Source of the DNA: Thiospirochaeta perfilievii
GTDB lineage: Bacteria; Spirochaetota; Spirochaetia; DSM-2461
Length of the DNA: 64,000 bases
Direction: 5' to 3'
Assembly: GCF_008329945.1 (NCBI RefSeq)
Contig: NZ_CP035807.1
Coordinates: 2,790,001 to 2,854,000 of the forward strand
Positions 1 through 64,000 of the stretch are shown here, piece by piece. Made by a program: the position numbers and the translations under genes. The notes under the pieces were generated by a model. The model saw only the letters and a program-made list of their open reading frames with translations, ran no database searches and was not told where the DNA came from. Position 1 is the first letter of the stretch. Each line of letters begins with the position of its first letter.

Positions 1-492
1 AAGGACGGTTGGCTAAATACTGGGGATATAGCAATAGAGAGTCTTGATGGTGAATTTAGAATTGTTGGCCGAGAGAAGGATACAATAGTTTTATTAGGTG
101 GTGAGAACCTTGAACCTGGACCAATAGAGAGAAAACTAGGTGAGTCTATGTATATTCAGACTCCTGTTATTGTTGGTCAGGATAAAAAGTATCTATCTGC
201 CTTAATAGTTGTTGACATAGATACAATTAAATCCTTTGCTAATGATAATAATATAAGCTACTCCGATGAAGAGGCTCTATGTGAACTTCCTGAGATAAGG
301 GAGATGATAAATGATGAAATTAATAGACTTGTATCAGTAGAAAATGGCTTTAAAACCTTTGAGAGAATCTATAAGTTTAAACTCTTAACTAAACCCTTTG
401 AAGTAGGTAAGGAGTTAAGTGGAAAACAGGATTTAAAACGTCATGCTATAGATGAAATTTATAGAGATGAAATAGACGAACTCTTTAAGTAA
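1..492 (+). CDS. Long-chain acyl-CoA synthetase (AMP-forming), C-terminal part
   Basis: This is the 3' end of an ANL-superfamily ligase; the reading frame is already open at base 1, so about 163 codons are present and the N-terminal adenylation domain lies outside the window. The enzyme would activate a fatty acid with ATP and CoA. The first codons give the family motif DGWLNTGD, followed by the hinge GREKDTIVLLGGENLEP, in which the R and K are conserved. The late segment GKELSGKQDLKRHAI fits the C-terminal catalytic-lysine region. Family-level assignment is firm; chain-length specificity cannot be read from this part. The gene ends convergently with lon and shares a hairpin terminator with it. 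Confidence 0.87.
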   Translation, partial: KDGWLNTGDIAIESLDGEFRIVGREKDTIVLLGGENLEPGPIERKLGESMYIQTPVIVGQDKKYLSALIVVDIDTIKSFANDNNISYSDEEALCELPEIREMINDEINRLVSVENGFKTFERIYKFKLLTKPFEVGKELSGKQDLKRHAIDEIYRDEIDELFK

Positions 493-515
493 CTCTTTAA
501 ACTTTAAATAATAAG

Positions 516-542
516 AAGGCCTCCTGTTATAATGGAGGCCTT
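516..542. terminator. Bidirectional rho-independent terminator
   Basis: A perfect 9-bp stem (AAGGCCTCC at 516-524, GGAGGCCTT at 534-542) with a 9-nt loop. A T-rich run follows on the plus strand, and an A-rich flank precedes it that would read as U-rich on the minus strand. It lies between the convergent acyl-CoA synthetase and lon genes and probably serves both. Confidence 0.85.
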
Positions 543-547
543 TTAAT

Positions 548-2887
548 TTATAATAAAATATCAATAACTTCTTTCATTAGAGTCACAGGATAAAATGTGA
601 TACCCTTTTTTACCTTCTCTGGAATTTCATCTAAATCCCTTTCATTTTGAATAGGTATTATTATATGCTTAATTTTATTTCGCCTTGCAGCAATAACCTT
701 CTCTTTTAATCCACCAATAGGAAGAACCTTCCCAGTTAGGGATAACTCTCCTGTCATGGCAAAACCCTTTTTCACCTGCTTATTTTTAGCTAGGGATAAA
801 AATGTTGTAGCCATGGTTATACCAGCTGAAGGTCCATCCTTAGGTGTTGCTCCCTCGGGAATGTGCAGATGGATAGTATTTTTTTCAAAGAAGTCAGGTT
901 TAACCCCATAATCCTTAGCTATACTCTTAATATATGTATATGCAAGGTTAGCAGACTCCTTCATAACATTCCCCAACTGTCCTGTTAGTTGTAGGGCTGT
1001 TTTCCCAGGGGTTTTAACAGTCTCAATAATTAGGGTATCTCCACCGTAGTTAGTCCATGCAAGGCCTATTGCCATACCTGGCTCTGTAACCTTTTTAACC
1101 TCTTCATCCCTAAAATATGGTTTTTTAAGATACTCCTCTAAAACATCAGGTGTTATCTCTATAGGCAGTTCTGGCTTTTCTAATATAATCTTCTTTACAA
1201 CCTTTCTATTTATCTTATCAAGGGCGTGTTCAAAGGTTCTCATACCAGCATCCCGTGCGTAGCCCTCTCCAATAGCCTTAAGAGTCGCATTTGGGAATTT
1301 TATTTGAGATTTTTCTAAACCGTGTTTTTTTATAGATTTAGGTATAAGGTATTTTTTAGCAATCTGTACCTTCTCATCTAATATATATCCAGATAACCTA
1401 ATTATCTCCATTCTATCTAGTAGGGGTTTAGGTATAGTATCTAAACTATTGGCTGTTGCTATAAATAGAACATGGGATAAATCAAATGGTAGGTCAATAT
1501 AGTGGTCCCTAAATGCGATATTCTGTTCTGGGTCTAAAACCTCTAATAAAGCAGAGGATGGATCTCCCATTGGGCTAGAACTAAGTTTGTCTATTTCGTC
1601 TATCATAAAAACAGGTGCCTTTGTTTTTACAATTTTAAGACCTTGAATTATCTTACCGGGCATAGAACCAATATAAGTTCTTCTATGACCTTTAATTTCA
1701 GCCTCATCCTTCATTCCACCAACACTAAACCTAAAAAAGTTTCGTCCCATGGATCTGGCAATTGACTTACCTATCGATGTTTTTCCAACACCCGGAGGAC
1801 CAACTAGGCATATAATAGAACCCTTAGTATCATTTTTTAACTTTCTTACAGCTAAATACTCTAGAATCCTCTCCTTTACATCATCTAAACCGTAGTGGTC
1901 ATGGTCTAATATCTTTTTACCCTTTTTTATATCAATGTTATCTTTTTTAGGATCACTCCAGGGTAGACCAATTATTGTCTCTAAGTAGTTCCGTGTTACA
2001 AAAAACTCCGAGGAACTAGGGTCCATTAGAGAGAACTTCTCTAACTCCTGTTCAACCTGCTCCTTAGCCTCATCCTTAAGATCTAATTTAGCTATTGCCT
2101 CTTTAAACTTAATAACATCACTACCCTTACCATCTGCAGGCTCACCTAACTCTTTTTTAATAGCCTTCATCTCTTCCCTAAGGAAGTACTCTTTTTGGTT
2201 CTTCTCTATCTTCTCATTTATCTGGTTAGATATCTTTTTCTGAATCCTTAAAAGATCCTGCTCTTTTTTAATATATATTAATACAGCCTCTAGTCTATCC
2301 CTTATATCAAATGTACTTAAAATCTGCTGTTGTTGTAGTCTATCAATGTTTAAAATTGAGGCGATGAAATCCGCAATTTTACCAGGTTCATCAATATTAA
2401 CCATATTAAGACGAACCTCTTCAGATAGAATATGGTTATCATCTGTTATCTGTTTCATCTCAGAGATTAGTGACCGGGTTAAAGCCTTAATCTCTACATT
2501 TTTTTCTACTACTTCATCTATATATTTTACACTTGCTATAAGTGGATCCTCATCAATAAAAAAACTTGTAACTTCAAATCTTTTAATTGTGGATATAAAT
2601 ATATTAATACCACCATCTGGAAGGTTTACCTTTTTTACAATTTTGGCAACTGTTCCTATATTAAATAAATTCTCAGGGGAAATGTTATCATCTGTATCAT
2701 CTATTAATAATAAAAGTCCAATTACCTTATCTCCTAACATAGCATCTTCAACTACTTTTATATCCTCTTGGGAGACAATTAGTATAGGGGAAAAAATGCC
2801 TGGAAATATAGGTTTACCCTGTAGTGGTATTATGGGAAGCATAGCCGGTAGATTTTTATCTTCTGGAATTATATCTTTTTTATCCAA
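548..2887 (-). CDS. lon: ATP-dependent protease Lon
   Basis: Lon is a cytosolic AAA+ serine protease that degrades misfolded and regulatory proteins. The 779-residue product has normal length. In order it carries the N-terminal LAN substrate-binding domain (about residues 15-210), a coiled-coil linker, the AAA+ module with Walker A GPPGVGKT near residue 362 and Walker B VFMIDEIDK, and the C-terminal protease domain with the catalytic serine in DGPSAG near residue 688 and the catalytic lysine in GGLKEKVIAA near residue 730. An AAGGAAAG ribosome-binding site precedes the ATG. The gene is divergent from recO across about 70 bp of A+T-rich DNA that probably holds both promoters. All catalytic motifs look intact. 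Confidence 0.97.
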   Translation of the reverse strand: MDKKDIIPEDKNLPAMLPIIPLQGKPIFPGIFSPILIVSQEDIKVVEDAMLGDKVIGLLLLIDDTDDNISPENLFNIGTVAKIVKKVNLPDGGINIFISTIKRFEVTSFFIDEDPLIASVKYIDEVVEKNVEIKALTRSLISEMKQITDDNHILSEEVRLNMVNIDEPGKIADFIASILNIDRLQQQQILSTFDIRDRLEAVLIYIKKEQDLLRIQKKISNQINEKIEKNQKEYFLREEMKAIKKELGEPADGKGSDVIKFKEAIAKLDLKDEAKEQVEQELEKFSLMDPSSSEFFVTRNYLETIIGLPWSDPKKDNIDIKKGKKILDHDHYGLDDVKERILEYLAVRKLKNDTKGSIICLVGPPGVGKTSIGKSIARSMGRNFFRFSVGGMKDEAEIKGHRRTYIGSMPGKIIQGLKIVKTKAPVFMIDEIDKLSSSPMGDPSSALLEVLDPEQNIAFRDHYIDLPFDLSHVLFIATANSLDTIPKPLLDRMEIIRLSGYILDEKVQIAKKYLIPKSIKKHGLEKSQIKFPNATLKAIGEGYARDAGMRTFEHALDKINRKVVKKIILEKPELPIEITPDVLEEYLKKPYFRDEEVKKVTEPGMAIGLAWTNYGGDTLIIETVKTPGKTALQLTGQLGNVMKESANLAYTYIKSIAKDYGVKPDFFEKNTIHLHIPEGATPKDGPSAGITMATTFLSLAKNKQVKKGFAMTGELSLTGKVLPIGGLKEKVIAARRNKIKHIIIPIQNERDLDEIPEKVKKGITFYPVTLMKEVIDILL

Positions 2888-2958
2888 TTTTCTTTCCTTA
2901 TTACTCTTTTATATCTTATTATAAATCTATAAATAAAAAGGGCTAACAGCAAGGATAA

Positions 2959-3693
2959 ATGGAAAGAAATATTAAAATCGACTGTATAACACTAAAAAAA
3001 CTCCAATTAGGGGAGAATAATATAGGAGTTTCCCTTTTAACATCGGATAATGAAGTTCTTTTTGTTATGGCTTTTGGAGCAATGAAACCGAAGAGTAAGT
3101 TATTTTCAGGGGTTAACCCCTTTGTAGAGGCTAGTTGGGACCTCTATTATGATCCTGTTAAGGAGTATTACAGGGCTAAGGAAGTTGTTGTTAATAATTT
3201 TAATCAGGAGATACAGCTCTCCCTAGAGAGTTATTATACAGCCTCTCTGTTTTTAGAGATAATTTTAAAAAGTCAGGGAAGTGACGGAGTCTATCCTATT
3301 TTAAAGCAGTGTCTCTACTATCTATCTAAGGGGGAGAATAGTAAAACTGTTTTAATTCAGTTTCTATTAAGGGTTTTCCTTGAGCAGGGTCTACTTCCCT
3401 CATTTAATAGCTGTTCTAACTGTTACACCCAGATTGAAAAAGAGTCTCTATTCTACCCTGGGGATTATGAACTACACTGTTGTAGGTGTAACAGTAGCAG
3501 AAAAGCTTTAGAGTTAAACCCAGGGATACTTCGTTACTGTATAAATACTCCCACCCTAGATTTTAATAAAGCACTTAGAATTGGTTTAGGGCAGGACTCT
3601 TTAGAACTATTAAAAAAATACCTTTTAGAATTAATAAAAAATTATACCGGAGGAAAGCTTTTGACTTTAAATTCCTCAAATGGTTTAATATAG
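2959..3693 (+). CDS. recO: DNA repair protein RecO
   Basis: RecO promotes RecA loading and strand annealing in the RecFOR gap-repair pathway. The 244-residue product has the expected size, an N-terminal OB-like segment (residues 1-80), a helical middle and a C-terminal zinc-finger region with two CxxC pairs (CSNC near residue 152 and CCRC near 174). Sequence conservation of RecO is low, so the call rests on length, the cysteine pattern and the position three bases before recJ, another recombination gene. An AAGGA ribosome-binding site lies just upstream of the ATG. I am fairly sure of the name. Confidence 0.85.
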   Translation: MERNIKIDCITLKKLQLGENNIGVSLLTSDNEVLFVMAFGAMKPKSKLFSGVNPFVEASWDLYYDPVKEYYRAKEVVVNNFNQEIQLSLESYYTASLFLEIILKSQGSDGVYPILKQCLYYLSKGENSKTVLIQFLLRVFLEQGLLPSFNSCSNCYTQIEKESLFYPGDYELHCCRCNSSRKALELNPGILRYCINTPTLDFNKALRIGLGQDSLELLKKYLLELIKNYTGGKLLTLNSSNGLI

Positions 3694-3696
3694 CCC

Positions 3697-5799
3697 ATGA
3701 TTTGGGAAAAAACAGAAGTAGAGCCAACAATAGTTAGAGCTCTTAGTGAAAAGTACGGAATAGATACCCTATTGTCATCAATATTTGTAAGAAGGGGGAT
3801 AACAGCCCCTAATGATATAAAGTTCTTCTTAGAGAAGGATACAAGATTTTTACACAACCCTTTTCTTTTTAAGGATATGGAAGATGTTATAGATCGACTT
3901 CATCTTGCAAAGGAAGAGGGTGAGAAGGTCCTTGTTTTTGGTGATAAGGATGTTGATGGGGTTACAAGTAGTGTAATACTCTACGAAAGCCTAGGTATAT
4001 TAGATTTAGATTTAACTATTACTGTTCCCACAGGAAGTGATAGTTATGGACTCTCTGTAAAAGTTGTAGATGAGGCATACAATAAGGATATCTCTTTAAT
4101 TATAACAGTAGATTGTGGAATATCCGCATTTGATGCAATTAATAGGGCTAAAGAGCTTGGGATATCTATAATTGTTATTGATCATCATAATCCAAGGGAT
4201 GGTGAACTCCCTAATGCGGACTTTATAATTAATCCAAAGGTTCTTGGTTCAGGATACCCATTTAGTGGTCTTGCAGCCTGTGGAGTTGTATCTAAGGTTG
4301 TATGGGCTCTATGTTTCTCTTTAATAGACTCTATATATAAGTCACCTATATGTTTTTTACATGGTGAAGATAGAAATGGTGATATCGAGTTTAGTGCTGT
4401 AAAACTACACAACCTGGTAGAAACTAATAGGTTAGTTAGTAATGATAAGGAAGAGTTAATCGATTTCCTTAGGGGGGAGCAGATCCTTGTCTATGGAGAA
4501 AAGTTTCAAAAATCACTTTTTAATAAAGTCTTTGGGACAGCAGTTGAAATACATTTTTTAGATATTGAACCTGAGATACACAGAGTTTTAAGGGGTATTG
4601 TAGGGCGAAGTTTACAGGAGTTAACCTCCCTAAGTAAAATGAGACTATATAGTGATTTAGAGTTTAGACAGATAGATTTAATAATAAGCCTTTTTACTAC
4701 TTATATTGATAGAAGATATATGGATAACTTTGAACCATTTATTAAAACCCTAGATTTAGTAGCACTTGGAACAGTTGCCGACTTAATGCCCCTAAAGGGA
4801 GAGAATCGAATCCTTGTAAATAAAGGGATGGATATTTTGTCAAAAACAAAGCGGGAGGGTCTTCTTGCTGTAATGTTAAAGCAGGGGCTACTTGGTAGGG
4901 ATTTAAATAGTAAGGATATATCCTGGGGTTTAGCACCTATTATAAACTCCGCAGGAAGAATGAAGAAAGCAGATATTGCTGTTGAAGTACTTTTAAATAG
5001 AGATTCAAACCAAAAAAACAGGTTAGCCCTTGAACTTTTGGCACTAAATAAGGAGAGAAAATCAATTTCCGACTCTATTTGGAGTGACGTTTATGGGGAG
5101 CTGCACTCGGTATATGAGGAGTTTAATAATAAGCTTATAGTTTTATACCATAAAAATATGTTTAAAGGTGTTACAGGTATTATAGCATCAAGAGCCCAGT
5201 CCATTTTTAATGTTCCGTCCATTATATTGGCAAAAGAGGATGATGAGTTAACAGGCTCTATTAGATCTCCAGGTAATTTAGATATAAACCAGTTTTTCCA
5301 AGGCTTAGGGGATATTCTACTAGAGTGGGGTGGCCATAAGTGTGCTGCAGGTTTTAAATTAAAATATAGTGACCTCTCTAAATTTCTAAGTAGAGTAAAA
5401 AAACTACTATCTAGTGGAAAAATTATTACTAAGTTAAACTTAAAGTCTGACAAACTAAAAATTGATGCATTTATACCCTCAGACTACCTGTCTCCGGATA
5501 TTATTAAGATAAATGACTATTTTGAACCCTATGGAGAAGCCAATAAACCCCTTGTTTTTGGAACAAAGAGGGTAAAAATAGTAGATATTAATTTTATGGG
5601 TAAGATGGAGAAAAAACACTTAAAATTACTATTTGAGATTGGTAATTATAAGTGGCCAGGAATATTTTGGAATAGCGCAGAGAGGGTAGGAGTAGAGTTT
5701 ACTAAGGATGATATTGTTGATATTGCCTATAGGGTCGAAAAGAATTTCTACGGTGGAAACGAGACACTTCAGCTAAATATTATGGATATTATAAAATGA
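3697..5799 (+). CDS. recJ: Single-stranded-DNA exonuclease RecJ
   Basis: RecJ degrades single-stranded DNA 5' to 3' in recombinational and mismatch repair. The 700-residue protein has the DHH phosphoesterase core with motif III VIDHHNP near residue 161, and a DHHA1 region with GGHKCAAGF near residue 545, followed by an OB-like C-terminal domain. Motif I reads FGDKDVDG near residue 82, whereas most RecJ proteins have a D-x-DADG form; the aspartates are kept but Lys and Val replace the usual residues. There is also a long insert around residues 210-320 between the DHH and DHHA1 parts. It starts three bases after recO and overlaps the next gene by four, so it is part of a recO-recJ-M23-rpsU operon. 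Confidence 0.92.
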   Translation: MIWEKTEVEPTIVRALSEKYGIDTLLSSIFVRRGITAPNDIKFFLEKDTRFLHNPFLFKDMEDVIDRLHLAKEEGEKVLVFGDKDVDGVTSSVILYESLGILDLDLTITVPTGSDSYGLSVKVVDEAYNKDISLIITVDCGISAFDAINRAKELGISIIVIDHHNPRDGELPNADFIINPKVLGSGYPFSGLAACGVVSKVVWALCFSLIDSIYKSPICFLHGEDRNGDIEFSAVKLHNLVETNRLVSNDKEELIDFLRGEQILVYGEKFQKSLFNKVFGTAVEIHFLDIEPEIHRVLRGIVGRSLQELTSLSKMRLYSDLEFRQIDLIISLFTTYIDRRYMDNFEPFIKTLDLVALGTVADLMPLKGENRILVNKGMDILSKTKREGLLAVMLKQGLLGRDLNSKDISWGLAPIINSAGRMKKADIAVEVLLNRDSNQKNRLALELLALNKERKSISDSIWSDVYGELHSVYEEFNNKLIVLYHKNMFKGVTGIIASRAQSIFNVPSIILAKEDDELTGSIRSPGNLDINQFFQGLGDILLEWGGHKCAAGFKLKYSDLSKFLSRVKKLLSSGKIITKLNLKSDKLKIDAFIPSDYLSPDIIKINDYFEPYGEANKPLVFGTKRVKIVDINFMGKMEKKHLKLLFEIGNYKWPGIFWNSAERVGVEFTKDDIVDIAYRVEKNFYGGNETLQLNIMDIIK

Positions 5800-6743
5800 G
5801 AAAACTACTATTTTTAACTCTATTGCTTATTGCTTTAACTATTGGAGCTAATGAGTTCTATATGAATGACAGTGTTGTTCAAGGGGAGGTCTTAACCCTT
5901 GTTATATCCCCAGTTGAAGAGAGTCTCGATTATATTTTTGAGCTTTTTGATTTTAAAGGTAGTAAAATAGTAACTATTAGTGGTTTTAACTACTACTACT
6001 ATGAAAATATGACATCCATGGTTTTAGGTTTAATGGGTATCCCATCTAATTTACCCCCTGGGGAGTATAAGGTTAAGGCTACGGGTAGGGGACTTTTAAA
6101 TACCTATTTTTTTGAAAGGCCCCTATATATAGAGTCTGGAGAGTATCCTACTAGTGAGCTAATAGCCAATGAAAAAATGGACTCAATTATAAATACCCCA
6201 CTAGATGATGAAAGAATTGAACAGTCAAAAAGATTATGGGATGCTATATCAACATTCTCTCCCTACATTTTACATGAGGATGGACCCCTAATAAAACCAG
6301 TAAAGGGCAGGCATTCATCCCCCTTTGGTTATACAAGGTTTACTAAGTTCCCTAGTGGAAGGGATAGTAGTTCTGTCCATAAAGGGGAGGATTTAGCAGC
6401 CGATATTGGAACCCCTGTTCTAAGTGACGGAAGGGGTAGAGTACTACTCTCGGAGAGTCGAGTTGTAACAGGGAATACAGTTGTAGTTGAGCACCTACCT
6501 GGGGTGGTTTCAATCTACTATCATATGGATAGTTTAGTGGTCGAGAGGGGGGATTACCTTGAAAAAGGGGATAAAATTGGAGAGGTTGGTTCAACAGGAT
6601 ATTCCACCGGTCCCCACCTACATTGGGAGTTAAGATTTGGTACAGTTCCTGTAAATCCAATGGTCTACTTATCTAAGCCACTCCTTGACAAATCTCTTAT
6701 AATGACTATGATTAGTGAAGCAAATAATAAAAAAGGGGGGTGA
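5796..6743 (+). CDS. Exported M23-family (LytM) metallopeptidase
   Basis: A predicted periplasmic peptidoglycan endopeptidase or an activator of cell-wall hydrolases. The N-terminus ([18 protein letters not shown]) is a clear signal peptide. Residues 20-110 form a beta-rich domain of unknown role. The C-terminal LytM domain carries the zinc-site motifs HSSPFGYTR and [13 protein letters not shown] (histidine and aspartate ligands) and GPHLHWELR (HxH motif), so it should be catalytically competent. The ATG overlaps the recJ stop as ATGA, which suggests translational coupling. Its stop codon overlaps the GTG start of rpsU. The exact substrate bond cannot be read from sequence. Confidence 0.9.
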
Positions 6744-6958
6744 TTTCTATCGCCAACATTAGGGTTCATGACGATGAGTTATTGGAAAAAGCTTTAAAGC
6801 GTTTCAAAAGACTTGTTGAGAAAGAAGGTATTGTTCGAGAATATAAACGTCGAGAATACTTTGAAAAACCTTCTACGATTAACCATCGAAAACGAAAAGC
6901 TCTTGTTCGAAAGCAAGCTAAAAAGCTTAGAAAGATACAGGGCAACAAGAATTATTAA
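6740..6958 (+). CDS. rpsU: 30S ribosomal protein S21
   Basis: A basic 72-residue protein of the small ribosomal subunit, recognised by the family signature EALKRFKR then [17 protein letters not shown] and a lysine/arginine-rich tail. I chose the GTG at 6740, which overlaps the stop of the M23 peptidase gene as GTGA and has an AAAAGGGGGG ribosome-binding site directly upstream. It is the last gene of the recO-recJ-M23-rpsU run, followed by a strong terminator. Confidence 0.95.
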
Positions 6959-6980
6959 TATATGATAATTACTTGAGAAG

Positions 6981-7018
6981 AGGCTGTTCAGTTTTTAACT
7001 GTTACAGTCTTTTTTTTT
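6981..7018 (+). terminator. Rho-independent terminator after rpsU
   Basis: An interrupted hairpin: AGGCTGT (6981-6987) pairs with ACAGTCT (7004-7010) with one G-U pair, and CAGTT pairs with AACTG around a TTT loop, with a small internal loop between the two helices. A run of nine T follows (7010-7018). It closes the operon ending in rpsU. Confidence 0.8.
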
Positions 7019-7044
7019 AAACAATTTTGTGATAAAATATCTTC

Positions 7045-7431
7045 ATGTCAACAGCCATTGAGAGGATATCCAAAAAAATTACCTCATTATTTATAAAAAC
7101 AGAGTATTTCGAAACAGGGTTTTGTGATGAAAAATACAGTGATCCTAAAAATCTACTAAATCTTATAGAGTCTGATAATATAGACTACTGCCTTGTTGAT
7201 TCCAGGGATAAACGGGATTATGAGAAAGGGCATATTAAAACTGCAAAAAATGTTCCATACTATCTAATTGAGGGTAATTTGCCTTCAGAGAATTTATTTA
7301 CAATAATAATTGTGTATGGTTATAGCAAAAGGTCTAGTATTAAGGCTGCAGAGGTTTTAAATGAACTTGGCTATTTTAATGTTGTACCATTTGGTCCATA
7401 TTCTAAATGGACTAATTTTATTGGCAACTAA
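7045..7431 (+). CDS. Rhodanese-like domain protein lacking the active-site cysteine
   Basis: A 128-residue cytosolic protein with one rhodanese fold: VDSRDKRDYEKGHIKTAKNVP (residues about 51-71) is the typical substrate-loop motif, and IIIVYGYSKRSSIKAAEVLNELG corresponds to the active-site loop and following helix. In active rhodaneses this loop is VYCxxGxRS; here Gly stands in place of the cysteine, so sulfur transfer is unlikely and a binding or regulatory role is more plausible. It lies 17 bp before the M16C protease gene and is probably co-transcribed with it. What it binds is unknown. Confidence 0.75.
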   Translation: MSTAIERISKKITSLFIKTEYFETGFCDEKYSDPKNLLNLIESDNIDYCLVDSRDKRDYEKGHIKTAKNVPYYLIEGNLPSENLFTIIIVYGYSKRSSIKAAEVLNELGYFNVVPFGPYSKWTNFIGN

Positions 7432-7448
7432 TAAAACGAGGTAAAAAA

Positions 7449-10412
7449 ATGAAAAATATAAATATTAACGTAGGAAATAAAATCCACGGTTTTAAACTGA
7501 TAAATAAGTATGAATTAGAAGAGTATCGAAGTTTAGGGCTAGAGTTTATTCACGAAAAAACTGGCATGAAACTCTTTCATATATATAATGATGATGTGGA
7601 GAATACTTTTTCGTTCTCCTTTAATACTCCGGTTACAAGTAGTAATGGAATTCCCCATATTATTGAGCATTCGGTTCTAAGTGGTTCAAAAAAGTATAAC
7701 TTAAAAGACCCATTCCAGGCTATGATGACAGGTAGTGTTAACACCTTTTTAAACGCCTATACATTCCCGGATAAGACATCCTATCCAGCCTCTTCTGTTT
7801 TAGAGAAGGACTTTTTCAATTTAATGTCTGTATATGGAGATGCTGTATTTTTTCCAAGACTTAGTAAGTTTACATTTTTACAAGAGGGGTGGAGACTCTG
7901 TGTTAATGATAATGATGAACTTTACTACTCTGGTGTTGTATATAATGAGATGAAGGGAGTATATAGTTCCCATGATTCAGTAGTTGCAGATATGTCTGTA
8001 AAATCAGTATTTAGTCAAGGACCATACACCTTCGATTCTGGTGGTGACCCCCAATATATTCCTAATCTAACATTTAAGGAGTTTAAAGATTTCCATAAAA
8101 AATGGTATAAACCCTCAAACTGTTATGTCTATCTATATGGTAATATATTAACAGAAAAGAGCCTTAAGTTTTTAGATGAAACCTTCCTATCCAAGTTTGA
8201 TCAGGCTAAATTAAACTTAAACGATACGGGAGTAACCCAAAGTTGTGAGGTTTGGGATAGCCCTAGGGAGTTTTTTACATATACTCCAGCACTAGAGGGT
8301 GAAAACAGTAAGGGAGACCTACTTCTTAGTTGGAAACTCTTTAATCACGAAAATCCTGAGGATGGCTTAACCCTGGAGTTAATTAATAAAATTCTATTAG
8401 GTAGTAGTGCTTCTCCTCTTAAAAAAGCACTTACAGATAGTGACTCCTGGGATGATCTCTCATCCTCTTCAGGTAGTGAGAGTGAACTGTGTAACTACGT
8501 ATACACAGTAGGGGTTAGGGGAGCTTCTAAAAATAAGTTTAAAGAGTTTAAAGAGCTGGTTTTTAAAACCCTTAAGCAAATTGTAACAGACGGAATCGAC
8601 CCTGAACTTCTAGAGGGAGCTTTAAGGGAGCTTGAGTTTCGAAATAGGGAAATCCAAGGCTCTTTAGGTCTAAGATTAATGAGAAAGTCTATTAGAGGGT
8701 GGTTACACGGCTACTCTCCTATTCAAACATTGGAGTTTGAAAAGTGGATGAGTAATATTCGTAACAAGTGTCAAAAATCTGGCTACCTAGAGGGTTTAAT
8801 AGAAAAATTCTTTATTAAAAATAACCACAGAGCTGAAATAGTTGTTGAACCATCCTATAAAGAGGGATTAAGACAGAAAGAGAGCTTGGAGAAAAAACTT
8901 CGTCTTATTAAAGAGAGTCTAGATCAAAAGGATATTGATTTAATTAAAAGGGAGAATAGGGAGCTAGAGGAGTATCAAAACAGACCAGACTCAACAGAAG
9001 ATATTAACTCTCTACCTAGATTAGAGCGAGGAGATATCCCTATAGAAGTAAATAAAATTGATACTGTTAAGTTAGAACTAAATGGATATGATTATTATAA
9101 AACAGACCTATATACCAATGGAATATTGTACTTTGGTATCGGTTTTAATATGGAGTATTTAGATAAGTTCTTTTTTCAATATCTATTAATATTCTCTAGA
9201 ATGTTTACAAACGCAGGCTTTAAAGATAAAAAATATGATGAAGTCTCGAAACTAGTATCCCTTAACTTTGGAGGTTTAGGTTCATCTATTGAGACATCAA
9301 ATACCCTAAAGGATAGAAAGCCAAACTTCTATATTGAAAATTTCTATATTAGGGCTAAGGTTCTAGAGAGCTCCCTTAATGAGGCTACAAACATTATTAT
9401 CAATTTTTTAACTAAGGTTGATTTCCATGATTATAAAAGATTAAAAAGTATAATTATAGAGCTTAGAAACGATTTAAAGGCGTCCCTGGTTCCTAATGGT
9501 TCTTCCTATGCCGCCCTAAGATCAGCTAGAAAATTTTCCCTTTCATCCTGTAGGGAAGAGAGCTGGTATGGAGTAAGTCAGGCCCAATTTTTAGAACAAT
9601 TAGTTAATGATATTGATAAAGAAGGGAAACTAGAGGAAGTAGCTACTATTTTAGATGGAATTAAAGGGGAACTTATTACTAAACAGGGGCTGTTTTTTCA
9701 TAGTTCCGGGGACGAGTCCAATAACCGTAAAATAGAGGACTCTCTTAAAAAGGTTATAGATAGCCTACCAGAGGGAGATAGTTTTTTACATCCAATAGAA
9801 CACTATGATATAAATGATAATATAGAAGGTTTGGTAGGTAACAGCCAAGTCTCCTACACTGGTCTTACTGTTAAGGGGGCCTTTATTGGAAGTAGGGACT
9901 ACCCTGCCCAATCTATCCTTTGTTACATTTTAAAAACAGGCTACCTATGGGAGAATGTTAGAATGAAGGGTGGAGCCTACGGTGTCTTTGTCTCACCATC
10001 CGGGTTAGATGGTTCAATTACATTTGGTTCATACCGTGACCCTAATATAAAATCAACTATAGACCACTTTAAAAGGAGTTTAGAGTGGGTAGCTGCTGGT
10101 AATATTACCCAGGAAGAGATCGACCTAGCCCTAATAAGTGTTGTTGGGAAGGAGCTAAAACCTTTAACCCCTAATGAAAAATCGATAATTGGTGTAAGGC
10201 GTAAAATAATTGGAATCTCCGATGATCTAAGGCAGGACAATATTAAAATGTTAATGGGGGTAACAACCCAGGACTTAATGGACTTTGCTGCAGCTGTGTT
10301 ACATCATTTCCATGAGGGGTCTATTGTTGTTTTATCCTCTAAAGAGTTATTAGAAGAGACCTATAGTGAGTTTCCTGGGCTTGAGTATAACCTTGTAGAT
10401 CTACCTCAGTAG
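7449..10412 (+). CDS. M16C-family zinc metalloprotease (presequence-protease/Cym1 type)
   Basis: A 987-residue peptidase of the insulinase superfamily, the large single-chain type with two catalytic-fold halves that enclose small peptides. The inverted zinc motif HIIEH lies at residues 70-74 and is followed by VLSGSKKYNLKDPF; the downstream glutamate ligand fits NEMKGVYSS. The length and domain order match the presequence protease (PreP/Cym1) subfamily, and the C-terminal half keeps the substrate-binding segment MKGGAYG. No signal peptide is seen, so it probably degrades peptides in the cytosol. A GAGG ribosome-binding site precedes the ATG. Its 3' end overlaps the convergent DUF4105 gene by 12 bp. 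Confidence 0.92.
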   Translation: MKNININVGNKIHGFKLINKYELEEYRSLGLEFIHEKTGMKLFHIYNDDVENTFSFSFNTPVTSSNGIPHIIEHSVLSGSKKYNLKDPFQAMMTGSVNTFLNAYTFPDKTSYPASSVLEKDFFNLMSVYGDAVFFPRLSKFTFLQEGWRLCVNDNDELYYSGVVYNEMKGVYSSHDSVVADMSVKSVFSQGPYTFDSGGDPQYIPNLTFKEFKDFHKKWYKPSNCYVYLYGNILTEKSLKFLDETFLSKFDQAKLNLNDTGVTQSCEVWDSPREFFTYTPALEGENSKGDLLLSWKLFNHENPEDGLTLELINKILLGSSASPLKKALTDSDSWDDLSSSSGSESELCNYVYTVGVRGASKNKFKEFKELVFKTLKQIVTDGIDPELLEGALRELEFRNREIQGSLGLRLMRKSIRGWLHGYSPIQTLEFEKWMSNIRNKCQKSGYLEGLIEKFFIKNNHRAEIVVEPSYKEGLRQKESLEKKLRLIKESLDQKDIDLIKRENRELEEYQNRPDSTEDINSLPRLERGDIPIEVNKIDTVKLELNGYDYYKTDLYTNGILYFGIGFNMEYLDKFFFQYLLIFSRMFTNAGFKDKKYDEVSKLVSLNFGGLGSSIETSNTLKDRKPNFYIENFYIRAKVLESSLNEATNIIINFLTKVDFHDYKRLKSIIIELRNDLKASLVPNGSSYAALRSARKFSLSSCREESWYGVSQAQFLEQLVNDIDKEGKLEEVATILDGIKGELITKQGLFFHSSGDESNNRKIEDSLKKVIDSLPEGDSFLHPIEHYDINDNIEGLVGNSQVSYTGLTVKGAFIGSRDYPAQSILCYILKTGYLWENVRMKGGAYGVFVSPSGLDGSITFGSYRDPNIKSTIDHFKRSLEWVAAGNITQEEIDLALISVVGKELKPLTPNEKSIIGVRRKIIGISDDLRQDNIKMLMGVTTQDLMDFAAAVLHHFHEGSIVVLSSKELLEETYSEFPGLEYNLVDLPQ

Positions 10413-11576
10413 TTTAAAAGAGGAGTTAACAAGATAGAGTGGGGCTATAAGTGCTATAATCTCACCATTACCCTGGACTATTAAACCAGTAGCCTTTAAT
10501 ACTAACATAAAGGCTATTAGTAGAAGTGTGGAATCTATATATAGGGATGAAATACGATAACCTAGATTTTTGAATCTTTTGGTTAGTTTTAAAACTCCAC
10601 TAATGAATAGTGATATTGTTAGTGGATTTATCATTATTAAATTCCAGTTATTATGAATGTAGTAGTGTTCTGTGAAAAATGACATAAAAAACAGAAGGGA
10701 TCCAGCAAGTCCAAATATTAAACCTACTAGAACCTGCATTATATTAGATACTTTTCTAAAACGGGATAAACCAAGGGATATTAGGGCCAAAATTGAACCT
10801 ATAATTAGGTTTAAGACAACCTTAGGTTTAGCATTAACAATTACAGGGTCCCTACCTTTACTTCGGTTTAAAATTATCTTATCCCTAACCAGGGGTTTTT
10901 TCCCTCCATTACCATTGGATATATAGACTTCATCAGCTCTTTTAGCAGTGTAGTCTGGTAGAAACATACTCTCTTTCTGGGTAATATTGTAGTCGACCTT
11001 AGATCCTAGAACAAACATAATTAGGGTATTGTATAGGTAGTTACTAGAGACATAATCCCTTGATAAATCCCTAAAACTTCTACCAGTTAGTTTAGATGTA
11101 CCCTTATAAAACTCACCATCTGTTAAGTTGTCTAAAAAGTCACTCATCTGACTTACACAGTTATTATAATAGTGGTCGTACTGGTAGTATCTATTTTCTG
11201 GTTTAACCTCATTTAGGAGTTTCTCTATATAAATATCTACCTGTTTTGGTGTTAAATTTAACTCTTGTAGTATTATATCCCTATTCTCTAGGGTGTATGC
11301 TCTAAGTTCGTAGTCAGCGGACTTTCTAAGCTTCAAATATGTCATTATACCCTTTATAAAGTTTGGTACAAACTCATCCTGGGAGAATGAAAAGTTTCCA
11401 TAATCAAAAAGAAGGTCCTTCTTCTCTGGGTAATCTACAACAATGGCAAAGTGCCCCCATCTTAAAAATATATCATCACCAGGTCCAATAGTTGCAAGAT
11501 ATATTTTTGTCTCACTTGAGTAGAGCTGGGTAAAAGTTGAAAAAAGTAGTAATAATATTAGAATTTTAGATTTCAT
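10401..11576 (-). CDS. DUF4105 domain membrane protein
   Basis: A predicted envelope protein of unknown function. I place the start at the ATG at 11574-11576 because the following residues (MKSKILILLLLFSTFTQLYS) form a signal peptide; an in-frame ATG ten codons upstream (11606) is possible, and neither has a convincing ribosome-binding site. The extracytoplasmic part (about residues 25-220) carries the DUF4105 signature: an early RWGHFAIVVDY segment and YYNNCVSQMSDFL, with conserved His, Asn and Cys. Several hydrophobic helices fill the C-terminal 150 residues. Related domains have been proposed to have hydrolase-like folds, but no activity can be claimed. Confidence 0.78.
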   Translation of the reverse strand: MKSKILILLLLFSTFTQLYSSETKIYLATIGPGDDIFLRWGHFAIVVDYPEKKDLLFDYGNFSFSQDEFVPNFIKGIMTYLKLRKSADYELRAYTLENRDIILQELNLTPKQVDIYIEKLLNEVKPENRYYQYDHYYNNCVSQMSDFLDNLTDGEFYKGTSKLTGRSFRDLSRDYVSSNYLYNTLIMFVLGSKVDYNITQKESMFLPDYTAKRADEVYISNGNGGKKPLVRDKIILNRSKGRDPVIVNAKPKVVLNLIIGSILALISLGLSRFRKVSNIMQVLVGLIFGLAGSLLFFMSFFTEHYYIHNNWNLIMINPLTISLFISGVLKLTKRFKNLGYRISSLYIDSTLLLIAFMLVLKATGLIVQGNGEIIALIAPLYLVNSSFKLLR

Positions 11577-11707
11577 AAGAAATATTATATAATTAATATT
11601 ACCCATGTAAACGTTATTTGGTATTATATAAAAAATAATTTTTTTTTATGTACAAATTTAATATAGTTGTGGTATTGTTTGTATATTAAATAGGCAAGGA
11701 GATTAAA

Positions 11708-11893
11708 ATGGCTGAAAAAGAGGCATTGGTTGTTGCATCAAAAATTAAAAACTATATTAAAGAAAATGGTGATCTTAAGTGTTCTGCAAAGGTTATTGAC
11801 GCGTTATCTGATAAGATTAGAGAAATTTTAGATAAAGCTATTGTTGATGCTAAAAATGATAAGCGTAAAACTGTTCAAGAGAGAGATATTTAG
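11708..11893 (+). CDS. Bacterial histone-fold protein (HBb-like)
   Basis: A 61-residue, lysine-rich protein that reads as one histone fold. Residues 6-20 form a short first helix. Residues 27-52 (VIDALSDKIREILDKAIVDA and following) form the long central helix. The C-terminus RKTVQERDI matches the conserved RKTV-x-x-RD loop that in histones pairs with the opposing subunit and DNA. The size matches the bacterial histones described in Bdellovibrio (Bd0055) and Leptospira, which bind DNA and can be abundant. A perfect AAGGAGAT ribosome-binding site lies 7 nt before the ATG and a strong terminator follows, so it is a monocistronic, probably well-expressed gene. Assignment is by motif; a structure prediction would settle it. 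Confidence 0.82.
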   Translation: MAEKEALVVASKIKNYIKENGDLKCSAKVIDALSDKIREILDKAIVDAKNDKRKTVQERDI

Positions 11894-11913
11894 TTTTTAC
11901 GTTGCTGGGAAAT

Positions 11914-11944
11914 AAAAAAATCCGGTTTAAACCGGATTTTTTTT
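11914..11944. terminator. Palindromic bidirectional terminator
   Basis: The palindrome TCCGGTTTAAACCGGA (11921-11936) is flanked by seven A on the left and eight T on the right, so it can terminate the histone gene on the plus strand and the pentapeptide-repeat gene on the minus strand. Confidence 0.88.
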
Positions 11945-11968
11945 ATTTATAACATAGAGTCTAAAACT

Positions 11969-12676
11969 CTATTCCTTAATATTTATCTCTTTCTCATTAG
12001 TAAATATATTTCTATTAAGCCTATCCTTAGCCCTTAGATTTTCCTTTAACTGGGAACTCTTTTTTTCGTGTTCACTTTGTATTCTAGAAACTTTTCTTAG
12101 TGTCTCTTCCTGTTTAGCTATTTTCCAAGGGGATAACTTCTTTTTTTCTTCTGTTGTTAACTCTCTTCTCTTAGGTTTAGGTTTTATTTTAGTGGTTTTA
12201 CTCTTAATAACACCCTTCATATTGGTTTTATTTAGACTTGCTAATTTAAGGTTAGTATTAAGAATATTAGCATTTTCTAAATTAGCACCATCAAGGTTTA
12301 CACTAGTAAGGTCAGACTCTTTAAAAATTGCCCCTACTGCTTCACACTCCTTTAAACTCGCTTCCTTTAGGTAAGAGTTAGATATAACTGCTTTAGTTAG
12401 GTTACAGTGGTCTAGGGTAGCCTTCATAAGTTTTGTTCTCTCTAGGTTTGCCCTTGTTAGATTGCACCCTTCAAGATTAGCACCTACTAGATTAGCACCC
12501 TTTAAATTTATCTCTTTTAGATTTAAATAACTAAGATTTATTCCGGTCAGATTGGCTACAAAGTACTTTCCACTTGATTTTACAAAGTTATTCCATTGTG
12601 GAATATCATTCTCTCTTATTGCTTTTAATAACAATTTTAACTGTCTTTCATTACCAATGAAATTTTCCTGTTCCAA
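11969..12676 (-). CDS. Pentapeptide-repeat protein
   Basis: A 235-residue cytosolic protein with a run of A(D/N)LXX-type repeats at about residues 48-160 (for example NLKGANLVGANLEGCNL), which should fold as a right-handed quadrilateral beta-helix of roughly 20 repeats. The C-terminal 75 residues are charged, lysine/glutamate-rich and probably helical or disordered (KPKRRELTTEEKKKLSPWKIA). Some pentapeptide-repeat proteins mimic DNA and protect gyrase, but that cannot be inferred here. It stands alone between the histone terminator and the tkt operon. Confidence 0.85.
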   Translation of the reverse strand: MEQENFIGNERQLKLLLKAIRENDIPQWNNFVKSSGKYFVANLTGINLSYLNLKEINLKGANLVGANLEGCNLTRANLERTKLMKATLDHCNLTKAVISNSYLKEASLKECEAVGAIFKESDLTSVNLDGANLENANILNTNLKLASLNKTNMKGVIKSKTTKIKPKPKRRELTTEEKKKLSPWKIAKQEETLRKVSRIQSEHEKKSSQLKENLRAKDRLNRNIFTNEKEINIKE

Positions 12677-12741
12677 TTCTTCCCTTCCCGATAAATAGTT
12701 GTGAGAATATAATAATGATTTACCACTACTAAGGCAATAGT

Positions 12742-12990
12742 CTAAACCTTACAAAGTCCAGATTTTACATTAACTCCATTAAGTCTACCTAATTTCCCTG
12801 TTAGTGCTCCTAGTTCATCTGTTGTTGTTTTAACTATTAGGGTAATAACAGAGATAGAGCCGTCTTCGACGGCTGGTATCCCCATTCTACCCATAATAAT
12901 ATGGGAGTAGGTAGTTAGGATTTTCTGGACTTCGATACCAGTTGTAATCTCTGTATTAATCGTTATACCAACAAATCCATATCTACTCAT
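12742..12990 (-). CDS. TM1266-family small regulator (iron-only hydrogenase system type)
   Basis: An 82-residue ferredoxin-like (ACT/NikR-like) protein. The signature is IIMGRMGIP followed by ISVITLIVKTTTDELGALTGKLGRLNGVNVKSG, which matches the family annotated as putative regulators of the iron-only hydrogenase system. Members usually sit beside hydrogenase maturation genes; here no such gene is visible and the gene instead lies two bases after tkt, in the same direction, so the two are co-transcribed. It has no DNA-binding domain, so its ligand and target remain unknown. Confidence 0.78.
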   Translation of the reverse strand: MSRYGFVGITINTEITTGIEVQKILTTYSHIIMGRMGIPAVEDGSISVITLIVKTTTDELGALTGKLGRLNGVNVKSGLCKV

Positions 12991-12992
12991 TA

Positions 12993-14954
12993 TTATAATA
13001 ATCCTAAAAGTTTTTCTGGTGTTAAGCCAATCTCGTTTGCTACCTGATCACCAGGACCTGAGATTCCAAATCTATCAATACCAAATAGAGCATTATTATC
13101 AGTTGCAATACTCTCCCAGCCTGTTGTTACACCAGACTCAGCGGTTACAACCCTAACTCCACTTGGAAGTAGTTTTGTTCTATACTCTAAAGGACTCTGT
13201 AAAAACAGCTCCTTAGATAACATAGAGATAACTTTAACTCTCTTTGTTGATAATTTTGCAGCCTCTAGTGCAACGTTTACTTCAGAACCTGTAGCCACAA
13301 TAATAACTTCCGGGTCTTTAACATCTTTAACAGTGTAGGCACCATTTTTAATGTTCTCCATCCAGTTCTCATCGTCTTTTTTGTAAACAGTAATATTCTG
13401 TCTGGTTAGTAGAAGGGATGTTGGTCTTCTTTTTTCTTCTACAGCCATTAACCAAGCAATGTTTGTCTCTTGGGCATCTCCTGGTCTAAAAACCTGCATT
13501 CCAGGAATAATTCTAAGGGCTGCGTAGTGTTCAATAGGTTGATGGGTTGGACCATCCTCCCCCACATATATTGAGTCATGGGTTAATACGTATATCCCTG
13601 GAAGGTTCATTAAAGAGGCAATTCTCATTGCTGGTCTCATGTAGTCACTAAAAACTAGAAAAGTTGCACAAAAAGCTCTATAACCGTGGAGAACTAATCC
13701 GTTAACTACTCCAGCCATGGCATGCTCTCTAACTCCAAAGTGGATGTTTCTTCCTGATCTATTGGAAGATGTATAATACTCCTCTCCCTTTATTACAGAA
13801 TTGTTACTAGGTCCTAGGTCTGCAGAACCACCAATTAGAGATGGAAAAACCTTTGCTATAGCGTTTAATGCGTTACCTGAGGCACTTCTAGTTGCAACCT
13901 TATCACCAATATTATATTCAGGGAACTCTATTTTATCTAAGTTACCCTTTCCATTTTTAAAATTATCCCACTCAATTTTTAGTTCTGGGTTTTTATCTGC
14001 CCATAACTTAAAGTTACTATTCCATTCATCCTCGGCTTTAGCCCATTTAGCCCTTTTTTCTTCAAAATAGTTAGTTGCTATAGGGCTAATATAATAGGAT
14101 GTCTCCAGGTCGATACCTAGGGCTTCCCTTGTTAATTTTATCTCATCTGGGCCAAGTGGTGCTCCATGGGCTCCAGCTGTACCACTCTTATTAGGTGAAC
14201 CAAAACCAATTTGTGTATTTAATTTAATAAGTGTTGGTTTTTTACTCTCTGCCTTAGCCTGGTTTATTAAGTTGTAAACCTCTTCTAAATTGTGTCCATC
14301 ACCCTCTAATGTTTGCCAACCATATGCTTCAAATCTCTTTAAAACATCCTCTGTAAAAGTAATATCAGTTGAACCTTCAATTGTAATCTGGTTTGAGTCG
14401 TATAAAACTATTAGTTTCCCTAACTCTAGGTTTCCAGCTAAACTTGCAGCCTCTGCTGTAATTCCTTCCATTAAACACCCATCCCCAGATAAGGCGTATG
14501 TATAGTGATCAACAATTTTAAACTCATCAGTATTAAATTTCTTTGCCATCATAGTCTCGGCCATTGCCATTCCTACTGCATTGGAAAACCCTGCTCCAAG
14601 GGGACCTGTTGTTGTTTCAACCCCGTCTGTATGACCATACTCTGGGTGTCCTGGAGTTAATGAGTTTAACTGTCTAAAGTTTTTTATATCATCTAAGGAT
14701 AGTTTATATCCTGTTAAGTGAAGTAGTGAGTATAAAAGCATGGAACCATGTCCAGCTGATAATACAAATCTATCCCTATCATCCCAGCTACTATTTGCTG
14801 GATTGTGTTTTAATATCTCTCCAAAAAGAACAGATCCCATATCCGCACAACCTAAAGGTAGTCCTGGATGTCCTGAGTTTGCATCCTGTATAGCATCCAT
14901 TGAGAGTGCTCTGACAGATAACGCCGAGGCTTTTAGCCCATCTAAATTAATCAT
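12993..14954 (-). CDS. tkt: Transketolase
   Basis: A thiamine-diphosphate enzyme that moves two-carbon units between sugar phosphates in the non-oxidative pentose phosphate pathway. The 653-residue single chain has full length. Visible motifs are [12 protein letters not shown] (N-terminal domain), the ThDP/metal site GDGCLMEGI near residue 155, the pyrimidine-domain segment [10 protein letters not shown], and a C-terminal domain with VATGSEV. The start ATG at 14954 lies downstream of a tRNA-Cys gene and its terminator. The co-directional TM1266-type gene follows after 2 bp. Confidence 0.96.
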
Positions 14955-15034
14955 ACTTTCTCCTAAAATAAGTTGGGTTTATTATGATAAATCTACAGGT
15001 TTAAGTAAAGGGAAATTGACATAAAATAGAATTA

Positions 15035-15070
15035 GAAAAAAAAAGAGATAAAGAACATGTCTTTATCTCT
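15035..15070 (-). terminator. Terminator of the tRNA-Cys transcript
   Basis: Read on the minus strand, AGAGATAAAG (15061-15070) pairs with CTTTATCTCT (15044-15053) around a 7-nt loop and is followed by a run of nine U (15035-15043). It lies just after the tRNA-Cys 3' end and separates it from tkt. Confidence 0.85.
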
Positions 15071-15075
15071 TAAAG

Positions 15076-15147
15076 AGGCGCCGACCGGATTCGAACCGGT
15101 GAATGATAGTTTTGCAGACTACTCCCTTACCACTTGGGTACAGCGCC
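15076..15147 (-). tRNA. tRNA-Cys (GCA)
   Basis: A 72-nt cloverleaf on the minus strand. The acceptor stem GGCGCTG pairs with CGGCGCC (with one U-G pair), the discriminator base is U as usual for tRNA-Cys, the anticodon loop reads CTGCAAA with anticodon GCA, and the T-arm contains GGTTCGAATCC. The terminal CCA is not encoded. A terminator follows directly. Confidence 0.96.
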
Positions 15148-15196
15148 ATTTGATTGCTTGGACAATATAGCAAATTCATTTTTTTTTGTCTAGTGT

Positions 15197-16222
15197 TTAA
15201 AGGGACAATGAACCATTTATCTCCCATCTATTAAATAATGAGCTAATAGGTGTAGTAAATTTAAGGTTAAATGACCACTCTTTTCTACTATATTCCAGTT
15301 TAGATACAAAAACTCTATTAACCCTATCCTCATAACTAATTTTAAACTGATTCTCAAATTGTAAATCTTTACTTATTTTTAAAGTAGTTATTAGGTTTAG
15401 ATAGTATAGGGGAGTGTTTATATAACGTAGCCTTAGACTTAAACTACTACTAAATCTATTTAAATCTAGTTTCAAACTATCCTCAATAGTGTACTCTCTT
15501 CCCTTTTTGCTTCTTATTTGTAATTTTGTATAGTGGGTAAGGTTTGATATGTTAAAAAGTAGCTTTATACTGTTTAATCTTTCATAATTGCTATTTGTTA
15601 GGGTTAAATAATTAACGTAAGTAAGCTCTTTATAATAATCTTTATACTCTACCTCAGTTTTAACTTTCATAGAGTTTTCTAGCTCTATAAGCTCTGGAGT
15701 TATGTAGTTATTTCTATAATCAAACATTGAGCTTAATTCTAGCTCTCTTATTTTAAAACCGTAAAATAGAAGAAGCCTCTCTCCACTTATATAACTATTA
15801 GAGAATAGTTTTGTAAACATTAACTGTAGGGTGTTTACACCATCTCTTTTTAATACTATTCCGTGGTGTACCATGTTATCCTTCTTATCTTCGCTATTTG
15901 AGTAGATATTAAAAAATCTAAACTCTATATCTTCTAAACTCTTAAGGAATTCCACTGTATATATAAATCTATTATCCCTTTTTTTTAACTCAAGGGAGAT
16001 AGTGTTTACAGGGTAAAAAATTAGGTCTAATAGGTCTGGGTCTGGATACTCTTTATTGGGTTTTAGGTTGTTGAGGGTTAAAATAGACTTATCAAAAAGG
16101 GTTGAATATATAAAAGCTCTATATCCTGTACTATTTATTACTCCGTACTGGGCAGCAGGGGGTGTGGCAGAAAATAGAGGAAAAAAAAGAAGTATAAAGA
16201 TTGTTAATAATAATATCTTCAT
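15197..16222 (-). CDS. Exported protein, probable outer-membrane beta-barrel
   Basis: I do not recognise a family. The 341-residue product begins with a strong signal peptide (MKILLLTIFILLFFPLFSA). The remainder alternates short polar and hydrophobic/aromatic stretches typical of transmembrane beta-strands (for example the runs near residues 195-235 and 270-335), ending in LSL. An outer-membrane or periplasmic location is likely. It lies 27 bp downstream of the alpha/beta hydrolase gene in the same direction and is probably its operon partner. No function can be assigned. Confidence 0.6.
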   Translation of the reverse strand: MKILLLTIFILLFFPLFSATPPAAQYGVINSTGYRAFIYSTLFDKSILTLNNLKPNKEYPDPDLLDLIFYPVNTISLELKKRDNRFIYTVEFLKSLEDIEFRFFNIYSNSEDKKDNMVHHGIVLKRDGVNTLQLMFTKLFSNSYISGERLLLFYGFKIRELELSSMFDYRNNYITPELIELENSMKVKTEVEYKDYYKELTYVNYLTLTNSNYERLNSIKLLFNISNLTHYTKLQIRSKKGREYTIEDSLKLDLNRFSSSLSLRLRYINTPLYYLNLITTLKISKDLQFENQFKISYEDRVNRVFVSKLEYSRKEWSFNLKFTTPISSLFNRWEINGSLSL

Positions 16223-16249
16223 ACTTCTCTATAACAAAGTTAATTATAT

Positions 16250-17158
16250 CTACTTCAAAAAGAAGTTAGAAAACTCCTTAAATACTTCGACTTTATTAGT
16301 TTCGTTAACACTTTCGTGTCTTCCTCCCTGGTTAATTTTCATCTGAACATTTAAACCCAAATCTTTATATAGTTTAAAAACTTTTTTCACTCCAGAGGCA
16401 TTTTTTCCTCCAACAGGGTCCATGTCACCGGAGTAGAGGAGAATTTCAAGGTTTTTATCTATCTTTTTCATAGATCTTTTAGAGCATGCAACAGCTACTA
16501 TCCTAAAAAAGTCTTTATAAAACTTATTTGTACAGATAAATCCACAATTGCTATCATTTATATATTTAGCAACCTCTAATGGGTCTCTAGATAACCAATC
16601 AAAGGATGTTGTTGGGTTTTTAATTGCTGCAGCAAATGGCTCATTTACCATTTTATCAAGTAGGACCGCATCTGCTCCTGTGCCCTTAAATTTACATATT
16701 ATACCCGCTAATAGGGATGCAGATCTGGCTTTTAAAACAGGCTCAAAACCGGTTCCTGAAAGTATTAATCTATTAACTGGTAATTGGTAACTCTGTAATA
16801 ACGCCCTAGTTACATAGGAACCCATACTGTGGGCTAGGTAGTTAATTTTTAGCTCAGGATGATTCTTTTCTACAAAATAAAAAAACTCACTCTGATCCTT
16901 AATAACTCTTTTAAAGCTATCGTTATATGTAAATATCCCCTTTTTCCCAGAGGTTTTTCCATGACCTCTTTGGTCTGTTCCATATACGATTAACCCTAAC
17001 TCATTCAAATAACAGGCTAACTCATCATATCTTTCAATGTGCTCAGCCATCCCGTGAACAATTATCACAACCCCTTTAGGGCTTTCCACACGATCCCATT
17101 TTTTATACGCCAGGGAGTGTCCATCATCTACTTTAAAAAAGCTATAATCTAAATTCAT
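16250..17158 (-). CDS. Alpha/beta hydrolase (monoacylglycerol lipase/lysophospholipase type)
   Basis: A 302-residue serine hydrolase of the S33/PldB-like family. The oxyanion segment VHGMAEH and the motif DQRGHGKTSG are followed by the nucleophile elbow AHSMGS (Ser near residue 112), the acid in SGDMDPVG (about residue 250) and the catalytic histidine in GGRHE (about residue 279). The triad is complete. No signal peptide is present, so it probably acts in the cytosol on lipid esters. It is divergent from ackA and precedes a barrel-like gene in the same operon. The substrate is an inference from the family. Confidence 0.85.
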   Translation of the reverse strand: MNLDYSFFKVDDGHSLAYKKWDRVESPKGVVIIVHGMAEHIERYDELACYLNELGLIVYGTDQRGHGKTSGKKGIFTYNDSFKRVIKDQSEFFYFVEKNHPELKINYLAHSMGSYVTRALLQSYQLPVNRLILSGTGFEPVLKARSASLLAGIICKFKGTGADAVLLDKMVNEPFAAAIKNPTTSFDWLSRDPLEVAKYINDSNCGFICTNKFYKDFFRIVAVACSKRSMKKIDKNLEILLYSGDMDPVGGKNASGVKKVFKLYKDLGLNVQMKINQGGRHESVNETNKVEVFKEFSNFFLK

Positions 17159-17266
17159 ACTTAATATTATAGCTTATTTACAAAAATATTAAAGATTAAT
17201 ATTGCACAAATATTTCAACATGTTAATATAATAACTTCGAGTATTATAAGACTGGGGGGTCTATTT

Positions 17267-18607
17267 ATGATAATTTTAACACTAAACTGCGGTAGTTCAT
17301 CGGCCAAGTACCAGGTATTTGACTGGGATAAAAGAGAGGCTATCTGCGTTGGTCTAGTTGAGAGAATAGGTGAAGATGTATCACATATTGAGAACGAATC
17401 TAAGGATAAAGAAGTTTATGATGCTCAAGAGTATTTTCCTACACATAAGGAAGCTGTTGAGTTTATCTTAAAAATAATTACAGATGAAACCTATGGTTGT
17501 ATCCAAAGTAGGGATGATATTAAAGCTGTTGGACATAGAATCGTTCATGGTGGAGAGACATTTACAAAATCTGTAGTTGTTACAGATGCTGTTTTAAAAG
17601 ATATCGAAGATAATATTCCTTTAGCTCCACTACACAATCCAGGGCACTTAATGGGAATTAAAGCTACAATGGATGTTTTACCAAAAGTACCTAATGTAAC
17701 TGTTATGGATACAGCTTGGCACCAAACTATGCCGGAGAAAGCTTTTAGATACGCTGTTCCTAAACAGTGGTATACAGACCATAAAGTTAGAAAATATGGT
17801 TTCCATGGTACAAGCTTTTTATATACAACTAAACGGGCTGCAGCACTTTTAGGTAAGGATCCAAAGGATGTTAACCTAATTATTGCCCACGTTGGTAATG
17901 GGGCAAGTATGTGTGCTGTTAAAAACGGAGTTTGTTACGATACAACTATGGGTTTAACTCCATTAGATGGTTTAGTAATGGGTTCAAGAAGTGGAACATT
18001 AGATCCAGCTGTTATTAGATACATGGCACATAAAGAGAGTATGACTGTAGATGAAGTTGATACAGCTTTAAATAAAAAATCTGGACTTTTAGGTGTAACA
18101 GGTAAGTATATTGATAGAAGAGATGTACTTAAAGGTGCTCTAGAAGGGGACAAAGACTGTATCTTGGCAAATGATATGGAGTGTTACAGAATCAAAAAAT
18201 ATATTGGTTCATTTGTTGCAGCACTTGGTAGAGTTGATGCTGTTATCTTTACAGCTGGTGTTGGAGAGATGGCCCGTCACGTTAGAAAGGGTGCCTTAGA
18301 GGGTCTAGAAGTTATGGGTATTAAAATGGATGAGAGAAGAAATGAATTATCCTTTACTCAAAGGGCTGAAACAATAATTTCAGCAGATGACTCTCCAACT
18401 AAGATCTTTGTAATACCAACAGATGAAGAGCTAGTAATGGCAGAGGATACTGTTGCCCTACTTAATGGTAACTACGATGTACATACAAATTTTGAGTATA
18501 GCTTCCAAAAGCCGGACTATGTAAATAAATCAAGAGCAATTGCCCTTGAGAAACAACTAATTGATAGACCAGAGTTAAAAGAAGTTATTGTTACTCCAAA
18601 AATGTAG
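17267..18607 (+). CDS. ackA: Acetate kinase
   Basis: It interconverts acetyl phosphate plus ADP with acetate plus ATP, the final ATP-yielding step of acetate fermentation. The ASKHA motifs are present: NCGSSSAKYQVF at the N-terminus, GHRIVHGGE near residue 90, RKYGFHGTS near residue 180 and HVGNGAS near residue 210. At 446 residues it is about 45 longer than most acetate kinases; the extra length is mainly at the C-terminus, where the last 40 residues are not typical of the family. A GGGGGG ribosome-binding site precedes the ATG, with a candidate -10 TATAAT at 17227-17232. No pta gene is adjacent. Confidence 0.96.
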   Translation: MIILTLNCGSSSAKYQVFDWDKREAICVGLVERIGEDVSHIENESKDKEVYDAQEYFPTHKEAVEFILKIITDETYGCIQSRDDIKAVGHRIVHGGETFTKSVVVTDAVLKDIEDNIPLAPLHNPGHLMGIKATMDVLPKVPNVTVMDTAWHQTMPEKAFRYAVPKQWYTDHKVRKYGFHGTSFLYTTKRAAALLGKDPKDVNLIIAHVGNGASMCAVKNGVCYDTTMGLTPLDGLVMGSRSGTLDPAVIRYMAHKESMTVDEVDTALNKKSGLLGVTGKYIDRRDVLKGALEGDKDCILANDMECYRIKKYIGSFVAALGRVDAVIFTAGVGEMARHVRKGALEGLEVMGIKMDERRNELSFTQRAETIISADDSPTKIFVIPTDEELVMAEDTVALLNGNYDVHTNFEYSFQKPDYVNKSRAIALEKQLIDRPELKEVIVTPKM

Positions 18608-18631
18608 TAAAATATATAATTTTTAACATAT

Positions 18632-18668
18632 AGACCAGGTAAATTACTGCTTTTACTTGGTCTTTTTT
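18632..18668 (+). terminator. Rho-independent terminator after ackA
   Basis: A 12-bp stem (AGACCAGGTAAA at 18632-18643, TTTACTTGGTCT at 18652-18663, with one G-U pair) and an 8-nt loop, followed by T residues. Confidence 0.85.
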
Positions 18669-18691
18669 ATTTATAAGAGTATTATATTTGT

Positions 18692-20098
18692 ATGATTAAT
18701 ATCCTAATAATTGGTGCCGGGGAAGCTGGACAAACTGTATTAAAAGAGATTCTGGAAAACAGAACATTAAATAGACGTTTTAACGTTGTTGGTTTTATAG
18801 ATGATAAAAAGGATAGTGTAGAGGGTTATTCGGTCTTATCTTCCATCGATAACGTAAGTACAGTTATTAAAAGTTACAATATTCAGGAAGTCATTATAGC
18901 AATACCCTCGGCAAAACGTGGAGTTATAGAGAGAATAATATCCTCCCTTAACGACTGTGATGTTACTATAAAAATTGTTCCAGGTGTAATGGATATTATA
19001 AACGGACACTTTAATATTAATCAGATTAGGGATATTGAGATTACAGACCTTCTAGGCCGGGAAGAGATAGGGTTTGATGAAGAGGAACTTATTCTTCAAT
19101 ATAGGGATCAGGTAGTTTTAGTCACCGGAGGTGGTGGTTCTATTGGTCTCGAAATAATTAAACAGCTACTTTTACTGCCTACTAAAAAGGTTATAGCCCT
19201 AGGCCATGGGGAGAACTCTATATATGATCTAATAGGAAAATTTGGTACAGACCCAAGATTTGACTATATAATTGGAGATGTAAAGGATTATAGTAAACTG
19301 ATCCATGAGTTTAATAGGTTTAAACCAGACAGGGTCTTCCATGCTGCTGCCCATAAACATGTACCTTTAATGGAAAAGTTCCCTGATGAGGCTGTAAAAA
19401 ATAACATTATAGGCACTTATAACTGTGCAAAGGCATCTATTGCATCTGGAGTTAAAAGGTTTAACCTGGTCTCAACTGATAAGGCGGTAAACCCTACATC
19501 TGTTATGGGGACTACAAAGAGAATTGGAGAGATGATAATACACTCATTAAACTCAATTCAGACCGGTTGTAAGCTCTCCTTTACCAGGTTTGGAAATGTT
19601 TTAGGCTCAAAGGGTAGTGTTGTTCCACTTTTTAAAAAACAGATAAATAATGGTGGGCCATTAACTGTAACCCACCCGGATATAACACGGTATTTTATGT
19701 CTATACCAGAAGCCGCAAGGCTTGTTTTAAAGGCTGGTGTTTTAGAGGATGGGGATCTTTTTATTTTAGAGATGGGAGACCCTATTAAAATTACCGATCT
19801 TGCAAAAAAAATGATCTCCCTATCAGGTTATGCCCCGGAAGATATTGATATAAAGTATACAGGACTAAGGGCTGGAGAGAAGTTATACGAAGAGTTATTA
19901 ACTAAAAGTGAAGAGATTGTAGAGACCGGTTACGAGAGACTTCTAGTATCAAAACATAGACAGAAGAACCTAACAGAGGATGAGATCTATCAACTAATAA
20001 ATAATCTAAAAGAGATATGCGAAACCTACGATAATGACTTAATAAAAAAAGAGTTAAAAATATGGGTAAATGAGTACCAGGAGACAGTTTGTCAATAA
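18692..20098 (+). CDS. CapD-like nucleotide-sugar 4,6-dehydratase, lacking the membrane segment
   Basis: A 468-residue extended-SDR enzyme that would convert a UDP-N-acetyl-hexosamine to a 4-keto-6-deoxy sugar. The N-terminal 120 residues form a CoA-binding-like Rossmann domain (LIIGAGEAGQTVL). The catalytic SDR domain begins near residue 145 with TGGGGSIG, keeps the substrate loop HAAAHKHVPLME, and has SVMGTTKR, where Met stands at the place of the Tyr of the YxxxK motif, as in the CapD/FlaA1 group. Membrane-bound relatives (WbpM/PglF) have four N-terminal helices that are absent here. It overlaps the aminotransferase gene by 10 bp, so product and substrate are probably shared. No clear ribosome-binding site precedes the ATG. 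Confidence 0.85.
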   Translation: MINILIIGAGEAGQTVLKEILENRTLNRRFNVVGFIDDKKDSVEGYSVLSSIDNVSTVIKSYNIQEVIIAIPSAKRGVIERIISSLNDCDVTIKIVPGVMDIINGHFNINQIRDIEITDLLGREEIGFDEEELILQYRDQVVLVTGGGGSIGLEIIKQLLLLPTKKVIALGHGENSIYDLIGKFGTDPRFDYIIGDVKDYSKLIHEFNRFKPDRVFHAAAHKHVPLMEKFPDEAVKNNIIGTYNCAKASIASGVKRFNLVSTDKAVNPTSVMGTTKRIGEMIIHSLNSIQTGCKLSFTRFGNVLGSKGSVVPLFKKQINNGGPLTVTHPDITRYFMSIPEAARLVLKAGVLEDGDLFILEMGDPIKITDLAKKMISLSGYAPEDIDIKYTGLRAGEKLYEELLTKSEEIVETGYERLLVSKHRQKNLTEDEIYQLINNLKEICETYDNDLIKKELKIWVNEYQETVCQ

Positions 20099-21291
20099 AA
20101 TTTTCACCACCGGATATATCAGAAGAAGAGATTGAGGCTATAACAGAGACCCTAAGGTCGGGATGGATAACAACAGGGCCTAAAACCAGGGAGTTAGAGG
20201 AGTTAGTTACAGATTATACTAACTCTAAAGGGGCTGTCTGCCTAAATAGTGCAACAGCGGGAATGGAGATGGTATTAAGACTGTTTGATATAGGCCCCGG
20301 GGATGAAGTAATAACAACACCCTATACCTATAGTGCTACTGCTGCTGTTATTCTCCATGTAGGGGCAACACCTGTATTTGCCGATGTAAAAAAAGATAGT
20401 TTTATAATAGACCCTAAAGAGATAGAGAGAAAAATAACAAGTAAAACTAAGGCTATAATTCCGGTGGATATTGCTGGATATCCAGCAGATTATGATGAAA
20501 TATTTAAAATAGTTAGAAATAATAGAGTTTTTAGACCTAAAAAGGGGAGTTATCAAGAAAAATTAGGCAGAATCCTGGTTTTAGCCGATGCAGCCCACTC
20601 AATTGGTGCTAAGTATAAGGGAAACTCTATCGGTTCAGTTGCCGACTTCTCATCTTTTAGTTTTCATGCTGTTAAAAACGTAACAACAAGCGAGGGAGGG
20701 GTTGTAACCTTTACAAATCTTGATAGCAGGTTAGATACTAATAGTGTCTATAAGGAGCTTAGAACCCTAAGTCTACATGGTCAAAGTAAGGATGCAATTA
20801 ATAAAATTAAACCAGGAAGTTGGGAGTATGATATTCTATTTCCAGGTTATAAGTGTAATATGACAGATCTAGCAGCCTCTCTAGGTGTAGTTCAGCTTAA
20901 ACGGTACAGAAGTAGTCTCTCAAACCTTAGGGAGGAGTTTTTTAACCTCTATTCAAAAAAATTAAGTAGGGATAGCAGGTTTATCCTTCCTAAATATATA
21001 GATGAAGCAGAGGGGACAAAAAGCTCCTGTCACCTATATCAACTTCGAATAAAAGGTCTAACTGAACAGGAGAGAAATAGAGTTATTCTAGATCTTGCTA
21101 ATAAAGGGATCCCCCTTAATGTTCACTATAAGCCCCTTCCTCTTTTAACCTGTTATAAGGATCTAGGTTATAAAATGGAGGACTACCCAAATGCCTACAA
21201 TCAGTATAAAAACCAGGTAACTCTACCACTACATACACTACTTACAAGGGATGATATAGAGCTAATAACAAAAACTTTACTAAGCATTTAG
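20089..21291 (+). CDS. DegT/DnrJ/EryC1/StrS-family sugar aminotransferase
   Basis: A 400-residue PLP-dependent aminotransferase that would aminate the 4-keto sugar made by the upstream CapD-like enzyme. Visible elements are SGWITTGPKTRELE near the N-terminus, the substrate/PLP region TTPYTYSATA, DAAHSIGA, and the PLP-lysine motif SFHAVKNVTTSEGG near residue 200. I chose the TTG start at 20089, which follows an AGGAGA ribosome-binding site and overlaps the preceding gene. No glycosyltransferases are adjacent, so whether the aminosugar goes to surface polysaccharide or to glycoprotein is open. Confidence 0.88.
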   Translation: MSIKFSPPDISEEEIEAITETLRSGWITTGPKTRELEELVTDYTNSKGAVCLNSATAGMEMVLRLFDIGPGDEVITTPYTYSATAAVILHVGATPVFADVKKDSFIIDPKEIERKITSKTKAIIPVDIAGYPADYDEIFKIVRNNRVFRPKKGSYQEKLGRILVLADAAHSIGAKYKGNSIGSVADFSSFSFHAVKNVTTSEGGVVTFTNLDSRLDTNSVYKELRTLSLHGQSKDAINKIKPGSWEYDILFPGYKCNMTDLAASLGVVQLKRYRSSLSNLREEFFNLYSKKLSRDSRFILPKYIDEAEGTKSSCHLYQLRIKGLTEQERNRVILDLANKGIPLNVHYKPLPLLTCYKDLGYKMEDYPNAYNQYKNQVTLPLHTLLTRDDIELITKTLLSI

Positions 21292-21330
21292 TACTGTACA
21301 AAATAGACTTCTATCTGTATTATTTTTAAT

Positions 21331-23136
21331 ATGGCAGAAAAATCTACAAAAAATCATTATGACGAGAGTAAGATACAAACTCTAAGCCCCCTAGAACATA
21401 TTAGACTTAGGTCCGGTATGTATATAGGTCGTTTAGGAGATGGATCTAACCAAAACGACGGTATATATATCCTGCTCAAAGAGATAGTTGATAACTCTAT
21501 AGATGAGTTCATTATGGGTAATGGTAAGAGAATCGATATCGATATAGACGATAAGGGTTTTGTTAAGTGTAGGGACTATGGTCGAGGTATTCCCCTAGGG
21601 AAAATTGTAGACTGTGTTTCTATTATAAATACAGGTGCAAAATATGATAATGATGTATTCCAATACTCTGTAGGTTTAAATGGTGTTGGTACAAAGGCTG
21701 TAAATGCCCTCTCCCAACACTTTTTAGTAAGATCATTTAGGGAAGAGAAGTTCTCAGAAGCCATTTTCAGCCGAGGTAAAATTATATCAGAGAAAAAGGG
21801 TTCAGCCCCAGGGGAAAAGGATGGAACATACTTTGAATTCCTTCCCGACTCGGAAATATTTGGGGACTGGGAGTACTCTTTCGAGTATATAGAACAGAGA
21901 GTTTGGAACTACGCCTGTCTTAATAAGGGTTTAAAACTATACTTTAATAAGCAGAAGTTTGAATCTAAAAGAGGAATTGAAGATCTACTCTACTCCGAAG
22001 TAGGGGACGATACCCTCTACGAGATCGGTTACTGTACAGGGGACAAAATAGAGTTTGCATTTACCCATACAGGTAACTACGGTGAGACATACTTTAGTTT
22101 TGTTAATGGACAGTTTACCTCCGATGGAGGAAGTCATCTCTCCGCATTTAGAGAGGGTTATTTAAAGGGAGTAAACGACTTTTATAAAAAATCCTTCTCT
22201 GGAGTTGATATAAGGGATGGAATAGCAGGAGCAGTAGCTGTAAAAGTTAAGGACCCTGTTTTTGAGAGTCAAACTAAAAATAAACTGGGAAATTCAGACA
22301 TTAGGGCTTGGATTGTAAACGAAGTTAAGGCTGGAATTGTAGACTTTCTTCATAAAAACCAGGAAGCTGCAGATAAACTACTAGATAAAATAATAAATAA
22401 TGAGAAGTTAAGAAAAGAGTTAAACGCTGTAAAAAAAGAGGCTAAGGCTGCAGCGAAAAAAATATCAATTAAAATCCCTAAACTAAAGGATTGTAAAAAC
22501 CATGTTCAAGATGGAGAGAAGGGCGAAGGCTCTATGATCTTCTTAACAGAGGGGGATTCAGCATCTGGTTCAATGGTCTCCTGCAGGGATGTATATAAAC
22601 AGGCTATTTTTAGTTTACGGGGTAAAATCCAAAATGTTTATGGTAAGGGACGGGCTGCAATATATAAAAATGAGGAGCTTTTTAACCTTATGATGGCCCT
22701 AGGAATCGAGAATGATGTGGAGAACTTAAGGTATAGTAAAATTGTTATTGCAACCGATGCTGACTTTGATGGTTTCCATATTAGAAACCTACTTTTAAAC
22801 TTCTTTTTATCCTACTTTGAGGAGCTAGTAGTCTCGGAGAAGATATTTATATTAGAGACCCCACTTTTTAGGGTAAGAAATAAAAAAGAGACCAGGTACT
22901 GTTATACAGAGAAGGAGAGGGATAAGGCTTTAAAAGAGATATCCCACCCGGAAGTAACAAGGTTTAAGGGACTAGGAGAGATAAGTCCTAAGGAGTTTGG
23001 ACAGTTTATTGGAGAGGATATTAAACTTGTACCTGTATTGGTAAAATCTTTAAAATCAATTCCAGAAACACTAGAGTTTTTTATGGGTAAAAATACACCC
23101 CAGAGAAGAGACTATATTATGGAGAACCTAATCTAA
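21331..23136 (+). CDS. parE: DNA topoisomerase IV subunit B (ParE type)
   Basis: The ATPase subunit of a type IIA topoisomerase. The GHKL ATP site is seen in EIVDNSIDEF, DYGRGIP and GLNGVGTKAVNAL (residues 50-130). The transducer domain follows, then the TOPRIM domain with EGDSASG near residue 408 and the metal triad DADFDG near residue 480. At 601 residues it is compact and lacks the long C-terminal insert of many GyrB proteins, which with the short partner subunit favours topoisomerase IV over gyrase. It is coupled to parC by a one-base overlap. I see no clear ribosome-binding site before the ATG. Confidence 0.88.
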   Translation: MAEKSTKNHYDESKIQTLSPLEHIRLRSGMYIGRLGDGSNQNDGIYILLKEIVDNSIDEFIMGNGKRIDIDIDDKGFVKCRDYGRGIPLGKIVDCVSIINTGAKYDNDVFQYSVGLNGVGTKAVNALSQHFLVRSFREEKFSEAIFSRGKIISEKKGSAPGEKDGTYFEFLPDSEIFGDWEYSFEYIEQRVWNYACLNKGLKLYFNKQKFESKRGIEDLLYSEVGDDTLYEIGYCTGDKIEFAFTHTGNYGETYFSFVNGQFTSDGGSHLSAFREGYLKGVNDFYKKSFSGVDIRDGIAGAVAVKVKDPVFESQTKNKLGNSDIRAWIVNEVKAGIVDFLHKNQEAADKLLDKIINNEKLRKELNAVKKEAKAAAKKISIKIPKLKDCKNHVQDGEKGEGSMIFLTEGDSASGSMVSCRDVYKQAIFSLRGKIQNVYGKGRAAIYKNEELFNLMMALGIENDVENLRYSKIVIATDADFDGFHIRNLLLNFFLSYFEELVVSEKIFILETPLFRVRNKKETRYCYTEKERDKALKEISHPEVTRFKGLGEISPKEFGQFIGEDIKLVPVLVKSLKSIPETLEFFMGKNTPQRRDYIMENLI

Positions 23137-25055
23137 TGGCTTATGTACAGAAATTATTTGATAAAAACTTTTTAGAGTATGCATCCTATGTAGTTAAAGA
23201 TAGGGCTATACCCCACTTAGATGACGGTTTAAAACCGGTACAAAGAAGAATAATCCACTCATTAATAGAGAAGGATGATGGGAAGTTTCACAAGGTTGCA
23301 AATATAATTGGTCATACTATGCAGTATCATCCCCATGGTGACTCATCTATAGGAGGTGCCTTAGTAACCCTTGCTAACAAGGACTTATTAATTGATAAAC
23401 AGGGAAACTTTGGTAACAACTTTACCGGGGACCCAGCATCAGCTGCCAGGTATATAGAGTGTAGGTTAACCCCATTTGCCAAGGAGATTTTTTATAACCC
23501 TGAGTTAACCCAGTACGAAGACTCCTATGATGGTAGAAGAAAAGAACCAATAACTTTCCCATGTAAAATCCCCTTAGCTATAATACAGGGTGTTGAGGGA
23601 ATTGCAGTTGGTATGTCAACTAAAATACTACCCCACAACCTTTTAGAGGTCCTAGAAGCGGAGAAAAAGTGCCTAAGAGGGGAGGATTTTCAACTATTTC
23701 CAGACTTCCCTACAGGTGGGCTAATAGATGTTACTAACTACGATGATGGTTTAGGTAAGGTCTTAGTTAGGGCCAAACTAGATGTTTCTGACCCAAAAAA
23801 AATTACAATTACAGAGATCCCCTTTGGTTCAACAACCGAGAGCCTAATGGACTCTATAGAGAACGCTGCTAAAAAAAATAAGATAAAGATTGGAGCAATT
23901 AACGACTTTACTACAGATGAAGTAGAAATAGAGATTAAACTTCCAAGGGGAGTACACTCTAACGATGTTGTAGATGCTCTATACGCATTTACCGATTGTG
24001 AAATGTCCATTAGCGTAAACCTTCTACTTATTAATGAAGCTAGACCGGTAATTATGAACCTAACCCAGGTAGTTCAGTATCATGCTAATAAACTAGTCTC
24101 TATTTTAAGGGCGGAACTGGAAAATGAGAAGAGAAATTTACAGGATAAACTCCACGCAAGAACCCTGGAGCAGATATTTATAGAAGAGAGAATATATAAG
24201 TTAATAGAGGAACAAAAGAGTCGAGTTGGTGTAATAACAGCAGTTCAAGAGGGTTTTATCCCATTTATGTCAAAAATTAAAAGGGAGATAACCGAAGATG
24301 ACATTGAGAGACTATTAAAAATTCCTATTAGAAGAATCTCCCTATACGATATAAATAAAGTTAAAAAAGAGATGAAAGAGATAAAGGATCGAATTAAAGA
24401 GATTAACTTTCACCTGGATAATATTGTAGACTACGCCGTAAGTTTTATTGATAGTATCCTTTCTAAAAAGGAGAATGACTTTGAAAGACAGTCAAAAATT
24501 GTATCTTTTAATAAAACCGATGTAAGGGAAGCAGCAGTTAGAAACCTTAAACTAAGATATGACAGTGATTCTGGATATCTTGGATTTGGTGTAACTACAG
24601 GTAATATAATTGCAGATGTTTCAGAGTACGATAGGGTATTAATTATTAAAAAGGATACCCACTACTTTGTAACAAATGTCCAGGAGAAAAACTTTATAGG
24701 TAAGGGTATACTATATGTTGGCCTTGCAGATACAGAGACAATGGAAAAAGTTATTTTTAATATTCTTTATAAAAATGAGCAAAACTGTGTATACTTAAAA
24801 AGATGTAGAATAGAGAAATTTATTTTGGAGAAAGAGTATGACCACCTAATACCAGAGGGTTGTAGCTTTTTAAAACTCTCAATAAAAGAAGATATTTCAG
24901 TCTCGGTGGATTTTAAGCAGAAGAAGCTTTTAAGAATTGCCGAGGATCTATACGAAGTAGATAGTTATCTTGTAAAGGGAGTTAAAGCTAAGGGTGTAAG
25001 GCTAAGTCCTAAAGAGTTTTCTTCAGCAAAATTTATAAAGTCAAAGAGGTCATAA
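23136..25055 (+). CDS. parC: DNA topoisomerase IV subunit A (ParC type)
   Basis: The DNA breakage-reunion subunit. The winged-helix region carries RRIIHSLIE, the motif YHPHGDSSI, and the catalytic tyrosine in AARYIE at residue 106, followed by LPHNLLEV and a long coiled-coil tower (about residues 320-440). The C-terminal region after residue 480 is only about 155 residues and does not show the GyrA-box QRRGGKG, so it should not wrap DNA as gyrase does; this supports the ParC call. The ATG overlaps the parE stop by one base (TAATG). The next gene starts directly after its stop. Confidence 0.87.
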   Translation: MAYVQKLFDKNFLEYASYVVKDRAIPHLDDGLKPVQRRIIHSLIEKDDGKFHKVANIIGHTMQYHPHGDSSIGGALVTLANKDLLIDKQGNFGNNFTGDPASAARYIECRLTPFAKEIFYNPELTQYEDSYDGRRKEPITFPCKIPLAIIQGVEGIAVGMSTKILPHNLLEVLEAEKKCLRGEDFQLFPDFPTGGLIDVTNYDDGLGKVLVRAKLDVSDPKKITITEIPFGSTTESLMDSIENAAKKNKIKIGAINDFTTDEVEIEIKLPRGVHSNDVVDALYAFTDCEMSISVNLLLINEARPVIMNLTQVVQYHANKLVSILRAELENEKRNLQDKLHARTLEQIFIEERIYKLIEEQKSRVGVITAVQEGFIPFMSKIKREITEDDIERLLKIPIRRISLYDINKVKKEMKEIKDRIKEINFHLDNIVDYAVSFIDSILSKKENDFERQSKIVSFNKTDVREAAVRNLKLRYDSDSGYLGFGVTTGNIIADVSEYDRVLIIKKDTHYFVTNVQEKNFIGKGILYVGLADTETMEKVIFNILYKNEQNCVYLKRCRIEKFILEKEYDHLIPEGCSFLKLSIKEDISVSVDFKQKKLLRIAEDLYEVDSYLVKGVKAKGVRLSPKEFSSAKFIKSKRS

Positions 25056-26354
25056 ATGGGTTCAATAGGGTTTATTAATAGTGATAAAGAGTTAAAATCA
25101 AGGGTTGAGGAACTCTTTGAAGTAAACGAGTATTATGAAATTGTTTCAATGGACAATAGACACGATATTTCAGACTTTTTAGACTATGAGTTATCAGAGA
25201 TATTAATTATAAACTTTTCCGATGTTAGTCGTAGTCTAATAGATACAGTTGTTAAAAAACTAAAGGAAGACTCATGGTTACACTCCTTTGGAATTATAGG
25301 TGTATACGATGACGACGATGAAGAAGAGGAGTTACTAGATAGATATAGTGACTTAAATATCATGGTAATGATGAGCCAAAGACGTTTAAAATCCCATTTA
25401 ATAAAATCCCTGGATATAATAAGCAGGGAGAGGCATATTATATTCCAAAAGGTTTTAATAGATAACTTAGTGGAAAATGCATCAGGTACCTTCTTAATAG
25501 AGTCGGATGTTTTTATCGCCTCGATATATGCAAGTATTATTACTACAGCTCTAAGCCAACGTGGAGTAATAGCTAAGGATAAAAAGATGTTTATGCAACT
25601 AGTTTTATCCGAGATGATAGTAAATGCTATAGAGCATGGTAACTGTGGCATTACCTACGAAGAGAAGAGTGAATTTTTAGAAAAGGGTCTAAATATTGTT
25701 GATCTTATAGCAAAAAAGTGCGAAGACCCGGCAATTGCAAGAAAAAGAGTCTACTTTGAGTGGGCAGTAAATAACCAGGAGACTGTTTTTGTTATACGGG
25801 ATGAGGGATCAGGTTTTGATGTTAACAAATTAAAATCTAAAATAGAAGAAGAAGGTGCCCTTGCCCTCCACGGTCGTGGAATAAAAATGGCTGTTAAATT
25901 AGCCAAGGAGATAAGGTATAACAAAAAGGGGAATCGACTAAAATTAGTATTTGAAAACGATGAAACGGTACATAAAGAGACTCCAGGTGGTTTTGATACC
26001 GAAGAGGTATTAACCTTAAATAAGGGTGATGTTGTTTTTAGAGAGGATGAGTTAGGTGACTTTTTATACTATATAATTGCAGGTACCTATAATGTCTATG
26101 TAGAAGAGGTCCTAGTTGGAAGAATTACCCCTTCAGATGTTTTTATGGGGGAGATGTCCTTTTTAATGCAGAACCATAGAAGTGCTACAGTTATTGCTAA
26201 CTGTCCAGGAAAGATATTAAAGATATCTAGAAACTCCTATATAAACGCAATAAAAAAATATCCCCACTATGCAATTTTACTATCCAAGTTATTGGCTAAA
26301 AAATTAGTAAGAGCTAATGACTTTAAGGTTAGAGGGGAAATCTCAGAGGTATAA
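25056..26354 (+). CDS. Pseudo-receiver, HATPase (anti-sigma-type) and cNMP-binding fusion protein
   Basis: A 432-residue three-part signalling protein. Residues 1-125 resemble a receiver fold but lack the acidic phospho-site pattern and carry a D/E-rich loop. Residues 150-310 form a GHKL ATPase of the anti-sigma/serine-kinase type, with N-box SEMIVNAIEHGN, G1 box DEGSGFD and G2 box HGRGIKM. Residues 325-425 form a cyclic-nucleotide-binding barrel (GDVVFREDELGDFLYYIIAG, then GEMSFL and RSATVIA). It follows parC directly and overlaps cdaA by one base. A plausible reading is a switch kinase gated by a nucleotide second messenger; the ligand (cAMP, c-di-AMP or none) is unknown. Confidence 0.82.
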   Translation: MGSIGFINSDKELKSRVEELFEVNEYYEIVSMDNRHDISDFLDYELSEILIINFSDVSRSLIDTVVKKLKEDSWLHSFGIIGVYDDDDEEEELLDRYSDLNIMVMMSQRRLKSHLIKSLDIISRERHIIFQKVLIDNLVENASGTFLIESDVFIASIYASIITTALSQRGVIAKDKKMFMQLVLSEMIVNAIEHGNCGITYEEKSEFLEKGLNIVDLIAKKCEDPAIARKRVYFEWAVNNQETVFVIRDEGSGFDVNKLKSKIEEEGALALHGRGIKMAVKLAKEIRYNKKGNRLKLVFENDETVHKETPGGFDTEEVLTLNKGDVVFREDELGDFLYYIIAGTYNVYVEEVLVGRITPSDVFMGEMSFLMQNHRSATVIANCPGKILKISRNSYINAIKKYPHYAILLSKLLAKKLVRANDFKVRGEISEV

Positions 26355-27154
26355 TGGACTTTTTAAATTGGATTATTGATTATTGGTTTATTAAAGATAT
26401 TCTAAGACCTGTTATAGATATAATTATAATTACAATTATATTATATCAAGTTTATAAAATACTTGTTCAAACCAAAACAATGCACCTGGTAAAGGGGATA
26501 TTATCCCTTATGTTACTATACCTATTTGCATTAATATTTAAAATTGACACAGTTTTATGGGTAATGACAAATTTAACCCAGGTTTTAATGATAGCTATAG
26601 TTGTAGTTTTTCAACCGGAACTTCGTAAAATCTTTACTAAAATAGGTGTTAGTGGACTATTTAATATAAGGGGAAGGGTAACTTCTAATAATATAGATAG
26701 TGCAGTCTCTGCTGCCCAGGTTTTAGCGGACAGAAGAAGGGGAGCTTTAATAGTATTTTCCAGGTCAATGAATCTTAAAAATATTATTGAGACAGGAACT
26801 ACTATAAATGCCGATGTAACAGCCCCATTAATTATATCCCTTTTTGAATACGATACCCCACTGCATGATGGAGCTATTGTTATTGGAGGAAGCAAAATTG
26901 TTGCTGCAGGCTGTTTTCTCCCCCTGTCTAAACAGGATGATATAAAACAGAGTTTTGGAACAAGACACAGAGCTGCCCTTGGACTGTCAGAGGAGTCTGA
27001 TGCAATAGTATTAATCGCATCAGAGGAGACAGGAGCCCTATCTATAGCCTATGACTCTAACATATATTACAACCTTCCAGTAGACGAGATAACATTTCTA
27101 ATTAATAAAATTCAATCCTCCGGAAGTGTAGATGTCGAGGTAGGCCTTGTATGA
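26354..27154 (+). CDS. cdaA: Diadenylate cyclase CdaA
   Basis: A membrane enzyme that condenses two ATP into c-di-AMP. The N-terminal 90 residues hold about three transmembrane helices (PVIDIIIITIILYQVYKIL, HLVKGILSLMLLYLFALIF, WVMTNLTQVLMIAIVVVFQ). The DAC domain follows with the catalytic motifs DGA near residue 172 (LHDGAIVIGG) and RHR near residue 204 (GTRHRAALG), both intact. The ATG overlaps the stop of the HATPase-cNMP gene and its own stop overlaps the start of cdaR, so the three should be made together. Confidence 0.95.
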   Translation: MDFLNWIIDYWFIKDILRPVIDIIIITIILYQVYKILVQTKTMHLVKGILSLMLLYLFALIFKIDTVLWVMTNLTQVLMIAIVVVFQPELRKIFTKIGVSGLFNIRGRVTSNNIDSAVSAAQVLADRRRGALIVFSRSMNLKNIIETGTTINADVTAPLIISLFEYDTPLHDGAIVIGGSKIVAAGCFLPLSKQDDIKQSFGTRHRAALGLSEESDAIVLIASEETGALSIAYDSNIYYNLPVDEITFLINKIQSSGSVDVEVGLV

Positions 27155-28089
27155 TGTTTAAGCGAATTCTACACAACTGGCATGTAAAAGTAATCTGCCT
27201 TGTAATTGCTATGGTTTTAGTATTTTTTACAAAGGCAAATGCACTAAAAGAGGAGCCGGTTGTAGTTTTTTTAGAGACAATTACAAATAATAACTACACG
27301 TTTACCGAGTCTCTACCATCTAGGGTTACATTAACCCTAAAGGGAGAGGAGTCGGAGATAACAAAAGTCCCGGTAGATGACCTAGTAGCATATATAGATG
27401 CTAGTAAAATAACCAAAGATGGAGTTTATGAACTACCTATTCTAATTAAGCAGGATGGAGTTCTTGAGTTTACAAATAATGTGGAGATATCAGTATTTCC
27501 AATATCAATAACAACAAAGGTAGAAGAGAAGGTTACAAAATATTTAAAAGTTGAGAGTGTAATTACAGGTATTCCAGCCCATGGATATGAGCTAAATAGT
27601 AGGTTTATTAACCCTAGGGTAATAAGTGTAACTGGCCCTAAAAAACATATGGAAGCTCTAGACTCTATTAGCACAGAGCCGGTGGATTTAACTGGTAAGG
27701 ATAGTGACTTTGTAACAAGGGTTAAGTTAGATAGTTCTGACTCCCTACTTCTATTCCCGGAGGGTAACTTTGTTGAGTTCCAGGGTATTATTACCGAGAC
27801 TAGTGTTGTAAAAGTATTAGAGAATGTAAATATAGCTATAAAAGATTTAAAAGAGGGACTTGAAGTTGTATCGGAACTACCTCAGATAAGTGTAAATGTA
27901 GAGGGTAAACTTTTAAGTCTTCAGAACTTTAGTAAAAATAATGTCTCTTTAACAATAAATTTAAAGAGTATAGAAGTCCCAGGAACCTACGAAGTGCCTA
28001 TTAACTACTGGACACCTAAATACGCCCATGTATACGATAAATCCAGGGATACAGTTGTTATCTCTGTTAGAAAAAAGGTTTCAAATTGA
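27151..28089 (+). CDS. cdaR: YbbR-domain protein CdaR
   Basis: A 312-residue single-pass protein: one N-terminal transmembrane helix (residues 13-30, KVICLVIAMVLVFFT) followed by an extracytoplasmic region with YbbR repeats (three readable blocks at about 35-115, 125-205 and 215-305). In other bacteria CdaR binds CdaA and tunes c-di-AMP synthesis, and the adjacent position here (ATGA overlap) fits that role. The sequence itself shows no catalytic motif. Confidence 0.88.
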   Translation: MMFKRILHNWHVKVICLVIAMVLVFFTKANALKEEPVVVFLETITNNNYTFTESLPSRVTLTLKGEESEITKVPVDDLVAYIDASKITKDGVYELPILIKQDGVLEFTNNVEISVFPISITTKVEEKVTKYLKVESVITGIPAHGYELNSRFINPRVISVTGPKKHMEALDSISTEPVDLTGKDSDFVTRVKLDSSDSLLLFPEGNFVEFQGIITETSVVKVLENVNIAIKDLKEGLEVVSELPQISVNVEGKLLSLQNFSKNNVSLTINLKSIEVPGTYEVPINYWTPKYAHVYDKSRDTVVISVRKKVSN

Positions 28090-28460
28090 TCTTAGGTACA
28101 GGAATAGATATGGCAAAGGTTAAAAGGTTTGATAAGTTTTTAGATAACGAAGCCTTTTTAAATAAGTACTTCCATAAAAGTGAAATAGATTATGTAAAAT
28201 CCAAGGGAGTATCTGCAGCCCAATCCCTAGCCGGGAAATTTGCAGCAAGAGAGGCGTTTTTTAAGGCCCTTGGAACGGGATTTATAGGTTTTAGTCCCAG
28301 GGATATCTCTGTAGATAATAATAAAAGTGGTAAACCCTATATCACCCCTAACCAGAGTGTAATAAACGAGTTAGATAGACTAGCAAATAATTGGAAAATC
28401 CACCTCTCAATTAGTCATGAAAAAGAGTACGCTATAGCCCAGGTAATTTTGGAGGCCTAG
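28086..28460 (+). CDS. acpS: Holo-[acyl-carrier-protein] synthase
   Basis: A 124-residue phosphopantetheinyl transferase that activates acyl carrier protein. The two family motifs are GTGIDMAKVKRF at the N-terminus (metal-binding Asp) and AGKFAAREAFFKALGTG near residue 50, with the final HLSISHEKEYAIA strand. The start is a TTG at 28086 that overlaps the stop of cdaR; an ATG ten codons in would remove the catalytic Asp, so TTG is preferred. Confidence 0.94.
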   Translation: MILGTGIDMAKVKRFDKFLDNEAFLNKYFHKSEIDYVKSKGVSAAQSLAGKFAAREAFFKALGTGFIGFSPRDISVDNNKSGKPYITPNQSVINELDRLANNWKIHLSISHEKEYAIAQVILEA

Positions 28461-28461
28461 A

Positions 28462-29319
28462 ATGTCAGAGAAGTCAAAGATAAGTTACTATTCTAAAAAT
28501 GTTATAAACTGTCCTGTTTGTGGAAAAGAGTTTAAAAAAGAGGACCTTCTAAGTGGTGGAGGTAGAATGAATGCCGGGAATTTAACTGATGAGTTACACA
28601 GACTATATATTCCAACTAAAAAATATGGGCCAATCTATCCGTTAATCTACCCTGTAGTTGTATGTCCTACATGTCTCTATAGCGCCTACATCTCAGATTT
28701 TGAAACCATATCCCCAGACTCAATATTTGAATTAAAAAATAAAACAGAGTTAAGGAAGGAGGAGGCAAAAAACCTTTTTCCAAGATATAATTTTAGTAAA
28801 AATAGAACTATTATAGAGGGAATACTTAGCTATATATTAGCTGCAATTTGTTACGATAGTATCGATTCATCCCACCAACCTATATATAAACAGGGCTTAA
28901 GTTGTCTAAGGGCCGCATGGTTGTGTAATGATTATCATTTAGTAGAGCCAAATGAAAATTTTGACTACTTACGGGATGTAATGTATAGAAAGGCAGACTT
29001 CTTCTATTCCCAGATGGTAGAAGCAGAGAAAGATGGTATAGAAGAGTACGGAACTATTACCCATTTTGGTCCGGATATTGACCATAACCACGGTTTTGAT
29101 GGTGCTCTATTTTTAGCAGGTCTGTTAGTATATAAACATGGACAAAAGGATGATAAGGTTAAGAGGCTTAAATCCCTGCATACTGCTAAAATAACTATTT
29201 CGCGAATAGTAGGTATGGGAAAGGCTTCTAAATCTAAACCCAGCGACTTTGTAGAGAGCGCTAGGGAGTTACATTCTAAAATAAAAGATGAGATAAATAG
29301 ATTAGAGGAAAACAGTTAA
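28462..29319 (+). CDS. DUF2225 protein with N-terminal zinc-binding cysteines
   Basis: A 285-residue cytosolic protein. The N-terminus has CPVCGKEF and later VVCPTCLYSAYISDF, two CxxC pairs likely to bind zinc, with DELHRLYIPTKKYGPIYPLIYPVVV between them, which is the DUF2225 signature. The remainder is helical and TPR-like. The family is common in spirochaetes and firmicutes and has no established function. It begins one base after acpS and overlaps truA by one base. Confidence 0.83.
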   Translation: MSEKSKISYYSKNVINCPVCGKEFKKEDLLSGGGRMNAGNLTDELHRLYIPTKKYGPIYPLIYPVVVCPTCLYSAYISDFETISPDSIFELKNKTELRKEEAKNLFPRYNFSKNRTIIEGILSYILAAICYDSIDSSHQPIYKQGLSCLRAAWLCNDYHLVEPNENFDYLRDVMYRKADFFYSQMVEAEKDGIEEYGTITHFGPDIDHNHGFDGALFLAGLLVYKHGQKDDKVKRLKSLHTAKITISRIVGMGKASKSKPSDFVESARELHSKIKDEINRLEENS

Positions 29320-30065
29320 TGAGAAATATAAGATTGAATATTGCCTATGATGGTACAAAGTACTGTGGCTGGCAAATTCAACCTAGGGATATTACAATAC
29401 AGGAAGTTATCGAGAAGGCCCTAAGTAAAATCCATAAAAAAAAGGTTGACCTAATAGGTTCTGGTAGAACTGATAGTGGAGTACATGCCGATAAGCAGGT
29501 TGCAAATTTTGTAACCGATATAGACTCTATTCCAGCTAATAGGTTTAGAGCAGCTATTAACTCCTTACTCCCCCTGGATATTAGGGTTTTAAGTAGTAGG
29601 GAAGTTCCCCTGGAGTTTCATTCCAGGTTTAACGCCTTTAGACGAACATATAAATACTATATAAAATTAGCAGATGTTGGACATCCTAGATATAGGGATT
29701 TCTGTTATTTAGTAAGAAGGCCTCTTAATTTAAACCTATTAAACGACCTGGCAAGGGAGCTGGTAGGAGAACATGATTTTACAACATTTGCAGCAGCTGG
29801 GGATCAAGCCCCAACTAAAATTAGAACTATATACAGCGCTACATTCTACCCTGAGGGGGAGTTTATAGTCTTTAAAATATGTGGAAACGCATTTTTACAA
29901 AGAATGGTAAGGTCCCTAACCGGAACCCTTTTAGACTTCTCCTTTAAGGGGAAAACCCCAGAGGATTTAAGATTTATACTACTTGCAAAGGATAGGTCCC
30001 TTGTAGGACCAACTGCCCCGGCAAGAGGACTTTTTCTTAATAATGTTGAGTATCCGGAGGATTAA
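29319..30065 (+). CDS. truA: tRNA pseudouridine(38-40) synthase TruA
   Basis: It isomerises uridines 38-40 in tRNA anticodon arms. The catalytic aspartate is D52 in GSGRTDSGVHA, and YDGTKYCGWQIQP at the N-terminus and GNAFLQRMVRSLTGTL near residue 195 are family motifs. Length (248) is normal. One-base overlaps on both sides (TAATG) link it to the DUF2225 and UDG genes. Confidence 0.96.
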   Translation: MRNIRLNIAYDGTKYCGWQIQPRDITIQEVIEKALSKIHKKKVDLIGSGRTDSGVHADKQVANFVTDIDSIPANRFRAAINSLLPLDIRVLSSREVPLEFHSRFNAFRRTYKYYIKLADVGHPRYRDFCYLVRRPLNLNLLNDLARELVGEHDFTTFAAAGDQAPTKIRTIYSATFYPEGEFIVFKICGNAFLQRMVRSLTGTLLDFSFKGKTPEDLRFILLAKDRSLVGPTAPARGLFLNNVEYPED

Positions 30066-30709
30066 TGGAAGAGTTTTGGGAACTTCTAAATTTAGTAGAA
30101 GATAAGATAAAGTATGGATATAAGGGGGAGCATGAAAAACCCCAGTTTAAAAATATAAATCCACAAGAAACAGAGTGTCGGGACTGTCCTCTCTACCTAA
30201 TTAGAAACAGTATTGTCTACGGTAAGGGGTCAGACTCTCCTAAATTAATGTTAGTAGGAACATGGCCTATAGACCAGGATGAGACATTAAATTCCCCCAT
30301 ATCGGCTAATTGTGGGGAGTTTTTAAATAAGTGGATAACAGCCATGAAGTTATCCCCATTTGCAGATACTTATGTAACAAACCTTCTAAAATGTAAAACT
30401 GGATGGAATAAGAGGGGTTTTAATGGAGCCCACAACTTATCCGAGGAGATTACAACCTGTTTTAACCACCTGGAAGAGGAGATTAAACGGTTACAACCCC
30501 GGGTTATATTAACCCTAGGGGAGAGGCCTGCCCAGGTTTTAACCGACTCCGATAGGGAGCTTGAACAATTAAGGGGACATATCCATAACTATAAAGGAAT
30601 CCCTGTTGTCTCAACATACCATCCAGAGGTTGCACTAGAGAACTACGAAGCCCTAAGGGGTCCAGTATGGGACGATTTAAAACTAGTTATGTCTAAATTA
30701 AATGGATAA
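30065..30709 (+). CDS. Uracil-DNA glycosylase superfamily protein (family 4-like, divergent)
   Basis: A 214-residue protein with the iron-sulfur-type UDG layout: a CRDCPLYLIR pair (residues 38-41), two further cysteines in NLLKCK and TTCFNHLEEE, and the C-terminal TYHPEVAL motif. In family 4 enzymes motif 1 is normally GEAPGxxED; here it reads VGTWPIDQDE, so the catalytic pocket is altered and the substrate may differ. It starts on the truA stop and overlaps priA by 8 bp. Base-excision repair is the likely setting, by family. Confidence 0.78.
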   Translation: MEEFWELLNLVEDKIKYGYKGEHEKPQFKNINPQETECRDCPLYLIRNSIVYGKGSDSPKLMLVGTWPIDQDETLNSPISANCGEFLNKWITAMKLSPFADTYVTNLLKCKTGWNKRGFNGAHNLSEEITTCFNHLEEEIKRLQPRVILTLGERPAQVLTDSDRELEQLRGHIHNYKGIPVVSTYHPEVALENYEALRGPVWDDLKLVMSKLNG

Positions 30710-32660
30710 CTTTCTACAAGTAGTTTTTAATATTCCAGTTAAAGCTACATATACATATAAAAACCTGGAGGATAACCCGGGAAAAGTTGGTTATCGGGTG
30801 GAAGCAATGTTAGGAAGGCGAAAACTTATTGGGTTTGTAACTAAAACTACCAATGTGGAACCTACAGAGTTTAAGGCTAATCCTATACTTAGAGTTGTGG
30901 ATAAAGAACCCCTTTTTAATAGTATCTTATTAGAATTAGCCAACTGGGTTGCTGACTTTACCATGTGTAGTGTAGGGGAGGCCCTAGGTGCCATGCTTCC
31001 CGGGGGAAAGAGGGAGAAGGGACTACCAGCCTCATCTATAGAGGAGATCCCGGACCCTAAGGATATTACCCTATCCACAGAGCAGGAAGTCGCAATAACG
31101 GCTATTTTAAATGATAAAAACCCTATTTTCTACCTATTTGGAATAACAGGAAGTGGTAAAACAGAGGTTTTTTTACAAGCAGCAAAAGAGGTATTAAATA
31201 GGGGGGAGAGTGTAATATATCTTGTCCCTGAAATATCTTTAACACACCAGGTTGTAGACACATTAAAAAGCCGTTTTACCCAGGGTGTAGCTGTTCTTCA
31301 CTCCCATTTAACCCCAAGCCAAAGGTTAACAGAGTGGAGGCGTATTCAAAGTGGAGAAGCCCCACTTATTATAGGAGCAAGAAGTGCTATCTTTGCCCCC
31401 TGTGATAAGTTAGGTCTAATAATAATTGACGAAGAGCACGAAAACTCATATAAATCATCAAATACCCCTAGATACTCAGCAAGACAGGTTGCCATGAAGA
31501 GGGCCAGATTACAGGGTTCTAAACTTGTTTTAGGTAGTGCAACCCCATCGGTTGAATCCTGGAAGTTAATGGATGACGGAAAGATAAAGAGATTAAACCT
31601 AACAAAACGGCTATCAGGTGGTGCCATGCCAAAATCTACAATTGTAGATATGCGACATGAGGATGGGGTTTTAAGTAAAACCCTAATAAAAAAGATCGAA
31701 GAGGCTTATAATCAGGGCAGGCAGACCATTTTATTTCTAAATAGAAGGGGGTTCTCCTACTTTTTCCACTGTAACAGTTGTGGTTACGAGATGGTGTGTA
31801 AAAACTGCTCAGTCTCTTTAACCTATCATAAAAACAAAAATAGAATGGTATGCCACTATTGTGGGTATCAGGCCTATCCAATATCAGTTTGCCCGGAGTG
31901 TAACTCCTTAGATATTGGTTCTACTGGTTTTGGTGTAGAACATATAGAGGAAGAGGTTGGTAAAATATTCCCTAGCCTAAATATTAAAAGGTTAGATAGT
32001 GATGTTCTTAATCAAAAAAACAGTAAAACCCTGTTAAAAGATACACTAAACGACTTTAAAAACAAAAAAATTGACATCCTTTTAGGGACCCAGATGGTGG
32101 CAAGGGGGCTTAACTTTCCCGGAGTAAAACTAGTTGGTATAATTATGGCAGATACTGGACTTAAAATGCCCGATTTTAGGGCAGCAGAGAGATCCTTTGG
32201 TCTTATTGTACAGGTCTCCGGTAGGGCTGGAAGATACGCCCCGGATGGGGAAGTTGTAATCCAGACCTTTATGCCACAAAATAGAACCATTAATTTAGCC
32301 GCAAAAAGTGATATTAACTCCTTTTATACCAGTGAGTTAGAGGATAGAAAACTTTTAGAGTTTCCCCCATATACAAGAATGATCCGTCTAGTTTTTAGGT
32401 CTAAAAGATTAGGGGAGATGTTAAAGGTTATAGACAGTTTTGAAAAAGAGTTAACAAGGGGTATAGATAACAGTACCGAGATCCTAGGCCCTAGTGAGTG
32501 TCCTATTTCTGTTATAGCAGGAAGTTACAGGCACCAGATATTAATAAGAACAACCAATTTAAATAGTGCCCACAGTGTTACCTACTCCCTACTACAAAGA
32601 AGTAAAATTCCAGCCTATATCTACATAGAGGTGGATGTAGACCCTATTTCACTCTTATAA
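30702..32660 (+). CDS. priA: Primosomal protein N' (replication restart helicase PriA)
   Basis: A 3'-to-5' DNA helicase that restarts stalled forks. The 652-residue chain shows an N-terminal 3'-DNA-binding domain, Walker A GITGSGKTEVF near residue 147, Walker B DEEH near residue 244, the zinc-binding cluster of eight cysteines at about 355-403, and helicase motifs V and VI (LGTQMVARGLNFPG, QVSGRAGR). It is the last gene of the 11-kb operon from parE. At 652 it is somewhat shorter than the E. coli protein, mainly in the N-terminal domain. Confidence 0.95.
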   Translation: MDNFLQVVFNIPVKATYTYKNLEDNPGKVGYRVEAMLGRRKLIGFVTKTTNVEPTEFKANPILRVVDKEPLFNSILLELANWVADFTMCSVGEALGAMLPGGKREKGLPASSIEEIPDPKDITLSTEQEVAITAILNDKNPIFYLFGITGSGKTEVFLQAAKEVLNRGESVIYLVPEISLTHQVVDTLKSRFTQGVAVLHSHLTPSQRLTEWRRIQSGEAPLIIGARSAIFAPCDKLGLIIIDEEHENSYKSSNTPRYSARQVAMKRARLQGSKLVLGSATPSVESWKLMDDGKIKRLNLTKRLSGGAMPKSTIVDMRHEDGVLSKTLIKKIEEAYNQGRQTILFLNRRGFSYFFHCNSCGYEMVCKNCSVSLTYHKNKNRMVCHYCGYQAYPISVCPECNSLDIGSTGFGVEHIEEEVGKIFPSLNIKRLDSDVLNQKNSKTLLKDTLNDFKNKKIDILLGTQMVARGLNFPGVKLVGIIMADTGLKMPDFRAAERSFGLIVQVSGRAGRYAPDGEVVIQTFMPQNRTINLAAKSDINSFYTSELEDRKLLEFPPYTRMIRLVFRSKRLGEMLKVIDSFEKELTRGIDNSTEILGPSECPISVIAGSYRHQILIRTTNLNSAHSVTYSLLQRSKIPAYIYIEVDVDPISLL

Positions 32661-32743
32661 TAAAAGAATATCATTAAATAATTCTAAAAAAAGATCTAGA
32701 ACTGTGTATTGTTTTATATTACATTTAAATAAAGGAGTATTAT

Positions 32744-33835
32744 GTGAAAAAGTTAATATTAATACTAAGTATCTCAAGTTGTTTTTTATTTAATATATAT
32801 TCAGAGGATGCAGTAAATCTAGTTCCATTAGGGGATGACTTAACAACTCTGTTTTTGGGTATAGGCCAGGATGTAGTTCCTCTTTTACACCAAAATGCCC
32901 TCTCGGGGGACACCTATGGTGAGGCTGAAATAGATCAGGTCTTTTTACCCTTCTATCTCTCTATACCATCTATTGGGTTATCTACAACCGACGGAATTGC
33001 TACAGTACTATCTAATGATAGTCAGGAGTGGAAATTTGCTATCCAACTTCCAACTTTAGTAGACTCCGCATTAGAAGGGGATAGTAAGGAGTATTTTGAC
33101 ATAGCACAAAATATTTTTGCACTACCAACAGTAAAATTGGGCTTTGGTTTTAAGCTACCTTCTAATTTTGAACTTCATATATCAGGTATATACTTACCTC
33201 CACTAGACTTTGGATCCCTTGCCTCTGTTTCGGCACTGGATAACCTATCTTTAAATATAATGGATGTTGGTTTTAAACTACGTAAAACAATATTCCACGA
33301 CACTTTTTTTAAGCCGGCATTCTCTATTGGAGCCCACTACTACTACTCAACTTTTGAGATGGACTTTACATTTAACCAGATAACAGACTTCCTGGATTCC
33401 AGGGTAGATGCAGGAGTTTTAGGGGACTTGGATCTAGGTGGAACTTTTAATATTAATACAAAGGTTCAAAGTTTTGGTCTAGACTTTCACCTATCAAAAA
33501 GGTTAATAATTTTTACTCCATTTATTAAACTATCTCCAACTCTATACTACTCTACAATCAGCACCACTGCGGATCTAGATGCAACTCTATACGATGTTGG
33601 TACAGAAATTAGTAGTGCAAATCTTAACTCTGGTGGTAGTGTTAATAGTAATGGTGTAATGTTATACGGTTCTGCAGGAATTGAGTTTAGGTTACTATTT
33701 ATGGTTATACACCTAAGTTTTAATGCGGATCTGCAAAACCCAACACTAACCTTAGGAGATGCAACAAGTGGGGACTTCTCGGAAACATATATTGACAAGT
33801 TTGGACTAAACTTAGGGTTTAGATTTAACTTCTAA
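32744..33835 (+). CDS. Exported outer-membrane beta-barrel protein
   Basis: A 363-residue protein with a signal peptide (MKKLILILSISSCFLFNIYS) and a strand-rich body that ends in FGLNLGFRFNF, a C-terminal aromatic residue typical of outer-membrane barrels. I do not recognise a named family with certainty. The GTG start at 32744 has an AGGAG ribosome-binding site 6 nt upstream; an overlapping ATG is out of frame. A 29-bp segment that covers the last codons and the stop is repeated 12 bp further on. It stands alone between priA and the cyclase gene. Confidence 0.65.
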   Translation: MKKLILILSISSCFLFNIYSEDAVNLVPLGDDLTTLFLGIGQDVVPLLHQNALSGDTYGEAEIDQVFLPFYLSIPSIGLSTTDGIATVLSNDSQEWKFAIQLPTLVDSALEGDSKEYFDIAQNIFALPTVKLGFGFKLPSNFELHISGIYLPPLDFGSLASVSALDNLSLNIMDVGFKLRKTIFHDTFFKPAFSIGAHYYYSTFEMDFTFNQITDFLDSRVDAGVLGDLDLGGTFNINTKVQSFGLDFHLSKRLIIFTPFIKLSPTLYYSTISTTADLDATLYDVGTEISSANLNSGGSVNSNGVMLYGSAGIEFRLLFMVIHLSFNADLQNPTLTLGDATSGDFSETYIDKFGLNLGFRFNF

Positions 33836-33881
33836 GCCAGACTATTTTAAACTTAGGGTTTAGATTTAACTTCTAAACCCT
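33807..33881. repeat. 29-bp direct repeat over the stop codon, with an inverted repeat
   Basis: The 29 bases at 33807-33835, which encode the end of the barrel protein and its TAA, recur at 33848-33876 after 12 unrelated bases. In the second copy AGGGTTTAGA (33855-33864) and TCTAAACCCT (33872-33881) form a perfect 10-bp inverted repeat with a 7-nt loop. No T-run follows, so it is not a canonical terminator, although it lies between two convergent genes. Confidence 0.85.
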
Positions 33882-33909
33882 AACTTCTAAACACTAAATT
33901 CTTAACAGT

Positions 33910-36606
33910 CTACTTACTACTCATTTTAAACACTCCATCCCAGTCGGAAGGTGGGGCTTTTTTAATATAATCATTACACCTGTTAACATATAGTATCGAT
34001 GCCGAATCATTTTCTAGTACTTCTAGAACACTATTAAATAACTTTTTAGCTTCTAACCACTCTTTATTTTCAAATAGAGTAAGGGCTTTATCAAAAATAG
34101 AGTAGGCTTCTAACTCATCCTTAGTTACAAAACTTCTCTCTTCTATTAACTCATAAAGTCTAATTGGGGTTTTTATACCAATAACCCTAACCCTATCCAG
34201 TCGCCTAAATAGAAGGGTGTCTGGACACTGATTCCTTGTCTCCTCGCTTACCATAATCCATGTTCCATATAGTTTATTTACACCCTCAAGCCGTGCTGCA
34301 AGGTTTACCGAGTTACCCATAATGGTATAATCCATCTTTTTATCTGTACCCATGTTCCCAACAACCATGTCCCCGGTATTTATACCTATACGGGTATTTA
34401 TAACATCCTTTGTCCACTCATCCTCTAAAAACTTCTTATTTAATTCAACTTCCACCCGCTTCATAACAACTGCACTATAACAGCACTTATATGCGTGGTT
34501 TTCGTAGTAGATTGGAGCCCCAAAAAAGCAGATAATAGCATCCCCCTCATACTTATCTATAGTTCCTTTATTATCCATTACAGTGTTACTCATTGCTGTT
34601 AAGTAGGCGTTTAAAAGCCTAACTAAGTCCTGGGGGGATAACTTCTCGGAGAAGGTGGAAAAAGCTCTAATATCTGTAAACATAGCTGTCATATACTTAG
34701 ACTCTCCACCTAGTTGTAACTTACTTGGGTCATCTAAAATCTCTTTAATAACATCTGCACTAAGGTAGTGGCTAAAAGCCTTATTAATAAAGGACTTCTC
34801 CTTTTCCGAGGATAAAAATCTAATTGCTGTAAGGGTAATAAAAGTTGTGACAATAGATAGGGCGGGGAATAGAAGGTCAATATATACCGACGTATACCTA
34901 AATATTAGAGCTAATATTGCTATTATTATAACAAGGGCAAAAATACCTATAATCATCGACCTTTTAGGTGGAAGATTTCTAATTACTACTGTTAATAAAA
35001 GTGCACTAATTAGGGCAATTATTAGGACAAACAACCTAGGCATTAGGGATATATACTGCTGGTTTAATATTGTATTTACCACATTGGCATGGGTTCCTAC
35101 GTTCATATACTCCTTCTCAAAGGGGTTTGTACCAATATCTGTAGTTCCTGTAGCTGTATTTCCTATTATTGCAAAGGAGTTATCTGCCTTATCCTTTAAC
35201 TCTTCCCTTATATCCATTAATTGGGTAAGGGCCTCCTGGGTTTTATTAAACCAACTAGGTATGTCCCTACTTATGGTATTGTAGTTATCATCATCTATAA
35301 CACCTGCTTCCTTTAACTGCTCTAACCCGGCTAACATAGTATTAGCGCTATCTGTAGTTATAAAATTAACTAACTCTGTAAGTAGAAACTCCTTAGCAGA
35401 TATATAGGACTCCATATCCGGGGATTTTGAATTAAAAAGTGCAATCTTCTCGCTCTCTATATAGTTTACAACATCTAAAAGAGGGGTTCCCCCGGTATAG
35501 GCGTTTAAATAACCCCAATCGGCCCTATCCTTTAGGTTCTTTATAACATAGTTATAAAGTTTGTCGTGGTTCATTAAAGCATCAAAGGGAATGTGTTTAA
35601 AACTCTCTTTATAACTCTTAGGGAGCCAGTTAATATTTAATGACCCGGTTGTATTAATTGGAATTACCATTTTATCTAGTTGTCCAAGGGTTGGGTGTAT
35701 AGGGTTAATTAGGGTAATTTTATCCTTTTCTAATTTAATATCCGGGTCACCTAACATATTTAGTAGTGGCCTAAAGGATAGCTGGGCAAAATATGTACCA
35801 TTTATACTTCTAAGTAGGTCTACCTTTCTTCTAACACCATCTTCATCAATTAATACGTTGGTAAATCCAGCCCCTGCTGAGTACCTGCTAACATTTAAAT
35901 TTGTAGGTAGGGCTCCTGTAAAGTTTAATTCAGGGATATCATCAACTACTTCTATATTTTTAATAGAGAAGTTATCTTTAAAAAAAGTATACTGGGGAGT
36001 ATCTAGGGTATCAGTTCCAGGGTTAACATTAATTGTAAAAAAAAGATTCCCAAATACCCTGGCAGCCTGGCCTAGGTAGATATCATTATTTCTAACAATA
36101 CTCTGTATTCTATTAACAACATCATCCTTTGTAGAGTTTGTCATATCAACTAAGTCAGGTATAAACTCTTTAACATCCTTAACAGGAATATCCCCACTGG
36201 ATACTGCTGCAAATAGATCCGCTGTATTTTTACTAATAGAGGATAGTTGCCTATCTATATACTGGGGTACATCCCTGTTTAAAACCTGGTAGTCTACCCC
36301 AACAGGGCTTGGGTCGATAAACTCAATATCAAAAACTGTATAATTTGATCCTAACTCCTTAAGTAAAAATATCCCATCGGCATATATATCCCTACTAACC
36401 GGGTAGACTTGGGCAGTCTTTATAGCATTATCCCCAAAATCTACTAATAAGATATCGGGATTCTCTTCTATATCCTCTTTTATTAACATAGCAGCATTGT
36501 ATATAGAGCCTTCTAACTTTTCAAAAATTGGGCTTAATGTAGCTAAACTTAATAAGAGTACAATACTTATTGGTATAACAATAAATTGAACTATATGTTT
36601 TCTCAT
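33910..36606 (-). CDS. CHASE2-domain class III adenylate/guanylate cyclase
   Basis: An 898-residue membrane receptor cyclase. One N-terminal transmembrane helix (residues 9-27) is followed by a large extracytoplasmic CHASE2 region (about 30-525), then three hydrophobic helices (about 535-620), a class III catalytic domain (about 640-790) and a helical, TPR-like tail. The catalytic domain has the metal aspartates in MFTDIRAFSTF and DAIICFFG, and MGNSVNLAARLEG with the Asn and Arg needed for transition-state stabilisation, so it should be active. The CHASE2 region has an insert of about 100 residues. It is divergent from an exported four-gene cassette, which suggests envelope sensing. ATP versus GTP preference is not settled. 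Confidence 0.9.
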   Translation of the reverse strand: MRKHIVQFIVIPISIVLLLSLATLSPIFEKLEGSIYNAAMLIKEDIEENPDILLVDFGDNAIKTAQVYPVSRDIYADGIFLLKELGSNYTVFDIEFIDPSPVGVDYQVLNRDVPQYIDRQLSSISKNTADLFAAVSSGDIPVKDVKEFIPDLVDMTNSTKDDVVNRIQSIVRNNDIYLGQAARVFGNLFFTINVNPGTDTLDTPQYTFFKDNFSIKNIEVVDDIPELNFTGALPTNLNVSRYSAGAGFTNVLIDEDGVRRKVDLLRSINGTYFAQLSFRPLLNMLGDPDIKLEKDKITLINPIHPTLGQLDKMVIPINTTGSLNINWLPKSYKESFKHIPFDALMNHDKLYNYVIKNLKDRADWGYLNAYTGGTPLLDVVNYIESEKIALFNSKSPDMESYISAKEFLLTELVNFITTDSANTMLAGLEQLKEAGVIDDDNYNTISRDIPSWFNKTQEALTQLMDIREELKDKADNSFAIIGNTATGTTDIGTNPFEKEYMNVGTHANVVNTILNQQYISLMPRLFVLIIALISALLLTVVIRNLPPKRSMIIGIFALVIIIAILALIFRYTSVYIDLLFPALSIVTTFITLTAIRFLSSEKEKSFINKAFSHYLSADVIKEILDDPSKLQLGGESKYMTAMFTDIRAFSTFSEKLSPQDLVRLLNAYLTAMSNTVMDNKGTIDKYEGDAIICFFGAPIYYENHAYKCCYSAVVMKRVEVELNKKFLEDEWTKDVINTRIGINTGDMVVGNMGTDKKMDYTIMGNSVNLAARLEGVNKLYGTWIMVSEETRNQCPDTLLFRRLDRVRVIGIKTPIRLYELIEERSFVTKDELEAYSIFDKALTLFENKEWLEAKKLFNSVLEVLENDSASILYVNRCNDYIKKAPPSDWDGVFKMSSK

Positions 36607-36723
36607 ATCTACTCCTTTTTATAACTAGTATAAATTAATTGACTAAAATATTTTACTATTAAATCCATTTCGTATAAAATTAAAGAGAATAAGTAAATTT
36701 CTTTCAATTAAAAAGGAGTTAAA

Positions 36724-37170
36724 ATGAAAAAAGTTTTATTTTTCTTAGTGGTTTTAATAGGCTTAAACCCACTATTTTGCCAGTCTAATACTATTATTGA
36801 TCAGGTCTTAGGCCAGGATTTAGTAGCTTTTGATAATGCAGTTTATCTTATTTTGTCCGCAGGGGATAAGATTGATGAGAATATTTCACCAAAAGAGGCC
36901 CTTTTGGAACTAGAGAAACTTAATTGGTCTATAGATATTAAGCAGGCAGAGGATACTATAAATCTATTTGATGCCTCCCTATTAATAATGAACTCACTAG
37001 AATTAAAGGGTGGATTAATGTATAAACTATTTCCAATTAAAAGATACGCCTTTAAAGAGATGGTATTTAACGGACTATTCGAAAATGCCAAGGATGGTAA
37101 TAGGGAGATCTCCGGTATTGAACTATTAACAATACTAGGCAAGAGTCTAGCTTTTAAGGAGGTTCAGTAG
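36724..37170 (+). CDS. Small exported protein of unknown function
   Basis: A 148-residue protein with a signal peptide (MKKVLFFLVVLIGLNPLFC, then QSN). The cysteine at the end of the hydrophobic stretch could act as a lipobox but the preceding residues (PLFC) are a weak match. The mature part is helical without a recognisable domain. A good AAGGAG site precedes the ATG. It is the first gene of the exported cassette and its stop is one base before the next ORF. It begins about 120 bp from the divergent CHASE2 cyclase gene. Confidence 0.6.
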   Translation: MKKVLFFLVVLIGLNPLFCQSNTIIDQVLGQDLVAFDNAVYLILSAGDKIDENISPKEALLELEKLNWSIDIKQAEDTINLFDASLLIMNSLELKGGLMYKLFPIKRYAFKEMVFNGLFENAKDGNREISGIELLTILGKSLAFKEVQ

Positions 37171-37171
37171 T

Positions 37172-38473
37172 ATGTTAAATTTTAAAAGGATATTAATTGT
37201 TAACCTGCTAATAATAACAACAACTCTATTCTCTGTAGATTACGGTCTATCTATTGATGAGAGTATTACTGTAAACTCAGGCCTTAGTAACTCTATAAAG
37301 GCTACAGCATGGAGTAACATTGGTCTTGGGGATACAAAATTTGAGTTTAAAGGCTCCATATCCCACTCAACAGCCAGCCAGCCGGATTTTCCATATTTTA
37401 TGGATGTGGATCTGCTTAAGTTCTCTACACTTTTTCCAAAATCCACACCTAAAATGCCAGATACCAGAATATCCCTTGGTAGGTGGACAATGTCGGACCA
37501 GACAGGTTATGTAGTTGCCCATAAGTTAGATGGACTCTTTATGAACCTAAAGTATAATACCTTGTCCCTATATAACTATTTAGCCTATAGTGGTCTACTT
37601 TGGAAGTCAGGTTCTGGGATTTCCCCATCTGAGTTAGATAGTTTTTATGCCGGGCTTGATAGCCAAACCCTTGGTAGCCCCCGTTTTATAACTATTACAG
37701 GGTTAACTCTACCACCAATATTTAAACAGAGAGTAGGGCTAGAGGTTATTTATCAGGTCGATTTAAGGGATGAAGAGTATGTAATTAGCGAGTATCAAGC
37801 TCTACCGTCAGAAGGTGATGAAGCCCTTGAGGGTGGTGGTCTTTTAAATACTTTCTACGCCTCTATGAAATTATCAGGGGATATACCGGTTGTAGAGGAT
37901 TTAAATTACAAAGTTAATTACATATTTAATTCCGGTAGTAAGTTAGGCCAGATCCAGGAAGATGATACATATTACCAAAATTCCACAATATTTGCCCATT
38001 TAGTGGATTTAAGACTAGAGAAATTCCTACCATCAATTTACAATTCAATAGTAAGCTACAGGTTTGTTTATAGTAGTGGTGATGGGGATAGTAGTGGAAA
38101 TGATACTACATTTCTACCAATTACACGGTCTGGCTTTGGAGCAGTTTTTTCACCAAGTTTAGGGAATATTATAGTAAACGATATAAGTTATTCTCTAAAA
38201 CCATTAGATAAGCTTCAGACCATTGTTAAAGTTTTAGCTTTTACCAGGAGTACAACAGGTAGTATATCTGAGGATGGTCTAGATCCAAACAGTAGTAGTC
38301 TGTATTTAGGTTCCGAGCTGGATGTAACAGCGAACTATAGACCATTTTCAGATTTAGGGTTATCCCTAACAGCAGGTCTATACTTCCCATCAAGTGCAAC
38401 TTACAGTGCAGCTTATTTAGAAGAGAGTCCTATTTTAGGATCAATAAAATTAAATGTTTCGTTTAGCATGTAA
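37172..38473 (+). CDS. Exported beta-barrel-like protein
   Basis: A 433-residue protein with an N-terminal signal sequence (INLLIITTTLFSVDYGLS region) and a long series of alternating strands with terminal phenylalanine (LNVSFSM), in keeping with an outer-membrane barrel. No named family is recognised. It is the second gene of the cassette and could be the outer-membrane partner of the FecR-domain protein and lipoprotein downstream. Confidence 0.6.
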   Translation: MLNFKRILIVNLLIITTTLFSVDYGLSIDESITVNSGLSNSIKATAWSNIGLGDTKFEFKGSISHSTASQPDFPYFMDVDLLKFSTLFPKSTPKMPDTRISLGRWTMSDQTGYVVAHKLDGLFMNLKYNTLSLYNYLAYSGLLWKSGSGISPSELDSFYAGLDSQTLGSPRFITITGLTLPPIFKQRVGLEVIYQVDLRDEEYVISEYQALPSEGDEALEGGGLLNTFYASMKLSGDIPVVEDLNYKVNYIFNSGSKLGQIQEDDTYYQNSTIFAHLVDLRLEKFLPSIYNSIVSYRFVYSSGDGDSSGNDTTFLPITRSGFGAVFSPSLGNIIVNDISYSLKPLDKLQTIVKVLAFTRSTTGSISEDGLDPNSSSLYLGSELDVTANYRPFSDLGLSLTAGLYFPSSATYSAAYLEESPILGSIKLNVSFSM

Positions 38474-38496
38474 ATATAGATTTTTGGAGGGTTAGT

Positions 38497-39492
38497 ATGA
38501 AAAGAATTATAACCATACTGTTATTTTTAATGTGTAGTTTTGCTATTTATAGCCAAACAGGTGTGCTTAAAAATATTAAGGGTAAGGTCGAGATAAGTAA
38601 GGATGGCTCAAATAGTTGGGTTAAAGCTACAGAGGGTATGTCTGTAGAGTTAAGTGATACTATTTCTACAGGTTTTGGAGCCGCAGCAACCCTGGATTTA
38701 GGTAACTCGAAGGTCGCGTTAAAACCACTTACAAGAATGAGTGTCGATATGTTCCTAGAGACTAGTAATAAGGTCTCAACTTCCCTGTTTTTACAGGTAG
38801 GCTCTGTAGAGGCCGAGGTTGACTCGTCTAATATTAAACAGAGTTTTCAGGTTCAGTCTCCATACTCTACAGCTTCGGTTCGTGGAACCAAGTTTGATTT
38901 TGATGGTAGAAAAATCACTGTAAAAGAGGGTACAGTTGCCCTTTTTGTGGGAAAACCAAAAAGAATTATTCAAAAAGCGATAGTTCAAAGAAAAAAAGAG
39001 AAGAAAAAAGCTGAAGAGGCCCAGGCCTTAGAAGAGAAACAGGCCGCGGAAGCAACAGGGGATGCTACTTTACAAGAAGAGGAACCAGCTTTAGAAGATG
39101 AAGAACCAGCTTTAGAAGAGCAGCCGGAACTAAGTGAGGATTTTTTACAGGAAATAGAGCAAGAAGTTGCTAGTCAGCAGTCGGATTTTAGTGATGATGG
39201 AGCAATTTTTGTAAAACAGGGTCAAAGTGTTCAGGTTGTTGTAGAGTTAACTCCTACTAAAAAAACAGAGAAGAAAAAACCTAAAGATGGGGAAGAGAAG
39301 GAAGAGGAAGCCTCTATTATAACAGATAAGGATGAAATTGTATCAAACTCTACAGTAATTGCAGATACATCTGTTGCAAAATCTACTCCAAAGAGTGGGT
39401 CAGAGAGCGAGGCGGAGACAGAAACACCAGAGGTTTTTGTTCCACCAGTAACAAAACCAACCCGGACTGATATAACAATAATCTGGGAATAA
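38497..39492 (+). CDS. Exported FecR-domain protein with an acidic C-terminal tail
   Basis: A 331-residue protein with a signal peptide (MKRIITILLFLMCSFAIYS). Residues 22-150 form a FecR-type beta domain (GVLKNIKGKVEIS, ATLDLGNSKVALKP, STASVRGTKFDFDG), as found in periplasmic proteins that bind surface or polymer ligands. Residues 155-290 are low-complexity, rich in Lys, Glu and Ala, with a short internal repeat EEPALED/EEPALEE, and probably disordered or coiled. A GGAGGG ribosome-binding site precedes the start. FecR domains often pair with signalling proteins; the nearby CHASE2 cyclase is a candidate partner. Confidence 0.8.
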   Translation: MKRIITILLFLMCSFAIYSQTGVLKNIKGKVEISKDGSNSWVKATEGMSVELSDTISTGFGAAATLDLGNSKVALKPLTRMSVDMFLETSNKVSTSLFLQVGSVEAEVDSSNIKQSFQVQSPYSTASVRGTKFDFDGRKITVKEGTVALFVGKPKRIIQKAIVQRKKEKKKAEEAQALEEKQAAEATGDATLQEEEPALEDEEPALEEQPELSEDFLQEIEQEVASQQSDFSDDGAIFVKQGQSVQVVVELTPTKKTEKKKPKDGEEKEEEASIITDKDEIVSNSTVIADTSVAKSTPKSGSESEAETETPEVFVPPVTKPTRTDITIIWE

Positions 39493-39503
39493 GGGAGGGT
39501 ATT

Positions 39504-40973
39504 ATGAGAATTAAACTAATATTATTAACACTATTAAGCTTTTTACTTCTATCCTGCTCCATGGTTAGCGAGAAGGGTTCTATCCCTATCAACCTACCAG
39601 AAGTAGGACCAGGTAGAGCTTTAGAGAATACAGATACAGCTAGAATATATCTTCTCTCTAGTACTGGGGATAAAAATATTGACCCAACAACTAAAGAGAT
39701 CTATGTAGATGTTCCTATGGATAAAGGCTCCTACTTAATAGAGGATATTAAGTCAAATAATACCTACCAACTACTTGTTCTTTTTGGAACAAAAGTTGAT
39801 GGTGTTTTTTCAAATGTTACACAATACGCAGCTAAGGAGAACCTTAAAGTAACTGCAGGTATTAATAACTCTATTAAAATGACAATAGAGGATTCTAAGT
39901 TTACTTGGAACTCTAGTTACACAGGTAAAAGTGTAGAGCAAGTTTTAGAAATTAATGGTTCCATATATGTAAGAGCAGTAATAGATGGATCATCAGTTAT
40001 ATATAAAGATGGAGAAGCCCTAGAGATTGATGCAACTGATATTGGTACAATACAGTCCATTGGAAAGGGTGTAGACTTAGAAGGGTTTAATGTTCTATGG
40101 ATAAATACTAATATTGGTATCTTCCCATATATAAATGGGGATATAGATATGGACTTCCATAAGGGTCTAGTTTCCAATACCCTGGATATTTCCGAGTCCT
40201 ACGGTTTAAAACTAAGTGATGCTACTAATTCGGAAGATTTTGTATTAATAGCTTACTTCCAAGGCCCGGGTTCAGTTGGTGGTACATTAATTGACAGTGA
40301 AACCCCTAAAGAGAGTTGGGAGTGGTTTGATAAAGAGTCTATAATAACAGAGATGCCGGAAATGGAGAGTATATTAGGGGATGTTAACTCTTTAATTTAC
40401 GACTTTGTATCAAATGGTAACTACGCCTACCTATCAACAGCCCTTCCTATAGCTGCATTTAGGGTAGGGTCTGATACATTCTCGGAAGATAATTCCTTAT
40501 CAGATGATCCTACATTTGCAGATATACAGGAGTTATTAGACTTTATAGTTGTAAAAGACTCCTCTAACCAGCAGGGAACTGTTACATCCATTGGTCTAGA
40601 GGGTTCAACCCTATACCTGGGTTCAGAGTCTGGCCTCTATTATACAGAGATAGACCCTGCTACCGGTGCATTAGTAGATAAAGAGGCAGCAAAGACCGCT
40701 GGTACTGAATTTGCCGGTGTAAAAAATGTAATTGTTGGTACAGAGGGGCTATATTTTAAAAAGATAGTTACAACTTCCGGTTATATTGCAGCCTTAACTA
40801 ATAAATCCATATTAGTAATAGATACAAAAACAAATACAATAACCGATACTTTTAAATTCTACCAGGGTATGCCTGGTAAACCTACTAAGTTAGCAACTGA
40901 CTTAGCCTGGGACGGTACAACACTATATGTTACCGGGGAGTCTGGTTTAGTTACAAAGAGTTACGGAAATTAA
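39504..40973 (+). CDS. Lipoprotein with probable beta-propeller-like domain
   Basis: A 489-residue protein with a type II signal peptide (lipobox LLSC at about residues 11-15 after LTLLSFLLLSC) and hence a lipid anchor. Residues 30-125 resemble an Ig-like or carbohydrate-type beta domain. The rest contains repeated segments such as VLEINGSIYVRA, SIGLEGSTLYLGSESGLYY and LAWDGTTLYVTGESGLV, which look like propeller blades. It is the last gene of the exported cassette and is followed by a strong terminator. Confidence 0.68.
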   Translation: MRIKLILLTLLSFLLLSCSMVSEKGSIPINLPEVGPGRALENTDTARIYLLSSTGDKNIDPTTKEIYVDVPMDKGSYLIEDIKSNNTYQLLVLFGTKVDGVFSNVTQYAAKENLKVTAGINNSIKMTIEDSKFTWNSSYTGKSVEQVLEINGSIYVRAVIDGSSVIYKDGEALEIDATDIGTIQSIGKGVDLEGFNVLWINTNIGIFPYINGDIDMDFHKGLVSNTLDISESYGLKLSDATNSEDFVLIAYFQGPGSVGGTLIDSETPKESWEWFDKESIITEMPEMESILGDVNSLIYDFVSNGNYAYLSTALPIAAFRVGSDTFSEDNSLSDDPTFADIQELLDFIVVKDSSNQQGTVTSIGLEGSTLYLGSESGLYYTEIDPATGALVDKEAAKTAGTEFAGVKNVIVGTEGLYFKKIVTTSGYIAALTNKSILVIDTKTNTITDTFKFYQGMPGKPTKLATDLAWDGTTLYVTGESGLVTKSYGN

Positions 40974-40994
40974 GAATAAAGTTTAATTGTTGTT

Positions 40995-41022
40995 GACCAC
41001 CTTATTTAGGTGGTCTTTTTTT
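40995..41022 (+). terminator. GACCACCT hairpin terminator, copy 1
   Basis: GACCACCT (40995-41002), a TATTT loop and AGGTGGTC (41008-41015), then seven T. Nearly the same hairpin ends two repeat units at 50349 and 54990. Confidence 0.9.
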
Positions 41023-41103
41023 AGATTATATATTTGAATTTAATTGTTTATTATACCTATATAATAGTAGCTATTTAGTGGATAATAATTATAGGAGAGT
41101 TAT

Positions 41104-41979
41104 ATGTATTTTTTAGATGTTAAAACAGATTATGCTTTTAAAAAGGTTTTTGGTAGCCTAGAGAACAAGGATATATTAATAAGCTTTTTAAACTCCCTTA
41201 TAGACTTCCCCAATAATAGGTATATTACTAGCTTGGAAATAGTAGATCCATACAATATCCCAATGTTAAAGGGTATGAAGGACACTTATGTAGATGTAAA
41301 AGCTCTATTAGATAATGGTACTATGGTAATAATAGAGATGCAGATTTTAAACCACTCTGGTCTAGAAAAAAGAATACTATACAATGTGGCTAAAAACTAC
41401 TCTGTTCAGTTAACCCAGGCAGAGGATTATACACTATTAAACCCTGTTATAGCTTTAACAATTGTAGATTTTGATATGTTCCCAGATACCCAAAGTGTAG
41501 TTTCCAGGTTTAAACTACTAGAGAAAGAGTCATTTATTAATTATGCAGACGATATCGAGCTTATATTTATCGAGCTACCAAAATTTAAAAAGCAGTTAGA
41601 AAATCTTAAAAATATTAAGGATCAATGGATATATTTTATTAAAAATGCAGGAAGTTTAGAGTATGTTCCAGAATCATTATCTCCTACTGTAAAACAAGCC
41701 TTAAATGTAGTAAATACGGCAGGGTTTTCTAAAGAAGAACTAGAGATACAACATAAGAGAAAGGAATTTATATTTATTCAAAATGCATCAATAGATAAGG
41801 CAACTAAAGATGGACTAAAAAAAGGTATAAAAAAAGGTATAGAACAGGGTATAGAAAAACGAGACATAGTTATTGTTAAAAATATGTACAACAGTGGTTC
41901 AACTATAAACTATATATCCGAAATTACAGGCCTGGATCAGGATAAAATTAAGCAATACTTAAACAAAAAGGTTAATTAG
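41104..41979 (+). CDS. Rpn-family recombination-promoting nuclease / PD-(D/E)XK transposase-like protein
   Basis: A 291-residue protein of the TIGR01784/PDDEXK_2 group. The opening FLDVKTDYAFKKVFGS and the nuclease core YVDVKALLDNGTMVIIEMQ (Asp...Glu-x-Gln, the variant active site of this group) are diagnostic. The C-terminal segment is charged and ends in a helix-turn-helix-like SEITGLDQDKIKQYL. Rpn proteins nick DNA and promote RecA-independent recombination in E. coli, and they multiply within genomes. It begins the accessory region, and the helicase gene starts two bases after its stop. Confidence 0.85.
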   Translation: MYFLDVKTDYAFKKVFGSLENKDILISFLNSLIDFPNNRYITSLEIVDPYNIPMLKGMKDTYVDVKALLDNGTMVIIEMQILNHSGLEKRILYNVAKNYSVQLTQAEDYTLLNPVIALTIVDFDMFPDTQSVVSRFKLLEKESFINYADDIELIFIELPKFKKQLENLKNIKDQWIYFIKNAGSLEYVPESLSPTVKQALNVVNTAGFSKEELEIQHKRKEFIFIQNASIDKATKDGLKKGIKKGIEQGIEKRDIVIVKNMYNSGSTINYISEITGLDQDKIKQYLNKKVN

Positions 41980-41980
41980 A

Positions 41981-44900
41981 TTGGAATACACAGAAAACGA
42001 CATAAAAACATATCTTGGAGATATAATATTTTACCGAGCAAAAGATTATTTTAACAAAAACAAAGTACTTATTGTTGCCCCTGAGCAGAAAGCATACCAT
42101 GGAGAAGTTCTAGGAAGTGGTGGTCAAATTTACAGTGTAGAAGTTGGATACGATGGCTACCATAACTGTTCTTGTCCATATAACGGGCCATGTAAGCATA
42201 TAGGTGCTGTATTGTTAGAACTATTGCAAATTGAACAAGAGGTCGAAAACTTCGATCCAGTAGAAGAGTTTAGGCATTATGAAACTTTAAAATCCCAGGA
42301 TTTAGAAGAATTTAACAAAGAGATGTTTAACGATTCAAGTTGGAGAGGGATAAATAAAAATAATAATGGAAGAGAGTCTAGTTTTAAGGTTCAATTTCAG
42401 ATTGTATGTTCCAATACAAACAAACCTTTAATAAAAGCCGTTCTTCGTTATATAAAAAAAGACGGTGATTTAGGACGGACTGAAAATTTTAGTTATTCTA
42501 AAAATATTACAGATATTACAAGTAACTCAGAAGCTGTTCTAAACTATTTACAATTAAAAATGGATTATCAGGAATCCCTTCACACCTGCCTCCCCCTATT
42601 GCAATATCAGGAACAGGATATAGTATATAAGGATAGTATAGTTAATATTAAAAGTTTTAACCGTGTAGAAGTTAACTTTACTCCCCATATAAAAACTAAT
42701 CATAATGTAACATTTACACCGCTATTTAACCTTTATAATGGAGATGAGTTATTGGCAGCTAAAATTCCATTAAGGGATATAGAGCCTAGCCCTGGACGTA
42801 TAACAGTATTTGATAAAAACAGTAAAACAATACTAGTTAACAATTCCTTTAATATGATTAATAAATTCTTTATAAAAATAGATAACTTATTTGCTCTTTT
42901 TTACAAAGATATTACCCTTTTAAAAGAAAAATTTGACGATTCTACTAATATTATTATTAATTTTAACTTAAAAGGAATAAAGAGTTACACTTTAAAACCT
43001 GTTCCTGTATTAAAACTAAGGGAAGGTTATTCTGGAGTAGAGTTAGACATCTATTTTAGATATAAAAATGAGGAATTACATATAAATAGTAGTAAAGATA
43101 TATCAAAACCGGTAATAGAAACTGATTATATAGAGGTCCTAGAGCGGGATTATATGTTTGAAGATCTATTTTTAGCTTATCTAAATAAAATTATTTCCGG
43201 ATTAAAACCAGCATACAACTGGGAAAAACATAACTACTATTATTCTGGTTTTTTAGACCGTTTTATTCAGCTATATGGAAAAACTTTAGTTGATGATGGT
43301 GTAATTTTAAATGTGGATAAAAAAGATATAACAGTTTCTAAAGGAACATTAGGTTATAGTGTTGAGAACAAAATAGACTGGTTCGATATTAAACTATACT
43401 TAAAAGATGAAAATGGTATTAGTACACCTATTACAGCTAATACTATAAACTCATCAATAATTAAAGCCTCTAGTGGTTATTTTCTACTAGATAAAGAGTC
43501 CATAAAAAGTGTTGATTCTATTAAACGTCAAGCTGAAGTTAAAAATGACCAAATACTTGTAAATAAAAATAATTTTAATATGGTTGATTTTTTATATAAT
43601 AATAAGACAGATAACAGTAATAAAGCCCTAGAGAAGCAGTATAAAATACAAAAGAGTCTTAAAAATTTTAGTGGAATAGAAGAACAAAAAATAACAAAGG
43701 GTTTTAAAGGGAAACTAAGAGATTATCAAAAAGCAGGTTACAACTGGTTGCAATTTCTACACAAAAATAGTCTAAATGGTTGTCTTGCCGATGATATGGG
43801 GCTAGGAAAAACAGTACAGACATTAGCTTTACTACAGAGTTTAAAAGATCAAAACAAATTTAAAACATCCCTTTTAGTTGTTCCTGTTGTAACAATGGGT
43901 AACTGGGAGAAGGAGTGCGAAAAATTTACTCCTGAAATTGTAATAGAGAAACACGAAGGCAGTAAAAGGGTTAAGGATATAGATTATTTAAAAGAGTTTG
44001 ACTTAATAATAGTAAGTTACCACACTTTAATTAGAGATATTGAACTATTTTCTAGCCATATTTGGTACTACTTAATTTTAGATGAAGCCCAATATATAAA
44101 AAATCCTAAAACAAAGCTTAACAAAGGTATTAGATCCATAAAAGCAGAGCATAGGTTATCCTTAACAGGTACACCTGTTGAGAATTCAACTACAGATTTA
44201 TATTCTCAAATGGAATTTTTAAATCCTGGTATTCTTGGAAAGCTTGAAAAATTTAATAAAGAGTATGCTAAACCCATAGATAAAAATGGAAATAGTGACA
44301 TTGAAACCGAGTTATCTAAAAGAGTAAACCCTTTAATTCTTAGAAGAAAAAAAGAGGATGTATTAAAAGATTTACCAGAAAAAGAGATAGTAGTCCAATA
44401 TATCGAAATGGGCAGTAAACAAAAAAAATTGTATAACTCTTATAAAAAGAGTATTAGAGATGAGGTTGTTGGTATTATTAAAGAGAAGGGTATTGAAAAA
44501 TCCACAATTTCCATATTAGATGCACTTTTAAAATTAAGGCAGATAGCTTTATTCCCCCAATTAATTAGTGATGAATATAAAAAAACAGAATCCTGTAAAA
44601 TGGATACTCTAAAAATAATGTTACAGGATATTATAGCCGATGGACATAAAGTTTTAATTTTTTCTCAGTTTGTAAAAACCTTGGAAATAATAGAACTGTG
44701 GTTAAATGAATCCAAGTTAGAGTACAGTAAAATTACAGGGAAAACAAAGGATAGAACAAAAGAGATAGATAATTTTAATAATAGTAACAAAGTGTTTCTA
44801 CTTAGCCTAAAAGCTGGTGGTGTAGGTATTAATTTAACAAGTGCCGACTATGTAATACTTTTTGACCCATGGTGGAACCCTGCTGTAGAAAATCAGGCTA

Positions 44901-45091
44901 TTGATCGTTGTTACAGAATAGGGCAAAAAAACAAAGTTTTTGCATATAAAATGATTGTTAAAGATACTGTAGAAGAGAAAATAATTGAACTTCAGAATAA
45001 AAAAAAGGAGTTAGCCGAAGGTTTAGTCTCTGCCGAATCCGGAATTATTAAATCTTTAACAAAAGATGATTTAATGGGGTTATTCCAATAG
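41981..45091 (+). CDS. SWIM zinc-finger SNF2-family helicase
   Basis: A 1036-residue superfamily 2 ATPase. A SWIM finger with the CxCx(n)CxH pattern (CSCPYNGPCKH) lies near residue 65. A long central domain without named motifs follows (80-560). The SNF2 core has motif I DDMGLGKT near residue 604, DEAQ near residue 700, TGTPVEN near residue 729, and the C-terminal RecA-like half with SLKAGGVGINLTSADYV and DRCYRIGQ near residue 972. It is in the HepA/RapA-like group often found in accessory and defence loci. The TTG start at 41981 is directly after the Rpn gene; the two are probably co-transcribed. Role in transcription recycling or defence is not resolved. Confidence 0.87.
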   Translation: MEYTENDIKTYLGDIIFYRAKDYFNKNKVLIVAPEQKAYHGEVLGSGGQIYSVEVGYDGYHNCSCPYNGPCKHIGAVLLELLQIEQEVENFDPVEEFRHYETLKSQDLEEFNKEMFNDSSWRGINKNNNGRESSFKVQFQIVCSNTNKPLIKAVLRYIKKDGDLGRTENFSYSKNITDITSNSEAVLNYLQLKMDYQESLHTCLPLLQYQEQDIVYKDSIVNIKSFNRVEVNFTPHIKTNHNVTFTPLFNLYNGDELLAAKIPLRDIEPSPGRITVFDKNSKTILVNNSFNMINKFFIKIDNLFALFYKDITLLKEKFDDSTNIIINFNLKGIKSYTLKPVPVLKLREGYSGVELDIYFRYKNEELHINSSKDISKPVIETDYIEVLERDYMFEDLFLAYLNKIISGLKPAYNWEKHNYYYSGFLDRFIQLYGKTLVDDGVILNVDKKDITVSKGTLGYSVENKIDWFDIKLYLKDENGISTPITANTINSSIIKASSGYFLLDKESIKSVDSIKRQAEVKNDQILVNKNNFNMVDFLYNNKTDNSNKALEKQYKIQKSLKNFSGIEEQKITKGFKGKLRDYQKAGYNWLQFLHKNSLNGCLADDMGLGKTVQTLALLQSLKDQNKFKTSLLVVPVVTMGNWEKECEKFTPEIVIEKHEGSKRVKDIDYLKEFDLIIVSYHTLIRDIELFSSHIWYYLILDEAQYIKNPKTKLNKGIRSIKAEHRLSLTGTPVENSTTDLYSQMEFLNPGILGKLEKFNKEYAKPIDKNGNSDIETELSKRVNPLILRRKKEDVLKDLPEKEIVVQYIEMGSKQKKLYNSYKKSIRDEVVGIIKEKGIEKSTISILDALLKLRQIALFPQLISDEYKKTESCKMDTLKIMLQDIIADGHKVLIFSQFVKTLEIIELWLNESKLEYSKITGKTKDRTKEIDNFNNSNKVFLLSLKAGGVGINLTSADYVILFDPWWNPAVENQAIDRCYRIGQKNKVFAYKMIVKDTVEEKIIELQNKKKELAEGLVSAESGIIKSLTKDDLMGLFQ

Positions 45092-45136
45092 TTGATGTGA
45101 ATCCAATATCGTTGCTATAATAATTTGAGGTACAAA

Positions 45137-45427
45137 ATGCGTTTAACATCATTTGAAATTATGTCCATTAAAAATACATTTAAAGAAACTTTTGAAAACG
45201 GTAGTATATATCTTTTTGGCTCCAGAGTCGACGATAAAAAAAGAGGTGGAGATATCGATTTGTATCTGTGTCCTACTAAAGTATTTCAAGATGAAAGAAA
45301 GAAAAAGATCGAATTTCTAATAAAACTACAATCACTAATTGGTGAACAAAAAATAGATGTTGTTGTTTCTAAGGATAAAAATAGACTAATTGAGCAGGAA
45401 GCTTTAAAAAAAGGAATTGAGTTGTGA
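45137..45427 (+). CDS. MntA-type nucleotidyltransferase antitoxin
   Basis: A minimal nucleotidyltransferase of 97 residues with the core motif FGSRVDDKKRGGDIDLYL, that is GS followed by nine residues and DxD. In HepT-MntA systems the antitoxin adds AMP to a tyrosine of the HEPN toxin. I prefer the ATG at 45137, which has GAGG 6 nt upstream, over a TTG four codons earlier. Its stop overlaps the HEPN gene by four bases. Confidence 0.82.
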   Translation: MRLTSFEIMSIKNTFKETFENGSIYLFGSRVDDKKRGGDIDLYLCPTKVFQDERKKKIEFLIKLQSLIGEQKIDVVVSKDKNRLIEQEALKKGIEL

Positions 45428-45900
45428 TAGAGAAATCAGAAACATTTTTAGAAAAAATACATGAATGCAATCAGCACAAGTTAAGGTTAAGTAAAGCAAA
45501 AAGACATTTAGAAAAAATAATGCCACTTAATGAAAAAAACTATAAAAACTTAGATGATATTAGTATGGGTTTTATAGATCAGTTAATTTTTAGATTTTCT
45601 AAATTACAAGATACTATGGGTGATAAATTGTTTTCATCTTTTTTAGTGCTTACAGGAGAAGATATCAAAAAAATGACTTTTATAGATAGACTTAACAGGT
45701 TAGAGGAATTAGCGATAATAAATAAAAATGAATGGATTACTTTAAGAACATATAGGAATGATATAGCCCATGAGTACTCTTTTAACCAAGATGAAGTTGT
45801 TGCAAGTATAAATATAATTTATGAAATATCTGATCAACTAATTGTTATTTATGATCTGTTTATAGAATATTGTAAAAATAAACTAGAGTTTATGAAGTAG
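45424..45900 (+). CDS. HepT-like HEPN toxin
   Basis: A 158-residue helical protein with the HEPN ribonuclease motif R-x4-H-x-Y (RNDIAHEY near residue 113). In HepT toxins the arginine and histidine cut RNA, and the tyrosine is the site of AMP addition by the partner MntA. All three residues are present, so the pair looks functional. The start is a GTG that overlaps the antitoxin stop. The order antitoxin then toxin fits known pairs. Confidence 0.82.
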   Translation: MIEKSETFLEKIHECNQHKLRLSKAKRHLEKIMPLNEKNYKNLDDISMGFIDQLIFRFSKLQDTMGDKLFSSFLVLTGEDIKKMTFIDRLNRLEELAIINKNEWITLRTYRNDIAHEYSFNQDEVVASINIIYEISDQLIVIYDLFIEYCKNKLEFMK

Positions 45901-45908
45901 TTATGAAA

Positions 45909-45944
45909 AAAAACATCCTAGAATATAAATGGGAGAAAGTATAA
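45909..45944 (+). pseudogene. 3' scrap of an AAA-ATPase/PDDEXK_9 gene (repeat unit 0)
   Basis: The bases translate as KNILEYKWEKV then stop, which is the C-terminus of the two complete AAA-ATPase-like genes at 46067 and 53146 (KNILEYKWEKI). It marks the end of a lost upstream copy of the repeat unit. Confidence 0.8.
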
Positions 45945-45984
45945 ATTCTGGAAAATCTAAAAGTTATAGGACCAACTTACTTTA

Positions 45985-46013
45985 GTGACAATACTAAGGG
46001 ATTAAACTATAAT
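45985..46013 (+). promoter_or_regulatory. Promoter of AAA-ATPase copy 1
   Basis: GTGACA (45985-45990), 17-nt spacer, TATAAT (46008-46013). The same hexamers and spacing precede the copies at 53146 and 58616. It places the transcript start near 46020, so the in-frame TTG at 46013 cannot be the start codon. Confidence 0.75.
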
Positions 46014-46066
46014 TGATTATATCTCAAAATGATGCTTCGAATACTATAATAAATATAGGAGTTTTA

Positions 46067-47587
46067 ATGACAAAGTTACCAACAGGAATTCAGACATTTT
46101 CAGAAATACGAGAAGACAATTATGCCTATGTGGATAAAACTAAAGATATCTATAATTTAATTGAAAATGGGAAATATTATTTTTTATCTAGGCCTAGACG
46201 TTTTGGTAAATCACTGTTAATTGATACAATTTCGGAACTATTTAAAGGTAGTAAAGAGTATTTTAAAGGACTTTTTATCTATGATAAATGGGACTGGACT
46301 GTAAAATATCCTGTAATAAATATTAACTTTGGTAGTGGTGATTATTCCTCTTCTAATAATTTGAAAAACGGAATATCAGAATTCCTTGTGGATATAGCAG
46401 ATGATTTTAATATAAAAATTAATATATCTTTAAACTTAAAACAATTAATAAAACAGGTATATAAAACTTTTAACCAAAAAGTAGTAATTTTAATAGATGA
46501 ATATGACAAACCTATAATAGATGTTTTAACAAATTTAGAAGTAGCTAAGCAAAACAGATTAATCTTAGGAAGTTTTTATTCGGCAATAAAAGCAAGTGAC
46601 AAATATGTAAAATTTGCAATGTTAACTGGGGTCAGTAAATTCTCTAAAATAAATCTTTTTAGTAACCTAAATAATTTTACAGATATAACTATAGATAAAG
46701 AGTATGGAACAATAACTGGTTATACACAAAATGATTTAGAAACCACTTTTAAAGAGCATTTAGTAGGGGTGGATATGTCCAAGATAAAACAATGGTATAA
46801 TGGTTACAATTATTTTTCAGAACCAATTTACAATCCTTTTGATATTTTAGTGTTTATCTCAAAAAAATACATTTTTGACAACTACTGGTGGGAAACTGGA
46901 AACCCAACATTTTTAATAGATATTCTTAAGAAATCTAGATTTTATATACCCGATCTTTCTAATCTGGTAGTAACAAAAGAGATGCTTAATGCTTTTGATG
47001 TCGATAAAATCGATTTAATAGCACTACTATGGCAGACAGGATATTTGACTTTTGAAAAGATGGAACAATTTGATAGTGGGATAGAATACACAATGAAAAT
47101 CCCTAACTTAGAAATCAAAAATTCCCTAAATAATTTGTTTCTATCTTACCTTACTGGGGCAGATATTTGGTTACCTAAAAAATCAGAAATACATAATATT
47201 ATATCAAAAAAAGACATCGATTCATTTATTTCAAGCTTAAAATCTCTGTTTTCAACCATACCTTATAATAATTATGTAAAAAATGAAATTGCTAACTACG
47301 AGGGCTATTATTCATCGGTAATTTATACTTTTCTATCTAGCCTTGGTTACGATACTGTGGCTGAGGATGTTACAAATAGAGGTCGAATAGACCTAACCTT
47401 AAAAACAAAATCAGCCATATTTATATTTGAGTTTAAAGTAGATTTAAAAGAAGAAGCCATAAAACAGATTAAAGATAGAAAATACTATGAAAAATATCAA
47501 GTTGAAAATAAAGATATATACATAATTGGAATAAACTTTGATTCGGAATCAAAGAATATTTTAGAATATAAATGGGAGAAGATCTAA
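46067..47587 (+). CDS. AAA-ATPase-like / PD-(D/E)XK_9 protein, copy 1
   Basis: A 506-residue protein of the AAA-ATPase_like (DUF1703-type) family. The ATPase part opens with KLPTGIQTFSEIREDNYAYV and has a P-loop-like RPRRFGKSLLID near residue 45 and Walker B VVILIDEYDKP near residue 143. The C-terminal nuclease-like domain (about 385-506) has RGRIDLTLKTKSAIFIFEFKV, the Asp...Glu-x-Lys of a PD-(D/E)XK fold. The start is the ATG at 46067 with AGGAG upstream. Compared with copy 2 the protein is nearly identical except for residues about 88-145, where it is unrelated in detail. The family has no proven function, but it multiplies in anaerobe genomes. Confidence 0.87.
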   Translation: MTKLPTGIQTFSEIREDNYAYVDKTKDIYNLIENGKYYFLSRPRRFGKSLLIDTISELFKGSKEYFKGLFIYDKWDWTVKYPVININFGSGDYSSSNNLKNGISEFLVDIADDFNIKINISLNLKQLIKQVYKTFNQKVVILIDEYDKPIIDVLTNLEVAKQNRLILGSFYSAIKASDKYVKFAMLTGVSKFSKINLFSNLNNFTDITIDKEYGTITGYTQNDLETTFKEHLVGVDMSKIKQWYNGYNYFSEPIYNPFDILVFISKKYIFDNYWWETGNPTFLIDILKKSRFYIPDLSNLVVTKEMLNAFDVDKIDLIALLWQTGYLTFEKMEQFDSGIEYTMKIPNLEIKNSLNNLFLSYLTGADIWLPKKSEIHNIISKKDIDSFISSLKSLFSTIPYNNYVKNEIANYEGYYSSVIYTFLSSLGYDTVAEDVTNRGRIDLTLKTKSAIFIFEFKVDLKEEAIKQIKDRKYYEKYQVENKDIYIIGINFDSESKNILEYKWEKI

Positions 47588-47640
47588 ATTTTTAGCCATA
47601 AACAATCAGCAAAGATTAGTCGGTTAATGTCAGAGTAAAA
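47588..47640 (+). repeat. Shared 3' flank of the AAA-ATPase copies
   Basis: About 48 bases after the stop codon are identical to 54667-54715 after copy 2; the match then breaks at a small deletion (about 17 bp present only in copy 2). The remaining 150 bp to the next gene hold a promoter at 47732. Confidence 0.85.
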
Positions 47641-47731
47641 ATGAGTATGTTTTAAGTATTCCAAAATGGCTCCTGAGCTACACTACAGATTTGTACTTAT
47701 CCAACAGACAATAATCAGTTAGTTATACCGA

Positions 47732-47760
47732 TTGCAAAATAGGTATTATAGGACTATACT
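47732..47760 (+). promoter_or_regulatory. Promoter of the AAA_14 ATPase gene
   Basis: TTGCAA (47732-47737), 17-nt spacer, TATACT (47755-47760). An AGGAG site at about 47781 precedes the ATG at 47794. Confidence 0.65.
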
Positions 47761-47793
47761 CGTTAATAGTTGTAAATAAACAGGAGTGTAGTC

Positions 47794-49002
47794 ATGATTA
47801 ATAAATTATTATCAACATACAAAAGACTTTTAAAGCATACAAATTTTAATCATCATAGATATATTTATAAAGTATTTAATACAAATAATAGGCTAACAGG
47901 TTTAATTGGTCCAAGAGGAACTGGAAAAACAACTTTATTACTCCAATACATCAAAGAAAATTTAAAAATTGACGAATGTATTTATACTTCATTAGATAAT
48001 ATCTATTTCTCTCAAAATAATTTAATTGAATTTGTAAATGAACTATATGATGTATATGGAGTTAGATACTTTTTCTTTGACGAAACTCATAAATATCCTA
48101 ACTGGAATCAAGAATTAAAAAACATTTATGATTCCTACCCAGATGTAAAAATTGTATTTTCAGGTAGTTCTAGTCTAGACCTAATAAAAGGTTCCTATGA
48201 TTTATCTAGAAGAGGAGTAATATATAGAATTGGAGGAATGTCTTTCCGTGAATATTTATTATTTAATAATATCGTAAATATAGAACCAATAACTTTAGAA
48301 GAACTACTTTCAAACAAGAATAAATATGAATCAGAAATTGGATCTATACCAAAAATTCTAGGTTATTTTAAAGAGTATATAGGGTCAGGCTACTATCCAT
48401 TTATTTTAGAAGATACATTATCCTATAGTCAAAAGATTCAAAGAGTAATTGAAAAAACTATATATGAAGACATATCTAATCATTATAGATTAAAAACTGA
48501 AAATCTAATAAATTTTAAAAGAATAATATCTTATATGGCAACAATTCCTCCAGGAGAACTAAATAAAAATAATATAGCCAAAAATATAGGATTGGATAAT
48601 AAAACAGTTCAAAATTATTTAGAAATATTACAAGAAACAGGACTAATTGAATTAATATTAAAAAATAAAGCAGGTAGTAATATTTTAAAGAAAACAGAAA
48701 AAATATTCTTAGACAATACAGATTTATATAAATCTGTAAGTGAAGAAATTGGATTTGAGACACCAATTGGAACTCTAAGAGAGATTTACTTTATCAAAAT
48801 GATCCTAAATTCCGATAATAAACTTCATTATAGTCAAATTGGAGACTACACCATAGGTAATATAAATTTTGAAATTGGTGGTAAAAATAAATCTTTAAAA
48901 CAAATAAAAGATAATTTAGAAAACTCATTTCTAGTTAAAGATGATATTTTAACTGGGAGTAAATATGAGATACCATTATATCTATTTGGATTTTTATATT
49001 AA
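47794..49002 (+). CDS. AAA_14/DUF4143-type ATPase
   Basis: A 402-residue ATPase. Walker A GPRGTGKTT is near residue 38, Walker B YFFFDETHKYP near residue 91, sensor region VFSGSSSLDLIKGSYDLSRR near residue 122 and SFREYLLF, all typical of the AAA_14 group. A winged-helix-like part (about 260-290, NIAKNIGLDNKTVQNYLEILQETGLI) and a DUF4143 nuclease-like C-terminus follow. It looks complete. The family is common in anaerobe genomes and its biological role is unproven. Two decayed relatives follow it directly. Confidence 0.85.
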   Translation: MINKLLSTYKRLLKHTNFNHHRYIYKVFNTNNRLTGLIGPRGTGKTTLLLQYIKENLKIDECIYTSLDNIYFSQNNLIEFVNELYDVYGVRYFFFDETHKYPNWNQELKNIYDSYPDVKIVFSGSSSLDLIKGSYDLSRRGVIYRIGGMSFREYLLFNNIVNIEPITLEELLSNKNKYESEIGSIPKILGYFKEYIGSGYYPFILEDTLSYSQKIQRVIEKTIYEDISNHYRLKTENLINFKRIISYMATIPPGELNKNNIAKNIGLDNKTVQNYLEILQETGLIELILKNKAGSNILKKTEKIFLDNTDLYKSVSEEIGFETPIGTLREIYFIKMILNSDNKLHYSQIGDYTIGNINFEIGGKNKSLKQIKDNLENSFLVKDDILTGSKYEIPLYLFGFLY

Positions 49003-49064
49003 CAACAGGTCTAATGACAGAGTTAATATTTAACTCATTTTGTACATTTAATATAGAATTAAAA

Positions 49065-49578
49065 TATTAGGCCCAAGACAATCGGGGAAAACAACAATTT
49101 CAAAGAAATTATATATAAGTTAAAACCATTTCACAAGAACTATAATAAAAGGATTGTTAAAAATCCAAAAATCTATTTCACTGATACTGGACTGGTTTGT
49201 AGTCTTCTTGGGATTAGGAAAAAAGAAGATATAGATTATCATTTTCTAAAAAGAAGTCTATTTGAAACATTTATTGTGAATGAATTTATAAAATCTAGCT
49301 TCAACTGTGGTGAAAATTACGACCTTTATTTCTGGAGAGATAACCACAATAAAAAAGTTGATTTAATATTAGATCTAGGAATAGAACAGTATGCTTTTGA
49401 AATAAAGTATATTTTTCTAATTTATGGTGGTAATGAAAATTATCTAAGAAATAAATTTAATGTATTATCTTGGGATAATATTTATGATGGACTTATTAAA
49501 AATATTATATGTAAGATTAATGAACCAGATTTAATCTATTTATCAGCATTAGCAGCTATGTTGCAAAGTCTTGTATAA
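49065..49578 (+). pseudogene. Decayed AAA_14/DUF4143 ATPase
   Basis: A P-loop scrap (LGPRQSGKTT, about 49068-49100) ends at a stop, and then another frame gives the DUF4143 C-terminus from about 49125 (KNPKIYFTDTGLVCSLLGI, then WRDNHNKKVDLILDLG), open to the stop at 49576-49578. The ATPase core between them is deleted, so no product with ATPase activity can be made. An in-frame GTG at 49276 could still give a 100-residue fragment. Confidence 0.8.
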
Positions 49579-49645
49579 TAGAATAATATTCCTATATAGC
49601 ATTAAAAGTCTTTTACAAAAGACATTTATGATATGGAGAGGTTAA

Positions 49646-50336
49646 AATGTTAATAAAGAAGAAATTATTTACATCAACTTTGAATGGCTAGAACATGAAG
49701 AATTAAAGGATTATAAATCACTTAACCAATATATAGAAAATAAGAAAATCCCAGGGAAAATAAACTATATCTTTTTAGATGAAGTCCAGGAAGTCCTAGG
49801 TTTTGAAAAAGTTGTAAACTCATTAAATTCTAAGCTTTTATCAGGAGAACTTGCCACATATTTAACATGGCGTTTTTATACTATAGAAGTTCTTCCTCTA
49901 TCATTTAAGGAAATGTTACACCATGTAAATAGTAAAGATGATCTATTTAATAATTATATACGTTTGGGAGGAATGCCTGGTAGACTTCAATTTGATGATG
50001 AAAGAACAGAAAAAAATAATCTTATGGATATGTATAACTCTATACTTCTTAAAGTCGAAGCAGCGAAAAGTACATACCTTATCCACGGGGTATGAAATTT
50101 ATGTTGGAAAATTAGATAATAAAGAAGTCGATTTTGTTGTTATTGATGGTAATAACAAATTTTATATCCAAGTAACATACTTGCTATCAGAACAATCTAC
50201 TATTGATAGAGAATTTTCAGTCCTTGAACAGATAAATGATAACTATACAAAAATTGTTATTTCAATGGATACAGTAAATAGAAGTAGAAATGGAATTATT
50301 CATAAAAATATAAAAGACTTTTTATTAGAAGAATAA
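49646..50336 (+). pseudogene. Second decayed AAA_14/DUF4143 ATPase
   Basis: The reading frame from about 49650 gives a Walker B (NYIFLDEVQEV), SKLLSGELATYLTWRFYTIEVLPLSFKEML and LGGMPGR, but Walker A is missing and about a dozen residues around ITGSN are deleted. It runs to a stop at 50095. A different frame then gives the DUF4143 end (YEIYVGKLDNKEVDFVV) to 50336. At least two deletions and a frameshift have removed function. Parts of this and the preceding remnant reappear, fused, at 54740-54980. Confidence 0.82.
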
Positions 50337-50348
50337 ATAATTAATGTT

Positions 50349-50374
50349 GACCACCTATTTAGGTGGTCTTTTTT
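50349..50374. terminator. GACCACCT hairpin terminator, copy 2
   Basis: GACCACCT (50349-50356), ATTT loop, AGGTGGTC (50361-50368), then six T. It lies between the AAA_14 remnant and the convergent SLBB remnant, as at 54990. Confidence 0.88.
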
Positions 50375-50910
50375 ACTGAATATAGTCTGCTATTTGGGAT
50401 CCAAGAACACCTAGTGTTGCAATTGTTGTTAACCATGCTGCATACTCGTTGGGTTTTAAAAATGGGTTGTGTTTTTTATTTGCATAACGTGTAAACTGGA
50501 AAAGGTCGTAAACTTTTACACTTCCGTCTTCGCTTCTTATCTCTATATCCCTAAAACTAGCATAGTTAGTAGTTTTTCCACTAATAATAGATGCTAGGGT
50601 TGTTAGGCTCATGGCGTCTAATATTTGTGCCTGTTTAACTTCCCCTAAAAGGTATACTCTAAATTTACCCGGGGCTGCAATTATAACATTTACAATAGAA
50701 CCTGGGTAGGCGTCTAATATAGTCTGTTCAGACTTTCCACCAACAAAGAAAGTAATATCATAAACATCCCCTGGGGTTGCAAGGTAGTCCGGGTATTGGT
50801 TTGCTATTATTATAGCAGTGCTAGATGCCGCCTTATTTATAGACTCTGTACTATTTACGTTAGATTGACTAAAAACAGTTAAACTTATAAATATAAGGAT
50901 AGATAAAATT
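50373..50910 (-). pseudogene. Truncated SLBB polysaccharide-export gene (copy 1)
   Basis: This is a shortened copy of the intact gene at 55015-56490. It keeps most of the signal peptide, the Poly_export domain start (YPDYLATPGDVYDI), DAYPGSIVNVIIAAPGKFRVYLLGEV and the segment to HNPFLKP, then jumps to the last 22 residues (AWLTTIATLGVLGSQIADYIQ). The start codon and first few residues are lost in a fusion with the loaP remnant. Two internal deletions are visible; the larger removes about 270 codons at a TCGT microhomology. Confidence 0.88.
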
Positions 50911-50913
50911 AAA

Positions 50914-51283
50914 CGAAGTAAAAACCATTTTTCCAGGTTATATATTTTTAAAAACTAAAGAAAACATAGATAATGTAACTCTGCAATTATTAAAAGATAC
51001 AAAAAATGTTGTTAAAATATTAAACTCCTACAAGGACCCTATACCACTTTGCTGCAACCAGTTAGACTTAATTAAACCTCTGTTAAATCCTAACTTTAAA
51101 GCTGAACTATCAAATGTTAATTTTAATAAGGATGATAAGATTGTAGTAATAAATGGTCCTCTTAAGGAGTTAGAGGGTCAAATTATTAAGGTAGATAAAA
51201 GGAAGCAGAGGGTTACTGTACAAATAGAGATGTATAACAAGGTTCATAAAATTAATTTCTCCTACATTGATATAAGTAAATAA
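50914..51283 (+). pseudogene. 5'-truncated loaP/NusG-like gene (copy 1)
   Basis: The frame from EVKTIFPGYIFLKTKENID to the stop at 51281-51283 is almost identical to the last three quarters of the intact gene at 57776-58270, but the first 40 or so codons and the promoter are gone. The breakpoint is a TTAAAC shared by the SLBB and loaP ancestors. Confidence 0.88.
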
Positions 51284-51310
51284 AGTTCTCAGGATATGCT
51301 GATGCGTTAC

Positions 51311-51339
51311 TTGACCTCGAAAAAAGTATAAGGGATAAT
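51311..51339 (+). promoter_or_regulatory. Promoter of the GHKL/HExxH gene
   Basis: TTGACC (51311-51316), 17-nt spacer, GATAAT (51334-51339), followed by an AGAGG ribosome-binding site at 51359 and the ATG at 51372. Confidence 0.68.
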
Positions 51340-51371
51340 AAATAATCCAGTATTTACTAGAGGTTTTTTAT

Positions 51372-52768
51372 ATGTCAAAAGTAAAAATCAAGCAAGTTTC
51401 CTTAAATTTGATTTATGATTATCCCGTGTATTGGTCAAAGTACAAAGTCCTAAGGGACTTTATACAAAACTTTTATGACTCTGTTCCTAACCATGAGTTC
51501 CACCAAAGATTCAATTTTAATCTAGAAGATGATAAACTTGTAATGTCCATAAAAAATATAGGTTTTAATTATGAATGGTTAATGCACATAGGAGCATCCA
51601 CTAAGAGGGAATCAGAAAAAAAACATGCTGGCTATTTTGGAGAGGGATTTAAAATCGCCTCTTTATGTGCCTAAAGGGACCATAATTGGGATATTTCTAT
51701 AGAGTCAAAAGAATGGCTGTTAAAAGTAACAACAGAGCATTTGCAAATAGATAACAAATACATGAAGACCTTAGCATACGATATTTATGAAAGGAATAAT
51801 GGTAAAAATGATACTATTCTTGAAATTAATAATTTTTTTGAAGCAGATATAGAAATCTTTTATGCGGCTCTTTATACATTTTATTATAAAAAAATCCTTT
51901 ATTTGCTGAGTGCCTCTTCGAAAATGAAAATGTAGCAGTTTTTAGACGCTCTAAAATGGAAAAACCCAATGGTTATCCATCTATATCAAAAGATAATGGA
52001 GAAGGGATTACCTTTGGCTCATTTCAGGCTTTAGGATCACTAAAAATCCCGTTTATATTTTGTGATCATAGTTATAAATTAAGTGATATGGATAGAAATT
52101 CCTTTACAAAAATTGATACAATTAATATTTTAGTTTCAGTTGCGTCAAATTTACCAAGTGATATTTCCAGGATACTGTTGGGGGAATTTGAATCCTACTG
52201 GTATTCCTATCCTAAAGAAAAATATGGTCATGATTCATACTATGCTTTTATTAGAAAATTAATTATTAGAGTTTCTTTTTCAGGGTTACAAACAGAATTA
52301 TTTAGAAAAAATAATCCCAATTTATTGGTGGCAAATAAACTTCTAGGGAGTAATGTACACAAACAAAATTTAAGAAAATTTGCATTGATTTGGCTAAAAA
52401 AAGAAGAAAATAGGTATAAATTGGTTCAGGATAGTTTTGAAAGATTGGGGTATAAATCCCTAGAGAAAGCCTGCGAGGATGCTGGAGGATATTCTAATGT
52501 TAAAGAACCATCTATTATTGAAATAAATTACATTAAGGTACTAGAAAAATTAACAATTGATTTATTTAAAGATTTATTTAATAAAAATTCCTTTCATTCG
52601 GCTTTATCAACTTATTTACATGAACTATGCCATATGTTTGGTGGGGATAAGTCAGCAAAATTTTCTTTAGTATTAACTAAGGCAATAGAAATTTTAATAG
52701 CAAATAATCATAAAATTAATAACTATAAAAAAGATTGGGTAGCTGTAGGATTAAAACATGATAAATGA
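51372..52768 (+). pseudogene. Broken GHKL-type ATPase gene with a C-terminal HExxH motif
   Basis: Three reading segments join into one protein of about 465 residues. Segment 1 (51372-51674) has a GHKL-like N-box (VLRDFIQNFYDSV), HIGASTKRE and the G2 box GYFGEGFKIASLCA. A single TAA at 51672 then interrupts the same frame, which continues as RDHNWDISIESKEWLLKV to 51935. A shift at a run of seven A (51887-51893) moves to the third frame, which runs from about 51890 to 52768 and ends with YLHELCHMFGGDKS, an HExxH metal site. I do not know the family by name. Only two lesions separate it from an intact gene, so it decayed recently. Confidence 0.78.
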
Positions 52769-53027
52769 CTATAGAAATAGTTCTAGCTACAAAGAAGCCT
52801 ATGCCCATTCATTTAGAAAGGGTCAAGCTATAGGTTTATTTGAAATACTGATAAACTGTATAGAATACTTTGTTCCCGGTTATTATAAAATGAATAAAAA
52901 AAACATTGACTGGTTAAGCGATTATCAATGTAGACAATTATTTGACTTCCTTATAAAAAAAGAATTAAGAACCCTAAAAGAAGAGTTAAGATTTAAAACA
53001 ATAGTTAACTATATTGATAATTTATAA
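52758..53027 (+). CDS. Small protein of unknown function (89 residues)
   Basis: An 89-residue ORF that overlaps the end of the GHKL/HExxH gene by 11 bp. It is rich in aromatic and basic residues (KEAYAHSFRKGQAIGLFEIL, FVPGYYKMNKKN) with a charged C-terminal helix. Its last 25 codons are preserved at 58435-58494 in repeat unit 2. No family recognised; it could be a domain once fused to the upstream protein. Confidence 0.5.
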   Translation: MINDYRNSSSYKEAYAHSFRKGQAIGLFEILINCIEYFVPGYYKMNKKNIDWLSDYQCRQLFDFLIKKELRTLKEELRFKTIVNYIDNL

Positions 53028-53086
53028 TGGCCAAAGCTACAGAAGGAACGCTTCCTGATCCACTAAATCTTACCCATTTGTTTTTA

Positions 53087-53115
53087 GTGACATTATTAAG
53101 GTATTTCACTATAAT
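53087..53115 (+). promoter_or_regulatory. Promoter of AAA-ATPase copy 2
   Basis: GTGACA (53087-53092), 17-nt spacer, TATAAT (53110-53115), matching the copy at 45985 and 58556. Confidence 0.75.
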
Positions 53116-53145
53116 AAATTTTGTGTAAATTGAATAGGAGTTATA

Positions 53146-54666
53146 ATGACAAAGTTACCAACAGGAATTCAGACATTTTCCAAAATAAGAGAAGACAATT
53201 ATGCCTATGTCGATAAAACTAGAGATATATATAATTTAATAAATAATGGAACATATTATTTCTTATCCAGACCTAGACGTTTTGGTAAATCGTTATTAAT
53301 AGATACAATTTCAGAACTATTTAAAGGTAGTAAAGAGTATTTTAAAGGACTTTTTATCTATGATAAATGGGACTGGTCTATAAAATATCCTGTAATAAAA
53401 ATTAACTTTGCAGCTGGAACAGTACGTACACCTGAAACTCTAAATTCTAAGATAAATTTTATTCTGGAGGATAATTGTAAACGATTAGGAATAAATTATA
53501 ATAAAAACATCGATTTGTATCACTTAATACAAAGTGCCCATGAAAAATACGGGCAGAAAGTTGTTGTCTTAGTTGATGAATACGATAAACCAATAATAGA
53601 TGCAATAAAAAACAAAGTTGTAGCCGCGGAAAATAGAGAAATATTAGGGGATTTTTACTCTGCAATAAAAGCTAGTGATGAATACGTTAAATTTACAATG
53701 TTAACAGGGGTTAGTAAATTCTCAAAAGTAAACCTTTTTAGTAATTTAAATAATTTAACAGATATAACCATGAACAAAACCTATGGTACTATAACAGGTT
53801 ATACCCAAAATGATTTAGAGACCACTTTTAGTAAGCATTTAGAGTGCGCTAATATTAAAAAAGTCAAACGTTGGTATAATGGATATAACTATTTTTCAGA
53901 ACCAATCTATAACCCATTTGACATCCTGCAATTTATTTTTAATGATTTTATATTTAAAAACTACTGGTGGGAAACTGGCAACCCTACATTCTTAATTGAA
54001 ACATTAAAAAAATCTAACTTTTATATTCCAGATATTGACCGTCTGATAGTAAAAGAAGAAACACTAAATGCTTTTGATGTCGATAAAATAGATTTTATAG
54101 CACTACTTTGGCAAACAGGATATTTGACATTTGAAAAAATGGAACAATTTGATAGCGGGATAGAGTACACCATGAAAATTCCAAATTTAGAAGTAAAAAA
54201 CTCACTTAACTATCTGTTCTTGACTTATCTTACCAGTGGCGATACATCCCTGCCAAATGGGTCTGAAGTTAGCAAAATATTAAAAGAGGAAAATATTGAA
54301 TCCCTTATTATTAATCTTAAATCTCTATTTTCAGCAATACCCTATAATAATTATGTAAATAACGAAATTGCTAACTACGAGGGCTATTATTCATCTGTAA
54401 TTTATACTTTCCTCTCTAGCCTTGGTTATTTTACTGTGGCTGAGGATGTCACAAATAGAGGTAGAATAGATTTAACCTTAAAAACAAGATCAGCCATATT
54501 TATATTTGAGTTTAAAGTAGATTCAAAAGAAGAAGCCATAAAACAGATTAAAGAGAGAAAATACTACGAAAAATACCAAGTAGAAAATAAAAATATATAC
54601 ATAATAGGAATAAACTTTGATTCTGAATCAAAGAATATTTTAGAATATAAATGGGAGAAGATCTAA
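53146..54666 (+). CDS. AAA-ATPase-like / PD-(D/E)XK_9 protein, copy 2
   Basis: A 506-residue paralogue of the gene at 46067, of exactly the same length. P-loop-like RPRRFGKSLLID and Walker B VVVLVDEYDKP are kept, as is the nuclease core RGRIDLTLKTRSAIFIFEFKV. Residues about 88-145 differ almost completely from copy 1 while both flanks are near-identical, so the two are mosaics. A TAGGAG ribosome-binding site precedes the ATG. It heads repeat unit 2. Confidence 0.87.
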   Translation: MTKLPTGIQTFSKIREDNYAYVDKTRDIYNLINNGTYYFLSRPRRFGKSLLIDTISELFKGSKEYFKGLFIYDKWDWSIKYPVIKINFAAGTVRTPETLNSKINFILEDNCKRLGINYNKNIDLYHLIQSAHEKYGQKVVVLVDEYDKPIIDAIKNKVVAAENREILGDFYSAIKASDEYVKFTMLTGVSKFSKVNLFSNLNNLTDITMNKTYGTITGYTQNDLETTFSKHLECANIKKVKRWYNGYNYFSEPIYNPFDILQFIFNDFIFKNYWWETGNPTFLIETLKKSNFYIPDIDRLIVKEETLNAFDVDKIDFIALLWQTGYLTFEKMEQFDSGIEYTMKIPNLEVKNSLNYLFLTYLTSGDTSLPNGSEVSKILKEENIESLIINLKSLFSAIPYNNYVNNEIANYEGYYSSVIYTFLSSLGYFTVAEDVTNRGRIDLTLKTRSAIFIFEFKVDSKEEAIKQIKERKYYEKYQVENKNIYIIGINFDSESKNILEYKWEKI

Positions 54667-54980
54667 ATTTTTAGCCATAAACAATCAGCAAAGATTAGTC
54701 GGTTAATGTCAGAGTTAATAGAGTGGTACTATAAAAATGAGTATATTTTGCTAATTTATGGTGGTAATGAAAATTATCTAAGAAATAAATTTAATCTATT
54801 TATCAGCCTATAGAAGTTCTTCCTCTATCATTTAAGGAAATGTTACACCATATAAATAGTAAAGATGATCTATTTAATAATTATATACGTTTGGGAGGAA
54901 TGCCTGGTAGACTTCAATTTGAAGATGAAAGAACAGATTTGTTGTTATTTCAATGGATACAGTAAATAGAAGAATAAATA
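54667..54980 (+). pseudogene. Collapsed remnants of the AAA_14 genes (unit 2)
   Basis: After 48 bases shared with 47588, the sequence matches 49411-49461, then jumps to about 49540, then to 49880-50010 (TIEVLPLSFKEMLHH, LGGMPGRLQF), then to 50260-50340. It is therefore a deletion derivative of the same AAA_14 stretch seen in unit 1, reduced from about 2.7 kb to 0.3 kb. It has no coding capacity. Confidence 0.83.
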
Positions 54981-54989
54981 ATTAATGTT

Positions 54990-55016
54990 GACCACCTTAT
55001 TTAGGTGGTCTTTTTT
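54990..55016. terminator. GACCACCT hairpin terminator, copy 3
   Basis: GACCACCT (54990-54997), TATTT loop, AGGTGGTC (55003-55010), six T. It overlaps the stop codon of the minus-strand SLBB gene. Confidence 0.88.
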
Positions 55017-56490
55017 ACTGAATATAGTCGGCTATTTGGAATCCAAGTACACCTAGTGTTGCAATTGTTGTTAACCATGTTGCATACTCGTCCAGGTAGG
55101 ACATTGGATGGTTTCTTTTAACCCATATTACATTCTCTGGGCTAATTATTGTATCCTTTGGTAGTTTTTTCCCGTTAATATCCCTAACTGTATAGGAACC
55201 AAATAGGTTCTCGGATCTATTAGGCCCACCAGATAGCCCTATGTAGTACTCTGCTGTTCTGTTCTCTATAAATGGTACAGCACCACTACTGTTTACAGCT
55301 CCACCTACATATACTACTAACTGTTTAAATGGTATTACTAAAATATCTGCATCTTCCATTACAATGTCAAATTCACTATTTATATTACTTAGAACATCAG
55401 TAATATTTATATCAATTTTATCGGAACCCCGTAGTATAAATGCATTGTCTAAGTCACTAGATAGGTTAAAACTCCCATCCATTTTACCTATTACTGTGGA
55501 TACTCTATTACCCTCTACTATTGTTACAGGTATTTTATTGGATACTGTATAACCAATTTTAGCTGTTTCAGAGTTTATTATTTCATTATTTCCATGGGTT
55601 ACAGCCCCTTGAATAACAACTCTACTAGAGTATTCCATTTTATTTGCTACTTTTATATTGTCAAAGTCGGACAATTTAACTAAGCGTAAATCCTGTTTAT
55701 CCCCATTTAAATAAAAAGTCTCCTCTTTATCTACAACCCTCTGTATCTCTATATTAGATTTTTGGGCAAGTTTAGTAAAACCATCGGCATATATGTTAAT
55801 TAGTGTTTCCAGGGTGTCCCCATCTAGTAGTTGGTAACTACCTGGTCTTTTAACTTCCCCACTAATATTAACTGTCCTTTTATAAGGTCTAATTGTAATT
55901 ACATCGTTGGGCTTTAAAAATGGGTTGTGTTTTTTATTTGCATAACGTGTAAACTGGAACAGGTCGTAAACTTTAACACTTCCATCCTCACTTCTTATCT
56001 CTATATCCCTAAAACTAGCATAGTTTGTGGTTTTACCACTAATAATAGCTGCAAGGGTTGTTAGGCTCATGGCGTCTAATATTTGTGCCTGGTTAACTTC
56101 CCCTAACAGGTAGACTCTAAATTTACCCGGGGCTGCAATAATTACATTTACAATAGAACCTGGGTAAGCGTCTAATATAGTCTCTTTTAACAGGTTTTGA
56201 ACTTCCGAATATATTAGGCCTTTAACATTAACTACACCAATAAAGGATAGGTCTATATTATAATCACTATCTACAAAACCTCTTAATGTTTGGTTTCTCT
56301 CCCCCCCTGTTAAAAAGAATATGTCGTATATATCCCCTGGGGTTGCCAGGTAGTCTGGGTATTGGTTTGCTATTGTTATAGCAGTATTAGATGCTGCCTT
56401 ATTTATAGACTCTGTACTATTTACGTTAGATTGACTAAAAACAGTTAAACTTACAAATAAAAGGATAGATAAAATTAAACTCTTCTTCAT
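55015..56490 (-). CDS. SLBB/Poly_export polysaccharide export protein (Wza-like)
   Basis: A 491-residue exported protein for moving surface polysaccharide through the outer membrane. A signal peptide (MKKSLILSILLFVSLTVFSQ) has no lipobox cysteine, unlike classic Wza. The Poly_export domain (about 45-140) has YPDYLATPGDIYDIFFLTGG and GKFRVYLLGEV, and SLBB repeats follow (VNISGEVKRPGSYQLLDGDTLE near 205 and VVYVGGAVNSSGAVPFIENR near 390). A hydrophobic C-terminal helix (TWLTTIATLGVLGFQIADY) may cross the outer membrane. The start codon abuts the stop of the Wzz-like gene, so the two form an operon. Confidence 0.87.
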   Translation of the reverse strand: MKKSLILSILLFVSLTVFSQSNVNSTESINKAASNTAITIANQYPDYLATPGDIYDIFFLTGGERNQTLRGFVDSDYNIDLSFIGVVNVKGLIYSEVQNLLKETILDAYPGSIVNVIIAAPGKFRVYLLGEVNQAQILDAMSLTTLAAIISGKTTNYASFRDIEIRSEDGSVKVYDLFQFTRYANKKHNPFLKPNDVITIRPYKRTVNISGEVKRPGSYQLLDGDTLETLINIYADGFTKLAQKSNIEIQRVVDKEETFYLNGDKQDLRLVKLSDFDNIKVANKMEYSSRVVIQGAVTHGNNEIINSETAKIGYTVSNKIPVTIVEGNRVSTVIGKMDGSFNLSSDLDNAFILRGSDKIDINITDVLSNINSEFDIVMEDADILVIPFKQLVVYVGGAVNSSGAVPFIENRTAEYYIGLSGGPNRSENLFGSYTVRDINGKKLPKDTIISPENVIWVKRNHPMSYLDEYATWLTTIATLGVLGFQIADYIQ

Positions 56491-57710
56491 TATTTCTCTC
56501 CCCTTAATCTCTTCATTTTCTCTGGATCATTTTTAATATTCATCCACGCCTCTTTTAAAAATACAAAGAATATACTAAAAAAGAATCCTGCAAAGGTTAC
56601 AATTATTACTAACTTTCCTCTACTTGGTCCACTTTTCATCTCGGGTACTTCGGCATACTCTAATACCTGGAATGTGGACCCTGTTCCCTCTGCTGTTAAT
56701 TTTAAGGTTTCCGACTGTTGTACTAACGCTTTATAAGCTACTAGTTTAACATCTGCCTCTCTTTTTAGTTTTGTTAGTTCTAAGGCTAATCTTGGTAGGT
56801 CTTTAACTGGTGGGTAGTCCCCAACTTCTCCGTTTTCTAACTTACTTATAGCGTTTAATATAGCTTCTTTCTCATTTATTAATTTAGTATAACCTGGGTC
56901 TCTAATATTAGATACTTTCCCGTAGCTCTCTATCTCTACCTCTTTTTTAAGTAGTTCCGACTGGAATTCAGATACCTGTTTTACTAACTCTTCTGCTACA
57001 ATTTCTACATCCATTATATTATGTAAGGTCTGGAACTCTATAATCTGGTCCTGTAATCTCTCTAAATCCGCCTCTACAACAGACATTTTATCGGTAATTA
57101 CACTATACTGGTCTGTATTACGTATCTTATCTATTTTAGCAAACTCTTCCTCTAACAAACTAGTAACCCTATTTACAATATTAGTAGCTAACTGCTTATC
57201 TATATCTGTATAGCTAATTGTTAACATTCCTGTATCTTTATCTTCAGCTATAACTAACTTTTCGCTAATTATTTTTCTTAAATCAGTCTTAGGATAGTCT
57301 GACTCATAGGTCTCATATACATTCTCTAAATCGAACTGGGTAGAAATTTTATTAATAAAACTATTAGTAGTAACAAGTTTAATAGCTAAAGCACTATCGG
57401 AGACTCCACCACTACCACCGGATATCCCTGCAAGGCCTGCTAGGGCACCCATGCCAGAACTATTTATTAAAGAGTCTAAACTACCACTACTACTACCACT
57501 ACTATTTAACATCACAATAGTTTTAGGGCTAAATTCATTTGGCAGGTAACTCTTATCTGCTGGTAGTTTAAGGCTAATTATTGCATAAATTAGTATCCCA
57601 ACCATAAAAATAAGGGATATAGCAATTATCCATTTAATATTTTTAACCAATACACTTACTAGGTCTAGTAAGTCGATCTCATCTTCTTTTATTACTTCTA
57701 TTTCAGACAT
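56490..57710 (-). CDS. Wzz-like polysaccharide chain-length/co-polymerase protein
   Basis: A 406-residue inner-membrane protein. An N-terminal helix (IKWIIAISLIFMVGILIYAI, about residues 29-48) and a C-terminal helix (LVIIVTFAGFFFSIFFVFL, about 365-385) flank a periplasmic coiled-coil domain. A Ser/Gly-rich patch at about 70-105 and TISYTDIDKQLATNIVNRV fit the Wzz/GumC family. There is no C-terminal kinase domain. It is upstream of the SLBB gene with a shared base and is divergent from loaP across a 65-bp promoter region. Confidence 0.86.
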   Translation of the reverse strand: MSEIEVIKEDEIDLLDLVSVLVKNIKWIIAISLIFMVGILIYAIISLKLPADKSYLPNEFSPKTIVMLNSSGSSSGSLDSLINSSGMGALAGLAGISGGSGGVSDSALAIKLVTTNSFINKISTQFDLENVYETYESDYPKTDLRKIISEKLVIAEDKDTGMLTISYTDIDKQLATNIVNRVTSLLEEEFAKIDKIRNTDQYSVITDKMSVVEADLERLQDQIIEFQTLHNIMDVEIVAEELVKQVSEFQSELLKKEVEIESYGKVSNIRDPGYTKLINEKEAILNAISKLENGEVGDYPPVKDLPRLALELTKLKREADVKLVAYKALVQQSETLKLTAEGTGSTFQVLEYAEVPEMKSGPSRGKLVIIVTFAGFFFSIFFVFLKEAWMNIKNDPEKMKRLRGEK

Positions 57711-57775
57711 AAGTATAAAAATAAAGTAAAAACAACCTTTTGTAAACTTACAGATTGTAATAAAATAGCAACCCT

Positions 57776-58270
57776 ATGAATTATTATGTATTACAGGTTG
57801 TTACAGGTACTGAGAATAAGGTTAAAGACTCTCTAAGTAGTTTAGATGTAATTAATCCAGAGCGAAAATTAATTATTAGGCGTAAAGGTAAAAAGTTAAA
57901 CGAAGTAAAAAGCATTTTTCCAGGTTATATATTTTTAAAAACTAAAGAAAACATAGATAATGTAACTCTGCAATTATTAAAAGATACAAAAAATGTTGTT
58001 AAAATATTAAACTCCTACAAGGACCCTATACCACTTTGCTGCAACCAGTTAGACTTAATTAAACCTCTGTTAAATCCTAACTTTAAAGCTGAACTATCAA
58101 ATGTAAATTTTAATAAGGATGATAAGATTGTAGTAATAAATGGTCCTCTCAAGGAGTTAGAGGGTCAAATTATTAAGGTAGATAAAAGGAAGCAGAGGGC
58201 TACTGTACAAATAGAGATGTATAACAAGGTTCATAAAATTAATTTCTCCTACATTGATATAAGTAAATAA
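57776..58270 (+). CDS. LoaP/UpxY-type NusG-like antitermination factor
   Basis: A 164-residue NusG paralogue. The NGN domain begins MNYYVLQVVTGTENKVKDSL and holds FPGYIFLKTK near residue 48, and the C-terminal KOW part has DKIVVINGPLKELEGQIIKVDK near residue 118. Such proteins ride with RNA polymerase and let it read through terminators in long polysaccharide or secondary-metabolite operons. Here it is divergent from wzz-SLBB and is followed by decayed sequence rather than a long operon. Its unit-1 copy is truncated at the 5' end. Confidence 0.84.
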   Translation: MNYYVLQVVTGTENKVKDSLSSLDVINPERKLIIRRKGKKLNEVKSIFPGYIFLKTKENIDNVTLQLLKDTKNVVKILNSYKDPIPLCCNQLDLIKPLLNPNFKAELSNVNFNKDDKIVVINGPLKELEGQIIKVDKRKQRATVQIEMYNKVHKINFSYIDISK

Positions 58271-58494
58271 AGTCCTTAGCATACGATATTATTTGCTGAG
58301 TGCCTCTTCGAAAATGAAAATATAGCAGTTTTTAGGGCTACAAACAGAATTATTGGTTGCAAATAAACTTCTAGGGAGTAATGTACACAAACATAATTTA
58401 AGAAAATTTGCATTGATTTGGCTAAAAAAAGAATTAAGAACCCTAAAAGAAGAGTTAAGATTTAAAACAATAGTTAACTATATTGATAATTTAT
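58271..58494 (+). pseudogene. Deleted remnant of the GHKL/HExxH and 89-residue genes (unit 2)
   Basis: Short stretches match 51769-51790, 51903-51945, 52282-52300, 52325-52405 and 52957-53027 in order, with the sequence between each lost. One junction is at a shared AAAAAAAGAA. About 1.75 kb in unit 1 corresponds to 0.22 kb here. No coding capacity. Confidence 0.82.
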
Positions 58495-58555
58495 AATGGC
58501 CAAAGCTACAGAAGGAACACTTCCTGAGCCACTAAATCTTACCCATTTGTTTTTA

Positions 58556-58584
58556 GTGACATTATTAAGGTCTTTCACTATAAT
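58556..58584 (+). promoter_or_regulatory. Promoter of AAA-ATPase copy 3
   Basis: GTGACA (58556-58561), 17-nt spacer, TATAAT (58579-58584); it now drives only a remnant. Confidence 0.7.
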
Positions 58585-58615
58585 AAAGTTTGTGTAAATT
58601 GAATAGGATTTATAA

Positions 58616-58749
58616 TGACAAAGTTACCAACAGGAATTCAGACATTTTAAGAAATACGAAAAGATAATTATGCCTATGTGGATAAAACTAAAGATATTTA
58701 CAATTTAATTAAAAGTGGGAAATATTATTTCTTATCCAGGCCTAGACGT
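58616..58749 (+). pseudogene. 5' remnant of AAA-ATPase copy 3
   Basis: The first 45 or so codons of the AAA-ATPase gene (KLPTGIQTF, then a TAA in place of the next codon, then a readable NYAYVDKTKDIYNLI to YYFLSRPRR). The match ends abruptly after CCTAGACGT, inside the P-loop coding region, and unrelated sequence follows. Confidence 0.85.
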
Positions 58750-59071
58750 AAAATCCATGGCTATGGCATTTGCAAAATGATATAAATATTTTATTTCAGA
58801 TGATCGTGGTGCTAGAGTTTCGGCTAATAAACATTTACAGAATATTGATGGAACAACCTTAAATACAATTAATATGAAAGATATAATGATTCACATTAAA
58901 GAAAATTCAGTTGAGTTGAGTATTTCTAGAAAAATGGCTAAGCAACTCTATTTATATGGTGTTAACCCTAAAATAACTGAGAATAAATCACTTAAATCAA
59001 GACTAGAAGAAATTCATTCAAGAATGAAAATGGATTTTGATATTAAGGATAATCAGATCTATTATTCTTAA
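58750..59071 (+). pseudogene. Truncated gene of unknown type, C-terminal part
   Basis: Reading from about 58780 gives KYFISDDRGARVSANKHLQN and then, after 58874, an ORF of 65 codons (MKDIMIHIKENSVELSISRK and on) to a stop at 59071. The ISDDRGAR segment resembles the late part of some PIN-domain proteins, but I cannot confirm it. The 5' end is missing, so I treat it as a fragment. Confidence 0.45.
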
Positions 59072-59289
59072 TAGAGAACTCCTGTTATAAACATCAATTA
59101 AAGTTAACAACAACAAATAAAGAGATTAATGATCCAACTGTTAAGATGCTATTCTGAATCTTTCTTACCTATGGATGAATTTGATAATATTTGCCTGGTC
59201 GTAAGCAAGCTTACTGCTCGGCCATGCAGCCTGATTTAGTTGAAAGATTGGATGAAGTCACAAGAACAATATTAGAATATAATAAATAG
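59061..59289 (+). pseudogene. Remnant of a winged-helix regulator gene
   Basis: Bases 59061-59170 match 63467-63575 closely (IENSCYKHQLKLTTTNKEI segment) and 59250-59289 match the end of the same gene (DEATRT). A base is lost near 59148 and about 70 unrelated bases are inserted between. It is a dead copy of the gene at 63113. Confidence 0.8.
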
Positions 59290-59352
59290 AGATTGTTTTG
59301 TAAACGAATTGCTAATCAGACAAGAGTTGTTTTGTCGCTATACAGGATGCTT

Positions 59353-59440
59353 TGGGCGTTCCCTTATAAACAAGGTCGGGCTTTCCGCTACAACTCCTCG
59401 AAGCAAGCTTCTGTGGGGTTTTCGCTGCAATCCCTAACGC
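59353..59440 (+). repeat. Hairpin-rich repeat R1
   Basis: Begins TGGGCGTT and ends AATCCCTAACGC. It contains hairpin 1 (CCTT/AAGG), the conserved GGTCGGGCTTTCCGCTACA, hairpin 2 (GAAGC-AA-GCTTC) and GGGGTTTTCGCTGCAA. It lacks the 15-bp insert and the downstream hairpin found in R2 and R3. Confidence 0.85.
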
Positions 59441-59522
59441 TTTAGGTATAATTGTGTTTAATTAAATGGTAATTGCTCAAAAAGCTTAGAAATAATCTTA
59501 TCTAATTAAAATGGGACTATTA

Positions 59523-59552
59523 TTGCTTTATAGTCATCATTGGAGGTATAAT
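59523..59552 (+). promoter_or_regulatory. Promoter of the VapBC-like pair
   Basis: TTGCTT (59523-59528), 18-nt spacer, TATAAT (59547-59552). An AAGGTAGG-type ribosome-binding site lies before the ATG at 59574. Confidence 0.6.
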
Positions 59553-59573
59553 AAAAAAGGTAGGTAAAACTAA

Positions 59574-59813
59574 ATGGAAGCATTAAGAAAAATAATAGAA
59601 AGTGATGAATTGCAGAAAATAATAGCATTACCAGAGAATTTTAGGCATAGAAAGTTAGAGCTAGTTATACTCCCAGCTTCTGATGCAAATTTTATTCATG
59701 AACATAAAAAAAGTGTAAGAGGTCTTTTGAGTGAATTTAAAAATCTAGATTTAATTAAATTAGAGAATACTGCTTGGGAAAGTGCGGTTGTAGATAAATA
59801 TGGCAATAATTGA
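59574..59813 (+). CDS. Probable VapB-type antitoxin
   Basis: A 79-residue protein that overlaps the PIN toxin gene by 14 bp. The N-terminal half (IIESDELQKIIALPENFRHRKLELVILP) resembles short AbrB-like or DUF2281-like antitoxins whose strands bind DNA, and the C-terminal half (GLLSEFKNLDLIKLENTAWESAVVDKYG) is the usual toxin-wrapping tail. The call leans on its position before a PIN gene. Confidence 0.7.
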   Translation: MEALRKIIESDELQKIIALPENFRHRKLELVILPASDANFIHEHKKSVRGLLSEFKNLDLIKLENTAWESAVVDKYGNN

Positions 59814-60174
59814 TGCAAATTATATTTTAAGATACTTGCTCAAAGATATAGAGGAACAGTATATTATTTCATCTAATATTATTGAGAATACAGAAGTGAC
59901 TTTGTTAAATGAAGTATTAGCTGAAGTGGTCTATGTTTTGCAGAAAGTATACAAGGTAAACAGAGAATTGATATATAACGCTTTAGGTTCTATTCTTAAT
60001 TATCAGAACATCTATTGTTATAATAAAGATGTATTAAGGCTTGCAATTGAAAAATATAAAGATACAAATTTAGATTTTGTTGACTGTATCCTATTTTCAT
60101 ATTCAAAAATTGAGAATGAGAATATTTACACCTTTGACAAAAAATTAAAAAACACTATTGACGAAGATTTTTGA
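59800..60174 (+). CDS. VapC-like PIN-domain toxin
   Basis: A 124-residue PIN ribonuclease. The acidic residues are in IIDANYILRYLLKD (Asp5), VLAEVVYVL (Glu), DFVDCILFS (Asp) and TFDKKL (Asp), which is the complete metal-binding set, so it should be active. It is coupled to the antitoxin by overlap. Directly after its stop a scrap of an Rpn gene begins. Confidence 0.82.
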   Translation: MAIIDANYILRYLLKDIEEQYIISSNIIENTEVTLLNEVLAEVVYVLQKVYKVNRELIYNALGSILNYQNIYCYNKDVLRLAIEKYKDTNLDFVDCILFSYSKIENENIYTFDKKLKNTIDEDF

Positions 60175-60277
60175 AATCAAACTAGAAGTTACAACTAATC
60201 TTTTAAAATCTGGTTTTGGTCTAGAACAAACATCTAACCTAACAGGTGTAGCAAGCAGAATTTTTAATAGAAAATAA
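60173..60277 (+). pseudogene. 3' scrap of an Rpn-family gene
   Basis: The frame gives LEVTTNLLKSGFGLEQTSNL then TG, the C-terminal helix-turn-helix tail typical of Rpn/TIGR01784 proteins, and runs to a TAA at 60275-60277. The nuclease domain is missing. Confidence 0.6.
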
Positions 60278-60416
60278 ACTACCATTCCAATTGATTGAAA
60301 AAATTGGTGTCATAGATAATGATATTAAACAGGAAGTTTTACAGATATTAGCCAATTCTGAATACAAACCAGATGTAGAAATAGAGCCGTCATGGTATTA
60401 TGAACATAGAGGTTAG
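60255..60416 (+). pseudogene. DarT-type toxin, C-terminal remnant
   Basis: The frame AEFLIENKLPFQLIEKIG, then VEIEPSWYYEHRG and a stop at 60414-60416, matches the last 50 or so residues of DarT (DUF4433) DNA ADP-ribosyltransferases, which typically end in a PSWYF-like motif. The catalytic part is gone. The stop lies one base before the darG-like start, the normal darT-darG layout. Confidence 0.66.
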
Positions 60417-60417
60417 G

Positions 60418-61056
60418 ATGATATGTTTTAAAGAGGGAAGTCTTCTTAATGATAATGTAGAAGCATTAGTAAACACTGTTAACTGTGTTGGAGTTATGGG
60501 AAGAGGAATTGCATTACAATTTAAGAAGAAGTACCCAGAAAACTTCAAAGATTATTCCATAGCATGTAGGGATAAAAAAATCAAAACAGGCACTATGCTT
60601 GTACATAGGACTGAAAGTTTAATGAACCCAAAGTTTATAATAAATTTCCCTACAAAGGATCATTGGAGAGGTAAAAGTCAGTTAAGCTATATCGAGAATG
60701 GTTTAATTGATCTTGTAAAAATTATTAAGGAATTAAATCCTAATAAAATGATCCAATTGTTGCCTGGTGCTTATTCAAAAGCATCTAGCTACTTACAAAA
60801 TCATAAAGACACTCAGTCTAATTTTAACAAAGTAGCAGATTTAGTAGAGGGTTTTGAATCCTCCTATGGCCTTGAACTCCTTTCTACTGTTCATTGGGTT
60901 ATTAAAAACAATAATCTAAACAGTTTCGAAGATTTAGTAAAAACTACCTATGAATGGAACGATAGAAAAAAAAGATTTACCGTAAATCAAATTAAAACAG
61001 CTTACACCATTTTATATGATAAGAACTGGTTATCAAAATCTTTTATATTAGAATAG
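60418..61056 (+). CDS. DarG-like macrodomain protein with an internal deletion
   Basis: A 212-residue protein that fuses two distant parts of DarG. Residues 1-105 are the macrodomain start (GSLLNDNVEALVNTVNCVGVMGRGIALQFK, INFPTKDHWR). It then jumps to the C-terminal domain (MIQLLPGAYSKASSYL, VADLVEGFESSYGLELLSTVHWV, YEWNDRKKRFT). The PPLGCG segment and the linker are missing, so the macrodomain is incomplete. The ATG at 60418 is preferred over that at 60400, because AGAGG lies 5 nt upstream and darT ends just before it. Whether a stable product is made is doubtful. Confidence 0.75.
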   Translation: MICFKEGSLLNDNVEALVNTVNCVGVMGRGIALQFKKKYPENFKDYSIACRDKKIKTGTMLVHRTESLMNPKFIINFPTKDHWRGKSQLSYIENGLIDLVKIIKELNPNKMIQLLPGAYSKASSYLQNHKDTQSNFNKVADLVEGFESSYGLELLSTVHWVIKNNNLNSFEDLVKTTYEWNDRKKRFTVNQIKTAYTILYDKNWLSKSFILE

Positions 61057-61156
61057 TTCCGGTATGTAAAGAATATTAAACTTCATAGTTTAGATTAGGT
61101 TCATAGGATTATTTGTTATTACTCGTTGTAGGATATAGCTACTAATAAGGAAGATT

Positions 61157-61287
61157 TGGGCGTTCCCTTGCAAGCAAGGTCGAGCTTTTCGCTACAGATG
61201 TATGCACATTGCCTCGAAGCAAGCTTCTGTGGGGTTTACGCTGCAATCCCTAACCGGGTAGGTTAATTGGTGTTGTGTTAAACACCC
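61157..61287 (+). repeat. Hairpin-rich repeat R2
   Basis: TGGGCGTT, hairpin 1 CCTTGC-AA-GCAAGG, then CGAGCTTTTCGCTACA, a 15-bp insert with ATGT/ACAT arms, hairpin 2 GAAGC-AA-GCTTC, GGGGTTTACGCTGCAATCCC and TAAC. A further hairpin GGTGTT/AACACC lies at 61269-61286. Confidence 0.87.
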
Positions 61288-61341
61288 TAGTGATTTTAAA
61301 ATATAAATAGATTCTCTTCCTGAAGAAATATACAAAAAATT

Positions 61342-61355
61342 GCTATATAAATAGC
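61342..61355 (+). promoter_or_regulatory. Inverted repeat at the Rpn start codon
   Basis: GCTATATAAATAGC directly precedes the ATG, and no ribosome-binding site is seen. The same 14 bases precede the Rpn remnant at 63912. It could be an operator, a hairpin over the start, or a -10 element of a leaderless transcript. Confidence 0.55.
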
Positions 61356-62285
61356 ATGGAAAATGAAAAAAAAGAAAAAAGAGAAATTGTCCACTTTGAT
61401 TGGGCTATTAAAAATGTATTAAGAGAAAAGGCGAACTTTGTTGTTCTTGAAGGGTTTCTTTTTGCAGTAATGGGCGAAAAGATAGAAATACTTGAGATAT
61501 TGGAGAGTGAAAGTAACAAAGAAAGTGAAGACTTAAAACTCACTAGATCAGATATTGCTGCAAAAAATAAGAGTGGAGAAATAGTTCTTATTGAGATCCA
61601 GTATAATAAGGAATTAGATTTTTTAAAAAGATTACTTTTTGGTGCATCTAGAAGTATTGTTGATAATCTAAAAGCTGGTGAAAAATATGAAAATGTAAAG
61701 AAAGTTTATGTAGTAAGCCTAATTTTTTTTAATTTACATTTTATACTACCTGATAATAGTATTGCTAAAGAATATGTTGTTCATGGAAAAACTTCTTTTA
61801 CAGGTTTACACAGCAAGGAAGTAGTTTTTATAGACAAGAAAGCTATTGTTGACTATGATAAATTAAGAAAAGAGGAAAATGTATTCCCTGAGTACTATAT
61901 TATATCTTTAGGTCTCTTTAATGATGAAAATGTTAAAGATTCTCTAGATCAATGGGTTTCTTCTATAAAGAACCATTGCGTAAAGGATGAATTTGATGCC
62001 CCCGGAATTAAAGAAATGAAAGAAAAACTTGATTTTTTATCAATGACCGAAGAACAAAAGAAATCTTATATAAAATATTTGGCAGATCAAGCCTCCAGTT
62101 ATGGTGTAATTGAAGCCGCTAGAGAAGATGGTCGAGAAGAAGGTAGAGAAGAAGAAGCAATTTTAAAAGATATAGCATACATAAAAAATATGACTTCAGA
62201 AGGTTTGTCTCTAGAAACTATTTCAAGAATTTCTGGATTAAGCATTCAAAAAATAGAAGATATTATAAATAATAAAGACTATTGA
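61356..62285 (+). CDS. Rpn-family PD-(D/E)XK nuclease/transposase-like protein
   Basis: A 309-residue protein with FDWAIKNVLREKANFVVLEGFLFAVMG at the N-terminus and the nuclease core SDIAAKNKSGEIVLIEIQYN (Asp...Glu-x-Gln) near residue 65, which defines the group. The C-terminus has a GREEGREE-type low-complexity stretch, then a helix-turn-helix-like LETISRISGLSIQKIEDII. It differs from the Rpn gene at 41104. A degenerate second copy begins at 63912 after the next repeat. Confidence 0.85.
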   Translation: MENEKKEKREIVHFDWAIKNVLREKANFVVLEGFLFAVMGEKIEILEILESESNKESEDLKLTRSDIAAKNKSGEIVLIEIQYNKELDFLKRLLFGASRSIVDNLKAGEKYENVKKVYVVSLIFFNLHFILPDNSIAKEYVVHGKTSFTGLHSKEVVFIDKKAIVDYDKLRKEENVFPEYYIISLGLFNDENVKDSLDQWVSSIKNHCVKDEFDAPGIKEMKEKLDFLSMTEEQKKSYIKYLADQASSYGVIEAAREDGREEGREEEAILKDIAYIKNMTSEGLSLETISRISGLSIQKIEDIINNKDY

Positions 62286-62345
62286 CGTTGTAAATTGCAA
62301 GATAATATATCCGTAATCTGAACATCCGATATATATCTCGGGAAT
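62281..62345 (+). repeat. Promoter-hairpin repeat, copy 1
   Basis: ATTGACG, then a TAATAT element, CGTAATCTGAACA and CCGATATATATCTCGG. It recurs at 62931-62992 with small changes. It looks like a -35/-10 pair followed by a hairpin, lying just after the Rpn gene. Confidence 0.7.
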
Positions 62346-62894
62346 TTCTTAATCAAAACAGTTTATCTGAATTAAACAATGAAGAAAAAACTGTTTATGA
62401 ACCTCAAAATACTATTGATACAATGGAATCTGAACCAGAAATGACTCCAGGGAGAGCTTAGTGTCCCCTATGCTTGATCCTTATATTTCCATAAAATATG
62501 CAAGAATCCGGGGAGAATCTGCCCCCAAATGCTGAAAATCTTAGACATGTACTAACCCGATATAATGATGGTGGCGATGATCCAAACAAAATGATCCAAT
62601 TGCTACCAGGTGCTTATATTAAAGCTTCTAACTACTTACAAAATCATAAAGACACTAGGTCCAATTTTAACAAAGTAGCAGATTTAGTAGAGGGTTTCGA
62701 ATCCTCCTATGGCCTTGAACTCCTTTCAACTGTACATTGGGTAATTAATAACAATAATCTAAACAGTTTCCAAAATTTAGTAGATACTATCTATGAATGG
62801 AACGATAGAAAAAAAAATCACTGTAAATCAAATTAAAACTGCTTACACTATTTTATATAATAAAAACTTTTTATCAAAATCCTTAATATTGTAA
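62346..62894 (+). pseudogene. Second darG remnant
   Basis: Reading in several frames gives EPEMTPGRA (DarG linker start), MQESGENLPPNAENLRHVLT (linker), NDGGDDPNKMIQLLPGAY and the C-terminal domain VEGFESSYGLELLSTVHWV, then a frameshift at an A-run near 62815, and VNQIKTAYTILYNKNFLSKS to a stop at 62892-62894. The macrodomain is absent. It keeps the linker that the gene at 60418 has lost. Confidence 0.75.
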
Positions 62895-62930
62895 CTTAAA
62901 ATTAATAATAAAAAATAATAAACTCTATTG

Positions 62931-62992
62931 ACGTATAATAAATAGCAAGTTAATATGTTCGTAATCTGAACACCCGAGATATATCTCGGGCA
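62931..62992 (+). repeat. Promoter-hairpin repeat, copy 2
   Basis: TTGACG (62931-62936), 17-nt spacer, TAATAT, CGTAATCTGAACA, then the perfect palindrome CCCGAGATATATCTCGGG. It is the better-preserved copy of the element at 62281. The next 120 bp to 63113 hold a weak 7-bp inverted repeat (GTCCATT at 63031, AATGGAC at 63060) and no gene. Confidence 0.72.
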
Positions 62993-63112
62993 TTCCTTGA
63001 TCTTTAGCATGTTGCGGCTGCAAAGGGAAAGTCCATTAAGCATTAAATTAACTACTGCCAATGGACGAGAACCCTTCAAATTAATAAATCAATCAAATAA
63101 CAAAGAATAATT

Positions 63113-63649
63113 ATGGAAAAAGATACCCAAGAATACCTAATACTAAAATCAATCCACGATGGTGAAGAGACCATAAAACAGAGGGATATTGCTAAAATTG
63201 CTAATATTTCCTTGGGTAATACAAATTCCATTCTTAAACGTCTAATTGATAAGGGTTTTGTTAAAGCAAGCCACATTAATCAAAAAAGCTTTAACTACTT
63301 ATTAACCCCTAAGGGTTTAAGTGTAATAACTAAAAGAAGTTCTGACTTCTTAAAAAGAACTATTAGAAATGTAGTTGTGTTTAAAGATGCTATAGAACTA
63401 ATTGTTAAAGATATAAAAGATAATAACTTTAAATCTATTAACCTAATTGGTGAATCCGATCTATTATTCTTAATAGAGAATTCTTGTTATAAACATCAAT
63501 TAAAGTTAACAACAACAAATAAAGAGATTACTGATCCAACTGTTAAGAATATCTATTCTGAATCTTTCTTACCTAAAGAAGAGAATAGTAGTAACATATA
63601 CTTAATAGATAGTTTAGATGAGGCTACTAGAACTATTTGTGATTATTAG
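63113..63649 (+). CDS. Winged-helix (MarR-like) transcriptional regulator
   Basis: A 178-residue protein. Residues 5-75 form a winged helix (IKQRDIAKIANISLGNTNSILKRLIDKGFV, then a wing with KSFNYLLTPKG). Residues 85-178 form a second alpha/beta domain (SINLIGESDLLFLIENSCYK) of unknown ligand. Similar regulators sit at the start of exopolysaccharide loci. A dead copy lies at 59061-59289. I see no clear ribosome-binding site. Confidence 0.78.
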   Translation: MEKDTQEYLILKSIHDGEETIKQRDIAKIANISLGNTNSILKRLIDKGFVKASHINQKSFNYLLTPKGLSVITKRSSDFLKRTIRNVVVFKDAIELIVKDIKDNNFKSINLIGESDLLFLIENSCYKHQLKLTTTNKEITDPTVKNIYSESFLPKEENSSNIYLIDSLDEATRTICDY

Positions 63650-63713
63650 TTAATTATATAATTAAGAAGTAGTTATTTTTTAGGTTGATAATAAAGTAAT
63701 ATTAGGGGAGAGA

Positions 63714-63845
63714 TGGGCGTTACCCTAAAGGGTCGGGCTTTCCGCTACAGATGTATGCACATTGCCTCGGAACTGAAGTTCCTGTGGGGTTTTCGCTTTA
63801 ATCCCTAACGCAGAGTAGGGTAATTGGGTGTTGAGTCAAACACCC
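63714..63845 (+). repeat. Hairpin-rich repeat R3
   Basis: TGGGCGTT, hairpin 1 ACCCT-AA-AGGGT, CGGGCTTTCCGCTACA, the 15-bp insert, hairpin 2 GGAACT-GA-AGTTCC, GGGGTTTTCGCTTTAATCCC and TAACGC, then GGGTGTT/AACACCC (63826-63845). The stems differ in sequence from R1 and R2 but still pair. Confidence 0.87.
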
Positions 63846-63897
63846 AAGAATTTTAACACATAAATAAATTCTTTACAGATGCTATATACAAAAAATA

Positions 63898-63911
63898 GCT
63901 ATATAAATAGC
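63898..63911 (+). promoter_or_regulatory. Inverted repeat at the start of the Rpn remnant
   Basis: GCTATATAAATAGC directly before the ATG at 63912, identical to 61342-61355. Confidence 0.55.
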
Positions 63912-64000
63912 ATGGAAGAAGAAAACAGAAATTATATATTTTAATTGAGCAATAAACAACATTTTGAGGGAAAAGGCTGGTCATACCCTTTCGGTTACTG
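63912..64000 (+). pseudogene. 5' remnant of an Rpn-family gene, running off the window
   Basis: ATG followed by EEENRNYIF and a stop. The nucleotides align with the start of the Rpn gene at 61356 with small shifts, so it is a decayed copy. The rest lies outside the window. Confidence 0.72.

Follow-up and report, generated by a model that had tools for sequence, protein, structure and literature searches.

A predicted HBb-type bacterial dimer histone encoded together with HU in the genome of Thiospirochaeta perfilievii

The window analysed here is a stretch of 64,000 nucleotides from the genome of Thiospirochaeta perfilievii (NZ_CP035807.1, positions 2,790,001 to 2,854,000 of the forward strand), whose strain P is a cultured sulfur-metabolising environmental spirochaete (PMC7380536). 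The features recognised at the locus are listed below with their positions in the window.

11658 to 11687, + strand: weak candidate for a sigma-70-like promoter (TTAATA-18-TATATT, 9/12), no better than many chance matches
11696 to 11701, + strand: ribosome-binding site AAGGAG, ending 6 nt before the ATG and kept in same-genus relatives
11708 to 11893, + strand: gene for a 61-residue histone, placed in the bacterial dimer (HBb-type) alpha-3 family by its open reading frame, homology, conservation, tree and predicted fold
11735 to 11770, + strand: codons of helix alpha-1 in the model (residues 10-21), with S11, K12, K14 and K18 at the HBb contacts S9, K10, K12 and K16
11780 to 11782, + strand: codon of Cys25 (loop L1), the residue matching T23, a DNA contact in HBb
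11786 to 11857, + strand: codons of helix alpha-2 in the model (residues 27-50)
11864 to 11887, + strand: codons of loop L2 and the single-turn alpha-3 (R53-K54-T55-V56-Q-E-R59-D60), from the model and conservation, with the RD clamp and DNA contacts
11914 to 11943, + strand: intrinsic terminator, a perfect 15-nt inverted repeat ending in a T-run

The frame starts with ATG, runs through 61 codons, the length given in the first-pass annotation, and stops at TAG, and the ribosome-binding site, the separate terminator and the RKTV-x-x-RD loop that it had reported were all found in place. The inverted repeat of the terminator begins 20 nt past the stop codon and was the only terminator-like site between 11400 and 12200, where 0.2 would be expected from shuffled sequences. 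Its stem (AATCCGG/CCGGATT) is kept in the two same-genus relatives, L002 and L009, with differing loops, and the Rfam matches around it were all far below the gathering scores and were taken as chance. The promoter match carries little weight, as such matches are common in the AT-rich DNA of this region. Upstream of the gene (11648-11690), the blocks TGTACAA-TTT and TATTGTTT-TAT are common to both same-genus relatives and possibly represent a promoter or operator. The histone gene is solitary, lying between a divergent gene for an Lnb-type membrane protein and a convergent gene for a pentapeptide-repeat protein. The latter (11969-12676, - strand) encodes a protein with a lysine-rich C-terminal tail and adjoins the histone gene in 7 of 18 loci; its matches to the MfpA/Qnr-type DNA mimics were weak, and all were far below the cut-offs.

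The search of all PDB sequences detected HBb (Bd0055) of Bdellovibrio bacteriovorus (PDB 8CMP, 8FVX, 9EZZ and 9F0E) as the top match with an E-value of 2e-10, followed by HLp of Leptospira perolatii (PDB 9QT0-9QT2; E 2e-8) and then archaeal HTkC (E 3e-4). HBb has the same length, a single histone fold and a one-turn alpha-3, and shares 51% identity (29/57), while the identity to HLp in the phmmer alignment was 41% (24/59). In Pfam, the only match of the 61-residue protein was to a histone family (PF00808, CBFD_NFYB_HMF), a near miss at E 3.8e-4 and 21.1 bits against the gathering cut-off of 21.4, and the HU/IHF profile PF00216 was not matched; the NCBIfam archaeal histone profile gave E 9e-6, again below its cut-off. 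These scores are expected of a short divergent member. Taken by themselves, they would also suit a chance reading frame or a helical protein other than a histone, a reading that is refuted and has practically no likelihood, since the frame is conserved in 60+ distinct relatives with low dN/dS, and solved histones were matched by both sequence and fold. In a tree of 66 sequences, HBb and the T. perfilievii protein (the dimer type) were separated from HLp (the tetrameric face-to-face, or FtF, type) by a branch with 100/100 support, and finer branching remained mostly unresolved because of the small number of columns (63). As judged from its sequence, the protein is thus a bacterial dimer histone. 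The first-pass annotation had likened it to the histones of both Bdellovibrio and Leptospira; the former comparison agreed with the HBb type, whereas the latter was loose, as the Leptospira protein lies across the 100/100 branch.

The AlphaFold2 monomer model built on a diverse alignment (A5) had a pLDDT of 87.6 and consisted of helices at residues 10-21 and 27-50 and a one-turn helix of three residues at 58-60, in agreement with the truncated alpha-3 (3-4 residues) that marks the bacterial dimer histones. An earlier model from 17 close relatives (A1; pLDDT 71) had shown a single long helix at residues 27-60, missing loop L2, and was replaced by the A5 model. The top five chains in Foldseek were all HBb, with rmsd of 0.8-0.9 A and TM-scores of 0.85-0.89, by which the histone fold proposed from the sequence was borne out for the predicted monomer. 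The comparison with Bd0055 and HMfB that had been suggested was also made on this monomer, and VIA-align scored HBb at Z 8.8-9.0, HLp at 8.0-8.2 and the nucleosomal archaeal histones HMfA/HMfB at 5.8-6.1. The archaeal proteins have the histone fold and the RKTxxxD motif in common with the T. perfilievii protein, but differ in their longer alpha-2 and alpha-3, in hypernucleosome stacking in archaea, and in an identity of 26-27%.

The residues of the T. perfilievii histone are numbered as those of HBb plus 2. The residues of HBb that touch DNA in structures or simulations are T8, S9, K10, K12, K16, N22, T23, S24, A25, K52, T53 and R57 (PMC11317129). Sequence alignment indicated that S11, K12, K14, K18, S26, A27, K54, T55 and R59 are retained among them, whereas T8, N22 and T23 are changed to A10, K24 and C25; outside this set, G50 is changed to K52, and the C-terminus stops at the residue matching I59 without the last residues of HBb. 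The clamp D49-R51-D58 of HBb corresponds to D51-R53-D60, and the RKTxxxD-type motif (R53, K54, T55 and D60) has the same spacing as R51, K52, T53 and D58 in HBb. Among the 58 distinct dimer-type rows, K54, T55 and D60 were invariant and R53 was present in 57, and the positions of the alpha-1 lysines K12, K14 and K18 (family positions 11, 13 and 17) were Lys in 58, 58 and 56 rows, respectively. At pH 7, the protein carries a low net charge of +1.5.

Of 46 distinct proteins in the Spirochaetia histone clade, 45 share Cys25, whereas the remaining dimer-type histones in the phylum carry Thr at this position. A Cys is also frequent at position 41 (C39 in HBb) in the host's family, where the host's own genus has Leu. 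It is a long shot, but the fixed Cys at the backbone contact of HBb T23 might make the DNA packing by this histone, and its sharing of labour with HU, responsive to redox state or metals; if true, this would concern sulfur-metabolising or anaerobic hosts.

HLp belongs to the same phylum and the alpha-3 family and has a similar monomer fold, as shown by its identity and Z-scores above, so that the T. perfilievii protein could be imagined as a tetrameric FtF histone wrapping about 60 bp like HLp. We consider this highly improbable and rejected the FtF identity. R48 and N52, the residues of the dimer-dimer interface of the FtF tetramer (PMC11390915), occur in HLp, and each of the six FtF rows from the phylum has R and N there, whereas both are Asp (D47 and D51) in the T. 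perfilievii histone. Moreover, K54 and R59 are as in HBb while HLp has Thr at both positions, and the tree splits the two types at 100/100.

By homology with HBb, we infer that the T. perfilievii histone forms a dimer that binds and bends DNA. Two chains would pair through alpha-2, and each dimer would meet the DNA backbone at the minor grooves via the lysines of alpha-1 and via loops L1 and L2, with S11, K12, K14, K18, S26, K54, T55 and R59 as the predicted contact residues. The dimer would then bend DNA like HBb, with no tetramer wrapping. The binding mode of HBb itself is disputed between an end-on sheath (PMC10627809) and bending (PMC11317129). The sheath, in which end-on dimers coat the DNA and leave it unbent, is the original proposal for Bd0055 and was observed in crystals (PMC10627809). 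The residues involved in that structure are mostly conserved here; we nevertheless regard this mode as improbable, since the solution and simulation data on HBb favour bending (PMC11317129).

The histone was found in 25 of the 26 genomes of the host's family, the lone exception being 77% complete, in 64 of the 395 genomes sampled from the class Spirochaetia, and in 47 of 393 from the phylum, where the matches include the separate FtF group of other lineages. The fetched relatives are almost all metagenome assemblies. Against the same-genus relative L002, dN was 0.05 and dS was 1.08 (NG86), giving a dN/dS of about 0.05, and dS values against the other relatives were saturated or unreliable; these substitution rates indicate strong purifying selection on the gene. 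The upstream neighbours, a M16C/PreP-like protease and the Lnb-type protein, are common to 10 of 18 loci including that of T. perfilievii (9/17 fetched relatives), which argues for vertical inheritance at least across much of the host's family. When plasmids were searched with the histone protein, the sole match was an archaeal DUF1931 protein (40% identity), so that there was no sign of plasmid spread. The PHROGs scan gave nothing significant, and no FtF relatives were found in the scan of viral contigs. Six contigs classed as viral (L083, L085, L086, L087, L088 and L105) encode single-domain HBb-like histones, mostly with RKTVMxxD, whereas the category of phage histones described in the literature has no RxTxxxD motif (PMC11390915). 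These may be genuine phage genes, or the contigs may be bacterial DNA that was misclassified.

It had been pointed out that the window contains no HU gene, which is true, but the hint of a host lacking HU did not hold. The T. perfilievii genome has one PF00216 match (G000:C1:530848-531111), by its sequence a typical HU protein. PF00216 matches were also detected in 25/26 genomes of the host's family and in 39/39 histone-positive genomes of the class outside this family; the match in genome G506 was weaker (1e-10) and lies inside a longer frame. In four loci, L060 (G507:C10), L068 (G513:C101), L072 (G482:C282) and L078 (G504:C290), the histone and HU genes are only about 5.6-5.9 kb apart, a closeness not shared by the T. 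perfilievii genome. HBb of Bdellovibrio likewise coexists with HU and IHF (PMC11390915), while Leptospira is reported to lack HU (PMC12701072). With HU present in the host and nearly all histone-positive relatives, the histone probably acts alongside HU, and not in its place as in Leptospira.

The codon adaptation index (CAI), with ribosomal-protein genes as the reference and codon usage drawn from sampled 20-kb stretches, was 0.763 for the histone gene, a value to be read with its small sample of 61 codons in mind, compared with 0.739 for the HU gene, a mean of 0.70 for ribosomal-protein genes, and a background of 0.585 (sd 0.058, 222 ORFs). Only 2.2% of the background pieces of 61 codons reached the value of the histone. 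This codon usage, resembling that of ribosomal-protein genes, suggests high expression, and the histone is probably abundant; together with AAGGAG and the gene's own terminator, it agreed with the strong expression signs noted by the first-pass annotation. The protein might instead play a minor or condition-specific part in DNA binding, most of the packing being left to HU. The co-occurrence of HU in nearly all histone-positive genomes fits this possibility, as does the lack of the histone in most of the class, by which it has been dispensable over evolution. It appears rather unlikely, however, in view of a codon usage that matches or exceeds that of ribosomal proteins and HU, the strong ribosome-binding site and terminator, the retention in 25/26 genomes of the host's family, and the strong purifying selection. 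We therefore favour, with a probability of about 0.8, an HBb/Bd0055-type alpha-3 dimer histone that serves as an abundant, sequence-nonspecific nucleoid protein beside HU in T. perfilievii.

It had been expected that a histone here would extend the known set to this lineage, but bacterial dimer histones of Spirochaetia have already been published. The 2024 survey by Schwab and colleagues placed bacterial dimers in the class Spirochaetia of the Spirochaetota (PMC11390915), and the 2024 paper on HBb reported that the DNA-binding residues are conserved in Spirochaetota (PMC11317129). No literature linking Thiospirochaeta with histones was found in a search of the main texts of papers. As HBb-type histones were already reported in the class, the T. 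perfilievii protein is a well-supported further member of the family from a cultured host, and no new principle is shown by it. T. perfilievii is a free-living spirochaete whereas Bdellovibrio is a predator, and a contrast also appears within the phylum, Leptospira having an FtF histone without HU and T. perfilievii a dimer-type histone with HU. The presence of both genes in the finished genome of a cultured environmental spirochaete makes it testable how a histone and HU share a bacterial nucleoid.
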